Positions 1 to 64,000 of a DNA stretch of 64,000 bases are shown here, in pieces. How positions within the stretch are numbered: position 1 is the stretch's first letter; every line of letters begins with the position of its first letter. Source of the stretch: Fusobacteria bacterium ZRK30. GTDB taxonomy: Bacteria; Fusobacteriota; Fusobacteriia; Fusobacteriales; Fusobacteriaceae. Location: positions 2,170,001 to 2,234,000 of the forward strand of contig CP102405.1 in assembly GCA_024628785.1 (NCBI GenBank). Reading direction: 5' to 3'. The position numbers and the translations under genes were made by a program. Below the pieces are notes generated by a model. The model saw only the letters and a program-made list of their open reading frames with translations, searched no databases and had not been told where the DNA came from.

Positions 1-102
1 TTCTTTATCTATTACTAATTCAGCTAAGTTCTTTAATGTGTTAGCTGCTTCTTTATGTGTTTTGTTCATCTTCCAGTTTCCTGCAATTATCGTTTTTCTC
101 AT
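1..102 (-). CDS. tpiA: Triosephosphate isomerase, N-terminal part (runs off the window)
   Basis: Thirty-four codons read leftward from an ATG at 100-102 give MRKTIIAGNWKMNKTHKEAA and continue past the window edge. The segment AGNWKMNKT is the hallmark start of triosephosphate isomerase; its Asn and Lys are substrate-binding residues of the TIM barrel. The enzyme interconverts dihydroxyacetone phosphate and glyceraldehyde 3-phosphate in glycolysis. A GGGAGGC ribosome-binding site lies just upstream of the ATG. Only the first beta-alpha unit is visible, so integrity cannot be judged. Confidence 0.93.
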   Translation of the reverse strand, partial: MRKTIIAGNWKMNKTHKEAANTLKNLAELVIDKE

Positions 103-210
103 TTTGTGCCTCCCAAATATTATTTTACTTTTCTTTTAAAATTCTAGCATATAAAATTTCATATTTCAAACATTAAATAGTCCACATTTTAATCACAGAT
201 GATTAAGTTA

Positions 211-2493
211 TTAATCAAAATCCACCCTTCTGTATAAAACCAGGTAACCATACCCTTCTAATTCCACCCTGATTTTATCCCCCAGGATATTATATCTTTT
301 TCCAGAGTAATAATCTGTATAACCTTTTTTTCCCTGTACCGGCAGTTCCACTGTTTTCTTTAGATTAGATCTGTTTATTACTATAATTGCACTTCTGCCC
401 TTATACTCCCTCTTATATGAAAGCACATTCGTTTCTGGTATTTTTTCCATACTCCCATCTTTCAGATATTTATCTTTGTCCAGATCCAGTATTTCCAAGT
501 CACCAATTTTCATTAACTCCTCATCAAACTTTCTGAATTCAGAAAGTTGTTTATACCAACCTTCCAAAGTTTTATCAGTAACCACACCATAAGATATCTC
601 ATCTTTTATAAGATCAGTTTTAAATATTTTAGCTATTTTATCCCTGTTCCTGCTGTATTTTTTCAGACTATCAGTTTCATTTTCAAAGTTTATATCGCCC
701 CAGATCATTGGTTTTCTGCTATCAGGAGCATCTCCACCCCACATTGCTTTCTCGTTCCCATAGTATATAACCGGACTTCCATCTATAGTTAACTGAATTA
801 AAGCAGCTAATTTTAATTTTTTTACAGCATCTTTATCGACTAAATCAGGCCTGACATTTATATAATCATCTCTGCCATAAGTATTTAACCTGTCAAATTC
901 TCTGTTTGGATTTATCAGACTAGAATAAAATCTGTCAGTATCATAGGATTCTATAAAATTCCACTTGGTAGTTTTAATACTATAAATTTTCATACCGCCC
1001 TTTACAGTCTCTATACTGTTGCTGTTATTGTTTTCAAATAAACCCTGCATCCAGGCTCCCAGTTCATAGGAACCTATGATATCAAAACCATTTTTCCCCA
1101 AATTATTTTCATTTTCTCCAGTAGATTCTCCCGCCAGGATAAATTCATTGTCAACCTCTAAAAGTGCTTTTTTCCACCTGGTTAAAAATACCTTATTATT
1201 CAGGTCATTTTTCACATAATATCCGTCTATCCCCTTATTTTTGTAACCTTTTACCCATTTTGTCGTCGCTGCAACCAAATAATCCTGCAGTGATTCGTCC
1301 TCTAAGTTTAAAAGTATTTTTTTATTTCCATTCATTGGATTCTTCGATAACTGGTCTTCCCCGAGGATAAACCAGTTTTTGTATTTTGAATTTTCTCTAT
1401 TTTTCAACAGATCCTTATATGCAAAAAATTCCGATGACACATAGGAAAAATTAATGTCCAAGACCACTCTCATATTTTTTTTATGGATCTCATCCACTAA
1501 ATTTTGAAATAATTTATCTGAGTTAGTCCAGATATCACTTCCTAAACCACTTTCCAATTCTCTGTATGAACTTTTATCTGTTACTCCATAATCCGGAGAG
1601 ATATGCCCATAATCTATGGTATCTAATTTATGGCTTGAATTTGAATAATATACAGGAGATAATTTTATCCCCTCAACACCTAATTCAGAGAGATAACCCA
1701 ATTTTTCCACTATTCCCTGAAGGTCACCGCCATATCTTCTGGTATTTTTTTCTGCATAGGAAAAATATCTGTTTTTAGCTTCAATCTCAGAATATGGAGG
1801 TGTATTCCAGTCATCTCCCCAATCTGTTACTTCAAACCCCTGTAGAGTCCCCTTTGTTTGCCATTTTTCCGGAGAGATCAATTCTGATCTTAAAGTTCCG
1901 TCATTTAACCTTCCACTGGGTCTAAAATAATACCCGGGCCCAAATTCTGAATAGATAGGGCTGTTTTTTTTATCTCCATCTCGAAAACTGTCCACATAGA
2001 TAGAGTACCAGACCATTCCTTGAGCCCAGGCAGGAATCTCCCTCTGTCTATCTTCTATAGCATATGAAAATACACTCACATCATCTGAATAATATGATGA
2101 TTGTTTTCCATAAAAATATTTAAATTTACCATCTATTACTTCAAAATAATAATTTATATTTTTCTTGTTCATTTCCTCTATATCCACTGAAAAAATTTCA
2201 TACTCTCCACGAAATCCAAGGGATTCCATCTCTTTTTTCTCTCCATCCAACACTAAATTTATCTTTTCTATATCATTTTTTCTTACTCTGATTAATATTT
2301 TCAGCTGTTTTTTATCCCCATCATAGATCATATACTTAGTTGTGGATCTGTGCTCTAAATCATCTAAAAATATATAACTATCTCCTTTTTTTGTAACTAC
2401 AGGAATTGGAGTATCCTCCTTTATCTTTAACACTTCACTGTTTGAGCACCCCATAAATAAAGTCATCCCCATGACAACCAACCACTTTTTCAT
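211..2493 (-). CDS. GH13 alpha-amylase-like lipoprotein with altered catalytic residues
   Basis: A 760-residue exported lipoprotein: hydrophobic leader ending at lipobox Cys16. Residues about 30-145 look like the N-terminal beta domain of cyclomaltodextrinase/neopullulanase enzymes and 155-690 like the GH13 barrel (YGGDLQGI near 254, SSHKLDTIDYG near 286, GSPVIYYGNE near 574). Active-site motifs deviate. Region I reads DINFSY (346-351) where N-H is usual. Region II reads GYYVKND (424-430), with Tyr for the conserved Arg and Lys428 at the nucleophile Asp position. Region IV reads SYD (516-518) for N-H-D. The acid/base Glu456 and Asp518 remain. Inference: a glucan-binding protein or an enzyme with changed chemistry rather than a normal amylase. 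It is a single gene with its own spacing, followed by tpiA. Confidence 0.82.
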   Translation of the reverse strand: MKKWLVVMGMTLFMGCSNSEVLKIKEDTPIPVVTKKGDSYIFLDDLEHRSTTKYMIYDGDKKQLKILIRVRKNDIEKINLVLDGEKKEMESLGFRGEYEIFSVDIEEMNKKNINYYFEVIDGKFKYFYGKQSSYYSDDVSVFSYAIEDRQREIPAWAQGMVWYSIYVDSFRDGDKKNSPIYSEFGPGYYFRPSGRLNDGTLRSELISPEKWQTKGTLQGFEVTDWGDDWNTPPYSEIEAKNRYFSYAEKNTRRYGGDLQGIVEKLGYLSELGVEGIKLSPVYYSNSSHKLDTIDYGHISPDYGVTDKSSYRELESGLGSDIWTNSDKLFQNLVDEIHKKNMRVVLDINFSYVSSEFFAYKDLLKNRENSKYKNWFILGEDQLSKNPMNGNKKILLNLEDESLQDYLVAATTKWVKGYKNKGIDGYYVKNDLNNKVFLTRWKKALLEVDNEFILAGESTGENENNLGKNGFDIIGSYELGAWMQGLFENNNSNSIETVKGGMKIYSIKTTKWNFIESYDTDRFYSSLINPNREFDRLNTYGRDDYINVRPDLVDKDAVKKLKLAALIQLTIDGSPVIYYGNEKAMWGGDAPDSRKPMIWGDINFENETDSLKKYSRNRDKIAKIFKTDLIKDEISYGVVTDKTLEGWYKQLSEFRKFDEELMKIGDLEILDLDKDKYLKDGSMEKIPETNVLSYKREYKGRSAIIVINRSNLKKTVELPVQGKKGYTDYYSGKRYNILGDKIRVELEGYGYLVLYRRVDFD

Positions 2494-2523
2494 AATTTTA
2501 CTCCTTTATTATGTACATAAATT

Positions 2524-2543
2524 AAGAGTGGTTTCCCACTCTT
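2524..2543 (-). terminator. Rho-independent-type hairpin after the comF operon
   Basis: An 8-bp perfect stem AAGAGTGG/CCACTCTT with loop TTTC sits immediately after the stop codon at 2544. The T tract on the minus strand is weak (TTAATTTAT), so termination strength is uncertain. Confidence 0.55.
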
Positions 2544-3155
2544 TTAATTATACTTATATTCCTCTATCTCCTCATCTACTATATCTTTCATATAGGTATC
2601 CAGATTTTCCTGGACAAATATCAGCTCACTGCTCATCTCTACCTCTAAGATAGTTAAGCCGCCTATATAATCTCCATTTTCTATGCATTCCTGCACTTTT
2701 TTTAAGATAGTTCTATACTCCAAAAACATCATATCAAATTCAGGATACCTAAAATCAATAGCTGTATTTTCCTTCATAGAAGCTAAAACATTGTATACCC
2801 ATTCCAATCCATTTTCCACCTCTAAGAGGATCTCTACAGCATCTGTGGTCCTATTGCTGTTAAAGCTGGCGGATATTGCCATAAGGGCATCGAAGTATTT
2901 TGAGATGAAATCACTCATCCCCCCTAAAGATTCCAATATAATTATCTTGGGAGATTTACTGATAAACTCTACTACTCCTATCTGTTCCTTATTAAAGTGA
3001 TCGTAATAATCCATCCCTTTCCCATCGATATACACGTCAAATAACATCCTTCCGTCTCTCTCTAAAAGATCTGTTACCTCCTCTAATACCCACGAGAAGC
3101 TCTTCTCATCTATATTATTCATCGTTATCTCTCTATTATCTAATATAATTTTCAT
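2544..3155 (-). CDS. Conserved-looking hypothetical protein, acidic, helical
   Basis: A 203-residue protein that I do not recognise. It has no signal peptide or membrane segment, is acidic, and ends in a charged tail (DEEIEEYKYN). The middle (about 75-200) is predicted by eye to be mostly helical, with long amphipathic stretches. It follows comF by 4 bp on the same strand and is the last gene of the small-ORF/yraN/Zn-ribbon/comF operon, ahead of a terminator hairpin, so it is probably co-expressed with DNA-processing genes. No function is assigned. Confidence 0.7.
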   Translation of the reverse strand: MKIILDNREITMNNIDEKSFSWVLEEVTDLLERDGRMLFDVYIDGKGMDYYDHFNKEQIGVVEFISKSPKIIILESLGGMSDFISKYFDALMAISASFNSNRTTDAVEILLEVENGLEWVYNVLASMKENTAIDFRYPEFDMMFLEYRTILKKVQECIENGDYIGGLTILEVEMSSELIFVQENLDTYMKDIVDEEIEEYKYN

Positions 3156-3159
3156 CTAT

Positions 3160-3813
3160 TTACCTCATTTTTAAATTTATTTTTTTAGCAGTTTTAGATA
3201 AAGCCAAGGTAAATACCACTATCTGTATAGTATCGTTATTATTTTTAATCTCAGTTATAAATTCCTTCATGGTTGAACCTGTCGTTATTATATCATCTAT
3301 TATTAAAACTTTTTTTAACCCTTTTAATCCCTCTATTTTAAAGGCTGATCTTATATTTTTTCTTCTGGCCTCTGAATTCAAGAGTTCGTACATATGCTTA
3401 GTTTCTTTGATCCTGCTGCTTTTTATATAGGAATATCTACCAAATTTCAAAAGTTCCTCCACCTGATTAAATCCTCTTTCCATAAGCCTTCTATGGCTTA
3501 CAGGTATCGGAATTATCCCGTCTATTTTTTCCATTTTCATCAACTTATCCAGCTCGTTGCCTATCAACTCAAAGAGCAGTTCGCCTATATAAAGTTTATT
3601 TTTAAACTTATATTCCTCTATTATTTTCTTCAATTTTTTATCATAATTCCAAAGGTAATATATGTCATTAAATCTCTTTAACTTCCCTGTATCCCTTAGG
3701 CTTTTATGGCAATTATAACACATATAATGAAGGTTGTCATTGGATTTTTCAGAACAAAGAATACAGTTATTTTTAAAAAATAACTGTCTAATGCTGTGGT
3801 TTAGGCTCTTCAT
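3160..3813 (-). CDS. comF: ComF family phosphoribosyltransferase-like protein
   Basis: A 217-residue ComF-family protein. Two CxxC pairs in the first 35 residues (CILC, CYNC) form the usual N-terminal zinc site. The C-terminal half carries the PRPP-binding signature VLIIDDIITTGSTM near 168. ComF is a cytoplasmic competence factor that helps internalise or process transformed single-stranded DNA; in non-competent lineages its role is uncertain. The 5' end overlaps the Zn-ribbon gene by 26 bp, which suggests translational coupling. Length fits the family (about 210-240). Confidence 0.88.
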   Translation of the reverse strand: MKSLNHSIRQLFFKNNCILCSEKSNDNLHYMCYNCHKSLRDTGKLKRFNDIYYLWNYDKKLKKIIEEYKFKNKLYIGELLFELIGNELDKLMKMEKIDGIIPIPVSHRRLMERGFNQVEELLKFGRYSYIKSSRIKETKHMYELLNSEARRKNIRSAFKIEGLKGLKKVLIIDDIITTGSTMKEFITEIKNNNDTIQIVVFTLALSKTAKKINLKMR

Positions 3814-3985
3814 CTTTATCTAATATCTTAGCAGAATACATCTCTGTATACCCGCAATTTGAACATATTTTCAGATAATATGTCCCTAATTCCAATCTCA
3901 ATCCCGGTGTTTTTTCTGCCATAAATGTAGTTTTTACTATATAATCTTCCCCTTCACACTTTAAACATCTAAAATTCATAAACAA
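3788..3985 (-). CDS. Small Zn-ribbon protein (nucleic-acid-binding type)
   Basis: A 65-residue protein with two CxxC knuckles, CLKC near residue 8 and CSNC near residue 42, 33 residues apart: a one-zinc ribbon. It resembles short predicted nucleic-acid-binding Zn-ribbon proteins of bacteria (COG3478-like, from memory). It overlaps yraN by 10 bp at its start and comF by 26 bp at its end, inside an operon of DNA-related genes. Exact function is unknown. Confidence 0.78.
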   Translation of the reverse strand: MFMNFRCLKCEGEDYIVKTTFMAEKTPGLRLELGTYYLKICSNCGYTEMYSAKILDKDEEPKPQH

Positions 3986-4335
3986 TCACCCCAAATCGCA
4001 TTCTCAATATGCTCTATTTCATCTCCTAATATAGATATTATATCGAATCTATATGGAATATCCTTTATTTTTTTCTCCTTCAAATAAACTGCAGCTGTCT
4101 TCACCAGTTTTCTCTGTTTGGATCTGGTAACAGACTCCAGTCCATCTCCATACTCTGCATTTTTTCTGTACTTTACCTCTACAAAAACTATCTCACTTTT
4201 TTCCCTATCCCTGCATATGAGATCTAACTCCCCATATCTGGAGTAATAATTTCTTCCCAATTCAAAATACCCTTTTTCAGCCAGATAACTCATAGCTATC
4301 CCCTCATATTTTGTACCGACTGACCTCTTATCCAT
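3976..4335 (-). CDS. yraN: YraN/UPF0102 family PD-(D/E)xK nuclease-like protein
   Basis: About 119 residues with the UPF0102 pattern: GTKYEGIAMSYLAEKGY at the N-terminus, YYSRYGELDLICRD, then VFVEVKYRK. GELDL and the E-V-K triad are the PD-(D/E)xK catalytic signature. The family is thought to act on DNA and is often found near rnhB, as here. I chose the ATG at 4333-4335, preceded by AAAGGGAAG, over an ATG 12 codons upstream that has no clear ribosome-binding site. Its start lies inside the 3' end of a short upstream reading frame. Confidence 0.87.
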   Translation of the reverse strand: MDKRSVGTKYEGIAMSYLAEKGYFELGRNYYSRYGELDLICRDREKSEIVFVEVKYRKNAEYGDGLESVTRSKQRKLVKTAAVYLKEKKIKDIPYRFDIISILGDEIEHIENAIWGDCL

Positions 4336-4447
4336 CTCTTTCTTCCCTTTCCATCTCGGCTTTTTTATCATTCAATGCACACATACATATAAAGCTTACA
4401 CATATTAAAGCAGTTATTGCAATACTCTGTAAGATTATCATAACCAT
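4328..4447 (-). CDS. Very small single-pass membrane protein, coupled to yraN
   Basis: A 39-codon frame with one hydrophobic segment (IILQSIAITALICVSFICM, residues 4-22) followed by a charged tail rich in K, E and R. A purine-rich GGGGGGCGGG precedes the ATG at 4445-4447, and a TATAAT lies 32 bp upstream of it. Its TAA overlaps the first codons of yraN, the arrangement expected for translational coupling. It could be a genuine micro-membrane protein or a coupling leader for yraN. No homologue is recognised. Confidence 0.5.
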   Translation of the reverse strand: MVMIILQSIAITALICVSFICMCALNDKKAEMEREERDG

Positions 4448-4478
4448 AGTTCCCGCCCCCCGACTCAGAATTATTTGT

Positions 4479-4484
4479 ATTATA
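4479..4484 (-). promoter_or_regulatory. Likely -10 box for the yraN-comF operon
   Basis: TATAAT on the minus strand, 32 bp upstream of the small-ORF start and just after the rnhB terminator. No good -35 is visible. Confidence 0.45.
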
Positions 4485-4510
4485 ATATTACTACATATTT
4501 TTTTATTTTA

Positions 4511-4550
4511 AAAATAAAAAATCCTTAAAAAGTTTTAATACTTTCTAAGG
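4511..4550 (-). terminator. Intrinsic terminator after rnhB
   Basis: A 10-bp stem with one mismatch (CCTTAAAAAG/CTTTCTAAGG, loop TTTTAATA) followed on the minus strand by an AT-rich T tract. It separates rnhB from the yraN operon. Confidence 0.7.
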
Positions 4551-4592
4551 ACCTCTAGGAAATTATAAATTTAAATTTTTTATATTATTACT

Positions 4593-5219
4593 TTAAAATA
4601 GTGTAGGAGCTAAGATCTTAGTTAAAAAACTATTTCTGTGGCAATCTACTTTCCCATGGCTCAAAAGTGCTTCACGGTGCTGTTTTGTCCCATATCCCTT
4701 ATGTTTTGCAAATCCGTATTCAGGATAAAGTTCATCATATTTTACCATAATCCTGTCTCTAGTTACCTTGGCTATGATACTTGCAGCTGCAATTGCCAGA
4801 CTCTTTCCGTCTCCTTTTATTACAAACTCCTGAGGCTCATCATATTCACGGATCTTATGATTTCCATCAATTAAAGCAAGTTCAAATTCTGTTCCCCCGG
4901 CCTTTAGATCTTCCACTGCTCTTCTCATAGCAAGAAATGTAGCATTTAAAATATTTATATCATCTATCTCCTTTTCATTAGCTATCCCTACCCCTACTTC
5001 ACAGTTGGCTAAGATTATATCAAATAAAAACTCTCTTTTTTTCTCAGTCAATTTTTTTGAATCATTTATCATATCAAACTCTTCTACATAGTTTATTATC
5101 TTTACGGCAGATGCTACTACAGGCCCTGCAAGAGGTCCACGTCCAGCCTCATCTATCCCAATTATATTATTCCCGTATTCTTTATCAAATTCCAACATGA
5201 TACTTTTATTTTCTTTCAT
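4593..5219 (-). CDS. rnhB: Ribonuclease HII
   Basis: A 208-residue RNase HII, which cuts the RNA strand of RNA-DNA hybrids and single ribonucleotides in DNA. GIDEAGRGPLAGPVVASAV near residue 21 carries the first acidic pair; LIDGNH and VTRDRIM supply the other metal-binding Asp residues. KHKGYGTKQH near 173 is the typical basic substrate-binding segment. The length is normal. A terminator upstream (5267-5294) isolates it from rluD and one downstream ends the unit, so it is probably monocistronic. Confidence 0.95.
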   Translation of the reverse strand: MKENKSIMLEFDKEYGNNIIGIDEAGRGPLAGPVVASAVKIINYVEEFDMINDSKKLTEKKREFLFDIILANCEVGVGIANEKEIDDINILNATFLAMRRAVEDLKAGGTEFELALIDGNHKIREYDEPQEFVIKGDGKSLAIAAASIIAKVTRDRIMVKYDELYPEYGFAKHKGYGTKQHREALLSHGKVDCHRNSFLTKILAPTLF

Positions 5220-5266
5220 TATATATTCTCCTTTCTTTTATGAGCCCTATCGTATTTAATATATAA

Positions 5267-5294
5267 GAAAAAGATTGCTAAAGCAATCTTTTTC
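5267..5294 (-). terminator. Intrinsic terminator after rluD
   Basis: A perfect 12-bp stem GAAAAAGATTGC/GCAATCTTTTTC with loop TAAA. The symmetric A/T flanks would let it work in either direction. Confidence 0.8.
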
Positions 5295-5322
5295 TACTGT
5301 TTTTTTCTGTTAATTAATTTTT

Positions 5323-6255
5323 CTACCCGTTAAATTCTAATCCTAGTTTTTTCATTACTTTCTTAAAATCTTCCGGTAGATCTCCTATAATTTCCATTTT
5401 TTCTCCTGTAACAGGATGATTAAACTCTAATTTGTATGCATGTAGCATCTGTCTGTCTGCTTTTTTAGAAGCCTTTCCGTATACGTCATCTCCCAAAATC
5501 GAGTGATTTAAATATTTCATATGAACTCTTATTTGGTGAGTTCTTCCAGTTTCTAAATCTACCTCTACCAAACTAAAATATTCAACCTCATTTATTACCT
5601 TATAATTAGTTATAGCAGTTCTACCATTATCTCTGACAACAGTCATCTTCTTTCTGTCTTTACTGTCTCTACCTATTTGGTTTTCTATCCTACCTTCTTT
5701 ATTTTTAAGGTTTCCCTTACATATGGCAAGATATGTTTTCTTTATAGTTTTATCTTTAAACATCTCTGTTAATTTAAGATGTGCTTCATTGGTTTTTGCT
5801 ACAATAATAAGTCCGCTGGTATTTTTGTCCAGTCTGTGAACTATACCTGGTCTGATTACCCCGCTTATAGTAGACAGATCTTTTATATGATGCATTATAG
5901 CATTTACTAATGTCCCACTATGGTGCCCTGCTGCAGGATGGATTACCATATCCGGTTTTTTGTTTATTATTACAATATGTTCATCTTCATACACTATATC
6001 CAGTGGAATATCTTCAGCAACAACATCTAAAACTTCATCTTCTAATACAGTTACATTTATCTCTTCATTTCCCTTTAATTTGTTTCCAGGACGAGTTTTT
6101 TTCTTACCTACGATCTCTACTAACCCGTCTTCTACAAGTTTTTGCGTATACGATTTTGTATACCCCTCTATTTTTTCACTTAAAAAAGCATCCAATCTTG
6201 TACCTTTATCCTCTATCTCAGCTTTTAAATTTAATACCTCTTTTATTTCTCTCAT
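5323..6255 (-). CDS. rluD: RluD-family 23S rRNA pseudouridine synthase
   Basis: A 310-residue RluA/RluD-type pseudouridine synthase. An S4 RNA-binding domain occupies about residues 12-80 (RLDAFLSEKIEGYTKSYTQK). The catalytic domain follows, with HRLDKNTSGLIIVAKT near 140 whose Asp is the catalytic nucleophile, and GRTHQIRVHM near 238. The RluD branch modifies helix 69 of 23S rRNA in the cytoplasm; the sub-specificity is inferred from family resemblance only. Length is typical. It is followed by a strong hairpin terminator. Confidence 0.9.
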   Translation of the reverse strand: MREIKEVLNLKAEIEDKGTRLDAFLSEKIEGYTKSYTQKLVEDGLVEIVGKKKTRPGNKLKGNEEINVTVLEDEVLDVVAEDIPLDIVYEDEHIVIINKKPDMVIHPAAGHHSGTLVNAIMHHIKDLSTISGVIRPGIVHRLDKNTSGLIIVAKTNEAHLKLTEMFKDKTIKKTYLAICKGNLKNKEGRIENQIGRDSKDRKKMTVVRDNGRTAITNYKVINEVEYFSLVEVDLETGRTHQIRVHMKYLNHSILGDDVYGKASKKADRQMLHAYKLEFNHPVTGEKMEIIGDLPEDFKKVMKKLGLEFNG

Positions 6256-6325
6256 ATTCTATATCTCCTTCTATTTTTTGTTTATCATCGATTTTACAAT
6301 TTTTATATAATTAATTTTTTTTCTC

Positions 6326-7336
6326 TTAATAAAACATTTTTACCAGCCCTGCTCCTAGAGCCAACTGCACCACCATAAGTACCAATGAATATATGATCAG
6401 CCTCTTACCGTTCATCAACAAAGTTTTTATATTTATCTTTCCCCCTATTCCAATAAGTGCAAACATCAGCAGATATTTAAAGGTATAGCTGAATATAAGT
6501 TTTAAATATTTAACCCCCTCTATATACCACTGCAGATCTATTTTTACAAGCCCATATTCTAAAAGGGTAAAGAAAGCTCCCACAGCCATAAATCCTTTGA
6601 CAAAAAATGGAAGTTTTATTTTTTTGGATTCTATTTTTTTTTCACCTATAGTTTTTTTCTTTTTTATTCCGGCTATATAGATTAAAACCAGGGGAAAGAA
6701 TAATAATTTTCCTGTTTTTATCAGGAGTGCCAGTCCCAAAGAATCTGCCCCGATACTATAAGCAGCAGGTATTATATGAATAAATGAACTCAGAGTCCCT
6801 CCTATATAGAGAGCCGATTGGGTAGGATCAAATCCTAAGAATCTCGATATCCCAGGCATGATGATCATAGCTGTCAATCCCAAAATATTCATGGCAATGA
6901 TAGCTAGGGCAAACTCTTCCTCTGGCTCCCCCAGTACTTCTGAAGATCCGGCTATACTTGCTACTCCTCCAGACCCTAACATCAGACCAAACTCTTCTTT
7001 TTCACCCATAAATTTAGCCACATACTTGGCTGTAAACAATAACATCACAACCATTAAAAATACAAACCCTATAATTTTAACCCCTAAATCCAGCAGAATT
7101 ATATAGTTTATCTTTACACCCAGACATGTAATTGCTACAGGTAAGATTTTTTTATTGGCAAAGTTAAATCCGGGATAAAATTTATATGCTTTCGGTCCTA
7201 AGAATAAATTCCCTACAATTATACCTAACATCAGTGCCGTATTTATCTCATTCCATCCAAACTTTTTAGATATCCATATGGTTACTACGAGTAAAATTGC
7301 AGTTAAACCAAGACCCAGCCCATTCTTTTTTACCAT
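6326..7336 (-). CDS. YeiH/UPF0324 family membrane transporter (putative sulfate/anion exporter)
   Basis: About 336 residues with roughly ten hydrophobic segments. Family features include the glycine-rich GGVASIAGSSEVLG near 122 and GTLSSFIHIIPAAYSIGADS near 180. YeiH proteins are inner-membrane carriers annotated as putative sulfate exporters, without firm substrate proof. The start region reads GAGGAG followed by three ATG codons; the third gives the best spacing to the ribosome-binding site and is used here. No partner gene is adjacent: downstream is rluD and upstream the HD-GYP gene. Confidence 0.85.
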   Translation of the reverse strand: MVKKNGLGLGLTAILLVVTIWISKKFGWNEINTALMLGIIVGNLFLGPKAYKFYPGFNFANKKILPVAITCLGVKINYIILLDLGVKIIGFVFLMVVMLLFTAKYVAKFMGEKEEFGLMLGSGGVASIAGSSEVLGEPEEEFALAIIAMNILGLTAMIIMPGISRFLGFDPTQSALYIGGTLSSFIHIIPAAYSIGADSLGLALLIKTGKLLFFPLVLIYIAGIKKKKTIGEKKIESKKIKLPFFVKGFMAVGAFFTLLEYGLVKIDLQWYIEGVKYLKLIFSYTFKYLLMFALIGIGGKINIKTLLMNGKRLIIYSLVLMVVQLALGAGLVKMFY

Positions 7337-7370
7337 CATCATCTCCTCATTCTATTTTTTAACAACTAGT

Positions 7371-7379
7371 ATTATATCA
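7371..7379 (-). promoter_or_regulatory. Extended -10 promoter for the YeiH-type gene
   Basis: TGATATAAT on the minus strand, a perfect extended -10, about 32 bp upstream of the start codon. The -35 is poor, as is usual for extended -10 promoters. Confidence 0.6.
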
Positions 7380-7457
7380 TAATTATAGAGATAATAGTAA
7401 AAGCAATTAATAGATGCTGAAGGGGTATCCTATTTATAATTTATATGGATAAAAATT

Positions 7458-8270
7458 TTAATGCGATTTTTCAAACATAAATGCATCTTCATTTGAATTA
7501 TATAGATCCATAAATACATTTATAATTTTAGGAGCAAACTGTGTACCTTTATTGTTTATTAGTTCGTCAATGGCTTCCTCACAGGTCAATTGATTTTTAT
7601 AGGACCTTTTGGATGTCATAGCATGCCAGGAATCAGCTACAGATATAATCTGGGATAACAAAGGAATTTCATCTCCCTTCAATCCCTCTGGATAACCCAT
7701 TCCATCCCAGCGTTCATGATGATATAGGATATATTTAGAAACTTTTTTTAAACTATCATTTTTAGAGACTATCTCATATCCTATTTTAGAATGATCTTTA
7801 ATAATTTTGTATTCTCTATCATTTAGTTTTTCTTCCTTATTTAATATTTCAATGGGGACAATAATTTTTCCTATATCATGCATCGTTGCAGCCCAATACA
7901 AGTCGTCCAATTCATGACCTTTTAATCCCAAAGCTTCCCCTATTTCGGTACTATAGGAAGCCACAGCTTCAGAATGCCCCTTTGTATATTTATCGTGAAA
8001 TTCCAAAGCAGTTATAAACGACTGGACAATATCCTGTTGAAGTTTTCTATTTGTTTCTTCCATCTTAAAATAACTACTTCTAATCATCTTAAATAATAAA
8101 AATGATGTTAAAATAACATAGAAATAACTTTTATATCTTTCTAGAATAATATAGGTCGACATATCTCTAGTTATTGAATGGAGGATCTCAGCAGATGAAA
8201 ATATCCAAAAAAATCCAAAGAGCATATACGATATTACAATTTTTAGTAAACTTTTAGACTCATACTTCAT
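7458..8270 (-). CDS. Membrane-anchored HD-GYP phosphodiesterase (c-di-GMP type)
   Basis: A 270-residue protein. Two hydrophobic segments (about 8-26 and 48-62) anchor it, then an HD-GYP domain fills residues 85-260. Visible motifs are HDKYTKGHS, the HDIGK metal site near 132, HHERWDGMGYP near 184 and the ADSWHAMTS helix. HD-GYP enzymes hydrolyse c-di-GMP to pGpG or GMP at an Fe/Mn centre facing the cytoplasm. The GYP triad is intact, so activity is likely. No sensory domain beyond the membrane helices is seen. It is relevant here because the window also contains a c-di-GMP-I riboswitch at 38.6 kb. Confidence 0.9.
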   Translation of the reverse strand: MKYESKSLLKIVISYMLFGFFWIFSSAEILHSITRDMSTYIILERYKSYFYVILTSFLLFKMIRSSYFKMEETNRKLQQDIVQSFITALEFHDKYTKGHSEAVASYSTEIGEALGLKGHELDDLYWAATMHDIGKIIVPIEILNKEEKLNDREYKIIKDHSKIGYEIVSKNDSLKKVSKYILYHHERWDGMGYPEGLKGDEIPLLSQIISVADSWHAMTSKRSYKNQLTCEEAIDELINNKGTQFAPKIINVFMDLYNSNEDAFMFEKSH

Positions 8271-8503
8271 AAAATCATCCCTTTTCTTAAATCAATTATT
8301 TATTAAAATTTCCCTTGCTATAATTTTTAAAATATACTAATTTAATTATACTTTATTTTTTTCACCTTTGGAAATACAATGTTTTTTTAGTTCTATTTAC
8401 TCTTTTTATCTTCCTTTTCTTAAAAAAAATCTCAACTCTTTGATGAAATTTTTTGGTGGTGATTTCCATTAAAAGATGTTAAAATATAGGAAATTATATC
8501 CAC

Positions 8504-8660
8504 TATAGGTTCATTTTGATTAAAAGGGAAATGGGTTAGATACCCATACGGTCCCGCCACTGTAAAAGTTATGAAACTACATAATCCACTGGATTTTTCT
8601 GGGAAGGAGTAGGAGTAAATTAAAACTTGAGTCAGGAGACCTGCCTAATGTGTTTTTATT
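8504..8660 (+). promoter_or_regulatory. Cobalamin (B12) riboswitch
   Basis: Conserved elements occur in order: AAAAGGGAAATGGG, the core GGTCCCGCCACTGTAA near 8551-8566, and the closing B12 box GAGTCAGGAGACCTGCC near 8630. Adenosylcobalamin binding to this fold normally lowers expression of B12 uptake and synthesis genes. It sits 100 bp upstream of a BtuF-like gene, followed by a terminator that provides the expression platform. Ends are approximate. Confidence 0.93.
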
Positions 8661-8707
8661 TTTCTTGCGAGGACAAGAGAATAACTTTTACTCTGTAAAA
8701 AGTTTTT

Positions 8708-8733
8708 AAGTACCTCAAAAGGGTGCTTTTTTT
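8708..8733 (+). terminator. Riboswitch-controlled terminator before the BtuF-like gene
   Basis: Stem AAGTACC/GGTGCTT (one G-T pair), loop TCAAAAG, then a run of Ts. It lies between the B12 aptamer and the start codon at 8765. A second hairpin just upstream (AACTTTTAC/GTAAAAAGTT, about 8684-8706) is a plausible competing structure. Confidence 0.75.
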
Positions 8734-8764
8734 ATTCTATAAAATATCATAAGGAGTTAAACAT

Positions 8765-9907
8765 ATGTCGAAAATAATCATCTATTTCCTCCTATTTATA
8801 AGTTCCTATTCTATGAACTTAAATATCAGTAAATTGGATACTCAGAATAGAAAGGGTACTGTATTCCTGAGTATAAATTCATTTCATAAAATAGGAATAG
8901 ATTTAACCCGTTCAGAAAATACATTTATTTTAAATACCAATATTGGAAAATATCATCTCAAAGACAACCAAATCATCACTCCCCATAAAAGGTATACATA
9001 CCTCTCTGAACCATTTATATTTCAGGGAAAATATTACCTCCCGTTAGAACTTATTCTAGAATTAAATGGGTTTCATTTAGAGGGAAATAATATCGTCAGA
9101 TCTGCTAAACCTAAAAACCCTGATACTCTTCCTGAAAGGGTCATCTCCCTCTCTCCCGGTATCACAGAAAAAATATTTGCTCTGGGAGGGGAAGATCTCT
9201 TAGTCGGAAGAACTTCATTTGCTTCATATCCAAAGGAAGTTGAAAGTATCGATATTGTAGGAACTATGTTTGAGCCGAACTTAGAGATAATCCTGGATAA
9301 AAACCCAGATATGATTATTGCAGAGACCCATTTCAGAGAAAAATTAATGGCTACTCTAAATTCTTTAAATATCGGAGTAACTAAATACAATACTCCTACA
9401 AATATTCCAGAGATTCATAAGAGTATCACAGATTTAGGAGCTCTGTTGGGCAGATCTTTAGAGGGTCGCGGCTTAAATGCATCTTTAAAAGATAAGATCA
9501 GCTACACACGATATATATTGAGAGATCAAAAAGTCCCAAAGGTTTACTATGTATTGGGCAGCGGCAAAACCGATATCACCCCGGGGGGAGATACTTTTAT
9601 CAACGCTCTTATGGAATTAGCCGGAGGAGAAAATACAGCCAAAGAAAAAAGCGGGTGGCGGTATTCCTTGGAGGAACTGATCCTGAATAACCCGGATATT
9701 ATTTTTGGGAGTCAGAGAAGTATAGACAACATGCTCATGGAGGAAAACTACCATTTTTTAACTGCTATTAAAGATAAAAATTATTATATTATAAAAGATG
9801 ATAGTATCTTCAACCTCCCTGGTCCTCGGGCTCTTACAGAGGGAATCTATGAGATGGCTAAGATATTTCACCCTGAATCAGCTGAAAAATTAAAATGTAT
9901 ATACTAA
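8765..9907 (+). CDS. BtuF-like cobalamin-binding protein with an extra N-terminal domain
   Basis: A 380-residue exported protein. After a signal segment (1-17), residues about 22-112 resemble the copper-amine-oxidase N-terminal-like beta domain seen on many clostridial surface proteins (FQGKYYLPLELILELNGF). Residues 120-375 are a class III periplasmic binding protein of the BtuF/FepB type: PERVISLSPGITEKIFALGG, ILDKNPDMIIAE, FINALMELAGGEN. It should capture corrinoids for an ABC importer. Placement right behind the B12 riboswitch supports this; the permease and ATPase genes (btuC/btuD) are not in the window. Strong RBS AAGGAG. Confidence 0.87.
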   Translation: MSKIIIYFLLFISSYSMNLNISKLDTQNRKGTVFLSINSFHKIGIDLTRSENTFILNTNIGKYHLKDNQIITPHKRYTYLSEPFIFQGKYYLPLELILELNGFHLEGNNIVRSAKPKNPDTLPERVISLSPGITEKIFALGGEDLLVGRTSFASYPKEVESIDIVGTMFEPNLEIILDKNPDMIIAETHFREKLMATLNSLNIGVTKYNTPTNIPEIHKSITDLGALLGRSLEGRGLNASLKDKISYTRYILRDQKVPKVYYVLGSGKTDITPGGDTFINALMELAGGENTAKEKSGWRYSLEELILNNPDIIFGSQRSIDNMLMEENYHFLTAIKDKNYYIIKDDSIFNLPGPRALTEGIYEMAKIFHPESAEKLKCIY

Positions 9908-10055
9908 AAAAGCAACGTGACGTTGCATCCAAACAAACACAACCTAGGTTTTTATAATCATTTATTCCATAAATTTCATCTCAAAATTCTATGTTTACAT
10001 AGTAAACTAATAGTATTTTGGTGATGCCTTTACAGGTATAATTTCCCAGATAATA
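9905..10055 (-). repeat. Copy A of a ~150-nt element ending in a GCAACG hairpin (possible small RNA)
   Basis: This stretch matches 39257-39410 over its whole length. Read on the minus strand it ends in the hairpin GCAACG-TCA-CGTTGC followed by six Ts, an intrinsic terminator. Internal hairpins are kept with base changes on both arms: AACCTAGGTT here corresponds to AATCTTAGATT in copy B, and ATTTAT(GGA)ATAAAT to ATTTAT(GAA)ATAAAT. It lies between the BtuF-like gene and cobQ, antisense to them. It is either a structured RNA or a mobile non-coding repeat; no confident promoter is seen. Confidence 0.65.
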
Positions 10056-10118
10056 AAAACTTTAACTTCTAATATTTTATCAATAAAAATTTGAATTTAC
10101 TTCAAGGAGAAAAAAATT

Positions 10119-11627
10119 ATGAGACATAAAAAAATTATGGTTCAAGGAACCGGATCTTCTACAGGAAAAAGTGTTATCGTAGCTGGTTTAGCTAGAATTT
10201 TTTATAAAGATGGAAATAAAGTATCACCCTATAAATCCCAGAATATGGCACTTAACTCATATATCGATGGTGATGGATTGGAGATGGGCCGGGCTCAGGT
10301 TGTACAGGCAGAAGCCTGCAATACTCCTCCCCGGGCATATATGAATCCTATTTTAATGAAACCCAATTCCGATAACGATTCACAGATCATCATCGAGGGA
10401 ATACCCCATAAAAATATGGATGCTAAGGAATATTTTAAAAATACAGATTTTTTTAAATCCATTGCCCTGAAGAACTATAAGATCATCGAAGATAATTACG
10501 ATATAGGTGTTTTAGAGGGGGGAGGGTCCCCTGCAGAGATGAACCTTAGAGATGTAGACCTTGTCAATATGGGGATGGCAGAGTTAATTGACTCTCCCGT
10601 TATCCTTGTGGGAGATATTGAAAGAGGGGGAGTTTTCGCTTCCCTCTATGGAACTATTCTGATGTTAGATGAAAAAGACAGGAAGAGGATAAAAGGAATT
10701 ATCATCAATAAATTCAGAGGTGATATAGATCTTCTCATGCCCGGGATAGAAGATCTGACAGATCGTCTCACGAAAGCAGGAATAGATATACCTGTTTTAG
10801 GTGTTATCCCATGGGTACCTCTAAACATTGAGGAAGAGGATATCCTTACACATAAATTCGGTAAAACCCAGGAGAAAAACGACTTAAATATTGCAGTGAT
10901 CAGGCTGGATAAGATGTCAAACTATACAGATTTTGATGCTCTCTCATACTACAAGGATCTGAGCCTTAATTTTACCCTCTCAAAATCTGAAATTTGTGAG
11001 GCTGATATTATTATTATCCCTGGAAGTAAAAATACTATCCAGGATCTTATTAAATTAAAAGAATTAGGAATAGATAAAACTATCATTGAACAGAGTCAAA
11101 AAGGAAAGGTCATCGTGGGAATCTGCGGTGGCTACCAGATCTTAGGTCAGGAAATTTTGGACCCCCACATGATTGAATCCAAAGATAAAGTAATAAAGGG
11201 ATTAGGACTTTTAGACATCACGACTACCATGGAAAAAGAAAAACAGACATTCCAAACTACTGAAAAAATAACCCATAATACAGGCCTTTTAAAGGGTTGT
11301 ATGGATTGCAGTGTTTCCGGATATGAGATCCACCAGGGAGTTACCCTGTCAAAGGAGAGTTCTATTTTTGAAAATAAACCAAATTTAGGAGTCTTAAAAG
11401 ATAACGTCTTTGCTACCTATATCCACGGAGTTTTTGATAATTCAATCTTTACCCGGACTTTTATAAATAACATCAGGGGATCTAAGGGATTAGAACCTAT
11501 AGATGATTATTTTGATTTTGAAAAATTCAAGACAGATGAATATGACAGATGGGAAAAGACTTTGCGTAACTCACTGGATATAGATAAAATATATGAAATT
11601 TTAGGAGAAAGTTCCAATGAAATCTAA
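10119..11627 (+). CDS. cobQ: Cobyric acid synthase (adenosylcobyrate amidase)
   Basis: A 502-residue glutamine-dependent amidotransferase that amidates four carboxylates of adenosylcobyrinic diamide in B12 synthesis. The N-terminal dethiobiotin-synthetase-like ATPase domain begins with VQGTGSSTGKSVIVAGL (P-loop) and continues with YKSQNMALNS. The C-terminal class I glutaminase domain has the nucleophile region GICGGYQILG near 337 and the distal ATYIHGVFDN near 430. Length matches CobQ/CbiP (about 490-510). It is on the same strand as the riboswitch-led BtuF-like gene, and its end overlaps the tonB-like gene by 11 bp. RBS AAGGAG. Confidence 0.95.
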   Translation: MRHKKIMVQGTGSSTGKSVIVAGLARIFYKDGNKVSPYKSQNMALNSYIDGDGLEMGRAQVVQAEACNTPPRAYMNPILMKPNSDNDSQIIIEGIPHKNMDAKEYFKNTDFFKSIALKNYKIIEDNYDIGVLEGGGSPAEMNLRDVDLVNMGMAELIDSPVILVGDIERGGVFASLYGTILMLDEKDRKRIKGIIINKFRGDIDLLMPGIEDLTDRLTKAGIDIPVLGVIPWVPLNIEEEDILTHKFGKTQEKNDLNIAVIRLDKMSNYTDFDALSYYKDLSLNFTLSKSEICEADIIIIPGSKNTIQDLIKLKELGIDKTIIEQSQKGKVIVGICGGYQILGQEILDPHMIESKDKVIKGLGLLDITTTMEKEKQTFQTTEKITHNTGLLKGCMDCSVSGYEIHQGVTLSKESSIFENKPNLGVLKDNVFATYIHGVFDNSIFTRTFINNIRGSKGLEPIDDYFDFEKFKTDEYDRWEKTLRNSLDIDKIYEILGESSNEI

Positions 11628-12390
11628 ATTTTTTCTCCTCTCAATTGTACTTCATATGACAGTTTTTCTTGTCTTTTCAAAATTTTCTGATAAGAATTTG
11701 AAAAAAGGGGAAAGTTCTCCTAATATCAATGTTAATTTAACCATGTCTGCCCCGGGAAATGCCAATAAAACCTTAGCCAAAATGACTACAAAAAAAGAAA
11801 AGAGTCCCGAAAAAAAAATTAAACCTAAAAAAAAGAAAATCAAACCTAAAAAACAAGTGGTTCAAAAAAAGAAAGAAATTATAAAGACAGAACCAAAAAT
11901 AGTTCAATCTAAAAAAACTAAACCTGAAAAAATAATAAAACCAATAAAACAAAATCAAACTGAAGAAAATAAGAATATAGAAAAAAATAACAGTGAAGTA
12001 GAGGTAGTTCAAAATACTCCTGCAAATGATGCTGTTTTAGGAGATCAGGAAAACGATAAAAATTTAATAAAGATTCAAAATGGCCAATATGCTCTCAAAA
12101 ATCAAAAAGTTTCCGGGATCCATATTGTTATTCAAAAAGAAATTTCACCTGCATATCCGGATCTTGCTCTCAAGATGGGATACAAAAAAGAAACTTTAGT
12201 TAAAGTTAAATTTTTAGTGGATAAAAAAGGCAGAATTAAAGATATTAAATTTTATACAAGTTCTAAATATGGCTTTGAATCTGAAGTTGAAAAAGCCTTA
12301 AAAAAATGGGTTTTTGAACCTATTCTTTACCATGATAAACCTATGCCGATATATTTTTATAAGGTATTTCATTTTGTTTCTAAGAGTTAA
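11617..12390 (+). CDS. tonB: TonB family protein
   Basis: A 257-residue protein with an N-terminal membrane anchor (about 5-20), a Lys/Pro-rich periplasm-spanning stretch (about 55-115, many KPKKK repeats), and a C-terminal TonB domain (about 165-255: PAYPDLALKMGYKKETLVKV, then KALKKWVFEP). TonB transmits proton-motive energy from ExbB/ExbD to outer-membrane receptors. It overlaps cobQ by 11 bp and lies behind the B12 riboswitch, so it may energise corrinoid uptake. No exbB, exbD or TonB-dependent receptor is in the window. Confidence 0.85.
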   Translation: MKSKFFLLSIVLHMTVFLVFSKFSDKNLKKGESSPNINVNLTMSAPGNANKTLAKMTTKKEKSPEKKIKPKKKKIKPKKQVVQKKKEIIKTEPKIVQSKKTKPEKIIKPIKQNQTEENKNIEKNNSEVEVVQNTPANDAVLGDQENDKNLIKIQNGQYALKNQKVSGIHIVIQKEISPAYPDLALKMGYKKETLVKVKFLVDKKGRIKDIKFYTSSKYGFESEVEKALKKWVFEPILYHDKPMPIYFYKVFHFVSKS

Positions 12391-12576
12391 AAATCCATGT
12401 TTTCCGCTGTAAAGACCACAATAATATTAAGACATATATCTTCTTTAAAATAAAAAGTTTTAATATTTTTTTAAATATGGATATTTGCTCGTCTCTGGCG
12501 GGCAAATTCTATAGCTTTTAATATTTTTACCATGATAAAAGTTCAAGAAAAAATAATTTTTCAAATTATTTTTTTC

Positions 12577-12605
12577 TTGACATTTATTTTTTTTAGGTGT
12601 ATCAT
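12577..12605 (+). promoter_or_regulatory. Promoter of the histidine-attenuated transporter operon
   Basis: Consensus -35 TTGACA, 17-bp spacer, -10 TATCAT preceded by TG. It lies 30 bp upstream of the leader-peptide ATG. Confidence 0.75.
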
Positions 12606-12634
12606 ACTAAAAAATCATACAGGAGGAGAGTCAA

Positions 12635-12688
12635 ATGTTTAACAAATCATTAATTTTTATTACAGTACATCATCATCACCATAGATAA
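12635..12688 (+). CDS. Histidine leader peptide (five consecutive His codons)
   Basis: A 17-codon frame encodes MFNKSLIFITVHHHHHR, then TAA. Codons 12-16 (12668-12682) are CAT CAT CAT CAC CAT. A very strong ribosome-binding site, AGGAGGAG, begins 14 bp before the ATG, and a consensus promoter lies just upstream. A run of codons for one amino acid ahead of a terminator is the signature of transcription attenuation, as in the enterobacterial his operon (HisL). The peptide itself probably has no function; ribosome stalling at the His codons would sense low charged tRNA-His. Confidence 0.9.
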   Translation: MFNKSLIFITVHHHHHR

Positions 12689-12824
12689 GGATTTGTATTA
12701 TGATTTAATCATAGTTACAGATCCATGTTGTTTTTCAAAAAAACTTGGTTCTATATCTATGATGATTTAAACGTTAAACTCACACTGTTGTTTAGCCATC
12801 TAGATATTCTAGATGGCTTTTTTA
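12668..12824 (+). promoter_or_regulatory. Histidine attenuator with switchable pairing
   Basis: One strand at 12754-12766 (TATCTATGATGAT) can pair in two exclusive ways. With the leader (12672-12687, ATAGATA plus the His codons) it makes 8+5 bp around a 3-nt bulge. With the 5' arm of the terminator (12797-12806, CATCTAGATA) it makes 10 bp around one bulged base. A ribosome stalled on the His codons would hide the first partner, let the second form, and so prevent termination. A separate long hairpin follows the leader stop directly (12689-12724, GGATTTGTA pairing with TACAGATCC) and could be a pause hairpin. Pairings were found by eye; the mechanism is inferred. Confidence 0.8.
12794..12824 (+). 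terminator. Attenuator terminator
   Basis: A perfect 11-bp stem AGCCATCTAGA/TCTAGATGGCT with loop TAT, followed by TTTTTTA. It is located 54 bp before the first transporter gene. Confidence 0.9.
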
Positions 12825-12877
12825 TTTTCCGGAGATAAAATGATAACAGTCAAAACAAACTTAAGGAGGATTTATTT

Positions 12878-13672
12878 ATGAAAAAAATATTTATAACATT
12901 AATTTTAATATTAGCTGGTGTACAATCTTTTGCATTTTCAATGGGACAAAAAGATACTTTAACAAAAATAAAAAAAGATGGTTATTTTACTGTGGGATTA
13001 GACGATACCTTTGCACCTATGGGATTCAGAGGAGAAAACGGGAATATTGTAGGTTTTGATATAGACCTGGCCAAGGAAGCTGCCAAGAGAATGGGAGTTG
13101 AGGTCAAGTTTAAACCCTGTGACTGGGATGGTATCATCTTCGAACTTAGAAGTAAAAAGATAGATATGGTCTGGAACGGGATGACCATAACAGAGGATAG
13201 AAAAAAACAAATTGGTTTTTCTAAATCTTATTTCAGCGGGGAACAAATAATCGTTACTAAAAGCGGCAGTGATATCAAAGAGATAGCAGACCTTGCAGGA
13301 AAGACAGTTGGTTTACAGATGGGAAGTTCTTCCTACTTTGCTCTGGAAAAAAATACAGTATATCCAAGTGTAAAAGAAGTTAAAAAATATGGTTCCAATG
13401 TAGAAGCTCTTCTGGATTTAGAAGCAGGTAGAACCCAGGCTGTAATAATCGATTCCATGGTTGGAAGATATTATATTGCTAAAAAAGAAAGAAAAGAAAA
13501 TAAAGATATATTTTCAGTTGTAACTGAACCTTTAGCTGTGGAGTATACAGGTATAGGAATAAGAAAAGAAGATACTACCCTTATTGCCGAGATAGATAAG
13601 ATCATAGACGGGATGCAAAAAGACGGAACTTATAAAAAAATATATGAAAAATGGTTTGGAAGGAGAGGTTAG
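12878..13672 (+). CDS. Amino-acid ABC transporter, substrate-binding protein (histidine predicted)
   Basis: A 264-residue family-3 solute-binding protein with a signal peptide (1-20, ends SFAFS). Typical segments are GYFTVGLDDTFAPMGF, NIVGFDIDLAKEAAKRMG, DMVWNGMTITEDRKKQI and AVEYTGIGIRKED. It binds a polar amino acid in the periplasm for the permease and ATPase encoded next. The His-codon leader points to histidine (or a histidine precursor or analogue) as substrate; sequence alone does not prove this. RBS AAGGAGG. The permease follows after 2 bp. Confidence 0.9.
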   Translation: MKKIFITLILILAGVQSFAFSMGQKDTLTKIKKDGYFTVGLDDTFAPMGFRGENGNIVGFDIDLAKEAAKRMGVEVKFKPCDWDGIIFELRSKKIDMVWNGMTITEDRKKQIGFSKSYFSGEQIIVTKSGSDIKEIADLAGKTVGLQMGSSSYFALEKNTVYPSVKEVKKYGSNVEALLDLEAGRTQAVIIDSMVGRYYIAKKERKENKDIFSVVTEPLAVEYTGIGIRKEDTTLIAEIDKIIDGMQKDGTYKKIYEKWFGRRG

Positions 13673-13674
13673 AT

Positions 13675-14310
13675 ATGACTGATAGCATCTACTACATCGC
13701 AAAGGGACTGGATATAACTTTGAGACTTTATTTCATAACAGTATTTTTTTCAGTTCCATTAGGACTACTTCTAGCACTGGGAGAACTTTCTAAGATCTCA
13801 ATAATAAAAAAGTTTGTAACTTTCTATACATGGATATTTAGGGGTACTCCACTACTTTTACAGCTGTTCTTTATGTACTATGGATTACCGGTAATGGGGA
13901 TAACGTTATCCCCCCTTGGTGCAGCCAGTATCACCTTTATCATCAATTATGCTGCCTATCTATGTGAAATATTCCGTGGAAGTATTCAGGGTATAAACAG
14001 AGGCCAGTATGAAGCAGCAAAGGTATTGGGAATGGGTTATGGACAGACACTGATCAGGGTAATCCTACCCCAGGCTCTTAGGACTGCACTGCCTCCCCTT
14101 TCAAATGAGGCTATAGCTCTTATTAAAGATACATCTTTAGTCTCAATAATCGGTACAGCAGAGATCTTGAGAAATTCAAAGGAATTAGTGACAAGGGATT
14201 TTACAATAACTCCATTTTTCATCTGTGGAATCTTCTACCTTGTTTTATCTACTTTTATCCTGCTTATCTTCAAAAAATTAGAAAAAAGGATGGCGATCTC
14301 ATGTCAATAA
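13675..14310 (+). CDS. Amino-acid ABC transporter permease
   Basis: About 211 residues with five hydrophobic segments, of the HisM/GlnP type. The EAA loop that docks the ATPase reads EAAKVLGMGYGQTLIRVILP near 112. A start at 13675 is chosen because AGGAGAGG lies just upstream; a longer frame beginning inside the previous gene lacks such support. A single permease gene suggests a homodimeric channel. Its 3' end overlaps the ATPase gene by 10 bp. Confidence 0.92.
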   Translation: MTDSIYYIAKGLDITLRLYFITVFFSVPLGLLLALGELSKISIIKKFVTFYTWIFRGTPLLLQLFFMYYGLPVMGITLSPLGAASITFIINYAAYLCEIFRGSIQGINRGQYEAAKVLGMGYGQTLIRVILPQALRTALPPLSNEAIALIKDTSLVSIIGTAEILRNSKELVTRDFTITPFFICGIFYLVLSTFILLIFKKLEKRMAISCQ

Positions 14311-15038
14311 AAATAAGAAATATCAATAAATCTTTTGGAAACTTAAATATTTTAAAAAACATATCATTGGATATCAATAAGGGAGAGATCCTGTCTATTA
14401 TCGGCCCATCAGGCAGTGGGAAATCTACCCTCCTCAGATGTCTGATAGATTTAGAGGAAATAGATTCGGGGACATTAGAAGTTTTTAGCCACCCTCTTAT
14501 ATGCAGCAGTAGAAATCCTAAAAAAAAGGAGAGATTTGAAATCCTAAAGAAGATGGGAATGGTCTTTCAATCCTTTAACCTTTTCCCACATAAAACAGCT
14601 ATAGAAAATGTCATGGAACCTCTCGTAGTTGTAGATAAGATGAAAAAAGAAATGGCTGTAAAAAAAGCAGAAGAACTTTTAATTATGGTCGGGCTGGAAG
14701 ACAGGATGAACAATTATCCATCAGCTCTTTCCGGGGGACAGCAGCAGAGGGTGGCTATTGCCAGAGTCCTTGCTAGAAATCCAAAAATACTTCTCTTTGA
14801 TGAGCCTACATCTGCTCTGGATCCAGAGATGGTAAAGGAAGTCCTCACAGTTATTGAATCTCTCAAAAACACAGGAATAACAATGATCATAGTCAGCCAT
14901 GAGATGGAGTTCGTAAAACAGGTTTCAGACAGAGTAGTTTTTATGGATTGCGGAACTGTCCTCAGCTGCGATATACCTGACAAAATATTCAATTCTGCTA
15001 AAAATGAAAGGATCAATAAATTTTTAAATAATTTTTAA
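14301..15038 (+). CDS. Amino-acid ABC transporter ATPase
   Basis: A 245-residue ATPase of the HisP/GlnQ type with all motifs: Walker A GPSGSGKST near 35, Q-loop FQSFNLF, signature LSGGQQQRVAIARV near 141, Walker B ILLFDEPTSALD near 162, and the switch His in VSHEM. It powers uptake through the preceding permease. It is the last gene of the attenuated operon and is followed by a strong bidirectional terminator. Confidence 0.94.
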   Translation: MSIKIRNINKSFGNLNILKNISLDINKGEILSIIGPSGSGKSTLLRCLIDLEEIDSGTLEVFSHPLICSSRNPKKKERFEILKKMGMVFQSFNLFPHKTAIENVMEPLVVVDKMKKEMAVKKAEELLIMVGLEDRMNNYPSALSGGQQQRVAIARVLARNPKILLFDEPTSALDPEMVKEVLTVIESLKNTGITMIIVSHEMEFVKQVSDRVVFMDCGTVLSCDIPDKIFNSAKNERINKFLNNF

Positions 15039-15066
15039 TTCCAATTATAAGTTATAAAAAGACACT

Positions 15067-15098
15067 AAAAAAACCCGCCTACAATAGGCGGGTTTTTT
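15067..15098. terminator. Bidirectional terminator between convergent genes
   Basis: Stem ACCCGCCTA/TAGGCGGGT, loop CAA, flanked by six As on the left and six Ts on the right. It serves the ABC operon from one side and the Cys-rich gene from the other. Confidence 0.9.
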
Positions 15099-15123
15099 AA
15101 ATATCAAATTAACATTTATAATT

Positions 15124-15423
15124 TTACTTAATATTTACTTTTTCCTCATCTTTATGCTTCTCCAAATATTCATTTTGTACTATATCGATTACAGTCAACA
15201 TCTTTTGTTGAACAAAGTCATATCCAGTATCCTTCATATGTGTGATTATACAATTACTACAATCTTTTATCCCATGAGTATACTTAAAATTACCTCCACA
15301 CTCTTCTCCTAACATATATAATGGACAATAACAGAATAAACAGTTAAATTTACTCTCATCAGCTATTGTATGACATGGAAAATACTCACATTTTTTATTT
15401 TGCACAAATTTAAAATTTGCCAT
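15124..15423 (-). CDS. Cysteine-rich small-domain protein
   Basis: A 99-residue protein with nine Cys residues, mainly in KCEYFPCH, FNCLFCYCPLY, EECGG and DCSNCI, plus conserved-looking His. This matches the 'cysteine-rich small domain' family (PF04071-like, from memory), thought to bind metal and often encoded near cobalamin genes. That association fits the B12 genes at 8.5-12.4 kb. The biochemical role is unknown. It is monocistronic by spacing. Confidence 0.8.
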   Translation of the reverse strand: MANFKFVQNKKCEYFPCHTIADESKFNCLFCYCPLYMLGEECGGNFKYTHGIKDCSNCIITHMKDTGYDFVQQKMLTVIDIVQNEYLEKHKDEEKVNIK

Positions 15424-15591
15424 TTTTATCCCTCCACTGTGCTACGCACAAATTTGTAATTTATAACGGAAAGAGAAAAAAAATTAAATTCAAAACTTTT
15501 TTCTATATCACTGATTCCTCATATTATTCCAAATTTTAATTTGGCTTTGTGTAATCTGTGACTAGTTTTTATCTTTTATTTTTTCTTTCTA

Positions 15592-16305
15592 TTAGTTTTT
15601 AATTTTATCCATTATCTCTAGTGTTCCCCTATAATTTATAGTACCATTATCTAGAGATAGTTGTATAGGGTATATTTCCACCCCTGCAGAGATTGCTTTA
15701 TAAAAATATTCATTGAATTTTGGATCTGTCTCATACCTGGGTCTAAAAATATCCGAACTTCTAAAGACCAGCAAGATCACTGCTGCTCTGTCTCCTGATT
15801 CCTTTAGTTCTATGAGCTCCTTCAGGTGTTTCACAGCTCTCTCACTGGGAGCATCTGGGAACATTGCTACCCTGTCTTCTGCCAGGGAAACTCCCTTTAC
15901 TTCTACCCATATTTTCCTGCCGTCTTTTTCTAAAAGGTAATCCAGCCTGGACTTACCGTATTTTACTTCTGCCTTTAGTTTATCTATCTTTCCTATGGGG
16001 GATATCTCAAAATCATTCAATAAATTTTCCGATATATATCTATGAAAACTTGAATTGATAAGGATATCTTCCCCGTCAGAGGCTCTCCCGCTGATGAGAT
16101 CCCACTTTGTTTTTCTATTGGGGTTAGCTGCCCGTCTAATTTTTACCCTATTTCCTTCATAGAGGAGTTCCTTTATCCTCCCTGAATCATGGACATGAAC
16201 AATCTCTTCCGAACCATCATCTAATCTTACATGGGCAATAAACCTATTAGGTCTCTCTAAAAATAACCCCTCTTCATCTATTTGTATCTTATATAGTTCC
16301 TTCAT
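15592..16305 (-). CDS. sfsA: SfsA family protein (sugar fermentation stimulation / nuclease-like)
   Basis: A 237-residue SfsA. An OB-like N-terminal part (about 15-80, HVHDSGRIKELLYEG) is followed by a PD-(D/E)xK-like core: KYGKSRLDYLLE, WVEVKGVSL, FPDAPSERAVKHL. SfsA was named for maltose-linked regulation in E. coli; the fold suggests nucleic-acid binding or cleavage. Catalytic-type D and E-V-K residues are present. Upstream region 16306-16383 contains a GC-rich imperfect hairpin (about 16341-16378) after glyA. Confidence 0.9.
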   Translation of the reverse strand: MKELYKIQIDEEGLFLERPNRFIAHVRLDDGSEEIVHVHDSGRIKELLYEGNRVKIRRAANPNRKTKWDLISGRASDGEDILINSSFHRYISENLLNDFEISPIGKIDKLKAEVKYGKSRLDYLLEKDGRKIWVEVKGVSLAEDRVAMFPDAPSERAVKHLKELIELKESGDRAAVILLVFRSSDIFRPRYETDPKFNEYFYKAISAGVEIYPIQLSLDNGTINYRGTLEIMDKIKN

Positions 16306-16383
16306 TTTACACCTCTTTTTATTTTTCAGACAAATCCCAGATTCTCCCCCCTCACCTTTTAATGGGAGGAGGAGAATAAATAT

Positions 16384-17622
16384 CTATTTATATATAGGAA
16401 ATTTCTCACATAAAGTTTTTACTTCTGCTTTTAGATCCTTTAACCTTTTTTCATCCCCTATTGATTCCAGAGCATAATCTATATAATCAGCGATCTTTTT
16501 CATCTCCGACTCCTTCATTCCACGGGTTGTTATAGCCGGAGTCCCCACCCTTATTCCGCTGGTTATAAATGGTTTTTCCGAATCATAGGGAATCCCATTT
16601 TTATTTACAGTTATCCCTGCCATCCCCAGTACTTCTTCCGCTGCCTTCCCGGTAATATTTTTAGGAGACAGATCCACCAGCATCAAATGGTTGTCCGTTC
16701 CACCACTCACTATCCTATATCCTTTTTCCTCCAAAGCCTTGGCTAAAGTTTTGGCATTTTTTATCACTTGTCTTTGGTAAGTTATAAAGTCTTCACCCAA
16801 TGCTTCTTTAAAAGAAACAGCCTTTGCTGCTATAGTATGCATCAATGGCCCTCCCTGAATCCCTGGGAAGATAGATTTATCTATCTTTTTAGCTATCTCC
16901 TCATCATTTGTCATAATCATCCCTCCACGGGGCCCTCTGAGAGTTTTATGGGTAGTTGTAGTAGTTACATGGGCATAGGGAATAGGACTTATATGTAAAT
17001 TTGTAGCTACCAATCCCGCTATATGAGCCATATCAACCATAAGGTATGCTCCTACTTCATCGGCTATCTCCCTGAATTTTTTAAAATCTATTGTTCTTGA
17101 ATATGCACTGGCACCTGCTATGATCAACTTAGGTCTAGCTTCGTGGGCAATCTGTCTCAATTCATCATAATCTATCGTCTCTGTTTTTTTATCTACACTA
17201 TAAAATACAGCATTATAATCCTGTCCTGAAAAATTTACATTTTTACCATGAGTCAAATGACCACCGTGATCTAGTCTCATCCCTAATATTGTATCTCCTA
17301 AACCGATAAGAGCTTTGTATACAGCCATATTAGCCTGAGACCCAGAATGGGGCTGTACATTTACATATTTTACCCCGAATAATTCAGCTGCTCTGGCTAT
17401 AGCTAATTTTTCTACTACATCCATATATTCGCAGCCCCCATAATATCTTTTTCCAGAATACCCTTCAGCATATTTATTGGTCATCACACTTCCATTGGCT
17501 TCCATCACAGCTTTGGAAACTAAATTTTCTGATGCAATTAACTCTATCCCATCTTCCTGTCTTTTCTCTTCTTCTTTTATAGCTTCATATACATCTTCAT
17601 CTATTTCTTTTAAATATTCCAT
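16384..17622 (-). CDS. glyA: Serine hydroxymethyltransferase
   Basis: A 412-residue PLP enzyme converting serine and tetrahydrofolate to glycine and 5,10-methylene-THF. Recognisable segments: [19 protein letters not shown] near 27, YYGGCEYMD near 60, and the PLP-lysine region [16 protein letters not shown] near 222. The length is standard. Its product 5,10-methylene-THF is the methyl donor for TrmFO, encoded at 49-50 kb. No riboswitch is visible upstream. Confidence 0.97.
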
Positions 17623-17682
17623 ATTAGTCCTCCATCTTCTATTTATTTTCTAATAAAAGTATACAATATTTTTTTTCAAAAC

Positions 17683-17711
17683 AAAACAAAAGTCATGGTT
17701 TCCCATGACTT
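17683..17711 (-). terminator. Terminator after the ECF sigma operon
   Basis: Stem AAGTCATGG/CCATGACTT, loop TTTC, followed on the minus strand by a T-rich tract. The stem overlaps the stop codon at 17710. Confidence 0.8.
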
Positions 17712-18144
17712 AATTTTTGTTTATTTCTACATCTATAGTTGTCTTTTTTACCGCTCCACGATTAACCATATAGAGGTCCTTGGCCTTTAAATAGTCCTCC
17801 TTAGAGATGTATTTTCTCACATCTATTTGAGTTTTCAATTGGTTCTTTTTCATATTTGCATTTATCTGGCCTACCTCATCAAATAGCTGGTTGATTTTAA
17901 ACCAATTCTTTTCCGGATCGTCTATCAATAATTTATTTATTTCCAACTCTTTCTGGTCCAATTCAATAAGCATTATCCTATGTTTTTTCAATGCTGTATT
18001 CAAGATATTCTTTGCATTTTCTATATTTTCATCACTTATTCCAATTGTTGATAGTTCCTTTTCCATATTACTTATAGATATACTTGAATAGGAGAATATC
18101 GATCCTAGTAGCATCAACCCCAGTATTATATATCTTCTCATCAA
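17710..18144 (-). CDS. Spy/CpxP-like periplasmic helical protein
   Basis: A 144-residue exported protein: signal peptide (about 1-20) then long amphipathic helices (ISDENIENAKNILNTALKKH; LDQKELEINKLL). Size, all-helical look and position behind an ECF sigma/anti-sigma pair resemble Spy/CpxP/ZraP-type periplasmic chaperone-sensors. No clear LTxxQ motif is visible, so family membership is tentative. It is probably the effector or sensor arm of the sigma module and lies 10 bp after the anti-sigma gene. Confidence 0.6.
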   Translation of the reverse strand: MMRRYIILGLMLLGSIFSYSSISISNMEKELSTIGISDENIENAKNILNTALKKHRIMLIELDQKELEINKLLIDDPEKNWFKINQLFDEVGQINANMKKNQLKTQIDVRKYISKEDYLKAKDLYMVNRGAVKKTTIDVEINKN

Positions 18145-18154
18145 AATTTCCTCC

Positions 18155-18520
18155 CTACATTTTAAAATCGCTTACAAAAAAATCTTCCTCTTTAACATTT
18201 GACAGTTTTTTCCCTTTCAATAAACTATCATCAAAAAGATTCATCTCTACTGCATTTTTCCCCTCTAAATATTTAGGCAGATCATTTCTATTGCTTACTG
18301 TTTTTACAAGGCCTTGACTTGCTCTGACATTTTGCGGCTGACTGATATCTCTTATTTGATACAGTGCTGAAGTAGATACTATTCCTACAATAAATAACGA
18401 AAGCCCAATAGCACTATTTCTTTTATTTTTGTGTTTCTCTTCCTCCAATAAAGTCTTATATATATTGACTTTTATCCTTGCCTTCATCTCTACATTTGTT
18501 TTTTCTCTAAAATCATCCAT
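18155..18520 (-). CDS. Probable membrane anti-sigma factor
   Basis: A 121-residue single-pass protein: cytoplasmic basic N-terminal helix (1-35), one membrane segment (about 37-55, AIGLSLFIVGIVSTSALY), and a short periplasmic tail. No ZAS zinc motif is present. Its start abuts the sigma-factor stop, the usual arrangement of sigma/anti-sigma pairs, so it likely holds the sigma factor at the membrane. Function is inferred from position and topology. Confidence 0.65.
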   Translation of the reverse strand: MDDFREKTNVEMKARIKVNIYKTLLEEEKHKNKRNSAIGLSLFIVGIVSTSALYQIRDISQPQNVRASQGLVKTVSNRNDLPKYLEGKNAVEMNLFDDSLLKGKKLSNVKEEDFFVSDFKM

Positions 18521-18969
18521 TATAATCCCCCCATCTCCTTCAAGCCTTTATAGTAGACCGATTTTACTGTTGAGAGTTTCATATCTTTTATCTTACCTAT
18601 CTCCCTAAGTTTATAACCGTATATATCTTTCATGAGTATTATCTCCCTCTCCCTTTCAGATATTAATTGCAGCTTTTCCTCTAACACTATCTTTGTAGTT
18701 ACATCTTCATTGTCCTCTACACTCAGTACCTCTTCATTTAGTTCAAATGTCTCCTTCTTTCTCCTAAAAAAATCATAGGTTTTATTGATAGCTATCCGAT
18801 ATACCCATGTGTAGACTCCACTCTCATTTCTAAATTTTTTCAAATTTTTATAGACAGTTAAAAATACATCTTGGGCTATATCCTCTGCGTCTTCCTTGTT
18901 TTTCACCATTCCCAGTATTTTATTGTAGATCCTACTAAAATACGTCTCAAATATCTCATCAAAATTCAT
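18520..18969 (-). CDS. ECF-type RNA polymerase sigma factor
   Basis: A 149-residue sigma-70 family member with only regions 2 and 4. Region 2 spans about 5-75 (NKEDAEDIAQDVFLTVYKNL, then YTWVYRIAINKTYDFFRR) and region 4 about 93-145 (ISEREREIILMKDIYGYKLREIG as two runs with a helix-turn-helix). It directs polymerase to a stress regulon. RBS AGGAGAATG. It is followed directly by its likely anti-sigma factor and then a periplasmic helical protein. Confidence 0.92.
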   Translation of the reverse strand: MNFDEIFETYFSRIYNKILGMVKNKEDAEDIAQDVFLTVYKNLKKFRNESGVYTWVYRIAINKTYDFFRRKKETFELNEEVLSVEDNEDVTTKIVLEEKLQLISEREREIILMKDIYGYKLREIGKIKDMKLSTVKSVYYKGLKEMGGL

Positions 18970-19016
18970 AATTTCATTCTCCTATACTACTTTGACGCAA
19001 CAAACTCATAAAAAGT

Positions 19017-20252
19017 TTATTTTTTCTCCTCAATATAAGAAAAAATAATTTTTTTCTTACTATTTTTATCAATATCTAATTTAAATCTAATTATTCTATT
19101 GGATATTTTTTCATATTTTTCCTGAGATCTTAGTTTAGTCCAGACTTCTGGCAGCTGATCGTAATTTATTTCCAAATTTATTTTGTCCTCACCGGTATTT
19201 TTTATTTCAATCTCAATCTCTTTTTTTATCAGGTTATTTCCCAAAGAGTAACTGTTTTTTATTTTTTTCTCTACCACAACATTAAAACTTTTATTTAATT
19301 TCAGATCATAATTTTCTCCGCTGGGAATAAATCCCACATTTGAATCTCCTATATATTTTTTATTGTTCCATACATATATCCTCCCCATGGGAATGGTTGT
19401 CTCTCCTATGTTTTTTACCTCCACTACCCTAGTTGGATTTTTAGAATATTCTCTAGTCCAATATACATATTTTTCGGCTAAACTTATTTTTTTCGTCTCT
19501 AATTTTATATTTTTTTCACTATTTTTTTTGAGGTCAAGTTTGTCTTTTAACTTATATTCTATTCTATCGTTAGATTCATTTATGGAGATACTATCTGCCA
19601 TTGCAGATTTCATCATATAGGCCCTTGGTGTTGAAAGTTCAGATATAATTTTTACCTCTGTATCCTTTAAATCTTCCCCCATATTGTTATAGACCTTTCC
19701 CCATGTTTCCAGGTTCATCTCATCTATATCCAATCTATGGAAGATATTTAGATTTAATCCTCCCGTTATATAGGACAAATTTATTTTTTTCTCCAATTTT
19801 TCTACATCCATTACCAGCTTATTCTCAGTTTTTATATGGGCATTACTCAATTTGAGATCCGGATTATTTAAGATATAGATCTCCCCTGTCTTTATGTCTT
19901 TTCCGACTATATTTTTTCCGTAATCAAGGAGTACCAGCTCATAGATCTTCCCGTCTTTTTCAGCCTGAATAATCTTCCCCAGATAAGATTTTAATATGGA
20001 GCTGGAATCTGGATTTTTTTCTAATTCCACCCCTTTGAGATCTCCTCCTATCAAATTAATAGAACTGATATCTATATTTTTAGAAACTCCTTCATAGGTT
20101 ATTCTGTCTTTATCTCCATCATCTTTTAACTCCAAAGATTCATTGACAATTACCTTATTAGGATATATTATAATTTCTCTATCCTTTGTATTTTCAACCC
20201 TGTATGCAAATAAATTTATAGACCACAATAAAAATAAAGCTGTTTTTTTCAT
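19017..20252 (-). CDS. Exported DUF4139-like protein
   Basis: A 411-residue exported protein: short signal peptide (about 1-16), central DUF4139-like beta-rich region (about 150-400) with TWGKVYNNMGEDLKDTEVKI and the alternating pattern of large beta folds. Function of this family is unknown. It overlaps the upstream lipoprotein gene by 4 bp and precedes the sigma gene by 47 bp, so all five genes (20641 to 17710) may be one envelope-related operon. Confidence 0.72.
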   Translation of the reverse strand: MKKTALFLLWSINLFAYRVENTKDREIIIYPNKVIVNESLELKDDGDKDRITYEGVSKNIDISSINLIGGDLKGVELEKNPDSSSILKSYLGKIIQAEKDGKIYELVLLDYGKNIVGKDIKTGEIYILNNPDLKLSNAHIKTENKLVMDVEKLEKKINLSYITGGLNLNIFHRLDIDEMNLETWGKVYNNMGEDLKDTEVKIISELSTPRAYMMKSAMADSISINESNDRIEYKLKDKLDLKKNSEKNIKLETKKISLAEKYVYWTREYSKNPTRVVEVKNIGETTIPMGRIYVWNNKKYIGDSNVGFIPSGENYDLKLNKSFNVVVEKKIKNSYSLGNNLIKKEIEIEIKNTGEDKINLEINYDQLPEVWTKLRSQEKYEKISNRIIRFKLDIDKNSKKKIIFSYIEEKK

Positions 20253-20641
20253 AACTCTCCTCCTATCTCTATTATTTCAGCACTGTTCCCGTTTAACTTA
20301 ACAATAGAATCTTTTTCTATTTTGATCTTTTCATTGGACCGCTGGTCTACATCATTATCATTTCTTTTACTCGGCCCTCCTACACTGACACCAATACTTA
20401 TATAACTTCTAGGATTCCAACTCACTGAATACTCCCCTGGTGTCAGATAATATTCATGGCCTAAGCTAGCTATATCACCACTTAAAAAGATCCTCTCAGC
20501 TCTCCCTTCAAACCTTATCTTTACAGCTCCTTCAAAATCTTGGTTTTTTAATATCTTTCCCTCTTTCATCTTCTTTTTTTCTGTAGAACTGCATGCCATC
20601 ATAAGTAGTAATATTGCCATTATAAATATAATTTTTTTCAT
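20249..20641 (-). CDS. Small lipoprotein
   Basis: A 130-residue lipoprotein: hydrophobic leader with lipobox ending at Cys17 (LLLMMACSS). The rest is beta-rich and polar with a Gly-Asp-rich central loop (GGPSKRNDNDVDQRSNEK). I do not recognise the family. It heads the DUF4139/ECF sigma gene group, overlapping the next gene by 4 bp, which suggests coupled translation and an envelope role. Confidence 0.72.
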   Translation of the reverse strand: MKKIIFIMAILLLMMACSSTEKKKMKEGKILKNQDFEGAVKIRFEGRAERIFLSGDIASLGHEYYLTPGEYSVSWNPRSYISIGVSVGGPSKRNDNDVDQRSNEKIKIEKDSIVKLNGNSAEIIEIGGEL

Positions 20642-20708
20642 ATTCCCCTCCTATTACCTCCAGAAAGACATTAAAAACTAACTTTTAAATATGAACCCAA
20701 TAAAAAAA

Positions 20709-20855
20709 TTAAATATATACATCAATTTTTTCTAATTCATAACATAAACACCTTTCATAAGTAGATTCTAATAACCTTGGTCCCAATTCTTTATGAACTT
20801 TAATAGCTAATCCAATCACTTTATAAGATAGTTTTTCAAATTCTTTATTTTTCAT
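20709..20855 (-). pseudogene. Truncated GxxExxY protein gene (N-terminal fragment)
   Basis: A 48-codon frame starts [20 protein letters not shown] and includes [16 protein letters not shown], the G-x-x-x-E-x-x-Y heart of the GxxExxY (PDDEXK_3) family. It stops shortly afterwards, whereas intact proteins run about 120-130 residues, so the nuclease-like core is missing. CAC-type repeat DNA (TTCGTGACCTCCGTGTCC, 20883-20900) lies immediately upstream. The rest of the 20642-20955 gap holds nothing else visible. Confidence 0.8.
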
Positions 20856-20955
20856 CTAGATCTCTCGCTCTATTTATTTTTCTTCGTGACCTCCGTGTCC
20901 AATCCTTTAAGCTTAATTTCAATGATCATCGAAAATATCATAAGAAGGAAGAGTC

Positions 20956-22008
20956 TTAGTTCTCCTCATCCTCCTCTATTAACTTCTGCAGCTCCTCCAA
21001 AATTTCATCCTCTTTAACTGTTTTTATTACTTTCCCCTTTTTAAACAAGACTCCTACACCATTTCCGCCGGCTACACCGTAGTCAGCTTCCCGTGCTTCT
21101 CCGGGACCATTTACCACACATCCCATGACAGCTATCTTAACCTGTTTCCCGTAGTCAGAAAACTTTTCCTCTACTTTCTTAGTCAATCCTATCAAATCAA
21201 TCTCTGTTCTCCCACAGGTAGGGCATGAGATGATCTCTGTTCCTGCTTCTCCTATCCCCAATACTTTTAATATCTCTTTGGCTACACCTATCTCCTCTGT
21301 GGGATCTTCTGTCAATGATACTCGGATAGTATCTCCTATCCCGTCTATTAAAAGACTTCCTATTCCTATGGCTGATTTTATACTCCCCTGAAAATAAGTT
21401 CCTGCCTCAGTCACTCCCAGGTGTAACGGGTAATCTATCTTATCAGCTATTATTTGATAGGCTTTTCTCATTATCTTTACATTACTTGCCTTTAAAGAGA
21501 TTATTATATTTTCAAACCCATATTTTTCCAATAGATTTATATGATACATCCCACTCTCAACCAGGGCTTCAGGTGTTACTTTCCCATATTTTTTTAAGAT
21601 CTCTTTTTCCAGTGATCCCCCGTTCACTCCTATCCTGATGGGGATATTATATTCTTTGGCTTTTTCCACGACCTCTTTTACCCTCTCATCGGATCCTATA
21701 TTTCCCGGATTTATACGAAGTTTATCTATCCCATTTTCTATTGCCAGCAACGCTAATTTATAATCAAAATGAATATCTGCCACCAGGGGAATATTAATTT
21801 GTTTTTTTATCTCCTTTATAGCTTCTGCTGCTGCCTTATTGTTTACAGTCACCCTTACCAACTGACATCCCAGATCTTCCAGCTTCTTTATCTGAGCCAC
21901 TGTTCTTTCTACATCTGTTGTATTTGTATTTGTCATAGACTGGATAATTACATCTTCACTTCCGCCTATATAGATATCTCCTACCTTTATTCTTTTAGTA
22001 TTTTTCAT
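20956..22008 (-). CDS. ispG: 4-hydroxy-3-methylbut-2-enyl diphosphate synthase
   Basis: A 350-residue IspG (GcpE), the penultimate enzyme of the MEP isoprenoid pathway; it reduces MEcPP using a 4Fe-4S cluster. The cluster cysteines are in SCPTCGRT near 262 and [10 protein letters not shown] near 297. The N-terminal TIM barrel is intact ([19 protein letters not shown] near 25). The length fits the short bacterial form. Its 5' end overlaps the ankyrin lipoprotein gene by 14 bp. The pathway ends in the DMAPP used by MiaA at 62 kb. Confidence 0.97.
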
Positions 22009-22906
22009 CTTCTTTCACTCCCATCTTTAACAATAATTCTATCATCTTTTCATCTTTATTTTCCCGGGCGATCCCCATAGGTGTATCCCCGTAGGAGGAA
22101 TAATTTTTATCTCCGCCTGCTTTTATTATATCTTCTACTGCATGGTAATATGAGTTAGATATACTTCGAAGGTATACCTCCCCCAATACATTTTCTCCAT
22201 CTTTATTTTTATAGTATAGATTCAGATCTTTACTCAGAAACATTTTAATAATATCCTCATCATATGCATAGTATACAGCTGAATTTCTCCTGTCATCTGT
22301 TAGATTTATATCAGCTTTATTTTCTATAAGGAGTTTTACTACCTCTTTATTTTTTCTCACAACTGCCCACATCAATGGAGTCCAACGATCTCTGTCTGCT
22401 ATATTTAGATCAGCTCCCTCTGAGATCAATTTTTCCACATAGCTGTTATGTTTTTCCTTAATAAACTTTATAATCAGAGGCTCCCCTAAATTATCTACAT
22501 AATTTATATCTATCCCTGCCTCTACCAGAATATCCAGAGATTTTTTAGTTTTTACAAAGTCTACAGCTCTTTTGGTAGCTTGGTAGGACGTTGTATTTTT
22601 CCTTTTTTTAAGAGGGGTTTCTGTCTCTAAATCTACCCCATAGGAGATGATCTCCTTCAGACTTTTCAAACTGTTATTTTTTACTATCTTCATCAGGAGA
22701 GTTTCCCCATCTTTACTTATATAGTTAGGATCAAATCCATTCTCAAAAAATAATCTTAAACTCATGGCATCATCCAGATCTATACTCTGTTCTACCATGG
22801 AATATGGTATCTCTATCTTATCCACCTCTATAGTTTTTTCTTTCTGCAGACCACTGCAGGACAATAGGAGTGTTCCCAGTATTATAGTTATCAATATTTT
22901 TTTCAT
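21995..22906 (-). CDS. Ankyrin-repeat lipoprotein
   Basis: A 303-residue lipoprotein: lipobox at Cys17 (LLLSCSG), then about six ankyrin repeats between 45 and 300, the clearest being [20 protein letters not shown] and [20 protein letters not shown]. Ankyrin repeats mediate protein contacts; anchoring would place it on the inner or outer membrane facing the periplasm. It overlaps ispG by 14 bp, probably for expression rather than shared function. Confidence 0.85.
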
Positions 22907-22965
22907 AAAACCTCCTATATAAATAATTTAAATCATCTTAGATTTTTTTATCTTGAAACTATTTT

Positions 22966-23222
22966 GTCACGAATTACACAAATTTAAAATCTAAAGTCCT
23001 TACACGAAGATCACTAAGAATAAACTAAAGAGTTCACTAAGAGAATCTCTTTTTCTTGGTTTTAAATGAAGTTTATAGTCGTTAAGCTCCAGCTCTCTGT
23101 TTCTACAATGACGATTGTGTATTACTCAACTAAGACAATTATAAATCTTCTTGATCCTCTTTGGTTCTGTTTCTCAGATCAAGCTGAGAAATGAACCCAG
23201 TTAAGGGCGGAACCCTTAGAAT
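22966..23222. repeat. CAC-type arm plus long intergenic repeat, copy 1
   Basis: Begins with GTCACGAATTACACAAATTT and continues with CACTAAG units, then a longer module: GAAGTTTATAGTCGTTAAGC, CTGTTTCTACAATGACGAT, AAGACAATTATAAA. The module recurs at 32171-32314 and 33809-33970. Its arms GAAGTTTATAGTC and GACAATTATAAATCTTC are inverted, so it can fold back. It fills most of the 22907-23407 gap; no gene is seen there. Confidence 0.7.
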
Positions 23223-23362
23223 TTTCTTCTTGTATCGCTAATTAAAAACTTACTAACACATAACTAAAACTTAAAGTTTTGCAAAACTAAACTTTTTTTT
23301 CATAAATTATATAATAGCATTAAAAACTTTTAACTCTCCCTTTAATTGTACATTATTTTATA

Positions 23363-23399
23363 TAAAAAAAATAGATGTGATTTTTAATCACATCTATTT
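23363..23399 (-). terminator. Terminator after typA
   Basis: A 13-bp stem AAATAGATGTGAT/ATCACATCTATTT, loop TTTTA, followed on the minus strand by a T tract. Confidence 0.88.
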
Positions 23400-23407
23400 A
23401 AAGTTAT

Positions 23408-25219
23408 CTATCTAACTGTTCCTCTAGCTGCTCTCTTTCTGTCACCCTCTGTTAAGAATTTCTTTCTCATTCTGATACTTTCAGGTGTGATCTCTACTAA
23501 CTCATCGTCAGCAATATATTCTAATGCTTGCTCTAATGTAAACTCTCTACCTGGAGCTAATTTTGTAACTGCATCTGTTCCAGAAGCTCTCATATTTGTA
23601 AGCTGCTTTCCTCTAGTTACGTTAACTGTAAGGTCATTTTCTCTAGAATGTTCACCTATGATCATTCCCTCATATACTTCTAATCCAGGGTTAGCAAATA
23701 AAGTTCCTCTAGATTGTACATTTCCTAATGAATATGCAGTAGTTGTACCTTTTTCAATAGAGATTAATACTCCTCTTTGTCTAGTTGGTACTTCACCTTT
23801 ATATGGCTCATAGTCGAAGAATGAATGGTTTAATATTCCTGTTCCTCTAGTTTCAGTCAAAAATTCATTTCTGAATCCGATAAGTCCTCTTGCAGGTACT
23901 TTGAATTCTAATCTTGTATATCCGTCAGTTCCTTGAACCATGTTGATCATTTCACCTTTTCTGATCCCTATCTTCTCGATTACTACACCAGTGAATTCAT
24001 CTGCAACGTCAATTATTGCTAATTCGATAGGTTCACACTTAACACCATCGATATCTCTCATGATAACTTGAGGTTTAGCTACCTGTAATTCAAATCCTTC
24101 TCTTCTCATATTTTCTATTAATATAGATAATTGAAGTTCTCCTCTACCTTTTACTGTGAATGCATCAGCAGATTCAGTTTTTTCTACTACCATACTTACA
24201 TTATGTTCTACTTCCTTCATTAATCTGTCTAAGATGTTTCTAGAAGTTACAAATTTTCCTTCTCTTCCAACGAATGGAGAAGTACTTACCATAAATGTCA
24301 TTGCTAATGTAGGTTCATCTATATCGATCAACGGTAATGCCATTGGGTTAGTTCTATCTGCTACTGTCTCACCGATATCAAACTTCTCTGTTCCGGCAAC
24401 TGTAACGATATCTCCACATACTGCTGTATCTAACTCTATTCTATTCATTCCTTCAGCACCAAATATTCTAGTGACCTTGAAGTTTACCATTTCTCCGTCT
24501 CTTTTGATTAAAGTTACTTCCTGGTTTTTCTTTAAAACACCGTTATGGATTCTTCCAGTTGCTAATTTTCCTAAGTAATTATCTGGAGCTATGTTAGTCA
24601 CTAACATTTGTAATGGAGCTTCAGGATCTCCTTCAGGATCTTTTACATGCTTAACTATTGTTTCAAATAACGGTTGCATGTTTAAATCTTCATCAGCAAT
24701 TTCATACTTAGCGAATCCATTTTTTGCAGAAGCAAATAGTACCGGGAATTCTAATTGGTGATCGTTTGCTCCTAATTCAACAAATAGATCGAATACTAGG
24801 TCTACTACTTCTTCAGGAGTAGAGTTTGGTCTGTCGATCTTGTTTACTACAACAATTGGATTTAATCCATGCTCTAACGCTTGCTTTAATACGTATTTAG
24901 TTTGAGGCATTACACCTTCAAATGCGTCTACTAATAATAATACTGAGTCTACCATCTTTAATATTCTTTGTACTTCTCCACCAAAGTCAGCATGGCCTGG
25001 AGTATCTACTATATTTATCTTGTATCCTCCAAAATCAAGGGATGCATTCTTAGATAAGATTGTGATTCCTCTCTCTTTTTCTATATCGTTTGAGTCCATC
25101 GCTCTTTCAACAAGTTCTTCTCTGTCTCCGAATACTCCTGATTGTCTTAACATTGCATCTACTAATGTTGTCTTACCGTGGTCTACATGAGCTATAATAG
25201 CTATATTCTTTATGTTCAC
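23408..25219 (-). CDS. typA: Translational GTPase TypA/BipA
   Basis: A 603-residue ribosome-associated GTPase of the EF-G family, involved in ribosome assembly and stress or cold adaptation. G1 is AHVDHGKTTLVDAML near 10; the switch segment ERGITILSKNAS, G3 DTPGHADFGGEV and G4 NKIDR follow. The C-terminal BipA-specific domain includes GRGELQLSILIENMRREGFE and ends near TRGKQLTNMRAS. Length is standard. It is 42 bp downstream of rarA. Confidence 0.97.
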   Translation of the reverse strand: MNIKNIAIIAHVDHGKTTLVDAMLRQSGVFGDREELVERAMDSNDIEKERGITILSKNASLDFGGYKINIVDTPGHADFGGEVQRILKMVDSVLLLVDAFEGVMPQTKYVLKQALEHGLNPIVVVNKIDRPNSTPEEVVDLVFDLFVELGANDHQLEFPVLFASAKNGFAKYEIADEDLNMQPLFETIVKHVKDPEGDPEAPLQMLVTNIAPDNYLGKLATGRIHNGVLKKNQEVTLIKRDGEMVNFKVTRIFGAEGMNRIELDTAVCGDIVTVAGTEKFDIGETVADRTNPMALPLIDIDEPTLAMTFMVSTSPFVGREGKFVTSRNILDRLMKEVEHNVSMVVEKTESADAFTVKGRGELQLSILIENMRREGFELQVAKPQVIMRDIDGVKCEPIELAIIDVADEFTGVVIEKIGIRKGEMINMVQGTDGYTRLEFKVPARGLIGFRNEFLTETRGTGILNHSFFDYEPYKGEVPTRQRGVLISIEKGTTTAYSLGNVQSRGTLFANPGLEVYEGMIIGEHSRENDLTVNVTRGKQLTNMRASGTDAVTKLAPGREFTLEQALEYIADDELVEITPESIRMRKKFLTEGDRKRAARGTVR

Positions 25220-25261
25220 TGTGTCTCCTCTTTTGCCTCGTTTGGCATATATTTAATTATT

Positions 25262-26503
25262 TTATCTACTATATTTAGTCTTCCACAACTTATTTAATTT
25301 TTCTAAAATCAATCTTTCATTCTTATTGTTTTGCGGAAGGTAATAAACTTTATTATTTTTTTTATACTCCTGATATACGAAGTTCCCATCATATCCGTGG
25401 GGATATTTATAATCTTTTTTACCCAGATCTGTCAGGTGTGTCGGTACTTCCTCTATAACCCCATTTTTTATATCCATCATAGCCGAATTGATAGCCTCAT
25501 ATGAACTGGATGATTTAGAAGATATAGCCAGGTAGATAGTCACCTGTGACAATATAATTCTTACCTCGGGCATTCCTATTTTTTCACATGCCATGATAGC
25601 AGCATTTGCCATAGTGAGTCCTTCTGGATTAGCCAGTCCCACATCTTCCGATGCACTGATCAATAATCTTCTGGCAATATATCTGGGGTCTTCTCCCCCA
25701 TCTAACATCTTGGCCAGCCAATAAACTGCAGCATCCGGATCCGATCCTCTGATACTTTTAATAAAGGCCGAGATGGTGTTATATTTATCTTCTTTTTTAT
25801 GATAACCGGCTTTTCTCTTTTGAAGAAGGTTTTCCACTTCCTCCAAACTCATACTTTCTCCTACTTCTGAGATCAATTCCAAATAGTTTAAAGCTACCCT
25901 TCCGTCTCCGGCAGACAGCTCCTCAATATAAAGTTTTATCTCAGAATCCAATTTTATACCTTTATAAGTCAGCGCATTATCTATGAGTTTTAATATCTCA
26001 TCCCTATTCAACTTCTCGAATTCAAAGATCATGGATCTCGAAAGGAGTGCATTATTAAGGACATAGTATGGATTTTCTGTAGTCGCTCCTATAAGAACTA
26101 TGAGTCCGTCCTCTGTATGAGGTAGGAGTGCATCCTGCTGTAACTTATTAAATCTATGAATCTCATCTAAAAACAGAAGAGTTCTCTTATTTTCCAATTC
26201 CAGCCTTCTGTTGGCCCTGTCTATGACCTGTCTAAAATCATTTAAATTAGCAGTGGTCGCGTTTAGTTTTTCAAAACTATAGTCCAATTCATTTGAGATC
26301 AACACACCTAAAGATGTTTTTCCTGTCCCAGGAGGACCGAAAAATATAGAGTTGATCATCTTTCCCTTTTCTATTAATTTTCTTAAAACACTGCCTCTGC
26401 CTATGATTTTTTCCTGTCCTATATACTCATCTAAAGTTTCAGGACGCATAGAGTATGCCAGGGGTCTGATCCCATCATAATTTTTTTGAAAAAGTGTATT
26501 CAT
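25262..26503 (-). CDS. rarA: Replication-associated recombination protein A (AAA+ ATPase)
   Basis: A clamp-loader-like AAA+ ATPase (RarA/MgsA/WRNIP1) that acts at stalled replication forks. Walker A FFGPPGTGKTSLG near 55, Walker B TLLFLDEIHRFNKLQQDALL, and sensor GATTENPYYVLNNALLSR are clear. The C-terminal tetramerisation domain includes GSDPDAAVYWLAKMLDGGED. The ATG at 26501-26503 is preferred because GGAG lies 7 bp upstream; an alternative ATG is four codons earlier. Confidence 0.95.
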   Translation of the reverse strand: MNTLFQKNYDGIRPLAYSMRPETLDEYIGQEKIIGRGSVLRKLIEKGKMINSIFFGPPGTGKTSLGVLISNELDYSFEKLNATTANLNDFRQVIDRANRRLELENKRTLLFLDEIHRFNKLQQDALLPHTEDGLIVLIGATTENPYYVLNNALLSRSMIFEFEKLNRDEILKLIDNALTYKGIKLDSEIKLYIEELSAGDGRVALNYLELISEVGESMSLEEVENLLQKRKAGYHKKEDKYNTISAFIKSIRGSDPDAAVYWLAKMLDGGEDPRYIARRLLISASEDVGLANPEGLTMANAAIMACEKIGMPEVRIILSQVTIYLAISSKSSSSYEAINSAMMDIKNGVIEEVPTHLTDLGKKDYKYPHGYDGNFVYQEYKKNNKVYYLPQNNKNERLILEKLNKLWKTKYSR

Positions 26504-26640
26504 TTCGATCTCCATTATATCACAAATTTCATTATCTGTACAATATTAAAGCAATCACTTATTGCATTTAATCATGAATAATTATACCTTTAAATTATTC
26601 AATTTCTATATCATAATTTTTTATCCCATACACAATTAAA

Positions 26641-26667
26641 GAGGCTAATCCTTTACAGATCAGCCTC
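26641..26667 (-). terminator. Terminator after secG
   Basis: Stem GAGGCTAATC/GATCAGCCTC (one mismatch), loop CTTTACA; moderate T content on the minus strand. Confidence 0.6.
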
Positions 26668-26673
26668 CTGTCT

Positions 26674-26898
26674 TTAGCTTACTAGATATAGTAATAATGC
26701 TACTATTAAAAATCCAGCTGCTACAAATTCAGTAGCTTTAGCTAGGGGTCCACCATCATCGTGTACACCAAAAATACTATTGGTAGCACCAGTTCCGATT
26801 CCACCACTCATACCCTTACTTCTGTCAGGTTGAATAATTACTAAAACAATTAAAGAGATAGCAAGTATAAATAAAATTACCGTTAAAAATGTAGCCAT
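26674..26898 (-). CDS. secG: Preprotein translocase subunit SecG
   Basis: A 74-residue protein with two membrane helices (about 3-22 and 52-72) and the conserved linker GGIGTGATNSIFG. SecG assists SecYE in protein export across the inner membrane. The start at 26898 is chosen because AGGAGG lies 7 bp upstream; the frame is open 12 codons further but lacks a ribosome-binding site. It is monocistronic by spacing, with long repeat DNA upstream. Confidence 0.93.
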   Translation of the reverse strand: MATFLTVILFILAISLIVLVIIQPDRSKGMSGGIGTGATNSIFGVHDDGGPLAKATEFVAAGFLIVALLLYLVS

Positions 26899-26994
26899 TT
26901 TTGCCCTCCTAAAAAACCTTTTCTTTCCTAACATTATAGCTCATTTTATCCTTTTTGTAAAAAAGTATTTAAAAAATATTTAAAACCTCTCAAT

Positions 26995-27171
26995 GCAGAG
27001 ACACAGAGTTCTCAGTGATTCTTTTCTTTTATCGCAAATGACACGAATTATATACGAATATTAAATTCAAAACCCTTACACTAAGCTCACGAAGTAACAG
27101 CTAGAGAGACCACTAAGAAAATCTTGTCTCTCTTCGTGACCTCCCTTTTTTCTCTGTGTTCTCCGTGTCCA
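26995..27171. repeat. CAC-type fold-back repeat
   Basis: Left arm GCAGAGACACAGAGTTCTC and right arm CTCTGTGTTCTCCGTGTCC (27152-27170) are inverted copies of one motif, with CACTAAG/CACGAAG units between. Related sequences lie in at least six other gaps. It is part of the 26899-27858 gap, which has no convincing gene. Confidence 0.65.
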
Positions 27172-27309
27172 ATGTTTTCTATTTTGAATTTAATTTCTTT
27201 TTCAGATTCACTAGTATTAAAGATGGAATTTTTATCTCAAAATTCTCAGCTTATAAAATAAACTATAGATATTTTGGAGATACTCCTTGCGGGTAAAACC
27301 TTCTTTTTT

Positions 27310-27580
27310 GTCACGAATTACACGAATTTTAACGTAGAGGTAATTTATAGAACACGGACCTCTTCGAGATACACAAAAAACCTCCAATTTACACCGATAA
27401 TTCTCTTCTCTTGGTTTTAACTGAAAAATAAAAATCTTGATTCTTCATAGCTTTTGATCCATGTATGTCATGGACATACGGGTTCTGTTTCTTTTTTCTT
27501 ATCTTCATTTTAACCTATATAAATTTATGCTAATTGGTGGCTAAATTTTGCTAATGATTTTTTTCGTGATAATTCGTGAC
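27310..27580. repeat. Fold-back repeat with GTCACGAATTA ends
   Basis: Left end GTCACGAATTACACGAATT (27310-27328) and right end TTCGTGATAATTCGTGAC (27563-27580) are inverted, matching at 17 positions with one insertion. The 271-bp unit has no open frame of note and includes GGACATACGGGTTCTG. Structure resembles a MITE, but no flanking target duplication could be confirmed. Confidence 0.68.
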
Positions 27581-27730
27581 TAGTTTTTTTATCTTTAACC
27601 ACAACATCTAATCTGATATAGAACTATAACTTTTACAGATAATAATTTTTATTTTAAAGGGAATCTCTAAAAAAGTAGTATAAATGATATATCTCGAACT
27701 TTTATTAAAAAACAATTAATTTCTTAAATT

Positions 27731-27766
27731 AAATAAAGGTACAAATCATAATTTGTACCTTTATTT
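27731..27766. terminator. Strong symmetric hairpin, probable bidirectional terminator
   Basis: A perfect 16-bp stem AAATAAAGGTACAAAT/ATTTGTACCTTTATTT with loop CATA. It stands upstream of the protease promoter and may insulate that operon from the repeat-rich gap. Confidence 0.6.
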
Positions 27767-27781
27767 AATGTCTATTTTTAT

Positions 27782-27810
27782 TTGGAAAAGGTATGGAAAA
27801 GCAGTATAAT
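27782..27810 (+). promoter_or_regulatory. Promoter of the M6-like protease operon
   Basis: -35 TTGGAA, 17-bp spacer, -10 TATAAT, about 48 bp upstream of the ATG. Confidence 0.7.
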
Positions 27811-27858
27811 TAGTATAACTTAAATTTTAACTAAACATTAAATTTTTAAGGAGGTTTT

Positions 27859-29688
27859 ATGAAGGTCATAGTTTTGTTTTTCATCAGCTGGACACTTTTA
27901 CTCGGAGAAACTTTTAAACCTCTTACAGTTTTAATAGATTTTCCCGACTACAGATACACCGATCTTCATAGGAGAGAAAGAGAACTGGTGAATCAGCGTA
28001 AGGGAGATAAATTTACTCCTGAGCTATATGCAAATATGTTTTTTGATCCTGAAAGTTATCTGTCTTATAATGGCAAAGAATTTATTTCTGCTAAAAAATA
28101 TTTCACTATGGAATCTGGTGGGACCTACACATTAGAAGGAAGTGAAGATGATATCTATGGATGGTTTACAGCTCCTAAATCCATTGAATTTTACGGGAAA
28201 AATATCAGTGAGGAGGGTGACCGTATAAGAGCTGCCCACTTAGTCCGTCTGGCTGTTAATAAGTTAGTTGATAAAAAAATAGATTTTTCCCAATATGACA
28301 GAGATGAGGATGGTGTGATAGATGGCCTTATTCTCCTCTATGCAGGAAAAGGCGAACACCTTCCAAACTCCCTTGGAAGCCGGGCAATTTGGCCCCATTT
28401 TAACAGAATGCAAAATATATCATCAAGTAAATTTTATTATTTTAAAGATCACAATAATAACCTTTGGAAAATAGATAAATATGTTTTTATTCCACAAGAT
28501 ATTCCTTTGGATCTTTATATCCATGAGATAGGTCATTTTTTAAATTTGTCAGACCTGTACAAAGGCGAATCAACTATAGGTTATTGGTCTATAATGGGGG
28601 AACTCTACTGCGGTAAAATCCTTGGAAGTAAATTAAATTCTTTGGGTGGTTATCACAGATACAACCTCCAAACAAAAAGTAGCAATAAAAATATCCCTGC
28701 TTTTTGGGCTGGGGTTATAAACTATAATTTAAATGAAATAATAAAAAAAGATAAATATATTAAACTTCATAACACCAATCATAAAAAATCTAATAACCTC
28801 ATAAAAATAGATCTTCCAGGAAAAAGAATAGATGTTCCTGCAGAGGGAAGAGATCTCTACTATACCGATAATTACCTTAACCCAGACAGTAATATTACGT
28901 TTTCTGTTTTTCTTCCCAAGGATACAGATAATGTCTTAAAGTTTGATGCCTGGTTTAATTCTAAACCGGAGAAAGAGATAGAAAAAGTTTATATCCGCCC
29001 AAGTGGAGAAGAACACTGGCTCTTATTAAAAAATAAAAATAGCAAAAATAATAAAAGAGGGACATGGATCCCCTTGGAGTTTGATTTAAATTCATTTAAC
29101 GGAAAATTTGTAGAAATTATGGTAAGTCTGGTCCCCTATAAGAATGAGGGCCCAAAAGGAGCCTATATAGCAGATCTAATGGTCATGTCCGATACCATTA
29201 AAAAATTTGACCTGAAAACTACCCAAAAAACATTTACTCACGATGGTTTTATTCACAGCTTTGGTGGTGACCTATTAAAAAAATATATCTTAATTGAGTA
29301 TAGAAATCCTATAGACAAACGTATAGACGAAGGACTTCTCCGGACTAAATTAAATATTCCCTATAGAAAGGGTCTTTTAATATGGTATATAGATGAAAGT
29401 TATTCCAATTCTAATCAGTTGGTAAATATCCTTCCCTCAAATGAAAAAATGCTCTATGAAATTATAGATGGAGACCTGATCAAACTAAAATTAAAACCGT
29501 ATATCGTATCCAGCTGGACTTTTTCCTCCATAGATACTAAAGAAATGGGAGTTGTTGGAGAAAAAAGAGTTTTTTATAGGGAACAGATTCATGGTTCAAG
29601 TTCATTTCTTATAAAAAAACATCTCCAAATTAAAATATTAGAAGAAAATAAAGGCGATATTAAATTAATAATAAGTTATAAAAAATAA
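27859..29688 (+). CDS. Secreted M6-like (immune inhibitor A type) zinc metalloprotease
   Basis: A 609-residue exported protein with a signal peptide (about 1-16). The zinc motif is HEIGHFLNLSDLY (His222, Glu223, His226, and Asp232 as a likely third ligand), the HExxHxxxxxD form of M6/InhA peptidases although the usual Gly is Asn229. DRDEDGVIDG (147-156) looks like a calcium loop, and GYWSIMGE near 241 supplies the Met-turn. Residues about 310-470 resemble a beta-sandwich carbohydrate- or protein-binding module. Likely an extracellular or outer-membrane-associated protease. The two following genes, also exported, form an apparent operon ending at 30976. Confidence 0.82.
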   Translation: MKVIVLFFISWTLLLGETFKPLTVLIDFPDYRYTDLHRRERELVNQRKGDKFTPELYANMFFDPESYLSYNGKEFISAKKYFTMESGGTYTLEGSEDDIYGWFTAPKSIEFYGKNISEEGDRIRAAHLVRLAVNKLVDKKIDFSQYDRDEDGVIDGLILLYAGKGEHLPNSLGSRAIWPHFNRMQNISSSKFYYFKDHNNNLWKIDKYVFIPQDIPLDLYIHEIGHFLNLSDLYKGESTIGYWSIMGELYCGKILGSKLNSLGGYHRYNLQTKSSNKNIPAFWAGVINYNLNEIIKKDKYIKLHNTNHKKSNNLIKIDLPGKRIDVPAEGRDLYYTDNYLNPDSNITFSVFLPKDTDNVLKFDAWFNSKPEKEIEKVYIRPSGEEHWLLLKNKNSKNNKRGTWIPLEFDLNSFNGKFVEIMVSLVPYKNEGPKGAYIADLMVMSDTIKKFDLKTTQKTFTHDGFIHSFGGDLLKKYILIEYRNPIDKRIDEGLLRTKLNIPYRKGLLIWYIDESYSNSNQLVNILPSNEKMLYEIIDGDLIKLKLKPYIVSSWTFSSIDTKEMGVVGEKRVFYREQIHGSSSFLIKKHLQIKILEENKGDIKLIISYKK

Positions 29689-29728
29689 ATACATTCAATA
29701 AAATTTACTATATAAAGGGAGGAAAATT

Positions 29729-30586
29729 ATGAATTTGAAAAAAACTATTATTTTAGGAGGGCTTTTAATAAGCACCCTTGCCATGGCTGAAAATGCAGCC
29801 AATATCGCTGCTTCATCCAGTGCACTTTCAGAGTTAAAGGAGATCTCCAAGGAAAAAAAATCTGACAAACTATTTTATTTAGTAGATGATTTCAGCGGTC
29901 TTGCCACTGCCCCTGGATTTTCTTTCGGAGCTCCATCGGGGTTAGTTCCTGGATTCGGAACAGCCTTTATGGGTCTTGCCGGAACTTCTTACAGTGACGA
30001 TACCGATGGTGCATTAGCCTTTGGGGGAGGTTTTGGAGATCCGATTAAATCTGTGGGAGGAGCAGCATCTCTCTCTGTAGGTAGTATCGATCCCCGGGAT
30101 GGAGGAGCTTTTAACAGAGGTTCTGCCAACCTTAGTTTAGGTAAGACTTTTACAGCTTATGGTTTGGGAGCTGCTATAGGAGTTTCCAACGTTGACCTGT
30201 GGCACGATACCGGCGATGACAAACTAGACCCCAGTTATTATGCTGCCATAACAAAACTTCTGCCAAACAATGTCGCTCCGGTTATTATAACTGCAGGGGT
30301 AGGAAGCAACAGTTATGCCGATATCAGCAAAGACGATATTGAGACTACCAGAAACGAAAGAGAACATAAATGGGGAGAATTTATTTCAGGAGCAGTATAT
30401 ATCCATCCTCAAATGAGTTTAGTATTAGATTATACCTCTGGTATCACTACCTTTGGTACCAGTATAGTTCCTATGCCAAACTACCCTGTTTCTATAGGGT
30501 TGGCTGCCCAGGATCTCTTCAAAGAGGATAAAGCTGTAGATGAGGTTAAATTTTTAGGTACATTGTCGGTAGGTTTCGCATTCTAA
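29729..30586 (+). CDS. Exported protein, probable outer-membrane beta-barrel
   Basis: A 285-residue protein with a signal peptide (1-20, LAMAEN). After a helical stretch (about 25-45), residues 60-285 are Gly-rich alternating beta strands, ending in LSVGFAF with a terminal Phe, the usual outer-membrane assembly signal. The repeated GxGxxxG texture (GALAFGGGFGDPIKSVGG) supports a barrel. Function is unknown. It follows the protease gene by 40 bp with RBS GGGAGGA, and may display or export the protease or the next small protein. Confidence 0.65.
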   Translation: MNLKKTIILGGLLISTLAMAENAANIAASSSALSELKEISKEKKSDKLFYLVDDFSGLATAPGFSFGAPSGLVPGFGTAFMGLAGTSYSDDTDGALAFGGGFGDPIKSVGGAASLSVGSIDPRDGGAFNRGSANLSLGKTFTAYGLGAAIGVSNVDLWHDTGDDKLDPSYYAAITKLLPNNVAPVIITAGVGSNSYADISKDDIETTRNEREHKWGEFISGAVYIHPQMSLVLDYTSGITTFGTSIVPMPNYPVSIGLAAQDLFKEDKAVDEVKFLGTLSVGFAF

Positions 30587-30610
30587 TTTTTTACAATGGA
30601 GGTAATTTAT

Positions 30611-30937
30611 ATGAAAAAGATATTTTTAATATTTGCCCTCACTGCTCTCATGAGTATAGGGGCAAATGCTGAGGAAAATAGTAATGATAATAATGTACAA
30701 GCACAGCAGCAGGGAGATGTTACAGCTACTGCTGCCCCTGCTCCTCAAAGCAACCTTGCAGATTCATTTATGGCTGCTTTTGGGATGGAAGTAGATGCCG
30801 GCGGCAGCGGTGATGCCGGTCCTGGTATGGGAGAAGGAAGTTCCGGAGGTACAATGGCAGTAGGAATGTCTACTATTTCAACTACTTCTACCAATCAGGT
30901 AACACCACCTTTCACACCGTACAGCTATCAGAAATAA
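30611..30937 (+). CDS. Small exported Gly/Ala/Ser-rich protein
   Basis: About 108 residues: signal peptide (1-20, ending GANAEE), then a low-complexity Gln/Asn/Ala-rich stretch and a Gly-Ser-rich segment (GGSGDAGPGMGEGSSGG). I do not recognise it. The start at 30611 is chosen for the GGAGG 8 bp upstream; an ATG 15 bp earlier lacks one. As third gene of the protease cassette it could be a substrate, propeptide-like inhibitor or surface component; this is speculation from position. Confidence 0.6.
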   Translation: MKKIFLIFALTALMSIGANAEENSNDNNVQAQQQGDVTATAAPAPQSNLADSFMAAFGMEVDAGGSGDAGPGMGEGSSGGTMAVGMSTISTTSTNQVTPPFTPYSYQK

Positions 30938-30945
30938 TTTTTTAT

Positions 30946-30976
30946 AAAAAAAGCTCTCAATCTTGAGAGCTTTTTC
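30946..30976. terminator. Bidirectional terminator between convergent operons
   Basis: Stem AAGCTCTCAA/TTGAGAGCTT with loop TC, flanked by A and T runs. It ends the protease cassette (+) and the MacB-like gene (-). Confidence 0.88.
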
Positions 30977-30984
30977 TTCTCTTT

Positions 30985-32103
30985 CTAAATCTTCATGGCC
31001 TCTACAGGCTGGAGCTTGGCTGCTTTGTACGCCGGAAGACTCCCAAAAACTATCCCCAGCCCGACCGAAGTTACAAACACAGTCACTATCTGATCGACAT
31101 AATAGATAGATGGAATTCCTATTACCTTACCAACTACATATGCTCCTCCACATCCAAAGACAATTCCTATCCCCCCCCCTATGGTAGAAAGAACGGTAGA
31201 TTCCAGTAAAAATATCTTCAGTATATTTTTTTCACTCATCCCCATAGTTCTCAGGATTCCTATACTGGGAGTCATCTCTCGGACCGAATTTAACAATAAA
31301 TTGCTTATCCCCAGCCCTCCCATTACAAGGGCTACTATCCCCACTGCTCCCAAGAATATATTAATCATGTTTTTTATCTTTTCAATTTTTTGATATCTGA
31401 CATTTCCTTCCAGGACCGTATACCTGTTCCTGTAATTTTTTCTGGACAATATCTCGATCAAATAATCTGTAGTCTCCTCTATATCTTCTCTATCCCTGTA
31501 GGTAACTACCACCGTATTTATACTTCTGGTACTTCCTAAATTATTATATTCATCTATATCCATGTATATAGTTCCTATTCCCAGGGTACTTCCCAAGTCT
31601 TCCCTGTATACTCCTGTTACCCGGAGCTCTACAGGTTTTCCTGTACTTAGGTTTATTTGAAATATTTTTCCTACTGCATGGGATGTCTTAAATATTTTTT
31701 CAGCAGTTTTATTTCCTATCAATACTTCCCTGCCTCTAATATTACTGCTCCCTTCTACCTCTAATTCCTTACCCTGGATGGCAGATTTAGTATACCCTTC
31801 TACCTTTATCTTATTCAGTTCATCATAATTAACTGTCATATTCATCTCAGGAGAAAATACATAGTCCACTATAGGCATATTTTCCAGTAGTTTTATATCT
31901 TCCAGGTTATATCCCCGGCTGCTCCCTATTAGAACTCTGTTCTCTGCTATGCTGGCCAGATCTTTTTTTACTGCTGCTTCTCCTCCGCTGGATATGGCAA
32001 AAATTCCCATAATGGACGCTACCCCTATTATTATTCCCATAAGGGGTGCTGCACTACGGAGTTTATTACCTATAATAATTTTTTTTACCATCCAAAAAAC
32101 CAT
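30985..32103 (-). CDS. MacB/FtsX-type ABC permease (no ATPase domain)
   Basis: A 372-residue permease: an N-terminal membrane helix (about 15-37), a large periplasmic MacB core domain (about 40-235), and three C-terminal helices (about 250-370) with the FtsX pattern ending LPAYKAAKLQPVEAMKI. MacB-type pumps drive lipoprotein, peptide or macrolide traffic together with a MacA adaptor and TolC. Unlike classical MacB there is no fused ATPase, and no ATPase gene is adjacent. The upstream spacer to the adaptor gene holds repeat DNA. Confidence 0.88.
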   Translation of the reverse strand: MVFWMVKKIIIGNKLRSAAPLMGIIIGVASIMGIFAISSGGEAAVKKDLASIAENRVLIGSSRGYNLEDIKLLENMPIVDYVFSPEMNMTVNYDELNKIKVEGYTKSAIQGKELEVEGSSNIRGREVLIGNKTAEKIFKTSHAVGKIFQINLSTGKPVELRVTGVYREDLGSTLGIGTIYMDIDEYNNLGSTRSINTVVVTYRDREDIEETTDYLIEILSRKNYRNRYTVLEGNVRYQKIEKIKNMINIFLGAVGIVALVMGGLGISNLLLNSVREMTPSIGILRTMGMSEKNILKIFLLESTVLSTIGGGIGIVFGCGGAYVVGKVIGIPSIYYVDQIVTVFVTSVGLGIVFGSLPAYKAAKLQPVEAMKI

Positions 32104-32170
32104 ATTTTTTCTCCTTTAAACTTTTTATACAAATTAAAATTATTGCCGTAGATTATTAAAACCGAATTTC

Positions 32171-32314
32171 TTATACTAAGATCACTAGGAAAAAACTAGA
32201 GAACTCTCTAAGAGAATCTTCTTTCTTGCTTTTAAACGAAGTTTATAGTCATTTTGCTTCAGCAGTAATGTTTCTACAATGACGATCGTGACTTACTTTC
32301 TAAGACAAGATGAT
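32171..32314. repeat. Long intergenic repeat, copy 2
   Basis: Matches 23001-23140 and 33809-33950: TACTAAGATCACTAGG, then AAACGAAGTTTATAGTCATT, TTTCTACAATGACGATCGTG and CTAAGACAAGATG. It occupies the spacer between the adaptor and permease genes (32104-32410); no gene is seen in that gap. Confidence 0.7.
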
Positions 32315-32410
32315 TTTAGGTTTGTTTTCTCTATTTTGAGATTCATATTTAAAATTCATTCTAAGGTAGAATTAATTTTGATACTCATGAAATCTCCATA
32401 AAAGAAAGAG

Positions 32411-33607
32411 TTATTTTACCATTACCTTCTCCCCATCTCTCACCTTAAACGGATTTACAACTACTTCCATCCCTTCTGGCAGATTCAAAACTTCATATTT
32501 AGACAGGGTCTTTATCCCTGTCTGTATTTCTACCTTTCTGGCCCTGTTGTTTTCAACGATATAAACATAATTTTTTCCATTTTCCTCTATTACAGAAAAA
32601 GCATCCACTACATTTATCCCGTTAAGTGCCTTCCCGGATATTTCTACTCCTACACTGACTCCCGGCAGCAGACCTATAGATCCGTCTAATTCTACAGTGG
32701 CAGTCAGATATCTTTCCTCATTGTTTCCATTTTTTATTACCTGAGCTATACTTGATATAGAAACTACTTTACCGCTATACTTTTTCTCCTCCAATGAACC
32801 TTTAGAAATAATATCTACACCTGCTCCCGTACTTACCCCTTGAGATTGATAGATAGGTATAAGCACCTTTACCTCTAGTCCACTGTCTAGAGATGCAAAG
32901 TTTAATAACGATTTCCCCGGAACTGCCATCATCCCATTCTCCACAAAAACTTCTGTTATTATCCCATTTTCCGGAGCTGTCATATTCTGACTCATCTCCT
33001 TCAATTCTTCATTTAAACTATTTGATTTAATCTTTAACCTCTGTTTGGCAAGGGATATATCCTGAATTACATTGTTGTATTCCAAATCTTTTAATGCCGC
33101 ATCGGTAATATATTTGTTAGCTTCCAAAGAAGATACTCCGTCCTGCTCCAATAATTCTTTCATAGTTTCAGCCGTACTGTTGGCATTATTCAGCTGGAAT
33201 TTCACAACCTTTTCCCTTCTCTCTAACTCTGTTACCTGCTTTTCCAAAACTTCAACTTCTAATTTTTTTTCTTCCAGCTTCATAAAAATATTGGAAACTC
33301 CTGTATTTTTAAATCCGTCGGTTCCTACACCGCTGAACCTGATCAGCTCATCTCCTTTTTTTATCATAGTTCCAGACTGAATCTTTACCTCTTCTATCAT
33401 CATGGGAACTTTTTTATACAACCCATAGGTTTTCTTGGCATAAACTATCCCCTCAAATTTTAAATTTTCAGAAATATTTTCATTACTTATCCTTACCATC
33501 CTCACTGAAGCTGTATCTTTATTATTTTTATTTTTTAATACTGCATAGCCCCCCCCGATAACCAGAAGAGCTGTTACAGCTATAATTATTTTCTTTTTCA
33601 TCTTCAT
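32411..33607 (-). CDS. HlyD/MacA-type periplasmic adaptor
   Basis: A 398-residue membrane-fusion protein: N-terminal anchor (about 4-22), lipoyl-like half motifs (VKIQSGTMIKKGDELIRFSG near 74 and the returning ENGIITEVFVENGMMAVPGK), a coiled-coil hairpin (about 110-205), and beta-barrel and membrane-proximal domains to the end. It bridges an inner-membrane pump to TolC. Neighbours are a MacB-like permease downstream and TolC upstream, so the three form one tripartite exporter. Confidence 0.9.
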   Translation of the reverse strand: MKMKKKIIIAVTALLVIGGGYAVLKNKNNKDTASVRMVRISNENISENLKFEGIVYAKKTYGLYKKVPMMIEEVKIQSGTMIKKGDELIRFSGVGTDGFKNTGVSNIFMKLEEKKLEVEVLEKQVTELERREKVVKFQLNNANSTAETMKELLEQDGVSSLEANKYITDAALKDLEYNNVIQDISLAKQRLKIKSNSLNEELKEMSQNMTAPENGIITEVFVENGMMAVPGKSLLNFASLDSGLEVKVLIPIYQSQGVSTGAGVDIISKGSLEEKKYSGKVVSISSIAQVIKNGNNEERYLTATVELDGSIGLLPGVSVGVEISGKALNGINVVDAFSVIEENGKNYVYIVENNRARKVEIQTGIKTLSKYEVLNLPEGMEVVVNPFKVRDGEKVMVK

Positions 33608-33655
33608 CTCCCTAAATATATTTATCTTTTTTCTTTAAAAACTTAAAAGCTCTCC

Positions 33656-34070
33656 GTCACGAATTACACAAATTAAAGATTCTATTGCTAGAGTACAGAA
33701 GTTTTAAACCTAATTTTTTTGACACGGATCTTTATGTATCTAAAATCTAATTAATACGAATCCTTTAGAACTTTCTTTTTGTCGCAGATTTCTAAAACCT
33801 AAACCTCTACACTAAGCCCACAAAGAAATAACCAGAAAGTTCACTAAGAAATTCTTTTTTCTTAGTTTAAAGCGAAGTTTATAGTCGTTGAGCTCCAGCC
33901 CTCTGTTTCTACAATAACGATCGTGTATTACAATGCAAAGACAATTATAAACTTTCTTTGGTTCGTTTCTTGTGTTAATCACATTCAAAATTAGATTTAG
34001 TTACATCTAATTTTGATAATCGTGAATCGTAAATGAACCCGTATTAAAGAGGGACTCTTTAGAACCTTCA
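33656..34070. repeat. CAC-type arm plus long intergenic repeat, copy 3
   Basis: Starts with GTCACGAATTACACAAATT (33656-33674). From 33809 it carries the same long module as 22966-23222: GAAGTTTATAGTCGTTGAGC, CTGTTTCTACAATAACGATC, AAGACAATTATAAACTTTC, and a final ATGAACCC. It fills the 33608-34142 spacer between tolC and the adaptor gene; no gene is visible there. Confidence 0.7.
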
Positions 34071-34142
34071 ACCTAAAGTCTATAGTCATTATGCTTTGGT
34101 TTCTCCATACGAGGAATGAAAACTAGGAGGAAGAGGGGTCCC

Positions 34143-35387
34143 TTATCTCCACGCGTTTTCATATGTATCTATAGCTAACATAAGTTCCCTCTGGAGGGTA
34201 TAGTAACCTTCCTCTGCTGCTCTTAATTTATCTATACTGTCTAAATATTCAAATGAACTCATAAGGGAGTTATTATATCTCAGTGTATCTATCTCTGCAT
34301 TTTCATCAGCTATTTCCACCTTTATATTCTGTGCTTCCAGCTGCTTAGATAGAGTAATCATATTACTGTATTTTTCCTTGAGTTCCAGTTTTACCTCATC
34401 CTTCATCTTTGTCAGATCTATATTTGCCTGATCTACCCTATATTGGTTTTGAGCCACAGTATCCATATCTGCACCCCAATTAAATACATTCCAATTAAAT
34501 CCTACACCTATTCTATAAGAATCCAGTCCATCGCTGTCTCTCTTGAAATTCTTTTCAAATCCCAATCCTACCTTTGGATAGTACGCTGCTCTGGCTATAT
34601 TTACATCGATCTCACTTTCTTGGAGATTTATCTCTGTTTTTTTAACCTTACTTCCTTCATTCAATGCCTTGGCAATATCCTCTTCCAATAAAAATTTATT
34701 TAGATCCAAAGTTTTATAATCAAACTCTGCTATGTTTAAAGGTTCGTCCATAGATATTCCTAAGAGTATCTGTAGTTCATATGTTTTTATTTCAGACTGT
34801 TGTTTTACACCTAGAAGTGTCACTTCATTACTCAATATATCACTCTTTACCCTAAGTACATCTGATTTTTTTACCAGTTTATTGTTATTATAAAGTTTTT
34901 CCAATCTTTCCCTCTGCTTGTTCAGGGTATTGTTGACTCCTTCCAGAATATCCGCCTGTTTATTTAAATTTAATACCTCAAAATATTTTGCTATAATATC
35001 TTTTCTTATGTCATATTTCAATAAAATATTGGTCAAAGATATTTTTTCCGATTCCAATTTAGATTTTTTATATTCATTGGTAAGCTTTCCACCTGTAAAA
35101 AGAGGCATATAAATTCTAGCTTCTACTCCTACACTTTTGTCAAAAGGGTTCAAATTATCATCATATGGTGCATCCCCTTCATCCATACTGAGAGATATCA
35201 CAGGTAAAAATGCTTTCATTCTCTTTTTTTCTTCTAGTTTTTTTATATCCAGAGTAATTCTTTCCCTTCTTATTTCCGGGTTTTCATTTTCTGCAATCTT
35301 AAGTGCTTCTTCTAAATTTAATTCTTTTGAAAAAACATTTAATGAAGTTATCGTCATCAATGCCAGTATCATAAATTTTTTTTTCAT
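34143..35387 (-). CDS. TolC family outer-membrane efflux protein
   Basis: A 414-residue TolC-type channel: signal peptide (1-20, ends NVFSKEL), then two repeated long helical halves typical of outer-membrane efflux proteins (LNLEEALKIAENENPEIRRE near 23; LYNNNKLVKKSDVLRVKSD near 163; DVNIARAAYYPKVGLG near 259). It forms the outer-membrane exit of the MacAB-like exporter or of the neighbouring polysaccharide system. The start overlaps the PHP phosphatase gene by 89 bp; RBS GAGGGGAC supports the chosen ATG. Confidence 0.9.
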   Translation of the reverse strand: MKKKFMILALMTITSLNVFSKELNLEEALKIAENENPEIRRERITLDIKKLEEKKRMKAFLPVISLSMDEGDAPYDDNLNPFDKSVGVEARIYMPLFTGGKLTNEYKKSKLESEKISLTNILLKYDIRKDIIAKYFEVLNLNKQADILEGVNNTLNKQRERLEKLYNNNKLVKKSDVLRVKSDILSNEVTLLGVKQQSEIKTYELQILLGISMDEPLNIAEFDYKTLDLNKFLLEEDIAKALNEGSKVKKTEINLQESEIDVNIARAAYYPKVGLGFEKNFKRDSDGLDSYRIGVGFNWNVFNWGADMDTVAQNQYRVDQANIDLTKMKDEVKLELKEKYSNMITLSKQLEAQNIKVEIADENAEIDTLRYNNSLMSSFEYLDSIDKLRAAEEGYYTLQRELMLAIDTYENAWR

Positions 35388-36084
35388 CTATAGTCCCCTC
35401 TATATCCTCGTTATTTACTATTTTTTCCGGATTACTTCTAAGTAACCTTCCCCTAGTTTCTCTACCTAATCTATCGTCTATCTCTGTCATTATATCTTCC
35501 AGTTCATAGTTCCTGTATTTTTTGTCATGAACATCACTGGCCAGAATATCTATAAGATCTAGTTCTATCCATCTGTATATCTCTTTTTTATTTCTCAGGG
35601 ATTTGAGATTTACCTGGATTACAACCCCCATTTTTTTTAATTCATATAAGGTTTTTACTTTTATAAATGGATATCTCTCTACATGAGCCAAAACCGGTTT
35701 ATATCCCAGACTTATGATCTTTTCCAATGATTTTTTTAATGCTATCTCTGTCATTCCCGGGATGGCTTCCACCAAAAGATAGTTAGTTCTATTCAGAGTT
35801 TTTACTTTTTTTTCTTTTAATGCCCGGAGGCCTTCCAAATCCAGAAAAAGTTCATTTCCCTCTAGAAGTTCTATCTCCACTTTATCTATCTCCAATTGAT
35901 CTCTTAACTTTTTTAAAACTCTGTCATAATTTTTATTTTCATATTTGCCTGCTCTATAGTGGGAGGTACAACATATCTTCCTATATCCTAATTTTTGAGC
36001 GGACAAGATCAACTCCAAAGATTCTTCTATATCTTTAGAGCCGTCATCTATCTTAGGTAAAATATGACAGTGAAGATCTATCAT
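35299..36084 (-). CDS. PHP-type protein-tyrosine phosphatase (CpsB/YwqE-like)
   Basis: A 261-residue metal-dependent phosphatase of the PHP superfamily. Metal ligands are visible in IDLHCHILPKIDDGS at the start, TSHY near 40, AHVERYP near 137 and ASDVHDKKYRN near 183. CpsB/YwqE enzymes remove phosphate from BY-kinases to control polysaccharide chain length. It follows the kinase gene with a 1-bp overlap. The last ~30 residues (EGTIDEKKIYDTGIDDDN onward) run through the tolC start and look unlike the family, as if the original stop had been lost. Confidence 0.9.
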   Translation of the reverse strand: MIDLHCHILPKIDDGSKDIEESLELILSAQKLGYRKICCTSHYRAGKYENKNYDRVLKKLRDQLEIDKVEIELLEGNELFLDLEGLRALKEKKVKTLNRTNYLLVEAIPGMTEIALKKSLEKIISLGYKPVLAHVERYPFIKVKTLYELKKMGVVIQVNLKSLRNKKEIYRWIELDLIDILASDVHDKKYRNYELEDIMTEIDDRLGRETRGRLLRSNPEKIVNNEDIEGTIDEKKIYDTGIDDDNFIKCFFKRIKFRRST

Positions 36085-36809
36085 TATTTTTCCCCTTTTA
36101 TATATTCCTCATAGTAACTATAATTATTGTTATAATATCCATAATTTCCATATGAATAACCTCTTTTATCTATTTTATTTACTACTGTTCCGTATATATT
36201 AGCCCTGGCTCTGTCCAGCATCTTCTTAGACTGGAGCAGTTCTTTTTTGGAAACCATATCATATCCGCAGACATACACTACTCCGTCAGAATATTCTGAA
36301 AGAATTACTGCATCTGTAGCTACTGTAAGGGGAGGTGTATCCAGCACTATAAGGTCATACTTTTCCCTAAGTCTCTTTAATAAACCTTTCATCTTATTTC
36401 CTAAAAATAACTCAGTTACATTCTGCCTGAGATGTTTAGAAGGGAGGATATCCAGATTTTCTTCTATATTTTTTAAGATTACATCCTCTACTTTTTTATC
36501 TCCCATAAGAACGCTTCCCATACCATGGTCTATCTCAATTCCAAAACTGCTGTGAGCCCGGGGTCTTCTTATATCACAATCTACCAACAGCACCTTTTCC
36601 CCACTTATAGCTACAGACATGGCATAGTTAGCAGCTATGGTACTCTTCCCTTCCTTCGGGATAGTACTTGTAAAGACAACTACCCTGTTTTCTTTTTCTT
36701 CCATAAAATGTATATTGGTCCTTAGAACCCTGAGAGATTCTGCCAGATGACTATCCTGGTCCCCTTTAAAAAAAATCTTTCTTTTACTTGATATATGCTT
36801 ATCTTCCAT
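36084..36809 (-). CDS. Bacterial tyrosine kinase of capsule/EPS control (CpsD-like)
   Basis: A 241-residue BY-kinase. Walker A STIPKEGKSTIAANYAMS near 49, Walker A' VLLVDCDIRRPR near 74, Walker B LIVLDTPP near 153, and a C-terminal tyrosine cluster (SYGNYGYYNNNYSYYEEY) that is autophosphorylated. Together with Wzz it sets exopolysaccharide chain length, and the PHP enzyme downstream reverses it. Gene boundaries touch on both sides, indicating tight coupling. Confidence 0.93.
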   Translation of the reverse strand: MEDKHISSKRKIFFKGDQDSHLAESLRVLRTNIHFMEEKENRVVVFTSTIPKEGKSTIAANYAMSVAISGEKVLLVDCDIRRPRAHSSFGIEIDHGMGSVLMGDKKVEDVILKNIEENLDILPSKHLRQNVTELFLGNKMKGLLKRLREKYDLIVLDTPPLTVATDAVILSEYSDGVVYVCGYDMVSKKELLQSKKMLDRARANIYGTVVNKIDKRGYSYGNYGYYNNNYSYYEEYIKGEK

Positions 36810-37549
36810 TATTTTTCTCCTGCCTTTTCAATATTAAAATCCGGTATATTAGCTAAAACTGAACACCCCATTATTTTTTCTATGTCTTCAGGTTTTCTTA
36901 ACTTACTATGTAAAAATTCCATCATAAAGGCTACGAAAACTCCAATCATAACTCCTAATACCATTGAAACTGCCAATATAAGAGTTCTTTTTTTAGGCAG
37001 AGCCTTATCGGGTATCGATGCTTTTTCAACAATCTTTAGATTTTCAAAGCTCATTACTTTTTTTATCTTTAAAATAAATTCTCCCGCTACCTCATTGGTT
37101 AAAAGGGCAGCTCTTTGGGCATTTTTATCTGTATAACTCAGCTTAATAAACTCCGTATCATTTACGGAAGTCACTTTCAATAATTTGGCTATCTCATCTG
37201 GTTCCATATCCAGGTCTAATTTCCTAATTACATTTTTCATAATACTCTTACTCTTGGCTATCTCTGTATAAGATGATACTAATTTCTGATTTTTAGAGAT
37301 CTCCGCATTATCTAAGTTGTTTATCGAATAGATCTGTCCGCTGGATACCATAAGAGTGGCTTCAGCCTGATATATATCCGGTCTTGTCATGGCAAAAATA
37401 GTCCCCAATACAATTACCGGCAATGCACTCATCACAATAAGTTTCCAGCTTCTGATAAGGATGAAAACCAGATCCATCAGCTCTATTTCATCATCATCTT
37501 CTTCTTCCCATTCATACCTCAAATCTTCCTCTCTTTTTTTTCTCTTCAC
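36809..37549 (-). CDS. Wzz/CapA-type chain-length determinant and kinase activator
   Basis: A 246-residue inner-membrane protein: acidic N-terminus, first membrane helix about 34-53, periplasmic region to about 185, second helix about 190-212, then a cytoplasmic tail that contacts the kinase. It is the CpsC/YwqC-like activator of the BY-kinase encoded next. No glycosyltransferase, flippase or polymerase gene is in the window, so the polysaccharide genes themselves are elsewhere. Confidence 0.9.
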   Translation of the reverse strand: MKRKKREEDLRYEWEEEDDDEIELMDLVFILIRSWKLIVMSALPVIVLGTIFAMTRPDIYQAEATLMVSSGQIYSINNLDNAEISKNQKLVSSYTEIAKSKSIMKNVIRKLDLDMEPDEIAKLLKVTSVNDTEFIKLSYTDKNAQRAALLTNEVAGEFILKIKKVMSFENLKIVEKASIPDKALPKKRTLILAVSMVLGVMIGVFVAFMMEFLHSKLRKPEDIEKIMGCSVLANIPDFNIEKAGEK

Positions 37550-37736
37550 TCTCTTTCCTCCTATTTTTTTCTCTTCTTCCTTTATTTAAAATTTTTTATA
37601 TTTCAACGATTATTCTACCACAAATAATAGATTTTTTTAATTTTTTCACTAAAAAAATTAAAAAACAACATCGAAAGTCTTAAAAAGAACTAAAAAAAGG
37701 AAGCGTTTTTGCCACCTCCTAAATATCTTCAACATC

Positions 37737-38428
37737 TTATTTTTTAATGTAATTATTATAATATTTATATTCATCATATCCATATTCGTTTACATAGGTT
37801 TTTTCATCTATCTTATTTATTACTACCCCGTATATTTTAGCTCCTGCCCGCTGAAGAATTTTTTTTGTACGAAGCATTTTTTCTTTTTTCACCATATTAT
37901 ACCCACATACATAGACAATTCCGTCTGCATATTCTGACAGTATCGCCGCATCGGTAGCTATAGTAAGGGGAGGTGTATCCAATACTACCAGATCATATCT
38001 CTTTCTCAGCTCTTCCAATAACTCCTTAATCCTATACCCTAAAAATAATTCAGTTATGTCTCCCTTTAGGTGCTTTGAGGGCAAAATATCCAAATTCTCT
38101 TCAAACCCTTTTATAACCACCTCATCTATTTTTTTCTTTCCTAAAAGAACACTCTCTATCCCATGAGTTATCTCCATTTTTAATCCGCTAAAAGGTCTAA
38201 ACCTTCTTATATCGCAGTTTACCAAAATAACCTTTTTACCTGTCACGGCTTCTGACATTGCATAATTAGAAGATATAGTAGTCTTCCCTTCATTGGGTAT
38301 AGTACTTGTAAAGATGATTATTTTATTTTCTTTTTTTCTAAAAAATGCATATTACTTCTGAGAATCCTGAATGATTCCAACAGATAATTATCTGAATCTT
38401 TTTTAAAAAAAATATTTAATTTTGGCAT
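37737..38428 (-). CDS. Second BY-kinase, readable only with a -1 frameshift
   Basis: The first 33 codons (from ATG at 38428, RBS AAAGGGGG) give MPKLNIFFKK through RSNMHFLEKK, then the zero frame stops at 38318. The -1 frame from 38330 continues KENKIIIFTSTIPNEGKTT and runs to 37737 for a 230-residue total, matching the 241-residue paralogue at 36084-36809 throughout. The break is exactly at A-AAA-AAG. Walker A is PNEGKTT, Walker A' reads LVNCDIRR (Asn where the paralogue has Asp), and a C-terminal Tyr cluster (EYGYDEYKYYNNY) is kept. It is either programmed frameshifting or a young pseudogene. It lies 85 bp behind the c-di-GMP riboswitch. Confidence 0.78.
38330..38336 (-). other. A-AAA-AAG slippery heptamer
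   Basis: On the minus strand the codons GAA AAA AAG place A-AAA-AAG in the classic -1 slippage register, the same heptamer as in dnaX. Slipping back one base joins the kinase halves exactly. No strong downstream pseudoknot or upstream Shine-Dalgarno stimulator was recognised. Confidence 0.7.
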
Positions 38429-38512
38429 TATTCCCCCTTTCTAAATTTAACTAAGTTTTTTATTACTTCTTCTAAAAAAATTTAGTTCTAGCTATAAACT
38501 CTCTCAATAATT

Positions 38513-38550
38513 TTTTCAAAAAAAAGTGCAGACCAAAAAAGATCTGCAAC
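38513..38550 (-). terminator. Riboswitch expression-platform terminator
   Basis: On the minus strand TGCAGATC-TTTTTT-GGTCTGCA (8 bp, one G-T) is followed by C and eight Ts. Its 5' arm shares TGC with the 3' strand of the aptamer's closing stem. Confidence 0.85.
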
Positions 38551-38609
38551 TGGCTGCCATTTTAAAGGCCCTATAGCTTTGCGTCATAGGATTTCCCCTA
38601 TTTTGCCTA
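38541..38609 (-). promoter_or_regulatory. Cyclic di-GMP-I (GEMM-I) riboswitch
   Basis: Minus-strand sequence shows the GEMM-I hallmarks in order: GGCAAAA, hairpin ATAGG-GGAAAT-CCTAT with a GAAA tetraloop, GACGCAAAGCTA, a receptor-like GGGCCTTT/AAAATGG helix, and GGCAGCCAGTTGC closing the fold. It sits between the MORN-like gene and the BY-kinase operon and is followed by a terminator. Since the closing stem (GCAA/TTGC) overlaps the terminator arm, ligand binding should favour read-through (an ON switch); this is inferred. Confidence 0.92.
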
Positions 38610-38618
38610 TATTATATA

Positions 38619-39080
38619 TTAATTTATACGTCGTCCATTTTTATAGTTGAGTATCCCCAATATTTTCCCGTCTGGAGAATAAGTGATCCACTCTCCATCT
38701 AATTTCTGATCTCTATAATTTATCCTTTCGCTTATTTCTCCATTATGAAAATAAATAATTGTTTCTCCTTTTTCCCCCTTATAATTCCCCCTGGCCCACT
38801 TTTTCCCGTCAGTATAGTAGATAATAGAAAATTTATCCAGCCGGCCATTTTTATAACAATGGATCCATTCTCTGGTATGCTCCCTACCCTTACAATCAAT
38901 ATTTTTATCCATTAGACTCAGTTTATCAAAATCTCTTACTGTCCCTGTAAATGGTCTATCTTCATCAATTACATAAGTTATTCCATTTTTTTCCGTTGTT
39001 TTTTCTATCGGCACCGATCTCTCTCGGGTATAGATAAGATTAACTAATAGTAAAAACATTATCAATATTATTTTTTTCAT
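38619..39080 (-). CDS. Exported MORN/YwqK-like repeat protein
   Basis: A 153-residue exported protein with a signal-like N-terminus (1-18). The body shows MORN-like strands of the type YKNGRLDKFSIIYYTDGKKW, YFHNGEISERINYRDQ and YSPDGKILGILNYKNGRR, as in proteins annotated as YwqK-family antitoxins. The annotation 'antitoxin' is not supported by anything nearby: no toxin gene is seen. It ends just before the c-di-GMP riboswitch. Confidence 0.72.
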   Translation of the reverse strand: MKKIILIMFLLLVNLIYTRERSVPIEKTTEKNGITYVIDEDRPFTGTVRDFDKLSLMDKNIDCKGREHTREWIHCYKNGRLDKFSIIYYTDGKKWARGNYKGEKGETIIYFHNGEISERINYRDQKLDGEWITYSPDGKILGILNYKNGRRIN

Positions 39081-39256
39081 TCTTGCCTCCTACAACACCT
39101 TTATTTTTACTTACTTTAGCGTATTTTTTCAAAATAAAAACAAAAAACAAGATAACCATACATACTCTTAAATATAATTTTAACATACTTTTGTTTTTCT
39201 TTTAAGCATTTTTTAAGAAGTTCGTATTTATCTCGTTTAATCGCTGTAGTAAAAAC

Positions 39257-39410
39257 TAAAAAAGCAACGTGACGTTGCATCCAGACAGGCGCAATCTAAG
39301 ATTTATAATATTTTATTTATTTCATAAATTTTATCGTAAAATTCTATGTTTACAGAATAAATTACTCGTATTTTTGCACAGCCTTGCAAGTATAATTTCC
39401 TAGATTATAA
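39257..39410 (-). repeat. Copy B of the ~150-nt element ending in a GCAACG hairpin
   Basis: Partner of 9905-10055. Minus strand starts right after the purA terminator with ATAATCTAGGAAATTATAC, keeps TCTGTAAACATAGAATTTTA, and ends GGATGCAACGTCACGTTGC followed by six Ts. The two copies share the terminator exactly while internal stems vary on both arms. It occupies most of the 39081-39445 gap. Confidence 0.65.
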
Positions 39411-39435
39411 AAAAAGAAGGCAGCTTTCGCTGCCT
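39408..39435 (-). terminator. Terminator after purA
   Basis: Stem AGGCAGC/GCTGCCT with loop TTTC, followed on the minus strand by TTCTTTTTTT. Confidence 0.85.
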
Positions 39436-39445
39436 CCTAAATAAA

Positions 39446-40780
<1,335 letters not shown>

Positions 40781-40865
40781 CTAAAAATCCCTGACTTTCA
40801 CAGAATAAAATATTATTTAATTATTTAGTGTTACTTATTTTTCTACCAACTTTAAAAGTTTTTTT

Positions 40866-40894
40866 GTCACGAATTACACAAATTTTCACGAATT
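40866..40894. repeat. Solo CAC-type repeat arm
   Basis: GTCACGAATTACACAAAT continues as TTTCACGAATT, so the CACGAATT unit appears three times in 29 bp at 8-11 bp spacing. It lies in the 40727-41266 gap, where 40950-41090 also holds repeat-like DNA (AGTTCCGCAGTGAAGCGAGG) and a doubtful small frame; nothing else is supported. Confidence 0.6.
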
Positions 40895-41266
40895 TCTCTT
40901 TTGAATTAAAAATCTTTTTCTAGATGTTATTCTACTTCTCAGTAAATTCTCTACTTAGTCGTACAACAGAATAAGTTCCGCAGTGAAGCGAGGACTGTAG
41001 CTGTAAAAAGACGTACATTACCTTTGACTTACTCATATAACATCAAATGGTTATTGCTTCAGTTTCTTTTACGAAAAGAAACCATAATGAAAAAGTATAA
41101 AAATCTTATTATTTTCTTTTTTCTATTTCTTTTTCTGCATTTTTATTTTTTTCTAATGTTATTAGAGGAAAATAAAATATTCGCATATCTGAAAGAACTC
41201 GTATCAAGGACGAAATCCTTGGAACTTTCTTTTATTAATCCACTTAAAAATTAATTTTTTAAATTA

Positions 41267-41983
41267 TTATTTTTTACCTAATTTCTTTATCTCTATATAG
41301 TTGATATTCTTTTGATGTTTATATGTGAATAGACTTTCGAATTCAGTCATAATATTTTCATCTGCCAACGGACTATTATGCAGGTCAGCAGTATGATATA
41401 CCACTTCATACCCTTCTACTTCCGGCATAAACTCCAATACATCTGCATAATATTTATCGTGGTCAGTTTTAAAGAATAACCTTCCATCTTTTGCTAATAT
41501 CTGGTCCAATAATGCAAATAACTTTGGCTGAAGGATTCTGTTCTTTTCCCTTCCTTCCCATGGATCTGGGAAGTTAATGTATAACCCTGCCATCTCTTCG
41601 TGACCTATAAAGTTAGTTATCTCTTCTCCACGTCTTTTTATAAACAATAAGTTATCTAACCCTAATTTTTCAGATCTTCTAGCTGAAAGGACCAGCCTTT
41701 TAAATCTTATCTCCAAAGCCATATGGTTTCTCTCTGGATATCTTACACACATATCATTGGCAAACATTCCGCTTCCAGAACCGATCTCTAAATAAATAGG
41801 ATGTTCATTTTTAAAAAATTCATTCCACTTACCTTTATAAGAATCCATAATTTCCTTATCATACATTATATGGTTTGGATGCTCTGCTAGCTTTACCATA
41901 TATGGATTATAATGTTTTCTCTCGTAGTTGAAAAAGTGTTTCCACATATCTCCTACATTATTATCATTTTTTATATTTGACAT
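41267..41983 (-). CDS. trmB: tRNA (guanine-N7)-methyltransferase
   Basis: A 238-residue SAM-dependent methylase that makes m7G46 in tRNA. SAM-binding EIGSGSGMFANDM near 64, ALEIRFKRLVLSARRSEKLG near 88, and catalytic-site GLYINFPDPWEGREKNRILQ near 133 are diagnostic. Length and motifs are normal. It is isolated by repeat-containing spacers on both sides. Confidence 0.95.
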   Translation of the reverse strand: MSNIKNDNNVGDMWKHFFNYERKHYNPYMVKLAEHPNHIMYDKEIMDSYKGKWNEFFKNEHPIYLEIGSGSGMFANDMCVRYPERNHMALEIRFKRLVLSARRSEKLGLDNLLFIKRRGEEITNFIGHEEMAGLYINFPDPWEGREKNRILQPKLFALLDQILAKDGRLFFKTDHDKYYADVLEFMPEVEGYEVVYHTADLHNSPLADENIMTEFESLFTYKHQKNINYIEIKKLGKK

Positions 41984-42265
41984 CTTGCCTCCATTTTTAT
42001 CAACAATTCTTTGATTATCTCTATGTTATATATATGTTTTTTTACTTATTTTTTAGTATTTTTGTTCCTGTCATTTTCAGTACATTTCAGTATACTAAAA
42101 TTTCCATATTCTGTCAATATCACTCTTTAAAACTAAGATAAAAATAATTTTCCCCACAGATATCTCTAATGAATAAAATCCTTTAAAAATAGATTTTTCT
42201 CTTTTGACACCAATCTACACAAATTAAATACCTTTATAGCCACAGATAGGTGTTATTTATTTTTT

Positions 42266-42382
42266 GACACAGATTACACAAATCTAAAATCTAATCTACA
42301 AAGACTCAGAGTTCAGAAAGTTTCTTAGAGGTAAATCTTTTTTTCTTGCTTAAAATCTGTATCTCTCTGTGTAATCTGTAAC
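42266..42382. repeat. CAC-type fold-back repeat, ACAGATTACAC variant
   Basis: Left end GACACAGATTACACAAAT and right end CTCTGTGTAATCTGTAAC are inverted. The two arms share the variant ACAGATTACAC, whereas other copies share CGAATTACAC, so arms of one copy match each other best. It lies in the 41984-42422 gap, which has no gene. Confidence 0.65.
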
Positions 42383-42422
42383 TTAAAAAATTCTTTCCTT
42401 TGTTAATCATATATTTTTAATT

Positions 42423-43727
42423 CTATTTTTCCATGATTTTTTCAAAGGTCAAATCCACAACATGGCTGTTCTCCTCAAAAAATTTATCTATCCTGTTTTC
42501 AATTTCAGCTTTAAAACCTCTTTTATCAGAATCTCTCAGTGTTTTATTTTCCACTTCATAGTTCTTGACTGCCTGGTATAGTTCCTCTACCCCGTTTACC
42601 TGGGCACCAATCTGTCTAGCCACTACTTCCCTTGCAATACTCCTCACATTTTGGACAAAAGGTCCGAAAATTGGCGGTTTCCTGTAAAACAACGGTTCTA
42701 GAAGGCTGTGTCCTCCTATATCTACCATGGTTCCTCCTACATATGCTATATCTGCAATGGCATATAGTTTACGCAGTTCCCCTATCTTATCTACAATTAT
42801 TATCTCTGTATCTCTTTTAGATAATTCTTGAATTCTCTCTACATCTTCACTACCTTCTTTATTATAAATATCCGTCCATCTCTGATAGTTATACTTTTTC
42901 AGCAGTCTTTGGCATATATCTTCTGTTCTCTCTATATGCCTGGGTACCAAGATCAAAAGATAGTCATCTAGTTTATCAAAAACTTCCAATAAATATTCTT
43001 CTTCATTATCCCTTGTACTACCTGCTACCAATATTTTTTTACCCTTTTCATTTATTTTTTCCCTTAAATCATCCAATTCTTTTTCCCCATATTCTGGAAG
43101 TTCAATATTAAATTTCAGATTTCCATAGTTATAAACTTTAGTCTCAGGAGCCCCCAGAGATATTATTCTCTCTTTGTCCCGTTCAGTCTGCATGATAAAT
43201 GTGTCTATCTTACAAAATATACCTCTCAATAAAGATTTTATTTTCGTATATGAGCCTATACTTCTGTCTGATATCCTTCCATTTATCAAAACTACCTCTG
43301 ATTTTTTAGAGCATAAGAGGATTAAATTTGGCCATATTTCCGTCTCTATGATCACTAATTTTTTTAAAACTATCCTCTTTAAAATTTTCTTTATGCAAAA
43401 ATAATCATCTAAAGGAAAAAATAAAAGATCTACCCTGGTTTCATCTGCATATTTTTTTCTAGCTGTTTCCATTCCGGTATCAGTCATCATAGTTAAAATG
43501 ATTTTTTCCTGTGTTTCATCTATAAATTTATTTATTATAGGTTCCGCTAAGTTCACCTCTCCTACAGATGCACAATGGATCCATATAGTATCTTTTTTCT
43601 CCCCTATATCTATCTTTTGAAATATTCTTTTTTTTACAAATTTTCTCAACTTATTAGAAAATATCATTCCTATCCCTAAAGGAAGATATAGTATTGTTCG
43701 TATCAAATTATATAAAATTATCCTCAT
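42423..43727 (-). CDS. waaA: Kdo (lipid A) transferase
   Basis: A 434-residue GT-B glycosyltransferase (KdtA/WaaA) adding Kdo to lipid IVA at the inner membrane. N-terminal membrane anchor; IWIHCASVGEVNLAEPIINK near 48; LINGRISDRS near 150; C-terminal CMP-Kdo site with YVGGTMVDIGGHSLLEPLFY near 330 and KPPIFGPFVQN. It shows that the organism makes an LPS-type outer membrane. Neighbour downstream is trmB beyond repeat DNA. Confidence 0.95.
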   Translation of the reverse strand: MRIILYNLIRTILYLPLGIGMIFSNKLRKFVKKRIFQKIDIGEKKDTIWIHCASVGEVNLAEPIINKFIDETQEKIILTMMTDTGMETARKKYADETRVDLLFFPLDDYFCIKKILKRIVLKKLVIIETEIWPNLILLCSKKSEVVLINGRISDRSIGSYTKIKSLLRGIFCKIDTFIMQTERDKERIISLGAPETKVYNYGNLKFNIELPEYGEKELDDLREKINEKGKKILVAGSTRDNEEEYLLEVFDKLDDYLLILVPRHIERTEDICQRLLKKYNYQRWTDIYNKEGSEDVERIQELSKRDTEIIIVDKIGELRKLYAIADIAYVGGTMVDIGGHSLLEPLFYRKPPIFGPFVQNVRSIAREVVARQIGAQVNGVEELYQAVKNYEVENKTLRDSDKRGFKAEIENRIDKFFEENSHVVDLTFEKIMEK

Positions 43728-43797
43728 CCCCTATATATGCTGCACTAAATAATAAGTAAGGGCAATCCGTGAATCACCCTTTCATAAATTCATTTTT

Positions 43798-44685
43798 TTA
43801 TAATTTCTCGATTTTTATTTGTTTTTTCTCTTTCCCCTTTACACTTACTAAAACTATCCCTATAAATATTAGACTTCCTCCCCCTACTATAGCAGCACTA
43901 AAGGGTTCTCCTAAAAATAAGATTCCGCATATAGCAGCTACAAATATTCTACTAGAAGATATCAAACTACCCTCCAATGCTTTCACATATTTAAATCCAT
44001 TGGTTACAGTATATTGTCCTAAATATGAAAATACTCCCATTCCCAATAAAAGCATCCCTTCTCTAGAAGTCGGTATCTTAAATTGATGTCCAAATGGAAT
44101 CAAAGTCATAACCATTCCTATACTCATAAGGTAAAATAAAATTGTACTAGAACTATCTGTTATCCGAGCTTTTCTTAGGGCTATTATCCCAATTGCTGCT
44201 ACAAATCCCATAAATAATCCCAATCCATCTACCCAGCTGACAACTCCTAGAGCCAATCCAGATATTAGGAATATTCCTACAAAAGCTATAGCTACTCCTA
44301 TAATATTTTTTACTGTCCACCTTTCATCCGCAAGTAAAAGAGGCCCAAATATCGTGACAAATATCGGGTATGTCAAATTATATATATTTGCCTTGGTTGT
44401 AGTGGAATATTCTATCACCATAAAAAATAATAATATTGCTAAGGCTGTAAAAAAACCTCTTCCCAGTACCGCTTTTTTATTTACCATTTTAATTTTATAC
44501 CCTGTTTTCATAAGACCTATATTTACCATTATAAATCCGATTAAAAATCTAAAAAACGTTACCTCTGTGCTGGGTATCCTACCATCCTTTGTTATCAACT
44601 TTACAAATAAAGTCATTATATAAAAAAACATTGTAGAAGCAAACACCATGGTATAACCCTTTACACTACTCTCTCTCTTTTTCAT
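43798..44685 (-). CDS. EamA/DMT superfamily transporter
   Basis: A 295-residue protein with ten hydrophobic segments arranged as two EamA repeats (first about 15-140, second about 150-280; LEGSLISSSRIFVAAICGIL in the second). DMT transporters move small metabolites, often amino acids or nucleobase-type compounds; substrate is unknown. It lies 30 bp after the YibQ-like gene, perhaps co-transcribed. Confidence 0.88.
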   Translation of the reverse strand: MKKRESSVKGYTMVFASTMFFYIMTLFVKLITKDGRIPSTEVTFFRFLIGFIMVNIGLMKTGYKIKMVNKKAVLGRGFFTALAILLFFMVIEYSTTTKANIYNLTYPIFVTIFGPLLLADERWTVKNIIGVAIAFVGIFLISGLALGVVSWVDGLGLFMGFVAAIGIIALRKARITDSSSTILFYLMSIGMVMTLIPFGHQFKIPTSREGMLLLGMGVFSYLGQYTVTNGFKYVKALEGSLISSSRIFVAAICGILFLGEPFSAAIVGGGSLIFIGIVLVSVKGKEKKQIKIEKL

Positions 44686-44715
44686 TTCTCCTCCAAATTC
44701 CTTTCGTTACCTTTT

Positions 44716-45732
44716 TTATTCTAATACTTCACTGATCGGTACTAATTCTACTCCTTCATCTTCTATATAATCCAACATCTCATATATAGCTTCTGCTGTT
44801 TCCTTTCTGTAGTGTCCAATCACTAAGACTTTTTTCCTTTCCTTGGCTAATCCTACAGATACTTTTATAGCTTCCATAATATCTTCCTTCTTGTGGGAAT
44901 TATCTATAAAATAGGATGTATAGTAGGTCGGTATATCCAATTCCTTAGCTATCTTATATCCCTCTTTCTTACTGTTGGTATTAGAGTCTATAAAAAACAT
45001 CTCTTTCTTCTTTACATAGGATAGAAGCTCCCTCATCTTTTCCGGGTCATTTGTAAACCTGGATCCCATATGATTATTAAACCCCTTCACCGCTCCTAGA
45101 TTCTCTATTGCACCATCAAATTTATCATAGATCTCTTTTTCAGTCATAGATGGTTTTATAAGTCCCTGGGTCCTCCTATTCAGAATATCGTTAGACCCTT
45201 CCATAGGCATATGCAGGATAACTTCAAATCCTACATCCTTTAATATCTTGGTTGCCTGACTAGTCTTAGGTAGATATGGTATAGTTGCAAAGCTCAAGTC
45301 CCTGTCTATTTTTTTAAAATAAGCTGTAGTCTTTGTATTCATTCCTACATCATCTATTAATATGGCTAATTGAGGAGGTGTAAAATAATTTATCTCCAAG
45401 ATTAATTTTTCCTCACCCTTGGAATCATTATAAACTATCTCTTTTTGATCCCCTTTTGAAACTTCCTTCATCTGTAAGGCAGCATTCTCTAAGTCTAAGT
45501 TCTCTCCTTTTTTCAGATCAAATATATACTTAATTCCATCTTCCTCAACAGGTCTCCCGCTTACAACCGCATAATCATTTACTTCCTTTATTATTTTTTC
45601 CACAGCCATATCTTCCTGTAACTTTATTTGCCTTTCATATTTATTCCCGCTATGCCACTTAAACAATACAGCTATTATCAGGATAGATATTACTCCTATT
45701 CCATATACAATCTTTTTATTTATCCCACTCAC
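44716..45732 (-). CDS. Divergent polysaccharide deacetylase family protein (YibQ-like)
   Basis: A 338-residue exported or anchored protein: membrane segment (about 7-24) and a NodB-related domain (about 130-335) with LAILIDDVGMNTKT, VILHMPMEGSND, NHMGSRFTND and MFFIDSNTNSKKEG. The 'divergent deacetylase' group acts on envelope polysaccharide by prediction; it is commonly linked to cell-envelope maintenance. His/Asp metal-site positions appear present (D-D, H-M, N-H-x-G-S). The gene starts after a repeat-filled spacer. Confidence 0.88.
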   Translation of the reverse strand: MSGINKKIVYGIGVISILIIAVLFKWHSGNKYERQIKLQEDMAVEKIIKEVNDYAVVSGRPVEEDGIKYIFDLKKGENLDLENAALQMKEVSKGDQKEIVYNDSKGEEKLILEINYFTPPQLAILIDDVGMNTKTTAYFKKIDRDLSFATIPYLPKTSQATKILKDVGFEVILHMPMEGSNDILNRRTQGLIKPSMTEKEIYDKFDGAIENLGAVKGFNNHMGSRFTNDPEKMRELLSYVKKKEMFFIDSNTNSKKEGYKIAKELDIPTYYTSYFIDNSHKKEDIMEAIKVSVGLAKERKKVLVIGHYRKETAEAIYEMLDYIEDEGVELVPISEVLE

Positions 45733-45786
45733 CCCTTACGGTTTCTAACCACATTTATAATTTAAATTTTTTTCAAAACTTTTTTT

Positions 45787-46022
45787 GTCACGAAGGATAT
45801 ACGAATATTAAATTTCACTATACTCAAACAAAGAAATTTAAATGTATAATTAGAATTCACTTAGCTTTCTCTAGGCAAACCTTTCTTTTCTCTGTGTTCT
45901 CCGTGTCCAAGAAAGTTTCTTTTTCTTGGTTAAAATCTGTATCTCTCTGCGTAATCTGCAACTAAATCTTTCAATTTTCAACTAGCTACTTTCAACTAAT
46001 GTTTCTTCGTGTAATTCGTGAC
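45787..46022. repeat. Fold-back repeat with GTCACGAA ends
   Basis: Left end GTCACGAAGGATATACGAA, right end TTCGTGTAATTCGTGAC (46006-46022), 236 bp. Internal parts CTCTGTGTTCTCCGTGTCC and TCTCTCTGCGTAATCTGC are shared with other gaps. Fills the 45733-46081 spacer; no gene seen. Confidence 0.68.
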
Positions 46023-46081
46023 TAGCTTTTTTATCTTCTCTTTTAATTCTAAATTTTTAATTATACATTGTGCACTGTCAA

Positions 46082-46735
46082 TTATTTCTTCTCTTCTACT
46101 AGTTCCGATATAGCTCCTACTACTTCATCTATATTCATAAAACTTGTATCTATCTCTACAGCATCTTCAGCTTTTTTTAGTGGACTTTCCTTCCTATTAG
46201 AATCAAATTCATCCCGTCTGATGATTTCACTTAAAACATCTTCAAAATTTTCAACTATCCCTTTATTTTTAAAGTCTAAAACTCTTCTCTTGGCTCTTTC
46301 CTCTGGAGATGCCACTAAAAATATTTTAAGATCTGCATTTGTAAATACCACAGTCCCAATATCTCTTCCATCTAAGATAACATCCTTTCCTTCTGATATT
46401 TTTCTTTGAAGATCTACCAGTTTTACCCTTACTTCTTTTATAGCAGCTACTTTAGATACTATTGCAGTAACCTCTGGAGTTCTTATTTCTAAGCTTACAT
46501 CATCACCGTCCACATAAAATTTATCATCTTTCATATCGATATTTACTTTATCCAATAAGTTTACTACCTCTGCTGTATCATCCAGATCTACCCTATCCCT
46601 TATAGATGTAAAAGCTATCATCCTATACATAGCCCCTGTATCTAAATAAGTTAATCTATATTTTTTTGCTACCATCTTTGATATGGTACTCTTTCCAGAA
46701 CCCGCCGGACCATCTACTGCTACTATAAAACTCAC
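46082..46735 (-). CDS. cmk: Cytidylate kinase
   Basis: A 217-residue CMP/dCMP kinase. P-loop VAVDGPAGSGKSTISK at the start, YLDTGAMYRMIAF near 29, DGRDIGTVVFTNADLKIFL near 121 and the lid ASPEERAKRR are all present. A GTG start at 46733-46735 is preferred: AAGGAG lies 7 bp upstream, whereas an ATG eight codons earlier sits in repeat DNA. Downstream is the hslV-side repeat and a broken GxxExxY gene upstream of it. Confidence 0.95.
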   Translation of the reverse strand: MSFIVAVDGPAGSGKSTISKMVAKKYRLTYLDTGAMYRMIAFTSIRDRVDLDDTAEVVNLLDKVNIDMKDDKFYVDGDDVSLEIRTPEVTAIVSKVAAIKEVRVKLVDLQRKISEGKDVILDGRDIGTVVFTNADLKIFLVASPEERAKRRVLDFKNKGIVENFEDVLSEIIRRDEFDSNRKESPLKKAEDAVEIDTSFMNIDEVVGAISELVEEKK

Positions 46736-46751
46736 TATCTCACTCCTTTTT

Positions 46752-46800
46752 CTAGACACAGAGATACACTGAGAATTTTTTAAGATTCACAGAGTTTTTC
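46752..46800. repeat. CAC-type repeat beside cmk
   Basis: CTAGACACAGAGATACACTG and GATTCACAGAG are members of the CACAGAG repeat family; CTAGAC and a following GTCTAG are inverted. It abuts the cmk ribosome-binding site. Confidence 0.55.
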
Positions 46801-46817
46801 TTAGTCTAGTATTAAAA

Positions 46818-47195
46818 TTAATTTTTAAACCTTTTTATCCTATTTTTTTTAATCTTAACATTAAAATTTATCAATAAACCAAGCTCTTTATCTAATAATT
46901 TTAAATAAGTTAACAATTGAGCTTCATGAATTTCTTTTATTTTTTCAACTGATTTTAATTCCACAATAACTCTATTATTTACTATTAAATCTGTTTTATA
47001 AGCTTTTTTTATAGTTATTCCTTTATAATCTAGATTAAATTCTTTTTGTTACTCAACTTTTAGACCTATATTTTCTAATTCAAATTTTAGACACTCTTCA
47101 TATGACTTTCTAACAACCCAGGTCCTAAGTTTCTATGTACTTCTATCCCAGCACCAATTATTTTCCCGCTCAATTCATTTAATTCTATATCAACC
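46818..47195 (-). pseudogene. GxxExxY protein gene with frameshift and stop
   Basis: Conceptual reading gives DIELNELSGKIIGAGIEV, HRNLGPGLLES, then a one-base break, YEECLKFELENIG, an in-frame TAA after LKVE, then QKEFNLDYKGITIKKAYKTD, VELKSVEKIKEIHEAQ and LLTYLKLLDKELGLLINF. These are the full landmarks of the GxxExxY (PDDEXK_3) family, including the D and E-x-K core. At least two lesions, and no obvious start codon near 47195, make it a pseudogene. CAC-type repeats flank it. It stands where hslU would be expected after hslV. Confidence 0.85.
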
Positions 47196-47244
47196 CTCCG
47201 TGTAGCCCAGTCTTACATCAATGAATCTCTGCATCCAAAATAAA

Positions 47245-47778
47245 TTAATATAGTTTTTCCACACTTATATTTGTATTGGTATAGATGCATATCTCCCCTG
47301 CTATTTGAAGACTTTCACAGACTATTTCATGGGGCTCCAGTTGTGTATGCCTTTTCAAGGCTTTGGCTGCTGAATAGGCATAAGTTCCTCCAGAACCGAT
47401 AGCTGCAATATTATCATCTGTTTCCAATACATCTCCTGTTCCCGATAAAATCAGAAGATTTTTTTTATCTGCCACTACCAGCATTGCATCGAGTTCACGC
47501 AAAGCCTTGTCCGATCTCCACTCCTTAGCCAATTCTACTGAAGCTTTTTTTAGATTTCCGCCATACTCATCCAATTTATTTTCGAATTTATCAAATAGTG
47601 CAAAGGCATCTGCTGCTGCTCCTGCAAATCCTGCCAATATTGAATCGTTATAAAATTTTCTTATTTTTTTTGCTTTATTTTTAAATACGGTATCTCCAAA
47701 AGTTACCTGTCCGTCTCCGGCAATAGCTACCTTATCTCCATCTTTTACCGCTAATATTGTAGTTGATCTAAATTTCAA
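47245..47778 (-). CDS. hslV: HslV/ClpQ ATP-dependent protease peptidase subunit
   Basis: A 177-residue proteasome-like Thr peptidase. After a five-residue propeptide (MKFRS) the catalytic Thr begins TTILAVKDGDKVAIAGDGQV. FAGAAADAFALFDKFE near 51 and AIGSGGTYAYSAAKAL near 126 fit ClpQ of Firmicutes closely. HslV needs the HslU ATPase; hslU is not in the window although it normally follows. Upstream are xerC and trmFO, as in Bacillus. Confidence 0.95.
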   Translation of the reverse strand: MKFRSTTILAVKDGDKVAIAGDGQVTFGDTVFKNKAKKIRKFYNDSILAGFAGAAADAFALFDKFENKLDEYGGNLKKASVELAKEWRSDKALRELDAMLVVADKKNLLILSGTGDVLETDDNIAAIGSGGTYAYSAAKALKRHTQLEPHEIVCESLQIAGEICIYTNTNISVEKLY

Positions 47779-47821
47779 TTATACTCCTCCTTCCAAAATA
47801 TTTTTTCATTTTAACCTTTTC

Positions 47822-48068
47822 TATCACCAATTACACAAATTAAAAAAATTTGCCACTAATCGACACCAATCATCACTAATTTTTAATTTCTTACTGCTAC
47901 AGCACAGGAGTTTTTATTTTTGGAGAACACAGAGATTCACTGAGTATCAGATGAGAAGTTCAAAGAGGTTTTCTCCGAGCAGCTCTGTTTTTCCTCTGTG
48001 TATCTCCGTGTCCAAGGGTTTTATTTTTTTCTTAGTTTAAATCTGAATTTATCTGCGTAATCTGCGAC
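47822..48068. repeat. Composite CAC-type repeat
   Basis: Outer parts ATCACCAATTACACAAATT and ATCTGCGTAATCTGCGAC; inside it an inverted pair TTGGAGAACACAGAGATTC (47918 onward) and CTCTGTGTATCTCCGTGTCC (ending near 48015). It fills the 47779-48112 gap between xerC and hslV; no gene seen. Confidence 0.65.
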
Positions 48069-48112
48069 TAAAGTTTTTCTCTGTTATCTTTCCTCTATTC
48101 TTTATTCTCTAT

Positions 48113-48979
48113 TCAATTGTTTTTTCCCCTTCGAACTACTATCATATGTTCTTCATATATCCTTGTGCTTTCCGGACTGGTATGTCCCATAAGTTCCTGT
48201 AAAAAATGAATATTCATACCTTTTTCCAGGAGATACACTCCAAAGGTATGTCTGAATGTGTGGGGACTTATCTCCTTTTCCAGCATCGCTTTTTTGGCGT
48301 ACCTATCTATAATCCTACGGAGAGACCTGTCACTTAATCTTGTTCCGCTTCCATTTACAAAAATGATATCAGGATTATATTTTTCACCATATTTTTCTTT
48401 TTTTGCAGCTAAATAATCTTTTAAAAATCTCTCTGCCGTCTGGCTAAAAAATACAGTCCGGCTGCTGTTACCAACTATCTTTATCTCCCGTTCTTCCAGA
48501 TCCACTATATTTTCTCCCAATGAGAGCAGTTCCCCTGCTCTTATCCCGCTGGAATACAGCAGCTCTATTATAAGCCTATCTCTAATTCCATTGGTTTTAG
48601 TGGTATCGATCACCGATCTCAGTTTTTCTAACTCATCTTTTTTTAAAAGAGTCGGGAATTTATTTACAAAGGATGGGTTATTCAAAAGTATTATTGGGTT
48701 TTTATCTATAACTTTATTTTCCTTTAAATATTTAAAAAAAGTTCTCAAGGTGGATAACTTCCTGCTTATTGATCTCTTGCTTATACTAATAGATCCTAAG
48801 TAGAGTATAAAACCTCTTAAATTCAGCTCCTCTACTTCACCTATATTTTCAATGAGTTCATGTCCTACAATAAATTCTACAAATTGTTCTAAATCTTTTT
48901 TATAGGATTTTATGGTATTTTCACTTTTTTGCTGTCCAAACTGTTCATAGTAGATAAATTCTTTTATCAGTTTTTCCAA
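48113..48979 (-). CDS. xerC: Tyrosine recombinase of the XerC/CodV type
   Basis: A 288-residue tyrosine recombinase. SAM-like N-terminal domain (about 1-85); catalytic residues in SGIRAGELLSL (Arg), SPHTFRHTFGVYLLEKGM (His, Arg), LMGHTSPESTRIY (His, Tyr nucleophile near 277). Chromosome dimer resolution at dif with a XerD partner is the usual role. Gene order trmFO-xerC-hslV matches gid-codV-clpQ of Bacillus, which argues for a housekeeping enzyme rather than a mobile-element integrase. Confidence 0.92.
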   Translation of the reverse strand: MEKLIKEFIYYEQFGQQKSENTIKSYKKDLEQFVEFIVGHELIENIGEVEELNLRGFILYLGSISISKRSISRKLSTLRTFFKYLKENKVIDKNPIILLNNPSFVNKFPTLLKKDELEKLRSVIDTTKTNGIRDRLIIELLYSSGIRAGELLSLGENIVDLEEREIKIVGNSSRTVFFSQTAERFLKDYLAAKKEKYGEKYNPDIIFVNGSGTRLSDRSLRRIIDRYAKKAMLEKEISPHTFRHTFGVYLLEKGMNIHFLQELMGHTSPESTRIYEEHMIVVRRGKNN

Positions 48980-49169
48980 AATTACAACACCCCCTTTTGA
49001 TCCTGTTTTACTTTAAACCTACCCATAGAACGCAAATCTCTTCGAGATACACTAAAAACATCTAATCTACGCTGATAATTCTTTTCTCTTAGTTTTTACC
49101 CAAAACAAATATCTATGGCCATTAAAGTTTTTTCTGTGTCTGTGATAGCATTCGCGTTCTATTTTTTTA

Positions 49170-49256
49170 GAAACACAGAGATTCATCGAGGTAAAGTTAG
49201 AGTTCCATAGAGATTTCTCCGTGCACTCTTTTTTTCTCTGTGCTCTCCGTGTCCAA
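49170..49256. repeat. CAC-type fold-back repeat
   Basis: Left GAAACACAGAGATTCATCGA and right CTCTGTGCTCTCCGTGTCC are inverted relatives. Part of the 48980-49313 gap between trmFO and xerC, which also contains TCTTCGAGATACACTAAAAA; no gene seen. Confidence 0.63.
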
Positions 49257-49313
49257 GGCTTTCTCTTTTTATTCATTTTTTAGAATTAATTGGTGGATAA
49301 ATTATTAATTACC

Positions 49314-50636
49314 TTAATATTTTATTTCCTTTATCTTTTCTTTCATATACTCTACCGATCTTTCTCCTAAGGCTGTATTTCTGTCCCTTTTATCCCTTAC
49401 TCTTGGTCCTTCCAATGCTCTTACAATTCCAAAGTTCGGTCCCATAGGCTGGAATTCTTTCTTTCCTTCCTCTGTGATATAGTTAATTATCGATCCTGTA
49501 GAAGTCAGGTCTTCCAACACAAATTCCTCTTCTCCCAACATATGGTGGTATAAGTTTATAGCTGACATCATCCCTGTTGCCATAGCTGCTACATAACCCT
49601 CTCCTCCTGTTATTTGTCCGGCAAAAAAGATCTTTTCATTAGTTTTTAAATTTAAACCTTTGTTTAACAGTTTTGTAGAGTCTATAAAGGTATTTCTATG
49701 CATCACACCATATCTTATGAAATCAGCATTTTCCAATCCTGGAATCATTTGGAACACTCTCTTTTGTTCTCCCCACTTTAAATTAGTTTGAAATCCTACT
49801 AAATTATATAATTTCCCGTCTTTATCATCCTGTCTCAACTGAACTACTGCATAATCTTTCTCTGTTTTATGCGGATTTGTCAATCCCTTTGGTTTTAATG
49901 GTCCGAACAACAGTGTCTTTTCACCTCTGCTGGCCATTTTTTCCACTGGCATACACGCTTCAAAAACCTTTTCTTCCTCAAAAGTTTTAAGTGGTGATCT
50001 TTCAGCATTTATCAGTTCATGATAGAAGTTTTCATATTCTTCCTTTGTCATTCCACAGTTTATATATTCCCCGTCTCCCTTGTCGTATCTAGACTGGTAG
50101 TAAACCTTCTCTTGATCTATCGATTCCAAAGTTACTATAGGAGCTACTGCATCGTAGAAATACAGGTTAGTTCCCTTTGTTAATTTTAAAATTTCATTCG
50201 TTATTCCTGTCGATGACAGAGGTCCACTGGCTATAATTACATATCTATCCTTTGGAATTTCTGTTAACTCCTCCCTGATTATCTCTATATTTTCCTCTGC
50301 TTCCAACCTCGCCGTTACCATCTCGGCAAATTCTTCACGGCCTACTGCCAATGCCTGCCCTGCTGGTACACGAGTTTCATCTGCTATCTCTACCAAAAGA
50401 GATCCCATCATACGAAGTTCTTCCTTCATTAAGCCAGATGCATTGGATAATAGATTTGAACCCAACGAGTTACTGCAAACCAATTCTCCAAATTTATCTC
50501 CAGTATGAACCTCTGTATTCTTTACAGGTCTCATCTCATATAATTTTACCTTTACCCCTCTTTTAGCAAGCTGATATGCTGCTTCACTTCCTGCTAATCC
50601 TGCACCTATTACTATTACTTCCTCTATCTTTTTCAT
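49314..50636 (-). CDS. trmFO: Folate-dependent tRNA (uracil-54-C5)-methyltransferase
   Basis: About 440 residues. Flavoprotein start VIVIGAGLAGSEAAYQLAKR; YEMRPVKNTEVHTGDKFGEL near 42; CSNSLGSNLLSNASGLMKEE near 63; FFAGQITGGEGYVAAMATG near 347. It methylates U54 of tRNA with 5,10-methylene-THF and FADH2. The ATG at 50634-50636 is chosen (AAGGAG upstream) over a GTG four codons earlier that overlaps the ribosome-binding site. It heads the trmFO-xerC-hslV order. Confidence 0.95.
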   Translation of the reverse strand: MKKIEEVIVIGAGLAGSEAAYQLAKRGVKVKLYEMRPVKNTEVHTGDKFGELVCSNSLGSNLLSNASGLMKEELRMMGSLLVEIADETRVPAGQALAVGREEFAEMVTARLEAEENIEIIREELTEIPKDRYVIIASGPLSSTGITNEILKLTKGTNLYFYDAVAPIVTLESIDQEKVYYQSRYDKGDGEYINCGMTKEEYENFYHELINAERSPLKTFEEEKVFEACMPVEKMASRGEKTLLFGPLKPKGLTNPHKTEKDYAVVQLRQDDKDGKLYNLVGFQTNLKWGEQKRVFQMIPGLENADFIRYGVMHRNTFIDSTKLLNKGLNLKTNEKIFFAGQITGGEGYVAAMATGMMSAINLYHHMLGEEEFVLEDLTSTGSIINYITEEGKKEFQPMGPNFGIVRALEGPRVRDKRDRNTALGERSVEYMKEKIKEIKY

Positions 50637-50750
50637 ATTATATTCCACTCCTTATACTCTTTCACTTTTATTTTTCAGTTTCTCATGATTTTTTACTCTT
50701 CATTATACTAAGTTTATCGGACTTTTAAAAGTTTTTTCTATATAATTGCA

Positions 50751-50787
50751 AAAAAAGAAGAAATTGCCATTACAGCAACCTCCTCTT
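50751..50787 (-). terminator. Terminator after yqhQ
   Basis: On the minus strand AAGAGGAGGTTGC pairs with GCAATTTCTTCTT (G-T pairs allowed), loop TGTAATG, followed by a T run. Confidence 0.72.
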
Positions 50788-50797
50788 ATATAAATTG

Positions 50798-51706
50798 TTA
50801 TTCAAATACTTCTGTTGCGTTATCCACTTCCATCCCCAGAGCTACCCTTAAGGCTACCATACTTACCTCTAATTGCTCTAAATCTGGTTCTTTAGTTGTT
50901 ATTTTTTGCAGACTAAGCCCCGGTACTGCTATCATCTTATACATGGGATTGTCCAGATGTTTACTGCTATATTTTTGAAATTCATAGGCTAACCCCGCCA
51001 CCAACGGCATAAATACAATTCTTAAGACAGCTTTTAACCCAACCTTCACCCACATATTGTCAGGCTGAGGGATCATGAAATCCAGACTTGAAAATACAAT
51101 TATACTTATCAGCATCACTATAAGCAAAAAACTAGTCCCGCATCTAGGGTGGAGAGTCGTGTACTTTACCGCGCTTTCCTTGACTAACTCCTCACCATTT
51201 TCAAAAGCATAGATACATTTATGCTCAGCTCCATGATATTCAAATACTCTCTTTATCTCCTTAGAAAAAGATATCGCCTTTATATATACAAGAAAAAATA
51301 ATATTCTGAGTATTCCTTCAAAAATATTTGCATTCATCCTGTTGTCTTTAAACATAAAACTGCTCAAAATCGAAGGTAAAACCATAAATAGCCCTACTCC
51401 TAAAGCCAGAGCTGCCACTACAGTCATCATCAATTCCTTGTCCCCTAACTTTTCTTCCTCTTCTCCCGCTTCGTTGGCAGAAAATGACAATTCTTTGGTT
51501 CCCAAAATTAGAGTTTCAAACAGGATAGCGCCTCCCCTGATAAATGGAATTTTAGTCAAAAAATTCATAGATGGTTTTAATTTTGTTGTTTTATAAACTA
51601 TTTCCCCTGTGGGTCTTCTCACAGCTGTAGCCAATGCTTTGGGCCCTTTCATCATGACTCCCTCTATTACAGCCTGTCCACCTACCGAAATCTTTTTTCT
51701 ATCCAT
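50798..51706 (-). CDS. yqhQ: DUF1385 family membrane protein (YqhQ-like)
   Basis: A 302-residue DUF1385 protein: GGQAVIEGVMMKGPKALATA at the start, FIRGGAILFETL near 53, FEYHGAEHKCIYAFENGE near 162 with candidate metal ligands (His, Glu, His, Cys), TTLHPRCGTSF near 190. Four or more membrane segments. Widespread in Firmicutes-like genomes; the activity is unknown and a metal-dependent role is only predicted. Terminator downstream, repeat DNA upstream. Confidence 0.88.
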   Translation of the reverse strand: MDRKKISVGGQAVIEGVMMKGPKALATAVRRPTGEIVYKTTKLKPSMNFLTKIPFIRGGAILFETLILGTKELSFSANEAGEEEEKLGDKELMMTVVAALALGVGLFMVLPSILSSFMFKDNRMNANIFEGILRILFFLVYIKAISFSKEIKRVFEYHGAEHKCIYAFENGEELVKESAVKYTTLHPRCGTSFLLIVMLISIIVFSSLDFMIPQPDNMWVKVGLKAVLRIVFMPLVAGLAYEFQKYSSKHLDNPMYKMIAVPGLSLQKITTKEPDLEQLEVSMVALRVALGMEVDNATEVFE

Positions 51707-51794
51707 AATTATATTATTCCTCCTGTTCCGTATTACATATTTTTTATCATAAGAGTAATTTATGAATCACCCCTTCACAAAATAAAACTTTTTT

Positions 51795-51884
51795 GGCACA
51801 GAGTTTCACTGAGACCGGATTTAGAGGTCCTCAGAGTTTTTTCTCTGTGTTCTCTCTTTTTCCTTCTGTGTATCTCTGTGTCTA
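51795..51884. repeat. CAC-type fold-back repeat
   Basis: Left GGCACAGAGTTTCACTGAG, right TCTGTGTATCTCTGTGTCTA: inverted relatives of the same CACAGAG motif, about 50 bp apart. In the 51707-51963 spacer; no gene seen. Confidence 0.63.
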
Positions 51885-51963
51885 GTTTTCTATGTTTTCT
51901 CTTTTAATTTTCATCTATTATTAATAGATTCAATTTTATCACGAAAGGAGTTTTTTTTCAATT

Positions 51964-53115
51964 TTACACATATTCCAAGGTAACCGATTTTCCAAAGTCT
52001 TTTAAGATGGCCTCTAGTTCTGTAACGACTTTTAATTTAATATTAAAATCTATGGGGAAATCTGGGTTTTGATGGGCAGGATTCACAGCAGTCCCCGCCA
52101 CTATCTTTATGTGACTGGCATCAAATAAAAGCAATCTTCCCAAGATTCCTGCTCCATCATTGCTGGTAACTTCCTTCCCTTCACAGATATATTCCTTTAT
52201 ATATTCCACAGTTTTATTGAGGGTCAACAATCCTTCTGTCACTAAACCTACTCCCCTCATATAACCTACTGGGGGCAGGTTATTTTCATATCCATCCAGA
52301 TCGATCTTAACCTCTTCATCCCAAGCTTTAGATATTATATTAGCTGTAGTCCCCCCGCTGAGAACTACAACTCCCTGAGACTCCTCCACCCTCTTTATAA
52401 ATTTTTCATCATCTTCTATATTTTTAGGAGGTCCTGTAAATAGATTTAAATATTTTACAGGCTGAAATTTAATCGATAAAACTGTTGTATCATCTCCCGG
52501 TTTATCATTATATAGGGTTTTGCAGACATCCAGCAAACTATTAGTTATATCCGTTGCATATTTTTGCTGGGATATATCCCTCAAAAAATCATTTATATTT
52601 TCCCATTGCCAGCCTAAATTAAGGTATTCGCCCACCCCGGCATGAACCGCTCCATCACTGACTACAGTCAATAAATCATCGGGACAAAATTTGAAATGAC
52701 TCTCAAAAATCGTTTTTCCCTTTATGATTCTTTCCTTTCTATCTATAGACATATCACAGCCGTCTCTATAAAAAAATGTAGGAGGGTTTTCGTATTCGAC
52801 CATATAACAGTCCCCATTATTATTTAACTTTATAATTGTAAAGGTAGAATAAGCAAGTTTTCTCACCTTACACTCAGGGAGGGTATTTATTATCGTTTCC
52901 AGAGTTTCCTCTATACTAGAACCGCCCTTTAACATGGTAATAGCTATCTTTGAAGTCAGAGTAGCCAAGATATTTGCCTTAACCCCACTTCCAAGACCGT
53001 CAGAAAGCACTAAAAGACACCCATCCTCTGTTTTTACAGTTTCCACCTTATCTCCACAGAGTTCCTCACCAAATTTATTTATACTTTTATATGAAGCATC
53101 AATATAATATTCCAT
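51964..53115 (-). CDS. SpoIIE-type PP2C phosphatase linked to a sensory hydrogenase
   Basis: A 383-residue cytoplasmic protein. The PP2C/SpoIIE domain covers about 5-220 with metal-site motifs VLSDGLGSGVKANI near 32, VVSDGAVHAGVGEY near 147 and GDDTTVLSIKF near 208. Residues 225-383 form a second domain of unknown role (VVVLSGGTTANIISKAWDEE; DGAGILGRLLLFDASHIKIV). SpoIIE phosphatases reactivate STAS anti-anti-sigma proteins. The gene start touches the [FeFe]-hydrogenase stop, so H2 or redox sensing probably controls this phosphatase. A STAS/RsbW pair lies at 63.5 kb. Confidence 0.88.
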   Translation of the reverse strand: MEYYIDASYKSINKFGEELCGDKVETVKTEDGCLLVLSDGLGSGVKANILATLTSKIAITMLKGGSSIEETLETIINTLPECKVRKLAYSTFTIIKLNNNGDCYMVEYENPPTFFYRDGCDMSIDRKERIIKGKTIFESHFKFCPDDLLTVVSDGAVHAGVGEYLNLGWQWENINDFLRDISQQKYATDITNSLLDVCKTLYNDKPGDDTTVLSIKFQPVKYLNLFTGPPKNIEDDEKFIKRVEESQGVVVLSGGTTANIISKAWDEEVKIDLDGYENNLPPVGYMRGVGLVTEGLLTLNKTVEYIKEYICEGKEVTSNDGAGILGRLLLFDASHIKIVAGTAVNPAHQNPDFPIDFNIKLKVVTELEAILKDFGKSVTLEYV

Positions 53116-54821
53116 TAAAGACTCTCCTCTTTGTTGAATACATCCTTCAATTTGTTGAAGGCCACCTTGGATTCTGCTGTTGTTTCTCCCAATAAACTAG
53201 CTATCTCCTGAGCTATCCTCATTTGTTTTTCCACTACTGTCTGGGTTATCTCAAAAGTTTTTTCTTTCAAACCTCTTATCTCTTCCTTCCTCAACTCGTC
53301 ACTGGTTATGTCAGTAAGCACTATTAATATCCCTTCTTTAGAATTCATAGATATAATACTCATTCTCATATAGAGTTCCCCGTTCAGAAATGATTGTTTT
53401 TTCCAGATAATATTTTCCCCTTCCGAGGATACCTTATCTAATTTCCCTTTGGATATAAACTCCTCTATAGATCTCTCCTTAACTTCTTTTGGGGATATCC
53501 CAAAATACCTGCTGAAAGCCATATTACTCTCTATTATCTCATATTCATTGTTTAATATAAGGATAGCGTTAGGGGAATTTTCAAATATTTCATTGGTAAC
53601 CTTATCAGCACATTTTTTCATATAGTGGATACACATCTCCTTGTGAGACATCCCCCTATATATAGATATAGCTTTTTGACGGCAGGTATCATACCCACAT
53701 CCGCCGCAGTTCAATTCATCTTCCTTACTATATTTTTCCAAAGTTCCTAAAATTTCTATAATTTCTTCCTCAGTAGGCATCTTTTCCTCAAATTTTTTAT
53801 TGTGGAAACTGGCACTAAAATCTATCTCACAGATATGATCGTTCTTTTCTGCTTTTTTATCATTTTCATTTAAATATTTTTTTAAGGTCTGTACTCTGGA
53901 AAAAGTAGTTGAAGAAGCATTTGATCCCCCCGGCCCTCCAAGACAACTTTGTTTACAGACACTTACTTCTACACAGGTTCCTGTAATAGTTCCTCTGGAT
54001 AATTCATCAAAAAGTTCGATACATTCGTCTAATCCATCTACCCTTAATTGGGTCATTCCCTTCTCCTCGATACTCTCTCTTATCCCTTCTAAGATCCCCC
54101 CTACAACAGGATAGCTGCTCCCGAAATTACTTCCAAATCTGTCTACTTCTATGGATTCCTGATTTTGATAATCTATTCCCTCATCTTTTAACCACTGGGA
54201 TACCTCATCAAAAGTTAAAACTGCATCTATGGCTCCTGTGTGTTTTTCAGACAATGACTCACACTTCTTAGCTATACAGGGTCCCAGAAAAACTGTTTTT
54301 TCCTTTGGATTCTCTTTTTTTAACAGATACCCATGGGAGATCATAGGAGATGTAAAGGGCATTAAATATGGTATCAATGCAGGATAATATTTTTCTATCA
54401 GGAGAACTACCGACGGGCAGCAGGTAGTTATATAGATCCCTTGATCTGTAGTCGATATATATTTTTCATATAATTTTGAGGTGATATCTGCTCCTACTGC
54501 TGTTTCCTCTATAAGATTAAATCCTAATTTTTTCAATCCCCATATAAATTCATTGGATTTTTCATAAAACCCCCTGAAAGATGGAGCTATAGAGATATTT
54601 ACTTCCTCTCCACTCTTAAGTATTTTTTTCACAAAATCGAGATCCGAATGGATATTCCTGGCATTTTGAGGACAGCTGGAAAAACAATGGCCGCAGACAA
54701 TACAATGATCTGAAACTATGTGAGCCTGATCATCCTCTATCTTTATGGCTTTTACCCGGCATGTTCGAACACATTTATAACAATTACTACAATTTGCTTC
54801 TGAAAAATTCATTATCTTCAT
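53115..54821 (-). CDS. Sensory [FeFe]-hydrogenase with PAS domain (group C-like)
   Basis: A 568-residue protein. N-terminal two 4Fe-4S sites (Cys11/14/17/21 and Cys40/43/46/50). The H-cluster domain has L1 TTCCPS (132-137), L2 GPCIAKK (180-186) and L3 CKQSCLGGPGG (289-299), supplying the four cluster cysteines. A further Fe-S domain follows (CGGCGYDTCRQK, Cys372/375/380/397), then a PAS domain (about 408-510) and a C-terminal helical signalling segment. Domain order fits group C sensory hydrogenases, of which a phosphatase-linked type is known. It is predicted to sense H2 and act on the phosphatase encoded next. Confidence 0.9.
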   Translation of the reverse strand: MKIMNFSEANCSNCYKCVRTCRVKAIKIEDDQAHIVSDHCIVCGHCFSSCPQNARNIHSDLDFVKKILKSGEEVNISIAPSFRGFYEKSNEFIWGLKKLGFNLIEETAVGADITSKLYEKYISTTDQGIYITTCCPSVVLLIEKYYPALIPYLMPFTSPMISHGYLLKKENPKEKTVFLGPCIAKKCESLSEKHTGAIDAVLTFDEVSQWLKDEGIDYQNQESIEVDRFGSNFGSSYPVVGGILEGIRESIEEKGMTQLRVDGLDECIELFDELSRGTITGTCVEVSVCKQSCLGGPGGSNASSTTFSRVQTLKKYLNENDKKAEKNDHICEIDFSASFHNKKFEEKMPTEEEIIEILGTLEKYSKEDELNCGGCGYDTCRQKAISIYRGMSHKEMCIHYMKKCADKVTNEIFENSPNAILILNNEYEIIESNMAFSRYFGISPKEVKERSIEEFISKGKLDKVSSEGENIIWKKQSFLNGELYMRMSIISMNSKEGILIVLTDITSDELRKEEIRGLKEKTFEITQTVVEKQMRIAQEIASLLGETTAESKVAFNKLKDVFNKEESL

Positions 54822-55066
54822 AACACTCTCTCCTTTATGATATCTTTAAATTTCTTCTCTGAATTTTCTTTAGAAAATGAATAGATTTTTTCTTCCCCAT
54901 CTACAATAACAGAAACTCCCTCTGTACAATTATTTAAACAAAAACAAGCTTTTAGCTCTACCTCTTTTTCCAGTCCCTCTTCCTCTATAATTTTTGTGAT
55001 TATTTTTATAACATCATAAGAACCCTTTATATGACAGGCACTTCCTACACAAACCTTTAAAATCAT
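54818..55066 (-). CDS. Thioredoxin-like 2Fe-2S ferredoxin
   Basis: About 82 residues with the NuoE/HydA-associated pattern: CVGSACHIKG near 6-15 and CFCLNNC near 41-47, giving four cluster cysteines. These small 2Fe-2S proteins pass electrons to hydrogenases. The start at 55066 is used because AGGAGG lies 5 bp upstream; a frame-compatible ATG eight codons earlier would place the ribosome-binding site inside the gene. It overlaps the hydrogenase start by 4 bp and heads this three-gene operon. Confidence 0.88.
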   Translation of the reverse strand: MILKVCVGSACHIKGSYDVIKIITKIIEEEGLEKEVELKACFCLNNCTEGVSVIVDGEEKIYSFSKENSEKKFKDIIKERVL

Positions 55067-55390
55067 CTTTTCCTCCTCAATGGATTTCAATCATCTATAA
55101 AATACTAAAAAATTTCCTCACAAATTACATATCTCAACAGTAATAATTTTTCCTATTTTCTTAATATTAATTCCTAATTTTTTTAATTATCTTTTAATAA
55201 TAATATACCATATTATTATAGTTATTTCACAATTTTAAAGGGAGATATCTGACGATTAATTCCACTGTATTTTTAGGTGATTTTATCAACATTTAAAACT
55301 TTTATTTCAAATGCTTTAACAGATTCCCCTAAACTAATTTCTGAATCACTAGAGAGACTTTTTGACTTTGCTTAGATGTCAAAAAAGCGA

Positions 55391-55419
55391 TTGACATATT
55401 ATGATAGATATGATATTAT
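55391..55419 (+). promoter_or_regulatory. Promoter of rplU-prp-rpmA
   Basis: TTGACA, 17-bp spacer, TATTAT preceded by TGA (extended -10). A near-consensus strong promoter, 70 bp before rplU. Confidence 0.85.
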
Positions 55420-55429
55420 GATCTAGTTA

Positions 55430-55485
55430 CGCGTAGGTGGGGTTATCAGCAACCTGTGCCTGGCGATTAAATTTATGGAGGTGTT
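55430..55485 (+). promoter_or_regulatory. Possible structured rplU leader
   Basis: The unusually GC-rich leader of rplU (GCGTAGGTGGGGTT, ATCAGCAACC, TGTGCCTGGCGA) can fold with GGTT/AACC and flanking AGG/CCT pairs. Ribosomal-protein L21 leaders are known from Firmicutes, where L21 may bind its own mRNA. Identity with that family is not established here. The rest of the 55067-55390 gap holds no recognised feature. Confidence 0.5.
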
Positions 55486-55488
55486 ACA

Positions 55489-55800
55489 ATGTACGCAGTA
55501 ATCAAAACTGGAGGAAAACAGTACAAAGTTGCAGAAGGTGAAATATTAAGAGTAGAGAAATTAAATGCTGAAGTTAACGAAACTGTTGAAATGACAGAAG
55601 TTTTATTAGTATCTAACAACGGAGAAATGAAAGTAGGAACTCCTGTAGTAGAAGGTGCAAAAGTGTTAGTAGAAGTATTATCACAAGGTAGAGCTAAAAA
55701 AGTTATTAACTTCAAATACAAACCTAAAAAGTCAACTCATAGAAGAAAAGGTCACAGACAATCATTCACTGAAATCAAAATTACTTCTATCAAAGGATAA
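55489..55800 (+). CDS. rplU: Ribosomal protein L21
   Basis: A 103-residue L21: [19 protein letters not shown] at the start and [19 protein letters not shown] near the end are diagnostic. It binds 23S rRNA in the large subunit. RBS GGAGGTG. Its stop codon overlaps the prp start (TAATGA), the classic rplU-prp-rpmA arrangement. Confidence 0.98.
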
Positions 55801-56189
55801 TGACAGAGATCACTCTCATTAGACAGGATGAAGAAATTGTAGAATTTTATGGATGGAATCATGCTGAATATGATGAACATGGTAGCGATATCTTGTGTGC
55901 CGCGATTAGTATGATTTTACAACAAGGAGCAGCCGGTATTCTAGAATATCTAAATATCCCTGCTACTTATTCAACTAATAATGAAACAGGATTCTTAAGA
56001 CTAGATCTTAAAACTCCAGATGAAGAGAAGTTGGAAAAATTGGATATGACTATTCATAGTTATAATCAAATTGTTTTAAAAAACAAAAGGGAAATAAATG
56101 CAATATTAGGAAGTATGGTAGTAATGCTAGACCAACTAAAAGAGCAATATCCCAAATATATGAAGATTTTCGAAGAGGAGGCTAATTAA
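55800..56189 (+). CDS. prp: Ribosomal-processing cysteine protease Prp
   Basis: A 129-residue protease with the Prp motif [20 protein letters not shown]; His21 and Cys33 are the expected catalytic pair. In Firmicutes and Fusobacteria Prp removes the N-terminal extension of L27. The L27 encoded next has exactly such an extension, so the pair is functional by inference. Gene ends touch both neighbours. Confidence 0.95.
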
Positions 56190-56482
56190 TGTTTAGAATT
56201 GAATTACAACTATTTGCTAAGAAAAAAGGACAAGGTTCTGTAAAGAACGGAAGAGACTCTAATCCTAATTACTTAGGTGTTAAAAAATATGATGGTGAGA
56301 AAGTAGTAGCTGGAAACATCGTTGTTAGACAAAGAGGAAACAAATTCCATGCTGGAACTAACATGGGGCAAGGTAAAGATCATACTTTATTTGCTTTAGT
56401 TGATGGATATGTTAAATTTGAAAGATTAGGTAAAACTAAGAAACAAGTTTCTATCTACTCTGAAAGAAAAAGTTTAGTATAA
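56189..56482 (+). CDS. rpmA: Ribosomal protein L27 with cleavable N-terminal extension
   Basis: A 97-residue L27 with the ten-residue prefix [10 protein letters not shown] before [16 protein letters not shown]. The mature N-terminus of L27 reaches the peptidyl-transferase centre, and Prp is known to cut after the LQ(L/F)FA motif, so cleavage is expected between Ala10 and Lys11. The body is standard ([15 protein letters not shown]). Confidence 0.98.
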
Positions 56483-56491
56483 GCTTTTCAG

Positions 56492-56520
56492 ATAAATCCC
56501 AGCATTTGCTGGGATTTATT
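56492..56520 (+). terminator. Terminator after rpmA
   Basis: A 12-bp stem ATAAATCCCAGC/GCTGGGATTTAT with loop ATTT; the T tract is short (TTATTTATTAT). Confidence 0.72.
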
Positions 56521-56552
56521 TATTATATAGGTAAAATTCACAAGCAGATAAA

Positions 56553-56618
56553 AATTGAAAATTGAAAGTGGAAGACCAAAATATAAAAATTTTAATTTTC
56601 AACTTTCAATTTTCAATC
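56553..56618. repeat. Inverted repeat before obg
   Basis: Arms ATTGAAAATTGAAAGT and ACTTTCAATTTTCAAT, 16 bp and perfectly inverted, separated by about 34 bp. A relative (CTTTCAATTTTCAACTAG) lies near 45969. It may be another small fold-back repeat; no T tract follows, so a terminator is unlikely. Confidence 0.65.
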
Positions 56619-56645
56619 GTGTTAACAATAGGAGGAAAAATATTT

Positions 56646-57929
56646 ATGTTTATAGATGAGGCGATAATCACCGTCAAAGCCGGTAAAGGTGGAGATGGTG
56701 CAGCAACATTCAGAAGGGAAAAATATGTACAATTTGGTGGTCCCGATGGTGGAGACGGTGGAAACGGTGGAAGTATCGTATTCGTCGCTGACAACAACAT
56801 CAACACCTTAGTAGATTTCAGATATAAAAGAGCATTTGTTGCAGAGAGTGGTACCAATGGTGCAAAAAAAAGAATGCATGGTAAAACAGGAGCTGACCTG
56901 ATCATCAGAGTACCTGTAGGTACCATGGTAAGAGACTTTGAAAGTGGAGCTCTATTACTTGACCTAAATGAAAATGGTGAAGAAAGAGTTTTATTCCAAG
57001 GTGGAAAAGGTGGAGGAGGAAACATCCACTTTAAAAATGCAGTAAGAAGAGCTCCTAAGATGGCCGGTAAAGGTCGTAAAGGTAAGGAACTTAGAGTAAG
57101 ATTAGAATTAAAATTATTAGCTGATGTAGCCTTAGTTGGATACCCAAGTGTAGGTAAATCAAGCTTTATCAATAAAGTTTCAGCTGCTAAATCAAAGGTT
57201 GCAAACTATCACTTTACTACTCTGGCTCCTAAATTAGGTGTTGTAAGAGTAGGAGATAACAGATCATTCCTAATGGCTGATATCCCTGGACTTATCGAAG
57301 GAGCCCATGAAGGTGTTGGACTAGGAGATAAGTTCCTAAAGCATATCGAAAGATGTAAGATGATCTACCATGTAGTAGATGTATCTGGTATGGAAGGTAG
57401 AACTCCAGAGGAAGACTTTGAGAAGATCAACAACGAATTGGAAAAATTCAGTAAAAGACTTGCAGGAAAAAAACAAATAGTTTTAGCTAACAAGATGGAT
57501 TTATTATATGATATGGAAAACTATGAAAAATTCAAAATATATATGGCAGCAAAAGGGATCGAAGTATTCCCTATATCTGTAATTCTTAATGATGGACTAA
57601 AGGAAGTTGTAAACAGAACTTGGTCATTATTAGAGGAAATTCCTAGAGAAGAATTAGAAGAAGAAACAGACGTATTAGATATTTTAAAAGCTATCGAAGA
57701 CGAAAAACCTGACTGGCATGTAGAAATAGATGAAGAGGGTGTCTTCGTCGTTACCGGTAAAATCGTTGAAAATGTACTTAATACCTATGTCTTTAATGAC
57801 GATGAAGCTATTGTAAGTTTCGTACACGTTCTTAAAAACTTAGGATTGGAGAATCAGTTAATCAAAGCTGGTATCGAAGAATGGGATACTGTAAGAATTG
57901 AAAATGTAGAATTTGACTATATTGTTTAA
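56646..57929 (+). CDS. obg: GTPase Obg/CgtA
   Basis: A 427-residue ribosome-assembly GTPase. The glycine-rich Obg fold spans about 1-158 (VKAGKGGDGAATFRREKYV, GGPDGGDGGNGGSIVF), then the G domain with G1 GYPSVGKSSF near 166, G3 DIPGLIEGAHEG, G4 NKMD, and a C-terminal OCT domain (about 350-427). The start at 56646 is set by AGGAGG and the conserved MFIDEAI N-terminus; an ATG 28 codons upstream lies in the inverted repeat. Confidence 0.96.
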   Translation: MFIDEAIITVKAGKGGDGAATFRREKYVQFGGPDGGDGGNGGSIVFVADNNINTLVDFRYKRAFVAESGTNGAKKRMHGKTGADLIIRVPVGTMVRDFESGALLLDLNENGEERVLFQGGKGGGGNIHFKNAVRRAPKMAGKGRKGKELRVRLELKLLADVALVGYPSVGKSSFINKVSAAKSKVANYHFTTLAPKLGVVRVGDNRSFLMADIPGLIEGAHEGVGLGDKFLKHIERCKMIYHVVDVSGMEGRTPEEDFEKINNELEKFSKRLAGKKQIVLANKMDLLYDMENYEKFKIYMAAKGIEVFPISVILNDGLKEVVNRTWSLLEEIPREELEEETDVLDILKAIEDEKPDWHVEIDEEGVFVVTGKIVENVLNTYVFNDDEAIVSFVHVLKNLGLENQLIKAGIEEWDTVRIENVEFDYIV

Positions 57930-57960
57930 GGATAAATAATAAGTTTATAGTTGAAAAATT

Positions 57961-57994
57961 AAAAAGATCTGAGAAAATTTCTCAGATCTTTTTT
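57961..57994. terminator. Bidirectional terminator after obg
   Basis: Stem GATCTGAGAA/TTCTCAGATC around AAT, flanked by five As and six Ts; it separates convergent obg and the small lipoprotein gene. Confidence 0.88.
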
Positions 57995-58025
57995 CCTCTT
58001 TAATGAAGTTTTCAACCCTGAACAA

Positions 58026-58253
58026 CTATCTTTCTCTATCTCTTCTGTCATCTCTCCTTTTTTCCTGTTCTCTCTGATACCTTAAAAAGTCAACATTTTC
58101 AACCTTGGTAGAGCCATCCTCATAGGTGGTAACCATAATTTTATTATTTTCTTTATATTCTATAGAAACAACTTTTTTAGCAGGCTGAAAGTTACTGCAT
58201 CCGATAAAAATTATAGATATTAATAACAACATTAGATATTTAAATACTTTCAT
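58026..58253 (-). CDS. Small lipoprotein, copy 2 of a duplicated pair
   Basis: A 75-residue lipoprotein: lipobox at Cys19 (IIFIGCSN), a core with ITTYEDGSTKVEN-like sequence (VTTYEDGSTKVENVDF), and a highly charged Arg/Glu/Asp tail (QREQEKRRDDRRDRER). It is a clear paralogue of the protein at 59850-60083. Each follows a porin-like gene on the same strand. The basic-acidic tail might bind peptidoglycan or LPS, but this is a guess. Confidence 0.78.
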   Translation of the reverse strand: MKVFKYLMLLLISIIFIGCSNFQPAKKVVSIEYKENNKIMVTTYEDGSTKVENVDFLRYQREQEKRRDDRRDRER

Positions 58254-58336
58254 AATATAACCTCCTCATTTACTACAACTATTAAAAAAATTAATGTAGA
58301 TCAGGAGATTTTTCAGGGTCAAAAACTTCACTAAAA

Positions 58337-58358
58337 AGGGATTGATCGCTCAATCCCT
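58337..58358 (-). terminator. Terminator after porin-like gene 2
   Basis: Stem AGGGATTGA/TCAATCCCT, loop TCGC, T tract on the minus strand. It is homologous to the hairpin at 60320-60351. Confidence 0.8.
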
Positions 58359-58399
58359 CTTAATTATATTATATAAATATATTTTTTCTTATCTTTAAA

Positions 58400-59500
58400 T
58401 TAGAATTTCGTACCGAATCTAACACCTAAATTTAATTCATTTCTTGACTCATCATCTACATTTGCAGAATATGCAGCGTAGTTAACATAAGGAACTACAT
58501 CAAACGAACTAACTTTAGCTCTATATTGTAATTCAGGAAGTACAAATATATCTCCCGTTCCTTCACTACTTAATACTGAATAAAATTCTATTCCAATTTC
58601 ATTTATAAAGTATAAATTCTTTGCAATTTCTTTTTCATAACCTAACGTTTGATAAATTGTTACATCGTATTTATTATCTTCATCTATCGATCCTTCAAAT
58701 AAATCATTTGAGTATGTATCTGTTCCTTTTTTTACTTTATCATTTTTAGTTCCAGCAACATCTAAATAAACATCTCCATAAGTTGTCCAAGAATCATTTA
58801 ATTTTCTAAAGTTTGAAAAAATAAATTGTGACGCAACTGTTCCCTCGACATCATCGTATCCAACATTAGCTACATAGTCCGTTGCAAATCCATAATATGT
58901 TGTTGATATTTTTGCTGTTATTGTAGTTAATCTTTTTTTCTCATAATCACCTTTTTCTTTTGCTGTACCATGATCAACATGTTTAGAAGTAAAGTTTTCA
59001 GCAGTATCATAACCATATGAAATTCCAGGTACGAATGTCCACTCTTTACCCATCATATCAAATGTTCCACCTTGATAGTCTAATCCAAAACTAGTATCCC
59101 AACCTTCATTAGTTTTATTCCAATTTTTATCAAAGTTAGTATCTCTATCAACATCATAGATAAATCCTAATTTACCCATATTCAATTTACCTTTACCCAA
59201 AGTAGTTGTAACATAATTAAGATCACTAATTTTATAATTACCATTTGTTGCTTTAGCAGATCTTCCAGGACCTTGTTGCATTCCTACTAAAACTTCACCA
59301 GCATAAGAACCGCTGAATCCATTTTCTCCTTCTTGTCTACCTATTACTAATCCCTCAATAGTACTGCTACTAGTAATAGTACTAATTTCAGCAGCCTTTT
59401 CAGCCGTTAAAACCGCTTCTTCTCCTGCTGGAGTATGTGCTGCAAATGTTGTAGCTCCTAAAGCTAGGATTCCTGCTAGTAATAATAATTTTTTATTCAT
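58400..59500 (-). CDS. Porin-like outer-membrane beta-barrel protein 2
   Basis: A 366-residue exported protein: signal peptide MNKKLLLLAGILALGATTFA, then alternating beta strands with aromatic girdles (TTITAKISTTYYGFATDYVA; FVLPELQYRAKVSSFDVVPY) and a terminal Phe (NLGVRFGTKF). The overall look is a fusobacterial porin-type barrel. The signal is nearly identical to that of the neighbour at 60439-61428, but the barrels differ, so one copy has diverged. Promoter at 59594-59622. Confidence 0.8.
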   Translation of the reverse strand: MNKKLLLLAGILALGATTFAAHTPAGEEAVLTAEKAAEISTITSSSTIEGLVIGRQEGENGFSGSYAGEVLVGMQQGPGRSAKATNGNYKISDLNYVTTTLGKGKLNMGKLGFIYDVDRDTNFDKNWNKTNEGWDTSFGLDYQGGTFDMMGKEWTFVPGISYGYDTAENFTSKHVDHGTAKEKGDYEKKRLTTITAKISTTYYGFATDYVANVGYDDVEGTVASQFIFSNFRKLNDSWTTYGDVYLDVAGTKNDKVKKGTDTYSNDLFEGSIDEDNKYDVTIYQTLGYEKEIAKNLYFINEIGIEFYSVLSSEGTGDIFVLPELQYRAKVSSFDVVPYVNYAAYSANVDDESRNELNLGVRFGTKF

Positions 59501-59593
59501 GTTTTTTTCCTCCTAAAATAATTTCAAATTTGTTTTCTTAATGTTTCCTTTAAATTCTTTCTGGTTGAAAATGTTTCTGTTTATCCTGGTATC

Positions 59594-59622
59594 AGTGTAG
59601 TTTAGTAATTATTAATAGTCAA
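59594..59622 (-). promoter_or_regulatory. Promoter of porin-like gene 2
   Basis: Minus strand TTGACT, 17-bp spacer, TACACT. Layout and flanks (TATTGACTATT) match the promoter of porin-like gene 1. About 23 bp further upstream both have AATTAATTCTCTTTTAAT-like DNA. Confidence 0.72.
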
Positions 59623-59701
59623 TAGTCACAATTTTAACTATCATTAAAAGAGAATTAATATTCTATTATCTATTCAGCATAAATAATAAAAGATAGCAAA
59701 T

Positions 59702-59748
59702 AAAAAACCTCTAACATTAAAAATTAATAATCTTTAATGTTAGAGGTT
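59702..59748 (-). terminator. Terminator after the copy-1 lipoprotein
   Basis: A 16-bp stem AACCTCTAACATTAAA/TTTAATGTTAGAGGTT with a T run on the minus strand. It lies in the 59501-59849 gap together with the porin 2 promoter. Confidence 0.88.
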
Positions 59749-59849
59749 CTTATCTATTTGTTATAATTCTTATATTTTTTTTAGTCTTAAACACCATTGT
59801 GGATATAGAATCTAAAGAGTGAAGTCTTTAACCTTCTACCTATCTAGTT

Positions 59850-60083
59850 TTAAAGCCCTCTTTCTCGCCTGTCACTTTTTCTTTCTTCCCGTTCCTGTCT
59901 TTCTTGCAACTTTATAAAACCTAAATTTTCTACCTTAGTTGATCCATCTTCATAGGTAGTAATCCTTATATTCTCTGTTTTTTTATCTTCTACTGAAACA
60001 ATCTTTTTATATGGCTCTAAATTGCCACAACTTATAAAAATTAATGATATTAATAATATCATTAAAAATTTTATTTTTTTCAT
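59850..60083 (-). CDS. Small lipoprotein, copy 1 of a duplicated pair
   Basis: A 77-residue lipoprotein: lipobox at Cys19 (IFISCGN), core ITTYEDGSTKVENLGF identical in most positions to the 58026-58253 protein, and a charged tail (QEREERKSDRRERGL). Shared upstream DNA (AATGTAGAT-AGGAGAT and GTCAAAAACTTCACT) shows that the duplication included non-coding sequence. Function is unknown. Confidence 0.78.
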   Translation of the reverse strand: MKKIKFLMILLISLIFISCGNLEPYKKIVSVEDKKTENIRITTYEDGSTKVENLGFIKLQERQEREERKSDRRERGL

Positions 60084-60319
60084 AATATCCCCTCCATTAT
60101 ACGACTACGATTATTAAAAATAATTTTTTATTAATAAATTATTTTTAAATGTAGATTAGGAGATCTATTAAATATGTCAAAAACTTCACTCTTATTTAAA
60201 ATATAACACATATCTACTAAAAAAATAATGTCTGCTGTCTTAAAAGAAGTTAATTTAATAAAATTATTTCAACCTTTAATCTTAATTTTATTTTAAATAA
60301 TAGTAAAATTTTAAACTTT

Positions 60320-60351
60320 ATTGGAGGGATTGACTACTCAATCCCTCCAAT
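60320..60351 (-). terminator. Terminator after porin-like gene 1
   Basis: A 13-bp stem TTGGAGGGATTGA/TCAATCCCTCCAA, loop CTAC. The 60084-60438 gap otherwise contains only AT-rich DNA and the lipoprotein promoter region. Confidence 0.8.
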
Positions 60352-60438
60352 TATAATTTGTATTTTAAATTTTCATTTTTTTGAATTTTCATTACAATTT
60401 GTATTTTTCTTAAAAAATATTCACTATAGTTTATGAAA

Positions 60439-61428
60439 TTACATTGCGTATGAAAGTCCTACAGCTACATAACCTTGTGCTCCAACGTTAGATGTATGAG
60501 TTTTGAAATCATCCTCTGTTAATAAACCAACTGTACCATATGTACTGAAGTTATTTGTCCACTCATGGTTTAATTCTATGTATGTCTCTGTATTTACTAG
60601 AGTTGAATCACTGTGTAATTCATTGTCTTCATGGTTAAACTTAACAGGTGTTATACTCGCTTCTGTATGGAAAGCTAATGTAGTAGCTTCATCAGCTGAT
60701 GTATATAAGTTATAGTCATAGAATAAAGCAGTGTATAATGCTGACTCTGTAGCTTTACCTGTAGAAGTAGTTATAGATCCTAAAAATTCTATCTCTGTAG
60801 AGAAACCATATCCTAAAGTCCATCCCATATCTATATCATATAATATTTTTTGAACATCATCACTATATCTTGTTCCATCTGTAGAGTATGCGTAATCAGC
60901 TTTTATATCATTTTGTGTTTCATTCACTGTTCTTCCTGAAGTGTTTCTTACATGTGTAAATTCTAAACTTGCATCTGCATAGTCTGCACCTATATAGCTT
61001 GAAAAGTCAACAACTGGTCTGTATGAATAAATTCCTGCATTAGATCCTGCCTTATACATTCTTACCCTTTGGCTTAATCCTAATTCTGTATCACCAATTT
61101 TACCATTGTTGTAAGTCATATCAAATCTGAAGTTGTCATCTGATTTTTGAGCTTTTCCTGGATAGTCCATATATGTTCTCGTTCTTAAAGCCACAGATAC
61201 TTTATCTGTTAAGTTTAACCCGATTTCATTTTGTAATCTCATTTGTCTATCATCTTTAGCTTCAGTGTCGGTATAGGCTTTAAATCCTTGATTCCAGTAA
61301 CCTGTGATATCTTCCTTTGGTGCTATTACATCTTTAAATGTATCTAATAAGTCTCTTGTTCCTTCTGCTGCAAATGTTGTAGCTCCTAATGCTAAGATTC
61401 CTGCTAGTAATAATATTTTCTTGTTCAT
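60439..61428 (-). CDS. Porin-like outer-membrane beta-barrel protein 1
   Basis: A 329-residue exported protein with signal MNKKILLLAGILALGATTFA and many amphipathic beta strands (LNLTDKVSVALRTRTYMDYP; TTLAFHTEASITPVKFNHED; QGYVAAGLSYAM-type end, here GYVAVGLSYAM). Barrel proteins of this type form pores or adhesins in the outer membrane; no specific substrate is evident. It heads the porin-lipoprotein-porin-lipoprotein block. Confidence 0.8.
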   Translation of the reverse strand: MNKKILLLAGILALGATTFAAEGTRDLLDTFKDVIAPKEDITGYWNQGFKAYTDTEAKDDRQMRLQNEIGLNLTDKVSVALRTRTYMDYPGKAQKSDDNFRFDMTYNNGKIGDTELGLSQRVRMYKAGSNAGIYSYRPVVDFSSYIGADYADASLEFTHVRNTSGRTVNETQNDIKADYAYSTDGTRYSDDVQKILYDIDMGWTLGYGFSTEIEFLGSITTSTGKATESALYTALFYDYNLYTSADEATTLAFHTEASITPVKFNHEDNELHSDSTLVNTETYIELNHEWTNNFSTYGTVGLLTEDDFKTHTSNVGAQGYVAVGLSYAM

Positions 61429-61520
61429 GAATTTCCTCCCTAAAATAAATCAAAATTTGTTTTAAAACTTCTTCCCTAGTTTTTCAGAATAACCGGTGTT
61501 CCCAGTAATTTCTTACTATC

Positions 61521-61549
61521 AGTTTAGGTTAGTAACCTCCAATAGTCAA
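61521..61549 (-). promoter_or_regulatory. Promoter of porin-like gene 1
   Basis: Minus strand TTGACT, 17-bp spacer, TAAACT, giving an ~85-nt leader. Upstream AATTCTCTTTTAAT (about 61570-61585) is shared with the porin 2 promoter. The remainder of the 61429-61958 gap shows no gene. Confidence 0.72.
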
Positions 61550-61924
61550 TAGCCTTTTAATACCAACAGATTAAAAGAGAATTAATGTTCTAATATAACT
61601 TTAGAAAAAATAATCAAAAGGAGGATCAAAAAAAACTTAAAATTAAGAATTAATAATTATTAATATCAGAATTCTGAATAATTTTGTTCCAATTCTCTGT
61701 GTTTTTTTTAATTTCCGAACATAAAGTAAGATTAAAAAGTATTAATCTAATAAATTTTATAACTTGATCTTAAACGATAACACAAAATTTATCATAATAT
61801 GCATTACTATGAAAAACCATACATTATAATGAAAACTAAAGGACGAATTATATAAAGAAATCAATCTATTTAGATGACTTTCATTTTCTCAAAACCTCCT
61901 CAGTGTAAATCTACACCAGTTATA

Positions 61925-61933
61925 TGGTATAAT
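61925..61933 (+). promoter_or_regulatory. Extended -10 promoter of miaA
   Basis: TGGTATAAT, a perfect extended -10, 26 bp upstream of the miaA ATG. Confidence 0.7.
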
Positions 61934-61958
61934 TTAAGAAAAAATGGAGGTATTGTTT

Positions 61959-62852
61959 ATGAAAGGTATTGTTATCTTGGGTCCTACTGCTGTAGGAAAA
62001 ACAAGTTTATCTATAAAGTTAGCAAAAAAATTAAATACAGAGATAATCTCAGCTGATTCAGCTCAGGTGTATACTGGAATGGATATAGGTACAGCAAAGG
62101 TCGATTCAGAGGAAGCACAGGGAATATTTCATCATATGATTGACATAGTAGAACCTATAAATAAATATAATGTAGGAGAGTTTCAAAGAAGAGTAAATAT
62201 GATCCTGGAAACTTTTGAAAATGAGAAAAAAACACCTATACTGGTCGGAGGAACAGGCTTGTATATAAACTCTGTAACTAATGGTTTGGCAGAACTGCCT
62301 CAGTCAGAGCCTTTACTTAGGGAGCAATTAGACCGTAAAAGTGCTGAGGAACTATATGAAGAGTTAGAAAGAATCGACCCCTGTGCAGCCAAAGATATCC
62401 ATCCCAATAACAAACGTAGAGTAGGACGAGCTGTAGAAATTTTTCACCTTACAGGAGAAAAATTTTCTGTCATCAGTAAAAGAAATATCAAAAGAAATAA
62501 CTTTGATTTTATTAAGATAGGTTTAGAAAGAGACAGAAACAATCTATATGAAAGAATAAACTTGAGGGTTGATCTTATGGTTCAGGGAGGACTCATCGAA
62601 GAGGTTAAGAAACTCTATACTATATATGGAGAAAATCTGAGAAAGATCAATGTCATAGGATACAGTGAAATTATAGATTATTTTAAAGGTGAGATAACTT
62701 TTGAAGAAGCCGTTTTTCAAATAAAGCAAAATTCCCGTCGATATGCCAAAAGGCAGTTTACATGGTTTAAAAATGACCCGGATGTTGTCTGGTTTGATGT
62801 GGAAAAAATGAGCGAAGAGGAAATTTTGGAAGAGATTCTAAAATTAATTTAA
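61959..62852 (+). CDS. miaA: tRNA dimethylallyltransferase
   Basis: About 297 residues. P-loop VILGPTAVGKTSLSIKLAKK at the start, SADSAQVYTGMDIGTAK near 33, VGGTGLYINSVTNGL near 95, NKRRVGRAVEIFHLTG near 150, and RRYAKRQFTWFKNDPDVVWF near 260. It adds a dimethylallyl group from DMAPP to A37 of tRNAs reading U-codons. The start at 61959 follows GGAGG; an ATG five codons upstream overlaps that site. Confidence 0.96.
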   Translation: MKGIVILGPTAVGKTSLSIKLAKKLNTEIISADSAQVYTGMDIGTAKVDSEEAQGIFHHMIDIVEPINKYNVGEFQRRVNMILETFENEKKTPILVGGTGLYINSVTNGLAELPQSEPLLREQLDRKSAEELYEELERIDPCAAKDIHPNNKRRVGRAVEIFHLTGEKFSVISKRNIKRNNFDFIKIGLERDRNNLYERINLRVDLMVQGGLIEEVKKLYTIYGENLRKINVIGYSEIIDYFKGEITFEEAVFQIKQNSRRYAKRQFTWFKNDPDVVWFDVEKMSEEEILEEILKLI

Positions 62853-62968
62853 AAAAATAACTGACATTGGTAAAAAACATATGAAAAAAGGTTATAAACC
62901 ACACTAGTTGGTTGATATTTTATTTTTAGTGTGCTATCATTGTAATGATGATATTATAGGAGGAGAAG

Positions 62969-63487
62969 ATGCTAAAAAAATTAAGTTTAACTCTGATTTT
63001 ACTGCTTCTGCTAGGGTGTACAAATACGCCTTTAAAAAATAGTTCAGAATCTCCACAAGAGCAGTTATTAGAGCAAAAAATTAATAACTGGGAGTTAGAT
63101 GAAGCTAAGGGCTTATTTTCTCAAATGAGTACAACTCTAGATCCTAAAAAATTAGATAAATATGAAAATTTAATATCGGAAAGAGAGAAAGGGGTTAAGG
63201 ACCTCAAAAAACTAATAAACGTATTAAAGACGGCTTTTTCCAAAAATCAGGTCTTTATCATTGAACAATACACTGACAGGGGAATAAAAAATAAAATAAA
63301 ATTAAATGAACTAAAAAAGCTGGATTTGAGTAGCGGAAACATATATACCACAGACCCGAAATTCAATGAAAACCATGCTGAAATTTTAGCTCTTATTAAT
63401 TTTTACGACGAAAGCCTCTATTTAGATATTGTATTTAATTTTAAAGATGGACAATGGAAAATAATAGACTTTAATGAAAGAGGGTGA
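62969..63487 (+). CDS. Lipoprotein of unknown function
   Basis: A 172-residue lipoprotein with lipobox at Cys17 (LLLLLGCTN). The first half is helical (EQLLEQKINNWELDEAKGLF; ISEREKGVKDLKKLINVL) and the second is a small alpha-beta domain with NTF2-like character (YLDIVFNFKDGQWKIIDF). It lies immediately upstream of the RsbW-like kinase gene, so it may be part of a partner-switching operon, perhaps as a sensor. RBS AGGAGGAG. Confidence 0.72.
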   Translation: MLKKLSLTLILLLLLGCTNTPLKNSSESPQEQLLEQKINNWELDEAKGLFSQMSTTLDPKKLDKYENLISEREKGVKDLKKLINVLKTAFSKNQVFIIEQYTDRGIKNKIKLNELKKLDLSSGNIYTTDPKFNENHAEILALINFYDESLYLDIVFNFKDGQWKIIDFNERG

Positions 63488-63491
63488 AATA

Positions 63492-63890
63492 TTGCAAGGC
63501 GAAGGAATCAAAATAATTGTTCCATCTTCTTTAAAAAATCTTTCTTTAATCAGAGCCCTTGTAAAAACATATTTAATTGCAGAATCTGTATCTAAAAAAG
63601 ATATTCTTAGACTTCTGACTGTTATAGATGAACTGGCAACCAATGCAATCGAACATGGATACAACTATCATAATGGAGAGATCTCTTTCTTTATGATAAA
63701 GGAAGGCAACTTCGTAAAAATTACTGTAGAAGATTTTGGAGCTGGATTCAACAGATTAAAAGAAAGTAAGTCTGAAGGGGGCATGGGATTAAATATAGTT
63801 AGGGGTCTTGTAGACAATCTAGAGATTAAACCTAAGAAAGTTGGAACGAAGTTTGAAATATTAAAAGAAGTTGAGGAGGAAACAAAATAA
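63492..63890 (+). CDS. RsbW/SpoIIAB-like serine kinase (anti-sigma type)
   Basis: About 132 residues of a GHKL ATPase: N box DELATNAIEHGYNYH near 45, G1 box VEDFGAGFN near 80, G2 box GGMGLNIVRGLVD near 95. Such kinases phosphorylate STAS antagonists and bind sigma factors. A TTG start at 63492 with AGAGGGTGA upstream is preferred; an ATG at 63474 in the same frame is possible but lacks a ribosome-binding site. The STAS gene follows with a TAATG overlap. Confidence 0.85.
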   Translation: MQGEGIKIIVPSSLKNLSLIRALVKTYLIAESVSKKDILRLLTVIDELATNAIEHGYNYHNGEISFFMIKEGNFVKITVEDFGAGFNRLKESKSEGGMGLNIVRGLVDNLEIKPKKVGTKFEILKEVEEETK

Positions 63891-64000
63891 TGAACTCTAA
63901 TTTTGAATTAATCGAAAAGGACATTAATGGAATAAAGGTAATTAAAATCACAGGTGAACTTGATGCTATGGTAGCTCCTAAGTTAAAGGAGAGACTGGCT
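63890..64000 (+). CDS. STAS-domain anti-anti-sigma factor (partial)
   Basis: Thirty-seven codons to the window edge: MNSNFELIEKDINGIKVIKI then TGELDAMVAPKLKERLA. The pattern G-x-L-D-A-x-x-A-P-x-L matches the N-terminal half of RsbV/SpoIIAA STAS proteins; the phosphorylatable Ser would lie beyond the edge. It is the likely partner of the preceding kinase and the natural type of substrate for a SpoIIE phosphatase. RBS GAGGAGGA. Confidence 0.88.
   Translation, partial: MNSNFELIEKDINGIKVIKITGELDAMVAPKLKERLA

Follow-up and report, generated by a model that had tools for sequence, protein, structure and literature searches.

Leader-peptide attenuators are usually seen as separate inventions, made operon by operon. 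In the enteric his attenuator of Salmonella, the leader is laid out in segments which can form several alternative helices. Several systems of related function or structure have been described in other bacteria. In Firmicutes, His attenuators have been reported from the Bacillus cereus group, Peptostreptococcaceae and Erysipelotrichales (PMC9413887, PMC2965389). In Table 3 of PMC9413887 (17 genomes), the his biosynthetic operon is the only one they precede, and the transporter is listed under T-box or HisR control. A further RNA, the trpB motif (RF04312), has been published as a strong riboswitch candidate for which its authors could not exclude a classic attenuator; it is known from Firmicutes and Fusobacteria and stands mostly before an amino-acid ABC transporter (PMC11109978). 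Among open-licence papers, no published case of leader-peptide attenuation in Fusobacteria was found.

Here, we describe a histidine leader from Fusobacteria bacterium ZRK30. The window, the whole stretch of DNA that was analysed, has a length of 64,000 nt, and positions refer to it unless stated otherwise. The leader was compared with its counterparts in 98 fusobacterial genomes, with leaders for other amino acids and with known RNA families.

Results

Anatomy of the leader and its operon

A first-pass annotation of the sequence had proposed a promoter, a ribosome-binding site, a 17-codon peptide with five His codons and an 11-bp terminator in front of an amino-acid ABC operon, and consensus scan and translation located each of them where it had been placed (Table 1). 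The promoter, the Shine-Dalgarno sequence, the peptide, the terminator and the competing helix at 12577-12878 are real. In the consensus scan, the promoter was the top promoter-like site within the region. The stop codon of the leader occupies 12686-12688, and the intrinsic terminator (12794-12818) consists of 11 pairs and a 3-nt loop with a T-run behind. Compared with dinucleotide shuffles, folding of the leader RNA gave a z-score of -6.1, and 0 of 200 shuffles were as good.

Table 1. Features of the histidine leader, its operon and the his-operon remnant of the same genome
Feature	Position	Strand	Basis
Sigma-70 type promoter, TTGACA-17-TATCAT	12577..12605	+	consensus scan, 11/12 matches
Shine-Dalgarno AGGAGGAG, 6 nt 5' of leader ATG	12621..12628	+	sequence
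Leader peptide MFNKSLIFITVHHHHHR-stop	12635..12688	+	translation; His run kept in relatives
Segment A, sensing cassette, five His codons	12668..12682	+	sequence, translation
Segment B, predicted partner of C in the state stalled at the His codons	12690..12704	+	folds, B:C covariation
Segment C, predicted partner of B (stalled) or D (not stalled)	12708..12725	+	folds, C:D covariation
Segment D, antiterminator strand in its 3' part (12753-12764), predicted partner of C or E	12739..12764	+	folds, covariation
Segment E, terminator 5' arm (12794-12804) and D-pairing stretch (12797-12807)	12794..12807	+	terminator scan, folds, covariation
Segment F, intrinsic terminator 3' arm (12808-12818) plus T-run	12808..12824	+	terminator scan, E:F covariation
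Substrate-binding protein SBP_bac_3, predicted histidine-binding	12878..13672	+	Pfam PF00497
ABC permease BPD_transp_1	13651..14310	+	domain/family searches
ABC ATPase, amino-acid type	14301..15038	+	domain/family searches
his-operon remnant by internal deletion, leader and terminator intact	L043 (G000:C2:1648000-1654000), 706-2284

The peptide thus carries codons of the amino acid predicted to be regulated, and the intrinsic terminator precedes the first gene, as in ribosome-mediated attenuation. We assign the element to this mechanism class and not to the family RF00514 (His_leader), whose covariance model gave no match at gathering score.

For the transporter proteins, no NCBIfam substrate model scored above its curated cut-off, and histidine is the predicted substrate. 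The genome of the window holds a remnant of the his operon, made up of a shortened hisZ, a piece of hisF, and hisE behind an intact leader and terminator; a search of this genome for HisG/hisG found none. Since the operon is reduced to this remnant and no hisG was found, the organism probably depends on uptake.

Histidine transporters of Firmicutes are regulated by T-boxes and by HisR (PMC9413887), and the operon could in principle be controlled by a tRNA-His-binding T-box or a HisR/TrpR-type repressor, with the leader unrelated to its regulation. Yet the window has no T-box match (RF00230 gave none at the locus), the genome has one sub-threshold match, located elsewhere, and the TrpR/HisR family (PF01371) is absent from it. 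Both forms of control were rejected and are considered extremely improbable here. The single T-box-like match of the genome (L086; G000:C1:493452-493626; 74 bits, under the Rfam cut-off) lies upstream of a small protein gene.

At gathering level, the Rfam scan of the window returned nothing at the leader and only cobalamin and c-di-GMP-I riboswitches elsewhere, at 8490-8662 and 38542-38617 (minus strand). The former class of element precedes a substrate-binding-protein-like gene and a cobyric acid synthase region. Low-scoring Rfam matches on the leader, MIR1511 among them, were taken as chance hairpin matches.

Conservation of the His leaders

The pattern GGAG-ATG-4xHis, standing for a Shine-Dalgarno sequence, a start codon and four His codons, occurs in 45 of the 98 fusobacterial genomes, compared with four matches in all for the reversed pattern. 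The genes behind these leaders encode one orthologous ABC transporter or are hisZ-hisG, and a T-run follows the leaders at about 130 nt. The collection comprises 46 transporter leaders (40 from Fusobacteriaceae and six from another family of the order) and 17 his-operon leaders, nine collected first and eight hisZ leaders added later; the 17 include the leader of the his remnant in the genome of the window. A recognisable terminator was present in 53 of the first 55 leaders (46 transporter and nine his-operon leaders). Because transporter and hisZ leaders have a common RNA sequence 3' of the stop codon, they represent one element. About ten Fusobacteriaceae genomes, mostly of genera g6 and g13, contain the transporter ortholog without such a leader, as does genus g21 of another family.

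It had been proposed on the first pass that histidine attenuation governs an uptake operon, and a search for His-run leaders before transporter operons of other fusobacterial genomes had been suggested. Such leaders were found at orthologous positions, with the His run, the terminator and the alternative helices kept in relatives and the same element before hisZG. On comparative sequence grounds, histidine attenuation of the uptake operon is thus supported.

Covariation of four helices

In the alignment of 46 leaders, with a shuffle control that leaves relatedness in, the helices C:D and E:F were 92.7% paired and showed 85 double-change cells versus 22.9 after shuffling; for B:C and D:E, the values were 93.3% and 47 versus 18.4. 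Sliding the partners by 1-3 columns reduced pairing to at most 46%. In E:F, changes on both sides were seen in 11 of 12 pairs. Covariation in the aligned sequences supports all four helices, D:E the least since its changes are mostly one-sided. A set of 34 non-His elements (see below) gave 187 double changes versus 53 shuffled, with 26 versus 11.5 for B:C, in an alignment that was fitted to a covariance model and therefore favours the structure.

Modelled response to the ribosome

Ensemble folding was calculated against the position of the ribosome's front edge for a transcript ending in the terminator loop. With the front edge at or before 12688, B:C had a probability of 0.94 and D:E of 0.86-0.96. 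With the front edge at 12700, corresponding to a 12-nt footprint and a stop codon that occupies the A site, C:D reached 0.94 and D:E fell to 0.04. Without a ribosome, the His codons were paired with D at 0.75 and D:E was at 0.00. The outcome depends on the footprint, as 9 nt at the stop codon still leave D:E at 0.74. Once the terminator is complete (full-length RNA at equilibrium), it is preferred in all ribosome states; therefore, the decision must fall during transcription. Acting during transcription is, to our knowledge, common to all attenuators.

An earlier partition-function test of single leaders, calculated with a 10-nt footprint, was weakly informative and has been superseded by covariation and the footprint scan. 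Its mean antiterminator probabilities were 0.65 stalled and 0.47 at the stop (shuffled: 0.52 and 0.49), which is on average only modestly above shuffles, and it failed in some genera. For the leaders of G014, G036, G040 and G041, this test did not resolve the switch.

In the first-pass reading, a strand at about 12754-12766 paired either with the His-codon region or with the 5' arm of the terminator. Both partners of the D strand appear in the folds, the former in the ribosome-free state; a third one, segment C, had been overlooked and is decisive during translation of the leader. Blocking the 5' part of the leader, which had been suggested as a check, makes the alternative helices swap with ribosome position in the model, as expected. 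The analysis supports C as the decisive competitor of the antiterminator, either held by B or freed, and it likewise supports that pairing of the His codons with D is relevant only if the leader is untranslated. Modelling and covariation indicate that antiterminator and sequestering helix are mutually exclusive and that the ribosome's position would set the choice.

The proposed mechanism would work as follows. If charged tRNA-His is scarce, the ribosome would stall on the five His codons with its front edge short of B; B:C could then form, leaving D free for E, so that no terminator arises and the operon is transcribed. If charged tRNA-His is plentiful, the ribosome would reach the stop codon and cover B; C:D and E:F would form and transcription would end. 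If the leader is not translated, the His-codon region would hold D and the terminator would form.

One chassis with many codon cassettes

The covariance model of the His leaders (R1), run on the 98 fusobacterial genomes, also found non-His elements, and the genes behind them were named with NCBIfam. A second covariance model (R2) detected elements in 62 of the 98 genomes, six of them in the genome of the window, namely before the His importer, the his remnant, thrS, metN, metG and tyrS. In the latter four (L187, L188, L189 and L316), Thr, Met, Met and Tyr runs are set in the same chassis.

The peptides carry cassettes such as TTTT before thrS, MMMM before metN and metG, and YYYYY before tyrS. 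Leaders of asnA have N runs, those of putP have P-rich ends, and WW stands before sodium-dependent transporters. DAHP synthase is preceded by WYFYYYF and aspartate-semialdehyde dehydrogenase (asd) by TTTIII. O-acetylhomoserine sulfhydrylase and homoserine dehydrogenase are preceded by MLMMMLW, a cassette read from the DNA with a provisional start codon. In the six families whose amino acid is unambiguous, 56 peptides contained 237 cognate residues (shuffled mean 72, maximum 120 in 20,000 shuffles), and among the 720 permutations of families only the true one reached 237. The codon match is less clear-cut before trpY-like, peptide-binding and some other genes.

Short leader genes can boost translation downstream (PMC4833913), and the peptide might accordingly be read as a general translation sensor or a reinitiation leader without histidine specificity. 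This has hardly any chance of being correct, as the first gene starts about 190 nt after the leader, beyond a terminator, and the type of codon is conserved and matched to the gene.

The distance from the end of the codon run to B is 5-11 nt in 103 leaders, which come from eight gene families and are of the His, Thr, Met, Pro, Tyr and Asn types. This range is approximate because B was located by a simple pattern. The end of the stop codon, in contrast, lies anywhere between 18 nt inside B and 4 nt ahead of it. A distance that is constant from the codons and not from the stop is the requirement of a ribosome ruler.

Several further elements were noted. Tyr-run leaders precede an AGCS-family symporter and a TrpX-like binding protein (L343 and L334), for which tyrosine uptake is predicted. 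An aromatic-codon leader, FWFMYYF, stands before a glycerol-dehydrogenase-like protein of the Fe-ADH family (L337, G006), for which a role in aromatic amino-acid metabolism is predicted. In L206 (G084), the chassis with the leader MKRFREAMCMS, which has no clear codon run, lies before a MetN-like ATPase with a NIL domain.

Likeness of the chassis may reflect common descent or functional constraint. Its elements have primary sequence in common (GGGUUUGUA, ACAGACC and UUUUGU); this shared sequence speaks for descent. R2 gave no matches in eight non-fusobacterial genomes and matched three of 398 Bacillota genomes. One of these Bacillota matches (L361) had no convincing leader and was set aside.

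Relation to the trpB motif

The best bacterial Rfam match of the window element is RF04312, and it is weak (32.3 bits, E 0.007; gathering score 59), while the His leaders of relatives reach 40-52 bits with this model, still under the threshold of 59. The window element has the two hairpins of the published architecture (PMC11109978), whose antiterminator lies in the right shoulder of P1. This resemblance to a published riboswitch candidate (PMC11109978) would suit a metabolite riboswitch as proposed for the trpB motif, with an amino-acid-related ligand for the RNA and an incidental short ORF. A single binding pocket cannot explain, however, that the same chassis carries differing codon runs which match the downstream gene family by family and stand at a fixed spacing. 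Moreover, among the 398 Bacillota genomes, RF04312 scored above threshold once (L356/L362 in G349), before trpX, and in L356 this example follows the leader MAQLSINTHYSVNQRTWQNWRR, which ends in TWQNWRR and contains Trp codons; segments B to F are all readable there. We regard a metabolite riboswitch as very unlikely.

From this one above-threshold Bacillota example, the trpB motif looks like a part of the attenuator family. The trpX gene of Streptococcus suis is under a T-box (PMC9382623), so that sensors of trpX appear to have been exchanged between lineages.

Discussion

Anatomy, conservation, covariation, the match of cassette and gene, fixed spacing and modelled switching make up the observed side of our explanation. 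It is highly probable that the leader is a ribosome-mediated transcription attenuator which makes the expression of a histidine ABC importer depend on tRNA-His charging and which belongs to a chassis family with exchangeable cassettes; this explanation predicts that the ribosome stalls, that read-through occurs in vivo and that the transporter carries histidine. The broader view, that Fusobacteriota possess homologous attenuators on one chassis with interchangeable cassettes for at least eight amino acids, forming a ribosome-read counterpart of the T-box with the trpB motif as a branch, is in our judgement likely. The first-pass annotation had held that, as far as known, ribosome-stalling His attenuation is not a described theme in this phylum; stalling attenuation appears to be widespread there and to serve at least eight amino acids.

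The type of mechanism is already known; we found no earlier account of one chassis used with interchangeable codon cassettes. With one layout for many amino acids, codon-run attenuation would be a class of regulation that spans the genome in Fusobacteriota, human-associated Fusobacterium among them. Rather than a lone oddity, the element seems to be one nutrient sensor that is used again and again. Cassettes could predict substrates for transporters beyond the reach of sequence families, and they offer a testable identity for a published orphan riboswitch candidate, the trpB motif. The swapped cassettes also provide a natural series in which to study how the position of the ribosome sets the state of an RNA switch.

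With the his attenuator of Escherichia coli and Salmonella (RF00514), the leader shares the His-codon peptide, alternative helices, the terminator and a predicted read-through upon stalling; in contrast, uptake is controlled here, and the RNA sequence is common to attenuators for other amino acids. The Firmicutes His attenuators (PMC9413887) resemble it in three to five consecutive His codons and in terminator and antiterminator, whereas Fusobacteria are not covered in that work. Compared with the trpB motif, P1 aligns with C:D and the second hairpin with the terminator E:F; that motif was described without a leader peptide, as a riboswitch candidate, and the window element stays below its gathering score. 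The T-box likewise employs one RNA scaffold in which a codon-sized cassette is changed per amino acid, and it controls synthetases, biosynthesis and transporters. It does so by direct binding of uncharged tRNA, whereas in the fusobacterial chassis a translating ribosome would read the codon run.
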